Under the pieces are notes generated by a model. The model saw only the letters and a list, made by a program, of their open reading frames with translations. It was not told where the DNA came from and ran no database searches. Below, in pieces: positions 1 to 26,681 of a stretch of DNA of 26,681 nucleotides. Position numbers and translations under genes: made by a program. Within the stretch, counting starts at the first letter, position 1. The number at the start of each line of letters is the position of its first letter. The DNA lies in the IMG/VR virus record IMGVR_UViG_3300042507_002553, positions 1-26,681 of that record. One strand, written 5' to 3'. The DNA is from a virus.

Positions 1-498
1 AAAATACTCACCGTTAAAATTTGTACCCCAACGAGAAGCACTTTTACTGTCTGCTTGAAGCTCGACATTAGGAAAGATGTCACGGTAGCTCTCCGATCCC
101 ACAAGATTTCTGACTCTTCTGCCGAAGTTCACGGCCAGATCCGCCGTGTGAGACGCCATGATGACCTTTTTGTGCGGATATTTGCCTAGAAACCACGCAG
201 GAGCTAAGTAACTGATCATCTCTGACTTGCCATGACGCGGGGCGATGTTCACGATCACCCTTTTCTTCACGCCGTTGGCGATTTCTTCAAAGATTCTCGC
301 CAATTTCCTATGGTGGGGGCCAACTTTGTACCCCGGATACACGTGATTGATGAAATCGAGGAAGGAATCCTTCCCCTTTGCCTGCGTTAGCTGGTTCTGA
401 TACGTCTTAAGTAGCTCTGCAACGCGCCGTTTCTCCTTGTCCGGCATTTTTGGCAGGGCAAGTTTGAGTTTTTTGATGTTTTCTTGGGTCAGTTGCAC
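1..498 (-). CDS. terL: Terminase large subunit (N-terminal part, runs off the window)
   Basis: This is the ATPase/nuclease motor that packages phage DNA into procapsids. The reverse strand is open from a GTG at 498 to the window edge (166 codons, no stop). I read the start as GTG because an in-frame stop lies four codons upstream; no strong Shine-Dalgarno is visible, and an internal ATG at codon 18 is an alternative. The translation contains APRHGKSEM at about residue 91, the Walker A form typical of phage terminases (PRHGKSE). A conserved stretch upstream of it includes FLDFINHVYPGYKVGPHH, and KKVIMASHTADLA follows. The C-terminal nuclease domain lies outside the window. It follows the zinc-ribbon gene by five bases and sits downstream of the putative small terminase subunit. 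I am confident of the identity from the ATPase motif and context. Confidence 0.9.
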   Translation of the reverse strand, partial: MQLTQENIKKLKLALPKMPDKEKRRVAELLKTYQNQLTQAKGKDSFLDFINHVYPGYKVGPHHRKLARIFEEIANGVKKRVIVNIAPRHGKSEMISYLAPAWFLGKYPHKKVIMASHTADLAVNFGRRVRNLVGSESYRDIFPNVELQADSKSASRWGTNFNGEYF

Positions 499-503
499 GA
501 TTT

Positions 504-698
504 TTAGTCTTTAACTAAATCACGGATGCCCTGAGACTCCGGACCCCACAGACCAATCGGACATTTCTGGTTAGCGAAGCGGGTTTTGCCCTGAATGATG
601 CAGCCACAACGCTTGCAGATGCCCATTTTGTTGTGTTCACACGGCTCGCAGTGCGACAGACGCTCTTCAACCGTGGATTTTCTAGCCATTACTGCCAT
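504..698 (-). CDS. Small zinc-ribbon protein between the terminase genes
   Basis: This is a 64-residue protein with cysteines at 17, 20, 28, 31, 33 and 46, ending in a KCPIGLW motif. The CxxC pairs suggest a small zinc-binding ribbon. Similar short Cys-rich proteins ending in KCP-x-G-x-W are familiar in phage genomes, but I know no function for them. The ATG at 698 is preferred because AGGTGG lies just upstream. That start overlaps the end of the preceding gene by 17 bases; a second ATG at 689 is possible but has no ribosome-binding site. Translational coupling with both terminase genes suggests a role in packaging or simple co-expression (inference). Confidence 0.75.
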   Translation of the reverse strand: MAVMARKSTVEERLSHCEPCEHNKMGICKRCGCIIQGKTRFANQKCPIGLWGPESQGIRDLVKD

Positions 699-1245
699 TT
701 TCCACCTGCACTGGCTCGTCTATAACTGTGTATTCGATGCCTTCCAGCACCGAGAGAAGCTCCTTCTCGACCTCTTCAATCGGCTTAATAATGTGCGTGG
801 TCTCGGTGCGCTTCTTAAAGGCGTCTACCCCGTCCACTTCTCCTAATTTAGAGAGGGCTTGGATGCGGGTCTTGCTGTTATCGGCGTGTTCTACCTCGTA
901 GACCAGCTTGTTCACCACATACAGCTTCAATTCAGACAGGTCATCCACGATAGCGCAGTTGCTCTGCGCGACTAACCCGGCCAAAAACGCCATCGTCTCG
1001 TTCGGGTACTTGCTGTAATCAATACGGGTCTTAGGGTTAGCTAAATGGGCAGTGGCGATTTCTTTCGCTGCCGTAATGTCATTCTCGTCTGGGCAGAGCG
1101 GCGTCCCAGTCAGGTCGGAAATTAGCTTAATTGTCCGTGCCCTCATCTCGATCTCAGCCTCGGGAGTCAACTCCGGCAAGGCTTCGGCCGCGTTTGCGGG
1201 GAGGGCGATGTTCTCTTCAATCTCTGGGATAAGAAGGTCTTGCAT
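682..1245 (-). CDS. Putative terminase small subunit
   Basis: This is a 187-residue, largely acidic protein directly upstream of the terminase large subunit, on the same strand. The position is the main reason for calling it the small subunit, which recognises packaging sites and loads the motor. The C-terminal half contains a KLGEVDGVDAFKKRTE stretch followed by a helical IKPIEEVEKELL segment, a pattern I associate with phage proteins encoded next to terL. No classical helix-turn-helix is obvious by eye in the N-terminal half. No good Shine-Dalgarno precedes the ATG at 1245; an extended -10-like element lies about 35 bases upstream. It could instead be an uncharacterised protein of the packaging operon. 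Confidence 0.6.
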   Translation of the reverse strand: MQDLLIPEIEENIALPANAAEALPELTPEAEIEMRARTIKLISDLTGTPLCPDENDITAAKEIATAHLANPKTRIDYSKYPNETMAFLAGLVAQSNCAIVDDLSELKLYVVNKLVYEVEHADNSKTRIQALSKLGEVDGVDAFKKRTETTHIIKPIEEVEKELLSVLEGIEYTVIDEPVQVENGSNG

Positions 1246-1279
1246 GGTTTTTGCGGGGGGCTAAGTCCCGGATCAACAC

Positions 1280-1288
1280 TATATAGCA
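1280..1288 (-). promoter_or_regulatory. Possible extended -10 promoter for the terminase operon
   Basis: Read on the reverse strand the bases are TGCTATATA, close to the extended -10 pattern TGnTATAAT, and about 35 bases upstream of the ATG at 1245. I see no good -35 box, which is tolerated for extended -10 promoters. This is a weak call. Confidence 0.3.
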
Positions 1289-1397
1289 GAAAATAAAAAG
1301 CATGGTACCAAAAAGACAACCGGGGGTGTTTTATAGGCGAGGGGGGTGGGGGTCGAGCTTGGTAAAAAACGTAATTAATGATGTGGATAAAGGCTAT

Positions 1398-1419
1398 TTT
1401 CAAAAGCCGGCTTTTGAAA
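1398..1419. promoter_or_regulatory. 22-bp perfect palindrome, candidate operator
   Basis: Eleven bases (TTTCAAAAGCC) are followed directly by their exact reverse complement. There is no loop and no following T-tract, so a protein-binding operator is more likely than a terminator. It lies between the divergent terminase and 1680 transcription units. No copy was seen elsewhere in the window. Confidence 0.5.
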
Positions 1420-1482
1420 TGAGTGGTGTCGTTTGTGAGTATTCAAGTGTAGAGGTGGGACAGGGGGACCCACTTACAGATC

Positions 1483-1505
1483 GGGGTCATGGGGTATGGG
1501 TGGGG
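1483..1505 (+). other. G-quadruplex motif
   Basis: Four G-tracts of 4, 4, 3 and 4 bases are separated by loops of 4, 3 and 1 bases, which satisfies the usual G3+N1-7 rule. It lies about 100 bp upstream of the sigma-E-like promoter. Whether it folds in vivo is not shown. Confidence 0.45.
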
Positions 1506-1547
1506 TCTGACTCTGCCCGGTTTCGCCCGCGCCGCGCCCGGCCGGGA

Positions 1548-1565
1548 GCGTATTAAGTAATACGC
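1548..1565. repeat. Dispersed 18-bp palindrome, copy 1
   Basis: The sequence is GCGTATTAAGTAATACGC, a perfect match to the family core CGTATTA-NN-TAATACG with matched outer bases. It lies 37 bp upstream of the -35 element of the sigma-E-like promoter that precedes the 1680 gene. Confidence 0.9.
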
Positions 1566-1602
1566 AGTCGCAAAAATACCACGAAAAAAGTTAAGAATTG
1601 AC

Positions 1603-1630
1603 GGAACTACCCGCCCGGAAATTTGTCTAA
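1603..1630 (+). promoter_or_regulatory. Sigma-E (ECF)-like promoter P1
   Basis: GGAACTA at 1603-1609 and GTCTAA at 1625-1630 are separated by exactly 15 bases. This matches the known RpoE-type consensus GGAACTT-N15/16-GTCtaA. The -10 side is extended as GTCTAACTATAT, and the same extension occurs at the second copy (3155-3166). Transcription would begin near 1636-1638 and give a 5' leader of about 43 bases before the ATG at 1680. A TTGACG that overlaps the -35 region (1598-1603) has no well-spaced sigma-70 -10 box. Confidence 0.55.
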
Positions 1631-1679
1631 CTATATGTAACCGGCGCAATACCGCGCCGCTAACCAAAGGTAGCAAAAC

Positions 1680-2318
1680 ATGAATCTTGATCTCTATCGC
1701 GTCATTCTTGCCGATCTAGAAACCGTCGCGCAGGGTGGTATCACTCAGGCTGAGGCCTTTGCCAATCTGCGGGATTCCGTCCCGGCCATCTTCCCGGCTG
1801 AGCCGACTCAGGCTGAGATCAAAGCCGTGACCGATTCGCCTGAGTGGAAGGCCTTCGATGGTCAAGCGCGCAAGATTTTCGCTAAGGCCTATTTCAGTGC
1901 GCCGCGCATGGTCAGACTATCGGATGATAAAAAGGCTGCCGCCGTTCAAGTGGACAATACAACCCACCGTGAAGAATTCATTCTCGACACGTGGAGTGAG
2001 GACAACAAGGCCTCAAAATCCTACAGCCCGGTTCGCGCTAAGATTCGCAAGGCCTCGCAAGACTATGTGCGGGTAGCATTCCGTCAAAACGTCACCATGC
2101 TGATCCCGGCTGCAATCGACGCGCCCGAAAAGGCCGACACCGCGACCGACGAAAAATTGCCCGACCCGACCGGCACACTCGCGCTAGTGACTCAGGCCTT
2201 GCAGATTCTTTCCGAGAAAAAGCCTGATGGAGCCTTGGCACTCTTGAACGGTCTCGATTCTCTGGTCAAGTATGCCCGGCCTTATGTCGCTGAGGGTAAG
2301 CCGATCCCGGCCAAGTGA
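1680..2318 (+). CDS. Protein of unknown function in its own transcription unit
   Basis: I do not recognise this 212-residue soluble protein. The N-terminal half (about 1-110) looks helical, with a TQAEAFANLRD/TQAEIKAV repeat-like feel. The middle contains several basic and aromatic residues (KIRKASQDYVRVAFRQ). A proline- and acid-rich linker (about 145-165) precedes a C-terminal helical segment ending in KPIPAK. No signal peptide or membrane segment is visible. The start is supported by AAAGGTAGCA a few bases upstream. It is the only gene in the window with both its own promoter (1603-1630) and its own strong terminator (2349-2378), so it resembles a phage moron or a separately controlled early effector (inference). 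Codons look richer in GGCC/CCCGG than in the genes downstream. Confidence 0.8.
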   Translation: MNLDLYRVILADLETVAQGGITQAEAFANLRDSVPAIFPAEPTQAEIKAVTDSPEWKAFDGQARKIFAKAYFSAPRMVRLSDDKKAAAVQVDNTTHREEFILDTWSEDNKASKSYSPVRAKIRKASQDYVRVAFRQNVTMLIPAAIDAPEKADTATDEKLPDPTGTLALVTQALQILSEKKPDGALALLNGLDSLVKYARPYVAEGKPIPAK

Positions 2319-2320
2319 TA

Positions 2321-2338
2321 GCGTATTAAGTAATACGC
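2321..2338. repeat. Dispersed 18-bp palindrome, copy 2
   Basis: GCGTATTAAGTAATACGC, identical to copy 1. It starts two bases after the stop codon of the 1680 gene and sits between that stop and the terminator. Confidence 0.9.
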
Positions 2339-2348
2339 GACCTGCCCA

Positions 2349-2378
2349 CCCTGCCCGGCGCAAGCCGGGCGGGGTTTT
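2349..2378 (+). terminator. Rho-independent terminator after the 1680 gene
   Basis: An 11-bp stem (CCCTGCCCGGC with its partner, one T-G pair) carries a GCAA tetraloop and is followed at once by TTTT. A GNRA loop and an adjacent T-tract are classic. It closes the 1680 transcription unit. Confidence 0.8.
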
Positions 2379-2412
2379 GTCGTACCTAGCCCCGGCGCGG
2401 CCGACCCCGTTC

Positions 2413-2431
2413 GGTCTCGCTCCGCGAGACC
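2413..2431. repeat. 8-bp perfect hairpin
   Basis: GGTCTCGC and GCGAGACC flank a 3-base loop (TCC). It forms the left edge of the CCAGTT repeat cluster. No T-tract follows. Confidence 0.6.
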
Positions 2432-2492
2432 AGTTATTCCGAGCGAAGCCAGTTCTTGATGTGAGACCAGTTCCTGCTGGTCGATGCCAGTT
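2430..2492 (+). repeat. Four imperfect CCAGTT repeats, about 19-bp spacing
   Basis: CCAGTT occurs at 2430, 2449, 2467 and 2487. The last two units can each fold as CCAG...CTGG mini-hairpins. The spacing of 18 to 20 bases is close to two DNA turns. Function is unknown; the cluster lies between the terminator and the iteron array. Confidence 0.5.
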
Positions 2493-2533
2493 CTGTCTGG
2501 GCGAGGGCGGGAAGGCCGGATTTTGTCCGTCGC

Positions 2534-2550
2534 GCCTTGCGTAGCAAGGC
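2534..2550. repeat. 7-bp hairpin upstream of the iteron array
   Basis: GCCTTGC and GCAAGGC flank a GTA loop. A T-run lies about ten bases further on (2562-2566), too far for a classic terminator, though a weak terminator or structural role is possible. Confidence 0.45.
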
Positions 2551-2722
2551 TACACGTAGAATTTTTGGGTGTCAAACTTTTTTGTTCCAAGCGCAAAACT
2601 AAGTTTGTTCCAAAACGCGAAAAGGCTTGGAACAAGATTTTACTTTGCAAAACAATGGGTTAGCCCCGTTTGTTCCAATGTTCCAATGTTCCAAGAGATA
2701 GGCTAAACCTTTGGAGGCATGA

Positions 2723-2770
2723 GGGGGGACACGCAGCGTCATTTAAGAAAAAATAAAATGAAGTCCCCCC
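2723..2770. other. Large hairpin at the centre of the iteron array
   Basis: GGGGGGAC (2723-2730) pairs exactly with GTCCCCCC (2763-2770). A second stem inside, TCATTT (2739-2744) with AAATGA (2756-2761), leaves an A-rich 11-base loop and an asymmetric bulge of eight bases. No T-tract follows, so it is not a terminator. A role in origin opening or single-strand priming is inferred from position only. Confidence 0.5.
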
Positions 2771-2832
2771 ATAAATTTTTACCCGTCAAACTCTTTCCAC
2801 TTCATTATTTCTGGAACATTGGAACAAATGCC

Positions 2833-2850
2833 CTATCTATCTATCTATCT
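2833..2850 (+). repeat. Microsatellite (CTAT)4.5
   Basis: Four and a half tandem CTAT units lie directly after the second iteron group, in AT-rich DNA. Such tracts are prone to slippage and may differ between isolates. Confidence 0.7.
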
Positions 2851-2857
2851 TAAAATT

Positions 2858-2872
2858 ACTACTACTACTACT
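2858..2872 (+). repeat. Microsatellite (ACT)5
   Basis: Five tandem ACT units lie eight bases after the CTAT tract and are part of the same AT-rich, low-complexity segment. Confidence 0.7.
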
Positions 2873-3030
2873 CTTTAAAAATCAATTACTTACACGCGCC
2901 CCGTTTTTCCAAAACCCCCAAAATCTTGAAGAATAATCCCAATCTTCATTTTGGAACATTTGGAACAAATGGAACAGATTATTTCATTAGCGCAACAACA
3001 CCGCACACCCCCCACAAACCACGCTCAACA

Positions 3031-3048
3031 GCGTATTACCGTAATACG
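3031..3048. repeat. Dispersed palindrome, copy 3 (variant)
   Basis: CGTATTAC-C-GTAATACG, a one-base-centre variant of the family, 17 bp long at 3032-3048. It is adjacent to copy 4, so the two form a tandem pair just upstream of promoter P2. Confidence 0.8.
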
Positions 3049-3049
3049 G

Positions 3050-3067
3050 CCGTATTATCTAATACGG
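3050..3067. repeat. Dispersed 18-bp palindrome, copy 4
   Basis: CCGTATTATCTAATACGG. The outer bases are swapped as a pair (C...G instead of G...C), which keeps the symmetry. It is about 65 bp upstream of the -35 element of promoter P2. Confidence 0.9.
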
Positions 3068-3132
3068 TTTGGCTATCTCCTTACCCCGAAACAAATACAT
3101 CACCAAAAACATCAAAAATCGGTGAAACACAG

Positions 3133-3160
3133 GGAACTAATCCCGTTTTGACTTGTCTAA
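3133..3160 (+). promoter_or_regulatory. Sigma-E (ECF)-like promoter P2
   Basis: GGAACTA (3133-3139), 15 bases, GTCTAA (3155-3160): the same elements and spacing as P1 (1603-1630), with the same downstream extension ACTATAT. The spacer sequence differs, so the shared parts appear selected. Transcription would start near 3166-3168, directly into the candidate structured RNA and then toward the gene at 3821. Confidence 0.55.
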
Positions 3161-3197
3161 CTATATAGGACGGATAAAAACATACGGCGCAAGCCAA

Positions 3198-3215
3198 GCG
3201 TATTAAGTAATACGC
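3198..3215. repeat. Dispersed 18-bp palindrome, copy 5
   Basis: GCGTATTAAGTAATACGC, identical to copies 1 and 2. It lies about 30 bases downstream of the predicted P2 start, at the 5' end of the candidate RNA. Confidence 0.9.
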
Positions 3216-3582
3216 AGTTTCGATCCCTCCACGATCCTACAAGCCGCAAGCCGGTAGTAGGCGAAGGCGCGGTGGACAGAGCCGCGACGTACCGATGGCA
3301 AGGTACGGTGTCCCCATATCAAGGGTGACGAGTGGGCATGACTCGGGGATGTACTCCCTCAATGCCATAGGACTGCAAGGCGACAAGTCGGTTTGAGTAG
3401 GGTTCAGCCAGAAGCCAGAAGTGCGACTGACCGTAACTAAAACACTCTACACCTACCCCATGAGCATGATTCGTGCGTGGACGGTGCGGAAGTCGGCAAC
3501 GTGAAACAACCTAGGCCAAGCAGTCCACAGCCGATACGGGTGGGCAACGTACACCCGGCAGCGTTAAGGGCATGAGGCGAGA

Positions 3583-3600
3583 GCGTATTAACTAATACGC
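3583..3600. repeat. Dispersed 18-bp palindrome, copy 6
   Basis: GCGTATTAACTAATACGC. It sits inside the candidate structured RNA, between its central and 3' helices. Confidence 0.9.
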
Positions 3601-3820
3601 GAGGCAAGGTGGACACAACCACTAAGCCGAAGCCGCCCTGAGTATCTGCCTACAAAGTTGTGAGCCGCGAAGAGCGAGTGAGCAACCTAGCGGTGATTGT
3701 CGGGTTCGTTTTGCGGAGCTTTCAGTCATCGCGTGGTTGTTTATTTTATTTGGTGATGCGTGAGTGGGAAAAAATACCCCTTGGTGAGCAATAAGATTGG
3801 GATTATTCAGGAGGTAGCAA

Positions 3821-4039
3821 ATGATCCGTAAAGACTACAAATGGCCTAGCACAGGCCGCCGTCGCCGCGAGGCAAGGGTTAAGAAGTTTTCAGAGGCGTT
3901 TCTATTCGCAGCGTGTCTGAATCTGGTGGGGGTGTCCCTCGCCGTCCTAGTGCCACAAGGTATGTGGGTTTATCTGTTTGCCTTTGCCGTTGGGGTGACG
4001 GGCGTAAGCGTGATGGTGATGAACTTCTTTAAAGAGTGA
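3821..4039 (+). CDS. Small membrane protein
   Basis: This is a 72-residue protein with a very basic N-terminus (RRRREAR at 13-19, then KK) and two predicted membrane helices (about 26-44 and 48-68), separated by a short PQG turn. The positive-inside rule places the N-terminus in the cytoplasm, so it would be a hairpin in the inner membrane. The ATG is preceded by a strong GGAGGTAGCA ribosome-binding site. It is the first gene of the long rightward array, after the noncoding region. Its role is unknown; two-helix phage membrane proteins include superinfection-exclusion and holin-like proteins, but nothing here distinguishes those. Confidence 0.8.
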   Translation: MIRKDYKWPSTGRRRREARVKKFSEAFLFAACLNLVGVSLAVLVPQGMWVYLFAFAVGVTGVSVMVMNFFKE

Positions 4040-4049
4040 GTGTCGAACT

Positions 4050-4247
4050 ATGTGGTGCGTAGCGTGTCGAATAGAAAAGGTCGCAGCCAAGCGCGTCGAG
4101 GTGGGATTCATTACCTGCCTACGCTGTGGCGAGGCAGATGCGAAGAAAGTGAAGTGGTGCGTGACGATCACAGCGCACAAGGGTGCATACGGTGTCGTGC
4201 GTGATAAGGCGATGCTGAAACAACTAAACAAGTACGCGAAAGCGTGA
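4050..4247 (+). CDS. Small zinc-finger protein
   Basis: This is a 65-residue basic protein with CxxC at residues 3-6 and CLRC at 23-26, which would make a four-cysteine zinc site. The layout (two CxxC pairs, then a KKVKWCVTITAHKGAYGVV strand and a short helix) resembles small phage zinc-ribbon proteins of the DksA-like or unknown type. It begins ten bases after the membrane-protein stop; no strong ribosome-binding site is visible (GAGTGAG). Its stop codon abuts palindrome copy 7. Function unknown; nucleic-acid binding is possible. Confidence 0.75.
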   Translation: MWCVACRIEKVAAKRVEVGFITCLRCGEADAKKVKWCVTITAHKGAYGVVRDKAMLKQLNKYAKA

Positions 4248-4265
4248 GCGTATTAATTAATACGG
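4248..4265. repeat. Dispersed 18-bp palindrome, copy 7
   Basis: GCGTATTAATTAATACGG, a perfect core with unmatched outer bases. It starts on the base after a TGA stop, and its right arm runs into the GGAGG ribosome-binding site of the gene at 4277. A folded hairpin or a bound protein could therefore affect translation of that gene. Confidence 0.9.
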
Positions 4266-4276
4266 AGGACGTAGCG

Positions 4277-4447
4277 ATGGGCAGAAAAGTAACGAACCAA
4301 ATCCTGAACGATATCGACGAGGGTTTGCTGGACAGGGACGAGGTGATCATGGCGTGCCTCAAGTACATGAGCGAGGACGAGGTAGCAGACATGGCTCATG
4401 TGAATGAGTTTTATCAAGACGATGAAGACGAGGAGGACGAGGAATGA
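4277..4447 (+). CDS. Small acidic phage protein
   Basis: This is a 56-residue protein with a helical KVTNQILNDIDEGLLDRDEVIMACLKYMSEDEVADM core and a strongly acidic tail (QDDEDEEDEE). I have seen this family, with the MACLKYMSEDEVADM signature, as an uncharacterised protein in many phages. I chose the ATG at 4277 because GGAGG lies ten bases upstream; an in-frame ATG at 4244 would place the palindrome inside the coding sequence and lacks a ribosome-binding site. The stop overlaps the next ATG by four bases. The acidic tail suggests protein or DNA-mimic interactions (speculative). Confidence 0.75.
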   Translation: MGRKVTNQILNDIDEGLLDRDEVIMACLKYMSEDEVADMAHVNEFYQDDEDEEDEE

Positions 4448-4665
4448 GCGTAGTTGAATTAACAGAGGGAACGTACAACCGAATCCTGCAAGGCGTAAGC
4501 GGGACGTACATACATACGGATTGGGCAATCAAGGATGAGAAGGGTGCGTTCGTGGAGAACATCAAGCCCGGTGGGTACATCGTGATCGAGAACAATTACA
4601 CGCAAGTAATCTTGCGAGTGAACGAGGACATGAGCCTGACCGAGTGCGTAGCCGTGAGAGATTAG
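4444..4665 (+). CDS. Hypothetical protein
   Basis: I do not recognise this 73-residue, mildly acidic protein. It looks like a small beta-rich domain (GTYIHTDWAIKDEKG, GGYIVIENNYTQVILRV). It is translationally coupled to the preceding gene through an ATGA overlap, and the next gene starts two bases after its stop. There are no cysteines suggesting a metal site and no membrane segment. Confidence 0.7.
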   Translation: MSVVELTEGTYNRILQGVSGTYIHTDWAIKDEKGAFVENIKPGGYIVIENNYTQVILRVNEDMSLTECVAVRD

Positions 4666-4667
4666 AA

Positions 4668-4880
4668 ATGAGAACCCTGAACACAGTTGAGGATGTGTCA
4701 GAAGAACTGCGAACATCCGAAGAAAACTTGAAGCGACTACGGAACTTATTGGAGAAAACCGAGTCTAATATATTTGCAGAGAATTCTTATCAGCGTTACT
4801 TGAAGTACAGATTGGGTGAGTTAAAAAGCAAAGCCGTATTAAGTAATACGGACAACCAAATCAACGAGGTAGCAACATGA
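4668..4880 (+). CDS. Small coiled-coil protein
   Basis: This is a 70-residue protein with a heptad-like pattern over residues 8-55 (VEDVSEELRTSEENLKRLRNLLE), so a short coiled coil is likely. The start at 4668 avoids overlap with the preceding gene; an in-frame ATG at 4644 is an alternative. Unusually, palindrome copy 8 lies inside its 3' coding part (encoding the residues around AVLSNTD). The frame runs through it and ends by overlapping the next ATG. The tail may have been created by insertion of the palindrome over an older stop (inference). Confidence 0.65.
   Translation: MRTLNTVEDVSEELRTSEENLKRLRNLLEKTESNIFAENSYQRYLKYRLGELKSKAVLSNTDNQINEVAT
4834..4851. repeat. Dispersed 18-bp palindrome, copy 8
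   Basis: CCGTATTAAGTAATACGG, perfect including the swapped outer pair. It lies in the 3' end of a small gene and 26 bases upstream of the ATG of the DUF3150-like gene, which has an ACGAGGTAGCA ribosome-binding site. Confidence 0.9.
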
Positions 4881-5788
4881 CAGACAATCTTTTAACCAAG
4901 CCGAACCACATCATTTCGCTCGCATCGTCGTGCGTTCTGGTGTCGGTCGAGTCGCACGTATGGAATGCGACGGTGCAGGATAAGCAGATCAGCAACGAGG
5001 TGACTGCGGCTAAGAAGGCAAGCAGCGACAGCGGCAAGTTTGTGAAACATCTTCTTGCCAAGAACCCCGAACACAAGGCTGTACTGAACTATCGCCAGAC
5101 AATCTATAACTGGGTGCAGCGAAGCACGTATGACTGGGCGGGATCGCAACGCCTACTGCCCGTGATCAATCTGGCTAAGTTTCACAAGGAATATGCCGAT
5201 CACGAGGCAGAGTTTTCCCGGTTGGTCGATGACTTTCTGGACAAGTACCCGGCTATCGTGAGCAACATGGCGTTCGTGCAGGGCGATATGTTCGACCGCA
5301 ACGAGTATCCCGATGTGTCGGAGTTGAAGCGCAAGTTTTCGGTAGATCTGATTCAGTCCGAGGTTCCGACTGGAGACTTCCGTTGTGCTATCGCACAAGA
5401 CTTACTCGACGATATGAGTACGCACTACAACAGGCAAGCCAAGCGCATGGTCGAGCAGATACTGGCGAAGCAGTCTGAGCAGTTGATTGATGTGATGAAG
5501 TCGATCAGTTATTGCTGCGAGATCGAAACCACGGTGGACAGCAACGGTGAGATCAAGGTGCGTCGTAGAAAACTGTATGACTCCACGTTGGATCGTGCCC
5601 GCGAGCTTTGCGATACGTTTCGTGAATTTAATCTTGTGTCAGACCCTAAGCTCGAAGAAGCACGAGCGTCATTAGAAGTGTTGTTAAGTGGGATCGAGAT
5701 CGAGAAGTTACGGAACTCCGACACGCAGCGCGTGGTCATCAAGGAAGGTATCGACGACATTCTCAGCAAGTTTGGGGTGGCAGTATGA
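4877..5788 (+). CDS. DUF3150-like protein
   Basis: This is a 303-residue soluble, mostly helical protein. The N-terminal third (a LVSVESHVWNATVQDKQIS strand and helix, then a WVQRSTYDWAGSQRLLPV stretch and a long acidic helix with EFSRLVDDFLDKYP) matches my memory of DUF3150, a phage family encoded beside MoxR-type ATPases. A YCCEIE element near 215 is followed by a C-terminal helical domain. No catalytic motif is visible. It precedes the AAA+ ATPase and VWA genes, with one small gene between, so it is probably a partner or substrate adaptor of that pair (inference). The start is supported by ACGAGGTAGCA; it overlaps the previous stop by four bases. Confidence 0.65.
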   Translation: MTDNLLTKPNHIISLASSCVLVSVESHVWNATVQDKQISNEVTAAKKASSDSGKFVKHLLAKNPEHKAVLNYRQTIYNWVQRSTYDWAGSQRLLPVINLAKFHKEYADHEAEFSRLVDDFLDKYPAIVSNMAFVQGDMFDRNEYPDVSELKRKFSVDLIQSEVPTGDFRCAIAQDLLDDMSTHYNRQAKRMVEQILAKQSEQLIDVMKSISYCCEIETTVDSNGEIKVRRRKLYDSTLDRARELCDTFREFNLVSDPKLEEARASLEVLLSGIEIEKLRNSDTQRVVIKEGIDDILSKFGVAV

Positions 5789-5943
5789 GTCCGTTAGAAA
5801 AGCAATTAATCATGGCGCTGGCCGAGACGTTGGCGCTAGTTGACACGCAAACTTTATCTCCCGAGCAGGAACTTATTTACGTCCATGCGGTCGAAATACT
5901 GGCCGATGCGATGGATGGATGTAGTGACTGTGTGGATTTTTAA
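5785..5943 (+). CDS. Small hypothetical protein (52 aa)
   Basis: This short gene lies between the DUF3150-like protein and the AAA+ ATPase. It starts in an ATGA overlap with the preceding stop and encodes a compact acidic helical protein ending in GCSDCVDF, with a CxxC near its C-terminus. Its TAA stop overlaps the first base of palindrome copy 9. The coupling and helical composition support a real gene. Function unknown. Confidence 0.65.
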   Translation: MSPLEKQLIMALAETLALVDTQTLSPEQELIYVHAVEILADAMDGCSDCVDF

Positions 5944-5960
5944 CGTATTAACCAATACGC
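5943..5960. repeat. Dispersed 18-bp palindrome, copy 9 (one mismatch)
   Basis: ACGTATTAACCAATACGC; the right arm reads CAATACG instead of TAATACG. It abuts the stop of the 52-residue gene and lies 15 bases upstream of the ATPase ATG, directly before its ACGAGGTAGCA ribosome-binding site. Confidence 0.85.
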
Positions 5961-5975
5961 AACGAGGTAGCAGAT

Positions 5976-7058
5976 ATGAGTAGCAAGACAATCAATTTCA
6001 ATACACCGGTGGAACTGAACGATGTTCCGAACCTGATCGCAACGATTGGCACGATTCGCACAATCTTGCTGCGTGGTGAGCCGGGTATCGGCAAGTCCAC
6101 GGTGTTGACGAACCTTGAGTCGGTCATGGGTAATGGCTATGACTATATCTACGGAGACTGTCCTGTGCTGGATGTGTCCGACGTAGTGATGCGGATACCG
6201 AACCACGAGACTAAAACGTTGGAGTCTTACGTGTCGGAGTTGTTCAAGTTGGACAGCCCGAAGCCGAAGATCATCATGCTCGACGAGGTGACGAAGGCCA
6301 ACAAGTTGCTTCAGGTTATCTTTACTCGCCTGATGCTTGAACGTACGGTCGGTGATGTTAAGTTGCCTAACGGATCAATCGTGTTCGCAACAGGTAATAA
6401 CGTCTCTGATGGTGTGGGCGATACGCTGTCAGCGCACGTGTTGAATCGCTTGTGTGTGATCAATGTACGCAAGCCAGACGCCCGGCGTTGGGGTGTGTGG
6501 GCAACCGATAACGGTGTCTCCCGTCAGGTTCGTGCATGGGTAGCGATGCACTCTAACTGTCTCGCGTCGTATCTTGATGGTAGTCAGGAGAACAATCCGT
6601 TTATCTTCAATCCGACGAAGCCGATCACATCGTTCGTCACGCCCCGGTCATTGGTCGGTGCGGATAGCGTCGTCAAGAATGCTAACAAACTAGGTTCGTA
6701 CGTGACTCAGGCAGCCTTGGCCGGTCTGTGTGGCGGCGCGTTCGCGGAATCTATCGCAGCGTTCATGTCGATGGAGAAGGAGTTGGTGTCGGTCAGTGAC
6801 ATCATTGCCAATCCGCAGACGATTCAGATTCCCGAGAAACCGGCGGCGTTGTTTATGACGATGTTTAACGCAGTCGATACTATCGAGACGCAGGATGATC
6901 TGTCGGCGTTCATGACTTTCGTGAAACGTATTCCATCCGATGAGGTCAAGACTTGCTTCTACTCGATGGCGTATGAGTCCAAGCGCACTGCGAAGTTGGC
7001 ACGTAACAACAACGAGTTGCGTGAGTGGGGTGCGATCAATCTTCCGTTACTGATGTGA
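5976..7058 (+). CDS. MoxR-type AAA+ ATPase
   Basis: This is a 360-residue ATPase of the MoxR/AAA_5 type, chaperone-like enzymes that usually act with VWA proteins to remodel or insert metal into partners. Walker A is GEPGIGKST (34-42) and Walker B IIMLDE (99-104). A sensor-1 like VFATGNN follows, then a polar NVRKPDARRWGVW segment where an arginine finger would sit. The C-terminal half is helical, as expected for the lid. It has an ACGAGGTAGCA ribosome-binding site and is followed, after one 59-residue gene, by the metallopeptidase-like/VWA gene, the classic partner. The identity of the ATPase is secure; its target in the phage is unknown. Confidence 0.88.
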   Translation: MSSKTINFNTPVELNDVPNLIATIGTIRTILLRGEPGIGKSTVLTNLESVMGNGYDYIYGDCPVLDVSDVVMRIPNHETKTLESYVSELFKLDSPKPKIIMLDEVTKANKLLQVIFTRLMLERTVGDVKLPNGSIVFATGNNVSDGVGDTLSAHVLNRLCVINVRKPDARRWGVWATDNGVSRQVRAWVAMHSNCLASYLDGSQENNPFIFNPTKPITSFVTPRSLVGADSVVKNANKLGSYVTQAALAGLCGGAFAESIAAFMSMEKELVSVSDIIANPQTIQIPEKPAALFMTMFNAVDTIETQDDLSAFMTFVKRIPSDEVKTCFYSMAYESKRTAKLARNNNELREWGAINLPLLM

Positions 7059-7066
7059 GGTGTCAG

Positions 7067-7246
7067 ATGGAAATATTTATAACGAGGCGTGAGGTCTACG
7101 GTACAGAAAGGTTTTATCCAGACTGTCCGAAGGCCGCACTGTTAGCGAGACTTGCACATCGTCAGACATTCAGTCGGCGTGAGTTGCAGTTGATCAAGGA
7201 ACTTGGCTACGAGATCGTGGTCAAACAAAACGAGGTGGCAATATGA
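7067..7246 (+). CDS. Small hypothetical protein (59 aa)
   Basis: This small basic protein sits between the AAA+ ATPase and its VWA partner. I place the start at the ATG at 7067 because TGAGGTGTCAG lies directly upstream; an earlier in-frame ATG lies inside the ATPase gene. The segment FYPDCPKAALLARLAHRQTFSRRELQLIKELGYEI is helical with a possible winged-helix-like feel. The stop overlaps the next ATG by four bases, so it is co-translated with the VWA gene. Function unknown. Confidence 0.7.
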   Translation: MEIFITRREVYGTERFYPDCPKAALLARLAHRQTFSRRELQLIKELGYEIVVKQNEVAI

Positions 7247-8439
7247 ATGCTGTTATGCGTGAAGTAGATATGGAAACGCGGTTGAAGAAGGCGAACATCA
7301 AACTGATTCGTCATCCTGAGACTTGCTTGTATGGTGGTGTCATCCTGATGGGTGAGACTTCTCTTATTGATGACGAGCGCAAGTGTCCGACAGCGTACAC
7401 CGATGGGTTCAACAAGCGATACGGCAGAAAGTTTTTGGAGAAGTTGACCGACGAAGAGATTGCCGGTGTCGTGTTGCACGAGACCCTGCACGTGATGCTC
7501 AAGCACATTCCCCGACATCGTGACTTGATGAAGGAGAACGGTAGGCTTGCCAACATTGCGATGGACTACGTGGTGAATGACATTATCGTGGAGGTCTACA
7601 AGAAAGATCCGAAGTTGCTGAAACTTCCCGAGGATTGCTTCTACGATTCGATGTTCCACGGGTGGTCGGTGCGTCGTGTGTATGAGTATCTGAAGAAGGA
7701 GCAGAAGGAGAACAAGGACGGCAAGCGTCCCCAAGAATCCTTTGACTCACATGACGAGTCGGCTATCGGTGAGATGGAGCCGGGTGAGATCGAGGAGGTC
7801 AGCCGTCAGATCGACGAAGCGATTCATCAGGGTGGGATGTTGGCCGGTCGGTTCGGTGCGAAGATCCCCCGTGTCATCCAGAATATGATGGAGCCAGACA
7901 TCGACTGGCGCGAGGTGTTGCAGGACTTCTGGACGGCGAACGTCCGAGGCAAGGACGAGATGACATGGCGACGGTTCAACAAGAGCCGTGTGGCCGATGG
8001 GTATTACTTGCCTAGCACTGTGACCGAGACTATCGGTGAAGTTATTCTGGCTATTGATACGTCCGGTTCGATTGATAACGACGACATCGCCAAGGTCGCA
8101 GCGCGTGTCCAAGAGTTGTGCGATACGTTACCCCCTGAGCGTATCCGTGTGTTGTGGTGGGACACCGAGGTGCATGGTGAGCAGGTGTTTGAGGGCGATT
8201 ACAACAACCTGTCATCCATGTTCAAGCCGATGGGCGGAGGTGGCACGAAGGTTAGTTGCGTGAGCAAATACATCACCAACAATAACCTGAACGCAGACTG
8301 CATGATCGTGTTCACGGATGGCTACGTGGAGAGCGACATCACGTGGACTACGCATATCCCCCCGGTGTGGATCATTAAAGAAGACGGCAAGGAAACTTTC
8401 GAACCGCCCCGAGGTCAGAAGGTTGTGATGAAGGCGTGA
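7243..8439 (+). CDS. Metallopeptidase-like / VWA domain protein (DUF2201 type)
   Basis: This is a 398-residue two-domain protein. The N-terminal domain carries HETLH at 79-83, an HExxH zinc-protease-like motif. The C-terminal VWA domain carries the MIDAS motif DTSGS (272-276), plus a GGGGTKV threonine loop and VFTDGYVE. This domain order is that of the predicted metallopeptidase/VWA family (DUF2201, COG3864). A charged linker with many glutamates lies at about 150-185. Known families pair such VWA proteins with MoxR ATPases, and that is the arrangement here. The GAGGTGGCA ribosome-binding site and ATGA overlap support the start. Whether the HExxH site is catalytic is not shown. Confidence 0.85.
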   Translation: MNAVMREVDMETRLKKANIKLIRHPETCLYGGVILMGETSLIDDERKCPTAYTDGFNKRYGRKFLEKLTDEEIAGVVLHETLHVMLKHIPRHRDLMKENGRLANIAMDYVVNDIIVEVYKKDPKLLKLPEDCFYDSMFHGWSVRRVYEYLKKEQKENKDGKRPQESFDSHDESAIGEMEPGEIEEVSRQIDEAIHQGGMLAGRFGAKIPRVIQNMMEPDIDWREVLQDFWTANVRGKDEMTWRRFNKSRVADGYYLPSTVTETIGEVILAIDTSGSIDNDDIAKVAARVQELCDTLPPERIRVLWWDTEVHGEQVFEGDYNNLSSMFKPMGGGGTKVSCVSKYITNNNLNADCMIVFTDGYVESDITWTTHIPPVWIIKEDGKETFEPPRGQKVVMKA

Positions 8440-8457
8440 GCGTATTAATTAATACTG
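8440..8457. repeat. Dispersed 18-bp palindrome, copy 10 (one mismatch)
   Basis: GCGTATTAATTAATACTG; the last core base of the right arm is changed. It begins on the base after the VWA gene stop and lies directly before the GAAGAGGTG ribosome-binding site of the gene at 8470. Confidence 0.85.
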
Positions 8458-8469
8458 AAGAGGTGTGAG

Positions 8470-8652
8470 ATGGACGAGCAAGAGCAACTAAAGCGGCATA
8501 TTCATCTGCTGTTCGATCATTACCTGATATGGGTAAAGGATCGGAATACCTACGTCATCAACGGTGGACAGAAGGGTGCAGAAGAATTTGAGGCAAAGGT
8601 AAACGAGTTGATACGCAAGGTGGTTGAATCGCAGCGAGATAAGGAGGCGTGA
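8470..8652 (+). CDS. Small hypothetical protein (60 aa)
   Basis: This short, charged, mainly helical protein has an HIHLLFDHYLIWVKDRN segment followed by a GAEEFEAKVNELIRKVVE helix. The ATG has AAGAGGTGTGAG upstream. It starts after palindrome copy 10 and ends one base before the next ATG. I do not recognise it. Helical composition and coupling support a real gene. Confidence 0.7.
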   Translation: MDEQEQLKRHIHLLFDHYLIWVKDRNTYVINGGQKGAEEFEAKVNELIRKVVESQRDKEA

Positions 8653-8653
8653 T

Positions 8654-8917
8654 ATGAAAGTGACATTTGCAATCCACGATTACACAAACGGTGAACTTGT
8701 TTTGCGTCACGGTTGGGTGGAAGGTAATAAACCTAGCGAAGAAGATTGGAAACGCGCAGAAGAGAACGCGCAGAAAAGCGTTGCTGATAGGACAGAGGAA
8801 GGTAAGTGGGATTGGTGCAAGGCCAATGGCTTTAATTATTTTCCCGTTCGGTACGTGTTGAAGGGTTGGGTAGAGGTAATAAATCGTGATCCAGTTAAAT
8901 CACAGGAGGCCGCATGA
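8654..8917 (+). CDS. Hypothetical protein (87 aa)
   Basis: This small protein is rich in aromatic and charged residues (RHGWVEGNKPSEEDWKRAEENAQ, then GKWDWCKANGFNYFPVRYVLKGWVEVI). I chose the ATG at 8654 because AAGGAGG precedes it; an in-frame ATG at 8624 lies in the previous gene. The stop overlaps the next start (ATGA). It looks like a compact alpha/beta fold with no clear family assignment. Confidence 0.7.
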   Translation: MKVTFAIHDYTNGELVLRHGWVEGNKPSEEDWKRAEENAQKSVADRTEEGKWDWCKANGFNYFPVRYVLKGWVEVINRDPVKSQEAA

Positions 8918-9036
8918 GCGACGAAGAGTTAGTACGACAGGTACACCATGAAGTTAAGCGGGTATATCACTCTGCATTCCGGCATGGTTTCTTTAGTTGT
9001 CTAGTTGGTGTGTTACTTTTCTATACATTCTTTTAA
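8914..9036 (+). CDS. Small single-pass membrane protein (40 aa)
   Basis: This short gene starts in an ATGA overlap, with CAGGAGGCC upstream. The N-terminal half is polar and histidine-rich (MSDEELVRQVHHEVKRVYHS). The C-terminal half is hydrophobic (FFSCLVGVLLFYTFF), one membrane helix running to the end. It would be a tail-anchored-type membrane peptide. Function unknown. Confidence 0.65.
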   Translation: MSDEELVRQVHHEVKRVYHSAFRHGFFSCLVGVLLFYTFF

Positions 9037-9051
9037 CCGAGGAGTACTCAA

Positions 9052-10113
9052 GTGGGTAGGACTAAACAAGCATTCAACGTCAACGAGTTGTTTCTGGCAG
9101 GGCAGTGCGACAGCGATACGCGCATGAAACTAGTACGGTCGCCCCTGTTCGGCATCGTGACAAATATGTACAACCGAGCGCGTAGCCTTGGCAGGGAGAT
9201 CCGTGTCGGGTTTGTCAGCACGCACTCTTTTGTTGGACACGGCAACAGCATGGTCGATGTCGTCAAAGAAGTTAATGTCGTAACTCCGCAGGGCGTGTCT
9301 GTTGCCATGATCATTAACAATTCCCCGTCGTACAACCATATCGGCGTGGGTATCTACGGGTCGCACGTGGAGGATGCCCCCTGCCGTGCCTTAACAAGTT
9401 CTAATCCGAAGTACATCCAGAGCAAGTTCTCGCTCAAGTCGGATCATGACGTAGCCAATTCGTTTGATCGGGCGGTCGCGGGTGCATACGAGTTTTTCGA
9501 TGTCCGTGTACGTGGGATGCTCGATGATCTGGTAGATAATCTGTACGGGGAGCGCACTGTCCGAGCGCCATGTGTAGATGCGTCTCGCCTAGGAAATGAT
9601 TTAGCGACATTCTTACTGAAACTGTACGCAGGTGAACGCACACTAGCCGAGATGCCGTCAGATATTAGAATAACTGCCGATGCCCACGTGAAGATGTACA
9701 AGGAGCAGCGTCAGAAGTTTGACAAGGCGATTACCGATGCCAAAGAGTTCATGGATGGTGAGAAGTGGTTCTACGTGGACAACATGAACAAGGGTGTCAT
9801 TCTGGGTACGATCAAGCCCGAGCCTTGCCACAAAGCATTAGACGTTTACTCAGAGTCTGGTCTACCGTATACGGGTTCGTTCCATTACATTCCCCCGGAG
9901 GCTGTGTTCCAGTGGTATCCGTCGTTTAATGCTATACCTGAAGATACCCGCAAGCAGTTGGAGTTCTCGATGGTGATGCTCAAGACACATCGCAACAGCC
10001 ATGAGATGCTGCCGCAGAATACGAGCGGCGCGAAGTTCTGGTTGGAGATGGGGTGTTACTCTGAGACATCATGGAACGGCAACGGAGCAAGTGTTCATGT
10101 CCTTAGTAAGTAA
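9052..10113 (+). CDS. Conserved-looking protein of unknown function (353 aa)
   Basis: I do not recognise this 353-residue soluble protein. It starts at GTG, with CGAGGAG ten bases upstream. The N-terminal part has a beta-rich region (IRVGFVSTHSFVGHGNSMVDVV, GVSVAMIINNSP). A long charged helix follows at about 220-240 (DAHVKMYKEQRQKFDKAITDAKEFM), and a C-terminal region is rich in aromatic residues (FQWYPSFNA). The size and soluble composition suggest an enzyme or DNA-associated protein, but no catalytic motif stands out. It overlaps the next gene by 17 bases. Confidence 0.75.
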   Translation: MGRTKQAFNVNELFLAGQCDSDTRMKLVRSPLFGIVTNMYNRARSLGREIRVGFVSTHSFVGHGNSMVDVVKEVNVVTPQGVSVAMIINNSPSYNHIGVGIYGSHVEDAPCRALTSSNPKYIQSKFSLKSDHDVANSFDRAVAGAYEFFDVRVRGMLDDLVDNLYGERTVRAPCVDASRLGNDLATFLLKLYAGERTLAEMPSDIRITADAHVKMYKEQRQKFDKAITDAKEFMDGEKWFYVDNMNKGVILGTIKPEPCHKALDVYSESGLPYTGSFHYIPPEAVFQWYPSFNAIPEDTRKQLEFSMVMLKTHRNSHEMLPQNTSGAKFWLEMGCYSETSWNGNGASVHVLSK

Positions 10114-10507
10114 AGGAAAGATTGAAGAGGTAGCCGAGGAAGCGTTGGAAAGATTACTTTTCAATGCCTACGCCGCAGGACTAAGACCTGTACCTGTAAA
10201 GGGGGAGGACTCAACGTACGTATACATGAGACGTTTTACTGATGTGGGAGAGTTTCACATACGAGTGAGCGATAACCTTGTGCGTGTGTTTACGCTCAAG
10301 ACAATGCCGATGAAGTTAAAAGAAGTCTTAGCCATGATTCATGCGATTGACTGGCCGTGTAAGGATAGTCGGCGTGATTCTATGTCTCGCCCCGATTATG
10401 TCCCTGAACATTTCTTAGATACCGGGTGGATGACCGGCGCCCATGAATATGTGGTTTGTTTGCCCAATAGTTTTTTAGATGAACTGACCGGGAAGACTCC
10501 GGTCTAA
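10097..10507 (+). CDS. Hypothetical protein (136 aa)
   Basis: I place the start at the ATG at 10097, just after GGAGC and overlapping the previous gene by 17 bases; upstream in-frame codons read as an arginine-rich shadow of that gene. The protein is mixed alpha/beta with an N-terminal helix (GKIEEVAEEALERLLFNAYAA) and a strand-rich middle (TYVYMRRF, FHIRVSDNLVRVFTLK). No known family is recognised. Palindrome copy 11 begins three bases after its stop. Confidence 0.7.
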   Translation: MSLVSKGKIEEVAEEALERLLFNAYAAGLRPVPVKGEDSTYVYMRRFTDVGEFHIRVSDNLVRVFTLKTMPMKLKEVLAMIHAIDWPCKDSRRDSMSRPDYVPEHFLDTGWMTGAHEYVVCLPNSFLDELTGKTPV

Positions 10508-10510
10508 GTA

Positions 10511-10528
10511 GCGTATTAGTTAATACGG
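10511..10528. repeat. Dispersed 18-bp palindrome, copy 11
   Basis: GCGTATTAGTTAATACGG, perfect core. Its last base is the G of the GTG start codon of the VRR-NUC gene, so it occupies the place of that gene's ribosome-binding site. Confidence 0.9.
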
Positions 10529-10920
10529 TGACTCCCGAGGTCAAAGTAAAGAAGCGTGTCAAAGAGATCCTGTCGGATCTTGGCGCGTATTACACGATGC
10601 CAGTTACAGGGGGTTACGGGAACAGTGGTGTGCCCGATTTTATTATTTGTATCGCCGGGTTGTTTTATGCTATAGAGTGTAAAGCAAACGGTGGGAAGCC
10701 CACCGCACTACAGTTGAAGCACTGCGATGACATCCGAAAAGCAGGAGGGGTCGCGGTCATAGTTGATGAAACAAACGTAGAGAACCTACGCAAGGAGTTG
10801 ATTAGTTATGTCCAAGAAAGAAAAGATTCTCAGCCTATTGTCGCAAGGCAAGAAGGTGAGCGAGGTAGCGAAGGCAACAAGGTCAACCACAAAGTACGTG
10901 TATTTCGTCCGGTGGACTGA
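10528..10920 (+). CDS. VRR-NUC domain nuclease
   Basis: This is a 130-residue PD-(D/E)XK nuclease of the VRR-NUC type, a family linked to Holliday-junction and repair endonucleases. The catalytic pattern is P36-D37, then E50-C-K52 (VPDFIICIAGLFYAIECKA), preceded by the GGYGNSG loop usual in this family. The GTG start overlaps palindrome copy 11 and has no visible Shine-Dalgarno, so initiation must be unusual or the start lies slightly downstream. The last 37 residues overlap the next gene by 113 bases and look less protein-like than the nuclease core. In a phage it probably processes branched DNA during replication or packaging (inference). Confidence 0.85.
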   Translation: MTPEVKVKKRVKEILSDLGAYYTMPVTGGYGNSGVPDFIICIAGLFYAIECKANGGKPTALQLKHCDDIRKAGGVAVIVDETNVENLRKELISYVQERKDSQPIVARQEGERGSEGNKVNHKVRVFRPVD

Positions 10921-11284
10921 CCAGAAAAAGCAATCGAGGATCGTCAAAGCGGTCACGGAGATGAAGGCCACGCTCAATGCGTTGGACAAGATCAAAGACA
11001 AGCCGAAGAAAGTGATTGTGCAGCCTGACTATTTAGACAAAGCACTAACTCTCTTAAAAAACCAACAGCCCGATCTCGTGAACAGACCGCCTCACTACAC
11101 AGCAGGTGGCGTCGATTTCATTGACTTTGCGGAAGCCAAAGGTCTGACCGAGAACGCTTACCTGTTCAACGTCGTGAAGTACGTTGTTCGCGCAGGGAAG
11201 AAGGTCGATGTTGATCCGGTGCAGGATCTTGAGAAAGCAGAGTTTTACCTGAAGCGCGAGATAGCCCGGAGGAAACGGGCGTGA
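10808..11284 (+). CDS. DUF3310 protein with N-terminal helix-turn-helix
   Basis: This is a 158-residue protein. Residues 1-36 look like a helix-turn-helix (KILSLLSQGKKVSEVAKATRS). A lysine-rich linker follows, and residues 90-153 match DUF3310 (NRPPHYTAGGVDFIDFAEAKGL, NVVKYVVRAGKK, DLEKAEFYLKREI). DUF3310 is a small phage domain sometimes annotated as nucleotide-kinase-like; its activity is not established. The N-terminal DNA-binding part overlaps the VRR-NUC gene by 113 bases in another frame and still reads as a good helix-turn-helix, so I keep this start. The stop overlaps the next GTG by three bases. Confidence 0.8.
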   Translation: MSKKEKILSLLSQGKKVSEVAKATRSTTKYVYFVRWTDQKKQSRIVKAVTEMKATLNALDKIKDKPKKVIVQPDYLDKALTLLKNQQPDLVNRPPHYTAGGVDFIDFAEAKGLTENAYLFNVVKYVVRAGKKVDVDPVQDLEKAEFYLKREIARRKRA

Positions 11285-11493
11285 AACCCAAGAATGAGTT
11301 TGCCTTTCCACAGTTGGAAGGTGAGCGTCTGAAGTGGTGGGGACACGGCATGACTTTGCGGGATTACTTTGCTGCCAAGGCGATGCAGGGTTACGTCATA
11401 TCTCATGGCGTAGTCCTGCGTCCCGAGGAAGTCACTAAACTTGCCTATGCCACAGCGGATGCGATGCTGTCAGAGCGCGAGGTGAAGAAATGA
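11281..11493 (+). CDS. Conserved small phage protein (70 aa)
   Basis: The start is a GTG overlapping the DUF3310 stop, with GGAGGAAAC upstream. The protein contains GMTLRDYFAAKAMQGY, then an AYATADAMLSER helix, a pattern I have met in many phage genomes as an uncharacterised short protein. It probably acts as a helical bundle. Its stop overlaps the next ATG by four bases. No catalytic residues are evident. Confidence 0.8.
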   Translation: MKPKNEFAFPQLEGERLKWWGHGMTLRDYFAAKAMQGYVISHGVVLRPEEVTKLAYATADAMLSEREVKK

Positions 11494-12497
11494 CTGAGAA
11501 AGATTATTTACCACAGTACGCTGCCGAAGCAGTGCGGGATCTGGAACTAGGCTACAAAAATGCTGTCAGGCAAGCCCAAGCGTATTACGGCGAGGATAAG
11601 AAAAAACTTCTAGCCTTTGCTGAGTCTTACAGATACATAGCGAGTTTGCTCAGGCAAGCGACACACATTGTGCTGCCGCCGAACGGCGAGATCTATAGAG
11701 ATAATAAAACGACAGGGCCGAGCGACCAAGAATGTCCGTCGCTGACAGGATTACCCGCGCCTATCACATCGTTTGAATACGCATGGACTCATGATTTAGA
11801 TAAAAACATTAACCCATCATACAGTCTTGATGGTTCACCGATGATTACGGAGAACCCACCGAAGCGAATCTCTTTGGTCGTTGACGGGAAACAATTAGTC
11901 GAAATAGAGGGGGAAGATAAATCTTTACCCACTAGGATTTGTTTCCTGAGTATTTGTTATCACGAAAGCGTGAAGCGGTGGAACCCCCAACCAACTAGTG
12001 TGACAGTATTTGATCCGCTCAAAGTTTATCCGATGAGTTATTCGGATGGTAGAAAAGGGTGGGGTACAACCGCAGAAGTCTACGATCTGGTCAATAACAG
12101 ATACATCGAAGCGAAAGATAAAGAGATCGGTTCAGCGGTGTTCTCTGAGTTTCAGGGTGACATCAGTTTAGTCGTGCAAGCCTGTCATGCCTTACGTGTC
12201 GGTGCGGTGTTGGAGTCTCGTAAGGAAAAGTCTTATACCAAGAACCGTACGATGGATAAGCAGGGTGTGGGTGGGTTTGAGTATCACGTACTAAGACTGC
12301 CTCACGGTACGGTGAAAGAAACACTGGGTAGCCGAGAGGGAAGTGACCGAGATGGCCCAAGATATCATTTCCGAAGGGCGCACCTACGGAACCTGTCGAG
12401 CGGAGCGCAGACGTTTGTTCGATCATGTTTCGTAGGCAACCGCGAGAAGGGCGTGGTTGAGAAGAGTTATGAAATTACAAAGGGGGAAGCCGCATGA
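11490..12497 (+). CDS. Conserved phage protein of unknown function (335 aa)
   Basis: This is a 335-residue protein. The last quarter (about 265-335) carries FEYHVLRLPHG, then YHFRRAHLRNLSSG and CFVGNREKGVVEKSYEI. I recognise this as the C-terminal block of an uncharacterised phage/plasmid family (HLRRGHIR-L-G-...-VGD-KGVV-K-Y). The middle is beta-rich and looks like a catalytic or binding fold, but I cannot name it. The N-terminal helix (QYAAEAVRDLELGYKNAVRQAQ) is separate. The start is coupled by ATGA to the preceding gene. The conserved basic FRRAHLR motif suggests nucleic-acid contact (inference). Confidence 0.75.
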   Translation: MTEKDYLPQYAAEAVRDLELGYKNAVRQAQAYYGEDKKKLLAFAESYRYIASLLRQATHIVLPPNGEIYRDNKTTGPSDQECPSLTGLPAPITSFEYAWTHDLDKNINPSYSLDGSPMITENPPKRISLVVDGKQLVEIEGEDKSLPTRICFLSICYHESVKRWNPQPTSVTVFDPLKVYPMSYSDGRKGWGTTAEVYDLVNNRYIEAKDKEIGSAVFSEFQGDISLVVQACHALRVGAVLESRKEKSYTKNRTMDKQGVGGFEYHVLRLPHGTVKETLGSREGSDRDGPRYHFRRAHLRNLSSGAQTFVRSCFVGNREKGVVEKSYEITKGEAA

Positions 12498-12610
12498 TCA
12501 GGTGGATACTAGGGTTTTTCAGAAGGGCAGATGAATTTCGTAAGAGAGAATGGGCGCACGTGCCACCTCCCGCATGGGGAGCTAAACGAAGTGGGAGGGA
12601 TTACTGGTGA
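12494..12610 (+). CDS. Tiny basic protein (38 aa)
   Basis: This short frame fills the gap between two genes, with ATGA coupling at its start and GTGA overlap at its end. It is very basic and tryptophan-rich (WILGFFRRADEFRKREW). GGGGGAAGC lies upstream. Its exact fit to both neighbours suggests a real gene, but it could be a coupling leader. Function unknown. Confidence 0.5.
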   Translation: MIRWILGFFRRADEFRKREWAHVPPPAWGAKRSGRDYW

Positions 12611-13779
12611 GATCATTACAGGATATGTTCAAGGACGCACTCGCTAACATTGATGGCGACAAGTTTGACGACGCACTACCGAATCTGAACACGATCATCG
12701 AACTGCATCCGTTAGTCGTAGCGTCTTACGTACAGCGCGGTCGGGTGCATTGGGAGATGAAACGTTGGGACAAGGCTAAAGAAGATTTTAGCCGAGCCTT
12801 ACAACTTGATCCTGATAGCGCAGATGCCAAGTGGACGATGGGTCTGATTGAGTTGCAGACCGGCAACTTTGAGCGCGGATGGGAGTTGTACGATGGGCGG
12901 TGGGATAGCAGCGTTTTTAATTCCCCAAAACTTAAAACCAAACTGCCTACGTGGGAATCGGGAAAAGGTTACAAGTCTGTGCTTGTATGGTGTGAGCAGG
13001 GCATTGGTGATCAGTTGCTGTATGGAAGTTTAATTGACGCACTGAAGAGTCAGACCGAGAAAGTTACGGTCATGATTGATGTTCGCATGATGGGATTGCT
13101 GCAACGACCGAATCAGCACATTACTTTCATCCCGCACAACTCCAAAGTGAATAACTCTGACTACGACTCGCAGATTGCGATTGCCAGTATCGGTAGACAC
13201 TTTATTAAACGACAAGAAGACATACAGATATTTGCTGCCCCTAGATATATTGCACCTGACCCGGCGCGTATTGAACAGGTCAAGCAAGAATTAAATCTGA
13301 CCGGAGAAGAATTCGTCATTGGCCTATCGTGGGCAAGCACCGCGCCCCGTATCGACAAGCACAAGAGCGTGGCGTTGGAAGAATTGCTTGGGTTGTGGGA
13401 TATCCCGAATGTCAAAGTAGTCAATCTTCAGTACGGCAAACCTGATCATGACATCGAGCCGTTTGAGGAGAAGACAGGCAAGCAAGTGTGGCAGACCACC
13501 GTCAGTAACTTCTTTGACTTGGAAGGTGCGGCTGCGATCATGTCGTTGTGTAACGCGGTGGTGTCAGTCAGTAATGCGAACGTGCATATCGCAGGTGCGT
13601 TGGGAAGACCGACGTATGTACTTGACGCAAACAAACTTTGGTATTGGAATCACAAGAACGGACGCAGTAGCCTGTTTTATCCGTCAGTAAAACTATTTCC
13701 CCGCGAGGGCATGACAGTCCCGTGGACTAATCAGATTCAAGAACTTATTCAGGAGATCAGAGATGACTTCAAACGATGA
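12607..13779 (+). CDS. TPR protein fused to a GT9-like glycosyltransferase
   Basis: This is a 390-residue protein. Residues about 5-105 form tetratricopeptide repeats (ASYVQRGRVHWEMKRWDKAKEDF, then ALQLDPDSADAKWTMGLIELQTGNFERGWELY). The rest resembles the heptosyltransferase-type GT-B fold: GIGDQLLYG at 132-140 matches the N-terminal GxGDxL loop, and VSVSNANVHIAGALGRPT at 319-336 matches the conserved region that contacts the nucleotide-sugar. Such TPR-GT9 proteins are common in bacteria and occur in environmental phages. It probably glycosylates a phage structural protein or host surface component (inference). The start is a GTG coupled to the previous stop. Confidence 0.8.
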   Translation: MRSLQDMFKDALANIDGDKFDDALPNLNTIIELHPLVVASYVQRGRVHWEMKRWDKAKEDFSRALQLDPDSADAKWTMGLIELQTGNFERGWELYDGRWDSSVFNSPKLKTKLPTWESGKGYKSVLVWCEQGIGDQLLYGSLIDALKSQTEKVTVMIDVRMMGLLQRPNQHITFIPHNSKVNNSDYDSQIAIASIGRHFIKRQEDIQIFAAPRYIAPDPARIEQVKQELNLTGEEFVIGLSWASTAPRIDKHKSVALEELLGLWDIPNVKVVNLQYGKPDHDIEPFEEKTGKQVWQTTVSNFFDLEGAAAIMSLCNAVVSVSNANVHIAGALGRPTYVLDANKLWYWNHKNGRSSLFYPSVKLFPREGMTVPWTNQIQELIQEIRDDFKR

Positions 13780-14023
13780 TGACGATGTGTCTTACCTAGA
13801 CATTAAACCCGAACACGTAATACAAATGCCGCCACAAGAGAAAGTCTGGGCGCAAATTGGGGAGGATTTAAAACTTGCTCATATTGATTGGGAGATCATT
13901 ACAGCGATGGCGAATCAGTTCGACGAAAACCACCGACAAGGCAAACCCAAGTCGCAAAGCGAAGTGATGAGCAAGTTATTAGTATTAGTACGCGAGGAAA
14001 CATGGAAAGAGTGCGGAAAATAA
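13763..14023 (+). CDS. Hypothetical acidic protein (86 aa)
   Basis: This small acidic protein (N-terminus MTSNDDDDVSYLD) has a helical C-terminal half (DWEIITAMANQFDENHRQG, SEVMSKLLVLVREETWKE). It overlaps the glycosyltransferase gene by 17 bases and the oxygenase gene by 22. A GGAG lies upstream of the ATG. No family recognised. Possibly an accessory subunit for one of its enzyme neighbours. Confidence 0.65.
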   Translation: MTSNDDDDVSYLDIKPEHVIQMPPQEKVWAQIGEDLKLAHIDWEIITAMANQFDENHRQGKPKSQSEVMSKLLVLVREETWKECGK

Positions 14024-14655
14024 AGTCACCCCTTGAGCAGCAGATACGGGATAGGATTCCAACACTTGATTACAGCATCGACGACAATGCTGTAGGTGTA
14101 TTTGACGGGATGTTTTCCGAGCAGTACTGCCAGAGTTGGATTAAACATTTTGACAAAGTAGATGCAGCAGGGATGGCCTACTCTCGTGTACAAGGTATGG
14201 ATCACCCATCTCATGTGATGAAAGATCAATCAATAGATTTTGCTAACTGCTCTGTTTATACAAACGATGAATTAAAAATTGAGTGCGCCGGGTTCAATGA
14301 TGTGTTCTGGTCAGCGTGTTACCCACTGTATGTTGAGAAGTATTCAATCTTACAAGCATCAGCTTCGCACAAAATCTATTCGGTTAAACTTCAAAAAACC
14401 CCGCCGGGTGGTGGCTATCATATGTGGCACTACGAGTCGATGACACGGGAACGCGCGAATCGTTTATTGGTATTCATTCTGTATTTAAATGACATATCAG
14501 ATGGTGGTGAAACAGAATTTCTTTATCTAGGTAAACGTGTTCAGCCTAAAGCGGGGCGACTTCTACTTTGGCCAGCCGCATTCACTCATACCCATCGTGG
14601 TAACCCTCCGTTGAAAGATAGCAAGTACGTTATGACCGGGTGGGTAGAATTTTAA
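14002..14655 (+). CDS. 2-oxoglutarate/Fe(II)-dependent oxygenase
   Basis: This is a 217-residue oxygenase that would hydroxylate a protein, nucleic acid or glycan substrate using 2-oxoglutarate and iron. The metal-binding part is GGYHMWHYE (H143, E145, an HxE in place of the common HxD). It is followed by LVFILYLNDISDGGETEFLY, a hallmark of the prolyl-hydroxylase-like group, and FTHTHRGNPP (H196 or H198 as the second histidine, with a nearby basic residue for 2-oxoglutarate). I chose the ATG at 14002 (GAGGAAAC upstream); the longer in-frame start lies inside the previous gene. Environmental phages often carry such enzymes beside glycan genes. The substrate is unknown. Confidence 0.85.
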   Translation: MERVRKIKSPLEQQIRDRIPTLDYSIDDNAVGVFDGMFSEQYCQSWIKHFDKVDAAGMAYSRVQGMDHPSHVMKDQSIDFANCSVYTNDELKIECAGFNDVFWSACYPLYVEKYSILQASASHKIYSVKLQKTPPGGGYHMWHYESMTRERANRLLVFILYLNDISDGGETEFLYLGKRVQPKAGRLLLWPAAFTHTHRGNPPLKDSKYVMTGWVEF

Positions 14656-14670
14656 CGGAGTATAAAAGTA

Positions 14671-15384
14671 ATGTTTATTTTCAAACAAAGAAAAGTGGTC
14701 GTTGATTGCTTTGTTAATCAAGCAATAATCTTAGAAGAGTGTTCAATCAAACGGTCTTCTGCATATACCCCGCAGTGGTGGAAAGACCTTGAAATAGTAG
14801 CTACTAGACCGACCGAATTTGGTATAGACGTACCTTTTCCAACAATGAAAACCTGTAGTGGATTCGTATATTTGTTTTCTAGTTCTTGGACTATTCCTCT
14901 GTGGGTAGATTTAATAGTTAAAACTACTGAAGAAGGTAGATGGAGTTACTGTGCAGCGAAGTCCACAGAAAAAATTGGTTTGGAGTTGGTGAATTCACAC
15001 AACCGACAACAGTTTGGCAAAGGTTTTGAAAACCACATCCATTTAAAATTGGAATGCCCGTGGATTATTTCAGACAAAGCCGGGATAAAGTTTTTATTTG
15101 CATCAGCAGATTGGAATTTAATTTCTGAATATCCTGACCTGCGTATACCATTGGGGCTTATAAATTTTAAAGACACCGCACATCCAAATGTGAATGCGTT
15201 TGTCCCTAAAAAGAATGCTACGTATTCACTGAACGCCGGTACTCCAATGGTCTATTTGATTCCACTGACAGAGAGAAAAGTGGAGTTTAAAAACCATTTA
15301 GTAAGTGACGAAGAGTACGCCAAGATGAGTAAGTACATTACTCATCGCTCTAACAAGTTTAGAAATGGTCTTCAGAAATGGTAA
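14671..15384 (+). CDS. AT-rich gene of unknown function
   Basis: This is a 237-residue protein with aromatic-rich segments (SAYTPQWWKDLEIV, FVYLFSSSWTIPLWVDLIV, FENHIHLKLECPWIISD). It resembles an uncharacterised protein (possibly DUF6065-like) that I associate with oxygenase neighbours in environmental phages, but I cannot confirm the family. Base and codon use are clearly more AT-rich than in the genes on either side, which suggests more recent transfer. It follows the oxygenase by 15 bases, with AACGGAG upstream. Confidence 0.7.
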   Translation: MFIFKQRKVVVDCFVNQAIILEECSIKRSSAYTPQWWKDLEIVATRPTEFGIDVPFPTMKTCSGFVYLFSSSWTIPLWVDLIVKTTEEGRWSYCAAKSTEKIGLELVNSHNRQQFGKGFENHIHLKLECPWIISDKAGIKFLFASADWNLISEYPDLRIPLGLINFKDTAHPNVNAFVPKKNATYSLNAGTPMVYLIPLTERKVEFKNHLVSDEEYAKMSKYITHRSNKFRNGLQKW

Positions 15385-15390
15385 TTAGGG

Positions 15391-15813
15391 ATGACACGAA
15401 GAAAAAGGAAAGAGCCTAAAGTCTATACACAAAAGTCAAGATACAACTTGGTGCTTTCGTATGAGCAGTACTTGTTCTTGTTAGAGCGTAAACGAAAAGC
15501 CAAAGAACTCGACGAACGTATGACTTACAAGGATTTGATGGTGCTGTGGAATCTGCCGCAGCATCACATGGCAACAGCAGTACACCGAGGAATTAGACAG
15601 TATGACGAACGAATCAAAGCCGAAGGTAAAGACATTAACAATCGACGACCAATCCCCGCCCGGCGCGTGGAAAGACGAGATGAAAGCTGCCCCTTGGGGC
15701 TATGGTCAAAGTCAGCAGAAGCGCGTCGAGCGATCCTTAGAGAATATACGGAGAGCGGGACTGTTCGACGAGGCTACAGTCCTCTTATTAGAGTTGAATA
15801 CTTTGAAGACTGA
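15391..15813 (+). CDS. Basic helix-rich protein, possible HTH, overlapped at its 3' end
   Basis: This is a 140-residue very basic protein. The first about 78 residues look genuine (KSRYNLVLSYEQYLFLLERKRKAKELDE, then YKDLMVLWNLPQHHMATAVHRGIRQYDERI), with a possible helix-turn-helix around 45-70. The remaining 62 residues are arginine-rich and lie over the start of the next gene in another frame (212 bases shared). They may be a genuine overprinted tail, or a sequencing or mutational frameshift may have removed an earlier stop. No function is recognised. Confidence 0.6.
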   Translation: MTRRKRKEPKVYTQKSRYNLVLSYEQYLFLLERKRKAKELDERMTYKDLMVLWNLPQHHMATAVHRGIRQYDERIKAEGKDINNRRPIPARRVERRDESCPLGLWSKSAEARRAILREYTESGTVRRGYSPLIRVEYFED

Positions 15814-15844
15814 ATTGGAGTCCTTACGTGGAACTAGAAGATGA
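15602..15844 (+). CDS. Small coiled-coil protein
   Basis: This is an 80-residue protein with an N-terminal polar part (SKPKVKTLTIDDQSPPGAW) and a C-terminal helix (LFDEATVLLLELNTLKTELESL) that looks like a coiled coil. It shares most of its length with the preceding gene in another frame, yet its composition is more protein-like than that gene's tail. GAGG lies about ten bases upstream of the ATG. It overlaps the next GTG by 17 bases. Confidence 0.65.
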   Translation: MTNESKPKVKTLTIDDQSPPGAWKDEMKAAPWGYGQSQQKRVERSLENIRRAGLFDEATVLLLELNTLKTELESLRGTRR

Positions 15845-16046
15845 TATCCTTGACTTGATTCAGGCACTTCCTGCCAACATCAACGACGCCTCTACGACGA
15901 CAGAGATGAAGTTTTTGACGGTTGGTAGCGTGTTGTGGGCTTGTCGAGACGAAATTATTTACCTACGTAGAGAGGTAGCGAGGTTGAAAAATGACAGTCG
16001 CCGTAAAAGAAAGAAAGTGTACGGAGTGCAAGCGGAAGTTCGCTAG
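15828..16046 (+). CDS. Small helical protein (72 aa)
   Basis: This protein starts at GTG, with GGAGTCC upstream. It has a hydrophobic helical core (DDILDLIQALPANI, MKFLTVGSVLWACRDEIIYLRREVARLK) that ends as a basic coiled coil (SRRKRKKVYG). It overlaps the preceding gene by 17 bases and the zinc-finger gene by 56. Function unknown; with its neighbours it may form small DNA-associated complexes (inference). Confidence 0.65.
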   Translation: MELEDDILDLIQALPANINDASTTTEMKFLTVGSVLWACRDEIIYLRREVARLKNDSRRKRKKVYGVQAEVR

Positions 16047-16170
16047 TCCGGAATCTTTTCGGTCACACAAGTACAAGTTCGGTCAGTGCCGGTCTATCGA
16101 GGCTTTGAGATTGGCAGGGTTCATAGAGACGGGTAAAGGGTGGAAATTCATTAGGGTGGTTAACACATGA
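15991..16170 (+). CDS. Small zinc-finger protein (59 aa)
   Basis: This short gene overlaps the previous one by 56 bases and the next by four (ATGA). It encodes a basic protein with C10-x2-C13, then a histidine and a further cysteine (CTECKRKFASPESFRSHKY, FGQC). That spacing resembles a C2H2/C2HC zinc finger, and the basic composition fits nucleic-acid binding. The remainder (LAGFIETGKGWKFIRVV) looks like a small folded tail. GAGG lies about 17 bases upstream. The zinc pattern makes a real gene likely. Confidence 0.7.
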   Translation: MTVAVKERKCTECKRKFASPESFRSHKYKFGQCRSIEALRLAGFIETGKGWKFIRVVNT

Positions 16171-16715
16171 TTTACTCAGGCGCGGGGCCACTGCCCCGAC
16201 ACACATATTGCTACGTTCAGCCACACGCTTTCGGTAACGAAGATTGGCTGCGCGTGTCGTGGTTTGGTTTAGTCAGTCATCCCGGTCGTACGTGGGGATG
16301 CCATGTAATGCTTGAATGCGGAGCGGTGTACCGCAACGTGCCACTGCATCAACTGACGCACAAGATTACAACTACATCACTAGATTGGAAACCGGGCGAC
16401 AGCCAGACATGGGATTGCTACGGCCATCACTTCAGCATGGTGGAGTATCCGTTTCTTGAAGGAGTGCCTTTGCGCGTTCGCTTGCGATCTAAAATAGAAT
16501 TGACTGGCCGGTATATGTTTACCGCCATACCTATGCTCGATGGGTTTAGTTTAGAACCGGAGCAGTCGAAGGAGTTCTACTTCATCAAGTTGGACAACGG
16601 CAGGTTCACGGCACAGCCCACTAATCACATTCTCGTGCAGGATAAGTCTTTCATCACGGCATCCGAATGGCCTAGATTGGAACGGCAAACGGACACATGG
16701 AGCGTAGACCCATGA
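16167..16715 (+). CDS. Hypothetical protein upstream of DNA polymerase (182 aa)
   Basis: This 182-residue protein is rich in tryptophan, histidine and tyrosine (YCYVQPHAFGNEDWLRVSWFGLVSHPGRTWGCHV, then DSQTWDCYGHHFSMVEYPFLEGVPLRVRLRSKIELTGRYMF). The alternating hydrophobic strands suggest a beta-sandwich. No known motif is seen. It overlaps the DNA polymerase start by four bases, so the two are co-translated, which hints at a replication accessory role (inference). Confidence 0.7.
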   Translation: MIYSGAGPLPRHTYCYVQPHAFGNEDWLRVSWFGLVSHPGRTWGCHVMLECGAVYRNVPLHQLTHKITTTSLDWKPGDSQTWDCYGHHFSMVEYPFLEGVPLRVRLRSKIELTGRYMFTAIPMLDGFSLEPEQSKEFYFIKLDNGRFTAQPTNHILVQDKSFITASEWPRLERQTDTWSVDP

Positions 16716-18571
16716 GTTTCGTAACACTAGATTTTGAGACGTACTATTCGCATCAGTTCAGTCTCAGTCGGATGACCACGGAAGAATACATCCGTAGTCC
16801 ATTGTTTGAAGTCATCGGCGTAGCGATGAAGATCGACGATGACGAAACGCAATGGTTTAGTGGAACCAAGCAAGAGATTAAAGCATGGCTAAACCAAGTT
16901 GATTGGAGTACATCAGCCCTGCTGTGCCACAACACGCAATTCGATGGAGGGATTCTCTCCTTCATCTTTGACATCACCCCTGCGTACTATTTCGACACGC
17001 TCTGCATGGCTCGGGCTAAGCATGGCGTTGATGTAAGTGGATCTCTAGCGAATCTGGTTAAGAGGTATGGGCTAGGTGAAAAAGGTACGGAAGTTGTCGA
17101 TGCCCTTGGGAAGCGTCGGCAAGACTTTGCTCCTGCTGATCTGCATCGTTATGGGGATTATTGCATTAACGATGTCAATCTTACTTTCAGGCTTTTCAAC
17201 CTTTTTATCGAAGATTATTTCCCGCAGTCAGAGTTAGACCTGATCGACATGACCCTGCGGATGTACACCATCCCAACCCTCACAGTGGACGATGCGCTGC
17301 TAGTCGAGCGACTTGAAGAGATCAAGCAGGAAAAGAATGAACTCTTGGCGGGATTGAAAGGGGTACTAGACGTTGGGAGTGAGGAAGAGGTTCGGGCGAA
17401 GTTAGCCAGCAATCCGCAATTCGCTGCCATACTAAAAGAACTCGGCATCCCCGTGCCGATGAAGATTAGTCCAACAACCGGTAAGGAAACGTTTGCACTT
17501 GCTAAAAACGACGAAGGGTTTATTGAACTCTTAGAACACGAAGACCCACTTATCCAACAACTCTGCTCTGTCCGGTTGGGTACGAAGTCCACCATCGAAG
17601 AGTCGCGCATTGAACGATTCATCGGGATCGGTGCGCGTAACGGGGGCAAGGTTCCCATCCCACTGAAGTATTACGGAGCGCACACCGGGCGTTGGGCAGG
17701 ATCGGACTCGGTTAATTTCCAGAACCTGCCTAGCCGTGATAAGAAAAAGAAAACACTGAAGAAGTCGATTATGGCCCCCGCAGGCCATGTCGTTATCAAC
17801 TGTGACTCTTCTCAGATTGAGGCGCGTGTACTGGCTTGGCTGGCTGGACAGGATGATGTCACCGCACAGTTCGCCAAGGGTGACGATGTGTATTCGATCT
17901 TTGCTACAAAGATCTACAAGAAGCCCATCAGCAAGGCTGATCCTGTCGAGCGGTTCGTCGGTAAGACCTGCATCCTTGGACTGGGTTACGGCACAGGGGC
18001 TAAGAAGTTACAACACACACTCAAGACACAGCCGCCGGGGGCTGACCTGCCTGAAGACGAGTGCAAGCGCATCGTGAATCTGTACCGCGATTCAAACCAC
18101 ATGATCACGGACTTATGGCGAGATTGCGATAGTGCGCTACCGCACTTATCGTCATGGCCTGATAATTTAAAATCTTACCCCATAGGCAAGAACAAGTGTG
18201 TATGGGCTACCTCTTCGGGAATACTTCTCCCAAATAAATTGTTTATACGATACCCAGATCTCAGACTCAGCGATAAGAAATATATCTACAAGTCTCGCAA
18301 GGGCATCACGAGTATATGGGGTGGGGCGATGGTTGAGAACATCGTGCAAGCCTTGGCTCGGATTATTGTTGGTGAGCAGATGCTTAAGATACGAGAGCGG
18401 TATCGACCTGTCCTGACGGTGCATGACGCAGCGGTGATCGTCGTACCAAAAGATGAATTAAACCAAGCAGTTGCGTTTATAACTGAAGTCATGTCTACTC
18501 CCCCTAGTTGGGCTAGTGGGTTGCCTGTTGCTTGCGAGGCCAAGTACGGGGAGTCCTATGGGGATTGTTAG
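16712..18571 (+). CDS. polA: Family A DNA polymerase with 3'-5' exonuclease
   Basis: This is the replicative polymerase (619 residues from the ATG at 16712, which has GGAG nine bases upstream; an in-frame ATG at 16697 lacks it). The exonuclease begins at LDFETYY (D7, E9). Polymerase motif A is CDSSQIEAR (D365). Motif B runs R414, K418, L422, Y426 (RFVGKTCILGLGYG). Motif C is VHDAAVIV (D572). The HTGRW...NFQNLPS block before motif A is standard. L422 aligns with E. coli position 762, where phage polymerases carry F, Y or L. The residue after the motif C aspartate is Ala instead of Glu. There is no 5'-nuclease domain. It is followed, with overlapping stop and start, by a nuclease. Confidence 0.95.
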   Translation: MSFVTLDFETYYSHQFSLSRMTTEEYIRSPLFEVIGVAMKIDDDETQWFSGTKQEIKAWLNQVDWSTSALLCHNTQFDGGILSFIFDITPAYYFDTLCMARAKHGVDVSGSLANLVKRYGLGEKGTEVVDALGKRRQDFAPADLHRYGDYCINDVNLTFRLFNLFIEDYFPQSELDLIDMTLRMYTIPTLTVDDALLVERLEEIKQEKNELLAGLKGVLDVGSEEEVRAKLASNPQFAAILKELGIPVPMKISPTTGKETFALAKNDEGFIELLEHEDPLIQQLCSVRLGTKSTIEESRIERFIGIGARNGGKVPIPLKYYGAHTGRWAGSDSVNFQNLPSRDKKKKTLKKSIMAPAGHVVINCDSSQIEARVLAWLAGQDDVTAQFAKGDDVYSIFATKIYKKPISKADPVERFVGKTCILGLGYGTGAKKLQHTLKTQPPGADLPEDECKRIVNLYRDSNHMITDLWRDCDSALPHLSSWPDNLKSYPIGKNKCVWATSSGILLPNKLFIRYPDLRLSDKKYIYKSRKGITSIWGGAMVENIVQALARIIVGEQMLKIRERYRPVLTVHDAAVIVVPKDELNQAVAFITEVMSTPPSWASGLPVACEAKYGESYGDC

Positions 18572-19224
18572 TGATTCAGTGGTCGTTCAGCAGTCTTAAA
18601 GACTACATAAATTGTCCGAAACAGTACTACCACACCAAGGTAGCCAAGGACTTTGTTAAGAAAACCACGGAGCAGATGCTCTATGGTACGGCTGTCCACA
18701 AGGCTTGCGAGGATTACGTCCGTGACGGGACACCACTTGCCAAGAATTATGAACGTTTTAAGCCACAGTTAGACGCGCTAATCGCGATAGCCGGCTCGCG
18801 ATATTGTGAGCATGAGATGGCAATATCAAAAACTCACGAGCCATGCGCGTTTGATTCGGAGGATAGGTGGGTACGGGGTATCGTTGACTTGCTGATTGTG
18901 GACGGTGCCGATGCTTACATCGTGGACTACAAGACCGGCAGCAACCGCTACCCTGACCCGAAGCAGTTAAAGTTGATGGCCTTGATGACTTTTGCCCACT
19001 TTCCTGAAGTTGAGCGGATCAAGGCTGGCTTGTTGTTCGTGATGCACAATACTTTCGTAACTGAAGAGTATGCGAGATCTGACATAAACAAACTCTGGGA
19101 GAACTTCCTCCCGGTGCTGAGTGCAATCCAGATCTCTTACGACAACAATATGTGGATGGCAAAGCCGGGCGGTTTGTGCGGGTGGTGTCCAGTTAGTGCA
19201 TGTAAGTTTTATAAGGAGCGATAG
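18571..19224 (+). CDS. Cas4/RecB-like PD-(D/E)XK nuclease with four-cysteine cluster
   Basis: This is a 217-residue nuclease. I start at the GTG at 18571, which overlaps the polymerase stop; the longer in-frame ATG lies inside the polymerase. The opening WSFSSLKDYINCPKQYY is the usual RecB/Cas4 entry, with C15. The catalytic region is GIVDLL (D106) and IVDYKTG (D119, K121), which fits PD-(D/E)XK. The C-terminus holds C203, C206 and C211 (LCGWCPVSAC). One N-terminal plus three C-terminal cysteines is the arrangement that binds a 4Fe-4S cluster in Cas4 and AddB. It probably resects DNA ends during recombination-dependent replication (inference). Confidence 0.88.
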   Translation: MIQWSFSSLKDYINCPKQYYHTKVAKDFVKKTTEQMLYGTAVHKACEDYVRDGTPLAKNYERFKPQLDALIAIAGSRYCEHEMAISKTHEPCAFDSEDRWVRGIVDLLIVDGADAYIVDYKTGSNRYPDPKQLKLMALMTFAHFPEVERIKAGLLFVMHNTFVTEEYARSDINKLWENFLPVLSAIQISYDNNMWMAKPGGLCGWCPVSACKFYKER

Positions 19225-19225
19225 T

Positions 19226-19609
19226 ATGAATAGAGATATTTTCGGTACAGATCCGTTTTATTTAGTTAGACAAGACGATCCCGATACGAGTCATGAAGCA
19301 GCGAGAGATGTAGATACAACCAAGTTAGAAAGAATGGTCTACGAAGCCATAAGGGGTTTCGGTGCAGACGGTTGTATTAGCGATAACGTAAGAGCGATTT
19401 ACCCGACATACCCATACAGTTCAATCACGGCTAGATACAGAGCGTTGCTTGACAGGGGTATGATCATAGACACCGGCATCCGTAAGCCGGGGAAATCAGG
19501 ACGCAACCAACGTGTCTTGGTAGCAACGTGTTGGATTCCAGAGGAGCAATTAAATGCCATACGTAAACAAGGCACGGCCATACAAGAAGGAATACAAGCA
19601 GCAGGTTGA
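19226..19609 (+). CDS. Winged-helix-like phage protein
   Basis: This is a 127-residue protein starting at the ATG at 19226, with AAGGAG just upstream. It opens with FYLVRQDDPDTSHEAARDVDTTKLE; the DDP-x-TSHEAA signature is frequent in phage proteins with a winged-helix fold. The following helices (VYEAIRGFGADGCISDNVRAIYP, SSITARYRALLDRGMIIDTG) and the strand RNQRVLVATCWI fit a winged helix. It probably binds DNA; its target is unknown. It overlaps the next gene by 56 bases. Confidence 0.75.
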   Translation: MNRDIFGTDPFYLVRQDDPDTSHEAARDVDTTKLERMVYEAIRGFGADGCISDNVRAIYPTYPYSSITARYRALLDRGMIIDTGIRKPGKSGRNQRVLVATCWIPEEQLNAIRKQGTAIQEGIQAAG

Positions 19610-19808
19610 GCGTGGCGAACACGAGAACCGCATGGAGCGCCAGCGTGCGAGGCGATCCTATGACAAGAAAGGTATTAGCCGAAAGGGTAAGGATATCGCC
19701 CACGTTAAGGCGCTATCCAAAGGTGGCAGTAACTCAACAGGAACTAAGTTGGAGCCACCTTCAAAAAACCGTTCTTTCCGTAGAACTTCTAGCGGTGCTA
19801 TGAAATAA
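19554..19808 (+). CDS. HNH-like protein
   Basis: This is an 84-residue very basic protein. The segment RRSYDKKGISRKGKDIAHVKALSKGGSNSTG, followed by PPSKNRSFRR, matches a small phage HNH-endonuclease-like family (DIAHV...GGSN...NRSF). The usual first His-Asp pair is reduced here to AHV, so activity is uncertain. It overlaps the previous gene by 56 bases, and GAGGAG precedes the ATG. It may act in packaging or replication, as HNH proteins do beside terminases and helicases (inference). Confidence 0.7.
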   Translation: MPYVNKARPYKKEYKQQVERGEHENRMERQRARRSYDKKGISRKGKDIAHVKALSKGGSNSTGTKLEPPSKNRSFRRTSSGAMK

Positions 19809-19964
19809 TGCACAAGGCGTGAGTGTGCTGCTGGGGAGTTTCTACCACCCACTTCTCCCCCCAATAACCGCGCCAGTTGACGATAGGGTTCGCTACCTTG
19901 CACATTCCCCCTAGGCGTCAACCGTCTGGCCCACGTTACGGGCTTTTAGTAACAAAGGTACAGT
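19809..19964 (+). other. Intergenic leader before the SNF2 helicase
   Basis: This 156-bp gap is the widest between 3821 and 26210. It contains GGGGAG/CTCCCC (19833-19838/19855-19860), a 16-base-loop hairpin with no T-tract, and a TTGACG (19877-19882) that has no good -10 box 17 bases on. It may hold a promoter or structured leader for the helicase genes, but nothing is decisive. Confidence 0.4.
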
Positions 19965-21551
19965 ATGCAAATAGTAGACAATGCAGCGGTGCAGATAACC
20001 GCATCCAATAATTTCGCTGCCGAAATCACAACCCGGCTAGAACGTAGCGAAATCCTCAAAGACAACAAACACAGTAAAGAAGTCCTGATCTGTTGGGATC
20101 ATGGCGAGATGAAAACTCTCGCTGAATACCTAGATCGTTACCTCCCTAACCCCAACGTGCCCAAGATCCCCTCGCCCATGCAGAGGGACTACGACTGGCC
20201 GGGTTTCTACAAACCTTTCGATCACCAACGCGACACGGCAGAGTTTCTGTCCCTGCGTCAACGAGCCTTCTGCTTTAACGAGGCCGGGACAGGCAAGACA
20301 TCAGCGGTGGTCTGGGCTGCTGACTACTTGATGAAACAGAACGTAATCAAGAAAGTACTAGTCATCTGCCCGTTGTCAATTATGTATTCAGCATGGCAAG
20401 CCGACATCTTTAAGACGGCAATGCACAGAACGTGTGGTGTCGCACACGGCTCATCTTCAAAGCGTAAGAAAATATTAGATGAGAACTTTGACTTTACGAT
20501 TATTAACTATGACGGCACAGCGGTCGTACTAGAAGACTTACAGCAAGCCAAGTTCGATCTCATCGTGATTGACGAGGCAAACGCTTATAAAAGTCCTAGC
20601 ACAAAGCGATGGAAGAACCTTGCCAAGTTGATTCAGGCAGACACATGGCTATGGATGTTGACGGGAACCCCTGCCGCACAGTCGCCGGTCGATGCGTTTG
20701 GATTAGCTAAATTGGTTAGTCCGGGGCGCGTTCCCAAGTTCTCAACCGCATGGCGTGATCGCGTCATGGTGCAGGTCAGTAAATTTAAATGGGTTCCGAA
20801 ACACGTGGCTACCGACGAGGTGTACCGTGCGCTACAACCAGCGGTTCGATATACCAAGAAGGAGTGTTTAGATCTTCCAGAAATTATTTACCAAACCCGA
20901 GACGTACAACTAAGTCCACAGGCGTCTAAGTATTACCATGCGTTAAAAAAGCAATTACTGATAGAAGCAGCCGGAGAGCAAGTCTCCGCCGTCAATGCGG
21001 CAGCGGCTCTTAATAAACTTCTACAGATATCTTCAGGTGCGGTGTACACCGACAAGCATGACGTTGTGCAGTTCGACATCGCGCCACGTTTAAATGCGCT
21101 CAAAGAAGTGCTTGAAGAAACTACCAACAAGGTTGTAGTATTTGTTCCGTTCCTTCATGCTATCGACATCGTTACGGAATTCCTGACGAAAGAAGGCATA
21201 ACGAACGAGGTAATAAACGGAAGTGTTTCAGCCCAGAATCGGCACGACGTTATCAACCGGTTCCAAACTGCGACAGATCCTAGAGTCCTAGTAATTCAGC
21301 CTCAATCTGCATCACACGGCGTAACGCTAACTGCTGCTGACACGGTTGTATTCTGGGCACCGGTAATGTCAGTAGAGACGTATCTACAGTGCATTGCTCG
21401 TATTGAGAGAGTAGGCCAAGTCAACAAAATGTCGGTGGTGCATCTGCGTGGATCGGAAGTTGAAAAGAAGATCTACACCATGCTCCAAGGCAAAGTTGAT
21501 GACCATCAAAAGTTAGTAGACCTGTACAAGCAGGAGTTGGAGGAAGTATGA
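19965..21551 (+). CDS. SNF2-family helicase
   Basis: This is a 528-residue superfamily 2 helicase/translocase. The N-terminal domain begins at about 80 (FDHQRDTAEFL) and carries Walker A EAGTGKT (106-112), motif II DEAN at 203-206, and motif III LTGTP. The C-terminal domain has motif V-like VLVIQPQSASHGVTLTAADTVVFW and motif VI YLQCIARIERVGQ. This is the SNF2/RapA arrangement. DEAN in place of DEAH is a small deviation. In phages such enzymes are thought to remodel DNA or strip proteins during replication. A short gap and leader precede it; GGTACAG lies before the ATG. It overlaps the next gene by four bases. Confidence 0.9.
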   Translation: MQIVDNAAVQITASNNFAAEITTRLERSEILKDNKHSKEVLICWDHGEMKTLAEYLDRYLPNPNVPKIPSPMQRDYDWPGFYKPFDHQRDTAEFLSLRQRAFCFNEAGTGKTSAVVWAADYLMKQNVIKKVLVICPLSIMYSAWQADIFKTAMHRTCGVAHGSSSKRKKILDENFDFTIINYDGTAVVLEDLQQAKFDLIVIDEANAYKSPSTKRWKNLAKLIQADTWLWMLTGTPAAQSPVDAFGLAKLVSPGRVPKFSTAWRDRVMVQVSKFKWVPKHVATDEVYRALQPAVRYTKKECLDLPEIIYQTRDVQLSPQASKYYHALKKQLLIEAAGEQVSAVNAAAALNKLLQISSGAVYTDKHDVVQFDIAPRLNALKEVLEETTNKVVVFVPFLHAIDIVTEFLTKEGITNEVINGSVSAQNRHDVINRFQTATDPRVLVIQPQSASHGVTLTAADTVVFWAPVMSVETYLQCIARIERVGQVNKMSVVHLRGSEVEKKIYTMLQGKVDDHQKLVDLYKQELEEV

Positions 21552-21946
21552 GTACAGATACAGATCAGTATGTCGAAGCGTATTTGTTAATACGCTCGGA
21601 GCGGGATAAGTTGCTCCGCGAGTATGAGGCAGCGGATGCCAAGTTGAAGGAAGACATGGCTAAGTTAGAAGCAGTCATGCTTGAGATGTGTAACGCAGTC
21701 AATGCCGATAGCATCAAGACAAAGCACGGCACGGTGATGAGGAAGTTAAACGAACGCTTCTTCTGTCAAGACTGGGAAAATTTCTACAAGTTCGTTTTAG
21801 ATAACGAAGCAGTTCAGTTGCTTGAGCGGCGCATCCATCAGAGCAACTTTAAGCAGTTCCTTTCGGAGACCGCGATGGATGGTCTACCGCCGGGAGTGAA
21901 TGTGATGCGTGAGTACGGTGTTTCAGTGCGTAAAGCCAGTAAGTGA
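21548..21946 (+). CDS. Conserved phage coiled-coil protein
   Basis: This is a 132-residue protein with an N-terminal coiled coil (YLLIRSERDKLLREYEAADAKLKEDMAKLEA). A NADSIKTKHGTVMRKLNERF segment and a helical C-terminal half (NFYKFVLDNEAVQLLERRIHQSNF) follow, ending in PPGVNVMREYGVSVRK. I have met this family as an uncharacterised protein beside phage helicases and ssDNA-binding proteins. A Gam-like role is a guess. Its fifth to seventh sense codons after DQYVE run through a one-mismatch copy of the dispersed palindrome (21578-21595). Confidence 0.75.
   Translation: MSTDTDQYVEAYLLIRSERDKLLREYEAADAKLKEDMAKLEAVMLEMCNAVNADSIKTKHGTVMRKLNERFFCQDWENFYKFVLDNEAVQLLERRIHQSNFKQFLSETAMDGLPPGVNVMREYGVSVRKASK
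21578..21595. repeat. Dispersed palindrome, intragenic variant
   Basis: GCGTATTTGTTAATACGC has one mismatch in the core (T for A). It lies 30 bases into the coiled-coil gene, far from the main cluster. It may be a real extra site or chance. Confidence 0.45.
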
Positions 21947-21953
21947 GGAATTT

Positions 21954-22832
21954 ATGAGTAACGATATCATTGCAAGTTTGAAGAGCGAACTCGCCCAGAT
22001 CCAAGGCGGGGTCGATGACGATACCCGTGCAGTTGCCGGTGGCGGTGGGCTGTCTAAGCGCATCTCTATCAAGGGCGGCGTGTTCCGCAAGATGGCCGGT
22101 GGTAAGGAGATTGGCTCCATCGAAGATCGCCACATGAATGTGATCTTTGTGAAGATGGCTCACGCCCCAAGCCGCACTTACTACACGGGTGCGTACAAGG
22201 AAGGTGAGAAGATTTCTCCGGTGTGTTGGTCGTCTGATTCCAAGACGCCTGATCCGGAAGTGAAGACTCCGCAAGCCTCTGCCTGTGACAAGTGTCAGTT
22301 CTCTGTTAAGGGTTCTGGTCAAGGTGGCAGCGGCTCGGCGTGTCGTCTGTCGTGGCGTACGGCTGTGGTTCTCCCGCAAGATCCGAACGGCGATGTCATG
22401 CAGTTGGTTCTCCCGGCTACTTCCTGCTTTGGTAAGGAAGAGGGCGGTAAGTATCCGTTCCGTCCATACATTCAGATGCTTGCCAATAACAACATTTCGG
22501 CAGGTCGTGTAATCACGAAGATGCAGTTTGACACCAAGTCACCTGTACCAAAGTTGCTGTTCTCGCCTATTGGCGTTGTCCCTCAAGAGGATGCTGAGGC
22601 CGTGCAACGTCAGAAGGAGACTAAGGCAGCGGAGAACGCTGTTAAGTTGACCGTGTATCAGCAGGATGAAGGCGAAGAGACTGTGGTCGTTGCTACGGCT
22701 ACGAGTGCTACGTTTAATCCGACTGAGGAGGCTGTTGCTGAACCCGTCGTTCGTGAGACCAAGAAGGCTGAACCGGCTGCGCCGTCTGGCGATGTGTCGG
22801 ATGTCATCAAGAAGTGGTCTAAGAAGGGTTGA
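21954..22832 (+). CDS. Putative single-stranded DNA-binding protein
   Basis: This is a 292-residue protein starting at the ATG at 21954 (GTGAGGAA upstream). The N-terminal half is beta-rich (RHMNVIFVKMAHAPSRTYYTG). It has a cysteine motif (ACDKCQFSVKGSGQGGSGSACR, then a further cysteine in ATSCFGK) that could bind zinc, and a WRTAVVLPQDPNGDVMQLVLPATS stretch. The C-terminal quarter is low-complexity and acidic, and ends in VIKKWSKKG. Phages commonly encode an uncharacterised protein of this type between helicase and primase; a zinc-containing ssDNA-binding protein with a disordered acidic tail is the most plausible role (inference). Confidence 0.65.
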   Translation: MSNDIIASLKSELAQIQGGVDDDTRAVAGGGGLSKRISIKGGVFRKMAGGKEIGSIEDRHMNVIFVKMAHAPSRTYYTGAYKEGEKISPVCWSSDSKTPDPEVKTPQASACDKCQFSVKGSGQGGSGSACRLSWRTAVVLPQDPNGDVMQLVLPATSCFGKEEGGKYPFRPYIQMLANNNISAGRVITKMQFDTKSPVPKLLFSPIGVVPQEDAEAVQRQKETKAAENAVKLTVYQQDEGEETVVVATATSATFNPTEEAVAEPVVRETKKAEPAAPSGDVSDVIKKWSKKG

Positions 22833-22835
22833 TCA

Positions 22836-23147
22836 ATGCCCCGCACGTATGGCGACAAGTTGCTACTTCAACTGCAACAGGCAGACGCTACTCTGTTAGG
22901 AGTACAACTTGGTCGCCTATGTGTTGAAGCGAACCTCCCCGTTGTATACGTAGCCGAAGCGTTGAATGTATCCCGTAATACGGTGCATTTATGGTTTAGG
23001 GGTCAGATGATGTACGAAGACAAGCGCAAGTTAGTCGAGGCTTTCATGCACCTTGTCAGGCAGGATATCGAGGCCGGTACACTCCCTGCACACAACCTTA
23101 AACAAGCGAAGGCATATATAGAGGAGATGCTTGGCCGAACTATTTGA
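22836..23147 (+). CDS. Helix-turn-helix DNA-binding protein
   Basis: This is a 103-residue protein. Residues about 28-55 (EANLPVVYVAEALNVSRNTVHLWFRGQ) form a good helix-turn-helix of the Cro/transposase type. The flanks are helical. Three bases separate it from the previous stop. Its own stop is followed in 16 bases by a Rho-independent terminator, so it closes this operon. It is the best candidate in the window for a regulator of the dispersed palindromes or the 22-bp palindrome (speculative). Confidence 0.75.
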   Translation: MPRTYGDKLLLQLQQADATLLGVQLGRLCVEANLPVVYVAEALNVSRNTVHLWFRGQMMYEDKRKLVEAFMHLVRQDIEAGTLPAHNLKQAKAYIEEMLGRTI

Positions 23148-23163
23148 GGTGCTACTCGTGGTT

Positions 23164-23192
23164 GGCGGGGTGGCTGTCGCCCCGCCTTTTTT
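23164..23192 (+). terminator. Rho-independent terminator before the primase gene
   Basis: GGCGGGG (23164-23170) pairs exactly with CCCCGCC (23180-23186), and a run of six T follows at once (23187-23192). It lies between the helix-turn-helix gene and the primase gene, whose ATG is only 20 bases further on. Confidence 0.85.
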
Positions 23193-23212
23193 ATCTAAGT
23201 GGGTTGGTGTTC

Positions 23213-26032
23213 ATGCGAAAACAATTTTACGAGAAAGTACTGCCCCCGCATGGCATCTACTGCGTTACCGAGATTGCTGTAGACAAGAAGGTAGTCAACC
23301 GGTTTGCAGAGAGCCTTGACGAGGTTGAGAACTTAGTTGAGCAAATAAATTCAGAAGGCAAGAACGTATTCATTGCCCTGAGTAATTTCAGCGGTCATAG
23401 TCGTATGGGCGACTATGCTGTGTCTTGTCGTTCCTTCTTTGTTGATTTAGATGTCAAGCCTGATAAGCCCGGTCATTACAGTAGTAAGGCTGAGGCAATC
23501 GAAGACCTAGATCATTTCCTGAAAGTTACGGAACTTCCCCCGCCGGTCGTCATCGACTCGGGTAACGGTATCCATGCGTATTGGCCGTTTGAAGAAGCTG
23601 TGCCGATTGCAGAGTGGAAGGCATATGCAGAGAAGTTTAAGCAACTCTGCCTAGATCATATGAAGATCGACCCGGTGGTGACGGCTGACATCACCCGGAT
23701 CATGCGTTGTCCTGAGACGCTGAACTTCAAAACCGATCCTCCGAACCCTACGAAGTTCCTGACAGAAGAGATCAATCAGTATGACTTCGCTGCCTTTAAA
23801 GATTATTTAGGTGAAGTGGAGTTATCAACCGGATCAATTCTTGATCTTGTGCCGAAGGGATTGGACGACGATACCCGGCAGATAGCTAAGTTTGACAACT
23901 TTGAAGTTACCTTCCAAGACATCGCTGAGATGAGTCTGGACGGTAGTGGTTGCAACCAGATCAGGAACGCCCTGATCAACTCCAAGACCCTGCCTGAACC
24001 TGTGTGGCACTCGGCGTTGTCTATCGCACGGCACTGCACGGATTGGGAGACTGCCATCCACTTGATGTCCGAGGATTACCCCGGATATAGCCCTGAAGCC
24101 ACACTTAGGAAAGCGAATGAAACGTTTGGTAAGCCGCATAGTTGCGAAATTTTCGCGCAGCGAAACCCCGGTGGATGTGACGGATGTCCTCATAAGGGAC
24201 GAATCACCAACCCACTTGCCATTGGAAGGAAGTTTGTTGCAGCCCCGGCAGAGGAAGTCACCGAGGAGGTCGCAGTTCGGGTCGAAGCGAATCCCCAAGA
24301 AGTTCCGCCATTTCCTAAAGCGATCCTACCCTATGTACGAGGACGAGCCGGGGGAGTTTACTACCTACCTCCCTCCGAAGAAGACGACGATGGAGTAAAG
24401 ATCCAGCCACAGCCGGTGCTGATATCGACTAATGAGTTCTTCCCCATCAAGCGTATGTACGGTGAGTCGGACGGTGAACTGTTCCTCGTTCGGATCAAAC
24501 TGCCTCACGAAGTCCGTGAGAAATACATCTCGATGGGCGAGGCCCAGTCTGTTGATAGTCTGAAAGACATTCTTGGCAAGGCCGGTATCGCACCGCCGAA
24601 CCAGAACCTATGGCCTAAGATCGTGGATTACATTATGAAATGGGCACACTACCTACAGAGCCAGAACGCTGCCGACAAAATCTGTCACCAGATGGGGTGG
24701 ACGGAAGGCAACGAATCGTTCTTGATTGGTGAGACCGAAGTCATTGGTAACGGGGTCACTCGCAGGGCGGCATCCAGTCCCCTAATACGCGACATATCCC
24801 GCCTCATGCGTCCGAAGGGTGACTTTCAGGTTTGGAAGGACTGCATCAATCAACTGAACCGCCCCGAGTTGGAGATGCAAGCGTTCGGTTTGTTTATCTC
24901 GTTTGGCTCCCCGCTGATGCGGTTTACATCCACAAACGGTATGACGTTCTGCTTCACGGGTACGTCAGGCGCAGCCAAGTCTGGGTCGCTCTATGCAGCA
25001 CTCTCTGTGTGGGGTGCGCCCAAGCCGCTGAGCGTGTACGAGTCTACGGACAACGCCTTTAACAGCCGTGCCATGTCGCTCAAGAACATCATGATGGGCA
25101 TGGACGAGATTCAGGAGAAGCCGCCTGAGCAGATATCGAAGCTGATCCACCTTGTCTCGCAAGGCAAGGGCAAGATGCGTATGCAGAGTTCGATTAACGC
25201 CGAGCGTGAGCAGCAGGAGATCGCCTCCATGCTGTGCTTGATGTCGTCGAACGTCTCACTGTACGACTTGATCTTCAATAAGAAAGCTAACGCAAGTGGC
25301 GAGATTATGCGTCTCTTGGAGTACGTGCTTGTCCCGCCGTCATTCCTGACTCTTGAGGTGGGTAAAGAAATCTTCGACCCACTGCATCGTAACCACGGTC
25401 ATGCCGGTGTTGCCTTCATGGATAAGCTCTTGACGATGGGCGACACGGAGATCCGTGCCCGTATTCAGAAGTGGAGTAAGCGTGTAACCGGTACGAAACT
25501 AGGTAGCAACGCAGCCTTCCGCTTCTACGAAACCGCTTTCAGTGCCATCTTTGCCGGTGCGGAGATTGCTAACGAGGCGGGTATTATTAACTTTGACATA
25601 GAAAGGATATTTGACAAAGTGATACTTGAAACAATCAAAGTCCGGGATAACACCCAGAAGAACAGCATCACAGACTATGAAGGCCTGATCGGTGAGTTCT
25701 TAAACGACCACTGGCGTAAGGGCACGTTGATCTTCGACGAAGGCCGGGTTGTGAACGAGCCGTTTGGTGAACTCGTAGCCCGTGTTGAGATCGGCAACTC
25801 GACGCAGTATGTCTCCAAGAATAAATTTAAGCAGTACCTGACCAGTCGTAGCGTAGGCACGGCTGAGTTTGAAAAAGCCTTGGAGAAATCGACCGTCAAG
25901 TTAGAGTCGAAGAAGATGCGCCTGTCTACTGGTTGGAAAGCCGGTATGACGACCCCACCTATTCATGTGTACGCATTCCAGTACGAAGTACCAAAAGAGT
26001 TGTTAGATGACAATAAAGGTAGTGGAGCCTGA
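23213..26032 (+). CDS. AEP-type primase fused to a DUF927-like ATPase
   Basis: This is a 939-residue replication enzyme. The N-terminal domain carries the primase-polymerase motifs SFFVDLD (D78, D80), SGNGIHAYW (H121) and ITRIMRCPETLNFK, as in archaeo-eukaryotic primases. The C-terminal part holds a Walker A-like GTSGAAKS (583-590), IMMGMDE (631-632 DE) and helical regions, typical of DUF927/helicase fusions. A proline- and acid-rich linker lies at about 345-400. I start at the ATG at 23213; an in-frame GTG at 23144 would place the terminator inside the gene and adds a non-protein-like extension. It would synthesise primers and unwind DNA for the polymerase. There is no strong Shine-Dalgarno. 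Confidence 0.88.
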   Translation: MRKQFYEKVLPPHGIYCVTEIAVDKKVVNRFAESLDEVENLVEQINSEGKNVFIALSNFSGHSRMGDYAVSCRSFFVDLDVKPDKPGHYSSKAEAIEDLDHFLKVTELPPPVVIDSGNGIHAYWPFEEAVPIAEWKAYAEKFKQLCLDHMKIDPVVTADITRIMRCPETLNFKTDPPNPTKFLTEEINQYDFAAFKDYLGEVELSTGSILDLVPKGLDDDTRQIAKFDNFEVTFQDIAEMSLDGSGCNQIRNALINSKTLPEPVWHSALSIARHCTDWETAIHLMSEDYPGYSPEATLRKANETFGKPHSCEIFAQRNPGGCDGCPHKGRITNPLAIGRKFVAAPAEEVTEEVAVRVEANPQEVPPFPKAILPYVRGRAGGVYYLPPSEEDDDGVKIQPQPVLISTNEFFPIKRMYGESDGELFLVRIKLPHEVREKYISMGEAQSVDSLKDILGKAGIAPPNQNLWPKIVDYIMKWAHYLQSQNAADKICHQMGWTEGNESFLIGETEVIGNGVTRRAASSPLIRDISRLMRPKGDFQVWKDCINQLNRPELEMQAFGLFISFGSPLMRFTSTNGMTFCFTGTSGAAKSGSLYAALSVWGAPKPLSVYESTDNAFNSRAMSLKNIMMGMDEIQEKPPEQISKLIHLVSQGKGKMRMQSSINAEREQQEIASMLCLMSSNVSLYDLIFNKKANASGEIMRLLEYVLVPPSFLTLEVGKEIFDPLHRNHGHAGVAFMDKLLTMGDTEIRARIQKWSKRVTGTKLGSNAAFRFYETAFSAIFAGAEIANEAGIINFDIERIFDKVILETIKVRDNTQKNSITDYEGLIGEFLNDHWRKGTLIFDEGRVVNEPFGELVARVEIGNSTQYVSKNKFKQYLTSRSVGTAEFEKALEKSTVKLESKKMRLSTGWKAGMTTPPIHVYAFQYEVPKELLDDNKGSGA

Positions 26033-26210
26033 GTGGATCTTCCCCTTTGAGGGTATGGCGGTTGGGGATAGTTTCTTTATCCCCACGCTGAAGATTCCAG
26101 AAATGCTGTACGTGATAGACTGCCGAGCCAAGGCCGCTCAAGTACGAGTGAAGGCTTATGCCTCGTCCAAGGAAGGACACCTCGGCGTTCGGGTCTGGCG
26201 TACCGCCTAG
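26007..26210 (+). CDS. Small conserved phage protein (67 aa)
   Basis: This is a 67-residue protein with WIFPFEGMAVGDSFFIPTLK, then a basic beta-strand AAQVRVKAYASSKEGHLGVRVWRTA. The F-P-F-x-x-M-x-V-G-D-S-F-F-I-P pattern is familiar from uncharacterised phage proteins of this size. It overlaps the primase gene by 26 bases, and its stop overlaps the leftward gene's stop (a shared CTAG). The GDSFFIP turn and basic strands suggest nucleic-acid binding, but this is inference. Confidence 0.75.
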   Translation: MTIKVVEPEWIFPFEGMAVGDSFFIPTLKIPEMLYVIDCRAKAAQVRVKAYASSKEGHLGVRVWRTA

Positions 26211-26681
26211 TCTTTCTTCTCTTCTTCTTTACTAAATATTCGCTTCAGTATCGGCGGGGGCGGTTCTTCAAACTCCTTGCTCAAGGCAGGACGCATCTTC
26301 GGCGGCGAGTAGATACCGAACGTGGACTGAGCACCGCGACTACGCCGCGTATTGTAAGAACTGATGATGCTTTCTGGCGTGATACGCATACCGTATTGTT
26401 TGACAGTCTCGTTTTCGTTGAACTTATCAATCGCAGCCTTGGCTTCCTTCTTGCCCTCATCGTCTTCGCTAATACGAGCCAAGTACATCCTATCGAGGAG
26501 AGCCTTCTTCCGGTTCTCCAGATCATTAATCTTCTTCGCCTTGTCCCCGGCGATTTCTGAACGACGCGCTACTTCAACAGGCGTAAAGCCAAGAGACTGC
26601 ATAAACAGTTCATACTTGTTGAAGTCATCGTATAGAACCTTCTTATCTCTAGTCAGCGCACCTTCCGTGTAGTACCGGTAC
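26207..26681 (-). CDS. C-terminal part of a large polyvalent/virion protein (LPD38-like)
   Basis: The reverse strand is open from the window edge to a stop at 26207. Reading continues upstream of the first ATG (26602) without a stop, so this is the C-terminal end of a gene that begins outside the window. The visible residues (YELFMQSLGFTPVEVARRSE, a long charged helix with NRKKALLDRMYLARISEDDEG, then KFNEN...ITPESIISS and a proline-rich tail) resemble the LPD38-type end of large polyvalent proteins in phage virions. The leftward direction matches the terminase genes at the other edge, and it converges on the replication genes with overlapping stops. Confidence 0.75.
   Translation of the reverse strand, partial: YRYYTEGALTRDKKVLYDDFNKYELFMQSLGFTPVEVARRSEIAGDKAKKINDLENRKKALLDRMYLARISEDDEGKKEAKAAIDKFNENETVKQYGMRITPESIISSYNTRRSRGAQSTFGIYSPPKMRPALSKEFEEPPPPILKRIFSKEEEKKD

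Follow-up and report, generated by a model that had tools for sequence, protein, structure and literature searches.

The window analysed here is a whole IMG/VR virus record of 26,681 bases. A partial terminase gene lies at its left edge on the minus strand, and its right side carries, on the plus strand, replication-type genes for an AAA ATPase, a DUF2201 VWA protein, DNA polymerase A, a PD-(D/E)XK exonuclease, an SNF2 helicase and a primase-like DUF927 protein. The metallopeptidase-like VWA/DUF2201 protein (7243-8439) adjoins the MoxR-like AAA ATPase (5976-7058); its family bears the label 'HNH endonuclease' in PHROGs and in some phage records, a label without Pfam support. Two stretches, 13888-14655 and 16167-16715, hold host-type metabolic genes, whose products are a 2OG-Fe(II) oxygenase and a member of a ferredoxin-labelled PHROG. 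Neither a tRNA nor a tmRNA gene (the latter sought with ARAGORN) was detected in the 26.7-kb window. No convincing gene lies between 2.4 and 3.8 kb, and this space contains, on the plus strand from 3166 to about 3750, what is almost certainly a conserved structured RNA of about 580 nt. The features of the locus are as follows.

2582-2968, no strand: A+T-rich stretch with microsatellites and 10 TTGTTCCAA-like repeats in both orientations (repeat scan)
3052-3065, no strand: operator-like palindrome GTATTATCTAATAC, upstream of the promoter, with a degenerate second copy at about 3032-3050
3133-3138, plus: -35 element GGAACT of a sigmaE (ECF)-like promoter, kept across homologues
3155-3160, plus: -10 element GTCTAA; predicted start at about 3166-3168
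3166-3751, plus: whole RNA (leader, 5′ domain, central cassette, 3′ domain, terminal hairpin, U-rich tail), with predicted ends
3198-3215, no strand: operator-like palindrome GCGTATTAAGTAATACGC, just past the start site
3232-3390, plus: 5′ domain (structural alignment)
3232-3234/3388-3390, plus: closing pairs Z of the 5′ domain
3236-3240/3257-3261, plus: hairpin A of the 5′ domain, with a at 3243-3246/3252-3255
3268-3272/3282-3286, plus: hairpin B of the 5′ domain
3288-3293/3302-3307, plus: hairpin C, loop AUGGCAA
3310-3315/3323-3329, plus: hairpin D, loop NUAUCAA
3330-3366, plus: H-type pseudoknot (covariation)
3330-3333/3341-3344, plus: pseudoknot stem E, GAGU/ACUC
3335-3339/3362-3366, plus: loop-to-downstream helix PK, in which GGCAU in the E loop pairs with AUGCC 3′ of hairpin F
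3346-3349/3355-3358, plus: hairpin F, between the PK strands in the pseudoknot block
3391-3527, plus: central cassette of the window's own type, for which no homologue was found
3538-3650, plus: 3′ domain (structural alignment)
3538-3542/3552-3556, plus: hairpin H, loop GGCAAYRUA
3557-3561/3646-3650, plus: helix I of the 3′ domain
3567-3571/3635-3639, plus: helix J, which holds a variable insert
3583-3600, no strand: operator-like palindrome GCGTATTAACTAATACGC, inside the J insert, doubling as an RNA hairpin tip
3657-3661/3682-3686 (span 3657-3686), plus: hairpin K, with inner pairs L at 3666-3668/3674-3676
3690-3697/3725-3732 (span 3690-3732), plus: terminal hairpin T, with both-side changes in 6 of its 8 pairs
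3734-3751, plus: U-rich tail UGGUUGUUUAUUUUAUUU, GUGxGUGUUUA-like in relatives; a possible terminator or processing site

The RNA consists of a constant 5′ domain, an exchangeable centre and a constant 3′ domain that ends in a strong hairpin and a U-rich tail. Four hairpins, an H-type pseudoknot and closing pairs make up the 5′ domain. The region 3166-3760 folds with an energy of -226 kcal/mol, compared with -197 kcal/mol for dinucleotide shuffles (z = -4.47), and none of 100 shuffles folds as well. A preliminary description of this DNA had proposed a large structured phage RNA in a gene-free stretch at 3168-3740. A fold that beats all shuffles and strong covariation spread over the helices bear out the RNA, which runs slightly further, to about 3750. 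No plausible gene is seen; the longest stop-free runs in the RNA region extend for only 45-70 codons, in frames that differ from homologue to homologue. The repeated loop-like words that had been pointed out are correctly placed (GGCAAGGT at 3297 and 3603, GGCAACGT at 3495 and 3543), but only the copies at 3297 and 3543, which lie in the loops of the conserved hairpins C and H, are conserved; those at 3603 and 3495 are not. The two dispersed palindromes, GCGTATTAAGTAATACGC at 3198-3215 and GCGTATTAACTAATACGC at 3583-3600, are indeed present, and the pseudoknot suggested as possible proves real, backed by covariation. Its E and PK helices change in step, with PK reading GGCGU/ACGCC, AGCGU/ACGCU or UGCGU/ACGCA in relatives and CGCGC/GCGCG or GCAGU/ACUGC in clades without hairpin F. 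A long-range CUAG/CUAG pairing of the cassette end with 3687 is not claimed, as its 3′ side is invariant and the pairing is broken in two homologues. No self-complementary loop of the kind expected for homo-kissing is conserved across the aligned homologues.

About 30 syntenic homologues of the RNA were found in IMG/VR, all of them on metagenomic phage contigs of one uncultured lineage. A 21-base word from the region led to one relative, and the neighbouring proteins led to many syntenic contigs, in many of which the region is retained at 60-88% identity (blastn). Searches with conserved words brought in more records as well as a divergent clade (L205, L206, L217, L220 and L227), and four distinct conserved words converge on a single set of about 30 records; the last conserved word gave as new loci only chance hits in coding sequence. 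The larger records with the RNA carry one copy apiece, and one related record has none. Outside this set, the 18-base core word has 56 matches in bacterial genomes, none accompanied by the neighbouring conserved word and all attributable to chance, and the named phage and plasmid collections hold no relative by DNA similarity, only one 30-base chance match. A covariance model (R1) run over 79 related loci for distant members returned only two records, both already known. Some relatives keep the promoter and the position yet lack the RNA body. In relatives such as L105, nothing but the promoter and a short terminal hairpin is present, so the RNA is optional or dispensable; in L105 (7780-7910) the site is either empty or the product of a natural deletion.

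A structural alignment of 28 records (24 distinct rows), in which the 5′ and 3′ domains were aligned via conserved anchor words, supports 74 base pairs in 15 helices, with 98.1% of 1,707 pair cells canonical in the 24 rows. Pairs with changes on both sides are present in 13 of the 15 helices. Covariation is uninformative for helix I and pairs Z, which are almost invariant. G-U far exceeds A-C in the paired cells (100 versus 6), which identifies the folded molecule as plus-strand RNA. The independent evolutionary events behind the covariation are modest in number and come from a handful of main clades, so a tree-aware test weighs more than raw counts. Such a null was generated with our own script on the R-scape principle, not with R-scape, by shuffling substitutions along a FastTree tree. 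Against it, 8 of 73 pairs, located in A, C, D, H, J, PK and T, reach E < 0.05, and at the strictest threshold (all column pairs) 5 structure pairs pass, compared with none of 24,458 other column pairs. Since the columns of D, E, F, PK and T had been placed with the helix in mind, two checks were run on ordinary MAFFT alignments. In hairpins A-D, 96.7% of cells are paired, compared with 80.7% when shuffled and 26-54% with slid partners, and 16 of 23 pairs show both-side changes; in the pseudoknot block, the corresponding values are 96.4%, 83.9% and 30-51%. Covariation thus exceeds a phylogeny-aware null, as is expected of a conserved structured RNA. The covariation that the preliminary description had sought in homologues is strong and widespread, and neither outcome that it regarded as damaging, an absence of covariation or a conserved reading frame, was encountered.

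The centre of the RNA follows a different course. The stretch between GACAAGUCG and AGCCGRUACGG varies from 99 to 201 nt, and its history differs from that of its flanks. At least three cassette types occur in the relatives, and the window has a fourth, unique one. The window and L087 are 98% identical in both the 5′ and the 3′ domain, and their centres are unrelated (z = 0.5). In L107 and L098, flanks of 100% and 92% identity enclose centres with 38% identity, and in L205 and L206, flanks of 97% and 90% identity enclose centres with 39%. Conversely, L098 and L206, which belong to different clades with different promoters, have a centre in common (71%, z = 16). Exchange of the centre by recombination is the natural reading of these sequence comparisons. 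The consensus folds of the centres show both-side changes in 12 of 34 pairs for type I, 8 of 33 for type II and 17 of 62 for type III, and all three types contain more non-canonical cells than the constant frame. A search for the window's own centre elsewhere gave seven exact 17-base matches, all within one unrelated prophage gene.

The promoter was correctly positioned in the preliminary description, with a start at about 3166-3168, but is of sigmaE-like rather than sigma70 type. Its layout is GGAACT-N16-GTCTAA, and nearly every close homologue retains GGAAC and GTCTAA as the spacer diverges. The sigmaE promoter consensus is GGAACTTTT/GTCAAA (PMC1804206). With a GGAACTT-like -35 element, a GTCTAA-like -10 element and about 16 nt between them, the promoter conforms in sequence to the sigmaE (ECF) type. 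It resembles the sigmaE-dependent promoters of RybB and MicA (PMC1804206) in its elements, in its similar spacing and in driving a non-coding RNA, and differs from them in being phage-borne and repeated elsewhere in the window. Further sigmaE-like matches, GAAC-N17-GTCTAA, stand at 1604, 4742 and 10481 with identical spacing, all on the plus strand, and the sigmaE-like promoters are likely to form a phage-wide class. In L205, L206, L220 and L227, the RNA is instead preceded by a sigma70 promoter, TTGACT-N17-TATAAT. In the L090/L093/L094 group, a second sigmaE-like promoter (GAACTCCACCGAACGGTGACGGTCTTA; L090, 7259-7290) follows the first promoter and precedes the RNA body. A phage single-subunit RNA polymerase was considered as the reader of the promoter and rejected, given that the 962-residue candidate is a DUF927/primase-like protein and no polymerase.

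Nine exact copies of the palindrome GTATTANNTAATAC are distributed over the window (1550, 2323, 3052, 3200, 3585, 4250, 4836, 8442 and 10513), and 13 sites have at most two mismatches, compared with 0.66 expected. They are mostly intergenic, and some lie immediately 5′ of ribosome-binding sites. Other palindromes occupy equivalent places in relatives, as expected of immunity-specific operators. A palindrome is found near the RNA start in the clades examined, and its letters are clade-specific: the sites past the start point and in loops read GTATTANNTAATAC in the window's clade, GCCATTANNTAATGGC in L090, GTATCANNTGATAC in L096 and L105 and CCTGACANNGTCAGG-like sites in the divergent clade. In L106, the palindrome is placed in the loop of stem E. 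Repeated, mainly intergenic and clade-specific sites are the pattern of repressor operators or stoperators, which these palindromes resemble. Cluster A mycobacteriophages carry many repressor-type stoperators across the genome, with an immunity-group-specific sequence (PMC6550527, PMC9283540). The palindromes, as distinct from the RNA, share with them the many genome-wide sites and the group-specific sequence, and differ in being symmetrical and in lying, in several cases, in or beside the RNA gene. A search of nine records for an integrase, an HTH_3 repressor or an ECF sigma factor gave nothing above cut-off.

At the 3′ end, the U tract that follows the terminal hairpin is interrupted, and a simple terminator scan does not call hairpin T and the U-rich tail as an intrinsic terminator; termination at hairpin T is for this reason only a prediction. 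At the tip of this hairpin, a GGTCTGAYTGGAYTCTTKAA-like unit is duplicated in L111 and L112 relative to L113 (L112, 3270-3370). At the other end of the locus, 10 of the window's 13 matches to the TTGTTCCAA-like repeat fall in 2582-2968, a stretch that we infer to be a candidate replication origin beside the RNA gene.

What might this RNA do for the phage? We propose that it acts in trans as an early scaffold RNA, a role for which we judge the prospects to be evenly balanced. Early transcription would start at the sigmaE-type promoter (sigma70-type in one clade) beside the putative origin, and a phage DNA-binding protein bound to the palindromes at and inside the RNA gene would hold transcription off. 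The constant frame would fold compactly into a scaffold, either by itself or together with protein or further copies of the RNA, as in GOLLD and ROOL, and this scaffold would display the central domain to a target that varies from host to host or from one competing phage to another. A target that varies with the host or the rival phage would explain the swapping of cassettes. Action in trans is preferred over action in cis because the promoter, the palindromes and the first downstream gene change between clades and the RNA stays.

The main rival, since the RNA sits between the promoter and the operon, is a cis-acting leader. The RNA would then be the 5′ part of an early operon transcript and would control polymerase passage or mRNA processing in the manner of an attenuator or of a put-like antiterminator, control being exerted at hairpin T. 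The next operon gene follows the RNA with no clear promoter in between, an arrangement that also fits a leader; in the records examined, the RNA separates the first gene from the operon promoter, the promoter-gene arrangement persists in relatives that lack the RNA body, and in L090 the palindrome and ribosome-binding site of the next gene start some 20 nt 3′ of the RNA. However, the constant domains are far larger and more numerous than in known leaders of such type, the first downstream gene varies between clades as the RNA remains constant, and the U tract after the terminal hairpin is interrupted. We regard a leader as a serious contender, though an unlikely one.

A role at the adjacent iteron-rich stretch, where the RNA would regulate or prime replication or its transcription would activate the origin, is rather improbable. 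The concentration of the repeats just upstream, the clustering of palindromes near them and the short repeats (GTACAA) upstream of the RNA in L205 and L220 of the divergent clade are in keeping with it, but transcription is directed away from the repeats, unlike that of a ColE1-type primer, L105 has similar upstream DNA and no RNA body, and the origin itself is only putative. Slightly less probable still is a counter-defence or decoy RNA, a special case of the trans-acting scaffold, in which the cassette would vary so as to fit host systems or escape them. Different lineages exchange cassettes at one position of the frame, as a module under changing selection would be expected to do; against this, the RNA is similar to no Rfam RNA. 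That the region is a DNA feature (an origin, packaging or repressor-binding region) merely resembling an RNA is scarcely credible despite the operator-like palindromes within it and the iterons upstream, as it is already contradicted by compensatory changes in helices outside the palindromes, by the excess of G-U over A-C that fixes the strand as RNA and by a conserved promoter with a matching start.

Beyond the trans-acting scaffold, we tentatively put forward a wider idea, possible though doubtful, in which the RNA is a chassis: two constant folded end domains would hold an exchangeable centre that recombines between distinct phages and sets specificity against hosts, defences or rival phages. 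If this is true, the chassis RNA would be the RNA counterpart of proteins that swap recognition domains. The swapping of cassettes suggests that recognition or targeting by the RNA is variable, and this is directly testable. Furthermore, a compact set of relatives with natural presence and absence, promoter replacement and cassette exchange offers ready comparisons for functional study. To our knowledge, only few large ornate phage RNAs are known, and little is understood of what the best-known of them do; the RNA described here is a good new test case for the role of giant phage RNAs.

How does it relate to such RNAs? The 4,227 models of Rfam 15, including those of GOLLD and ROOL, which the preliminary description had wished to see compared, gave no family match in the window at the gathering threshold, nor when the cut-off was relaxed to E = 10 for 2900-4300 and to E = 5 for five homologous loci; relaxed thresholds yielded only chance miRNA, Sodium and isrG matches. 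The RNA is not GOLLD, ROOL or an intron, because no Rfam model matches it. By covariance model, it belongs neither to GOLLD nor to ROOL, and likewise not to the group I or group II introns, RNase P, tmRNA or other Rfam families. Of the two identities left open at the outset, a new class is supported and a divergent GOLLD or ROOL is not. A literature search, to which subscription papers and preprints contributed little, found no description of such an RNA.

GOLLD is often longer than 800 nt and often lies near phage tRNA genes, is induced during lysis and forms a 14-mer nanocage; ROOL has conserved kissing loops and assembles into cages. GOLLD is further described as a large ornate phage RNA of unknown function with one conserved and one less conserved part, and the solved ROOL example, of phage origin, has 659 nt, pseudoknots and a linker that is variable between homologues (PMC12286853). 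Our RNA resembles GOLLD as a large ornate phage RNA with a conserved and a variable part. It differs in its length of about 580 nt, in a variable part that is central between constant domains at both ends and in the GOLLD trait of nearby phage tRNA genes, as the 26.7-kb window holds no tRNA. With ROOL it shares a similar length, pseudoknots, a phage origin and a variable segment; unlike ROOL, it comes without an Rfam match, a tRNA island or kissing-loop evidence and has a frame of its own, built from hairpins A to D and the H-type pseudoknot. The RNAs nearest in kind to this one are GOLLD and ROOL; it is filed under neither, and the comparison supports its placement as what would be a further class of large phage RNA with its own fold.
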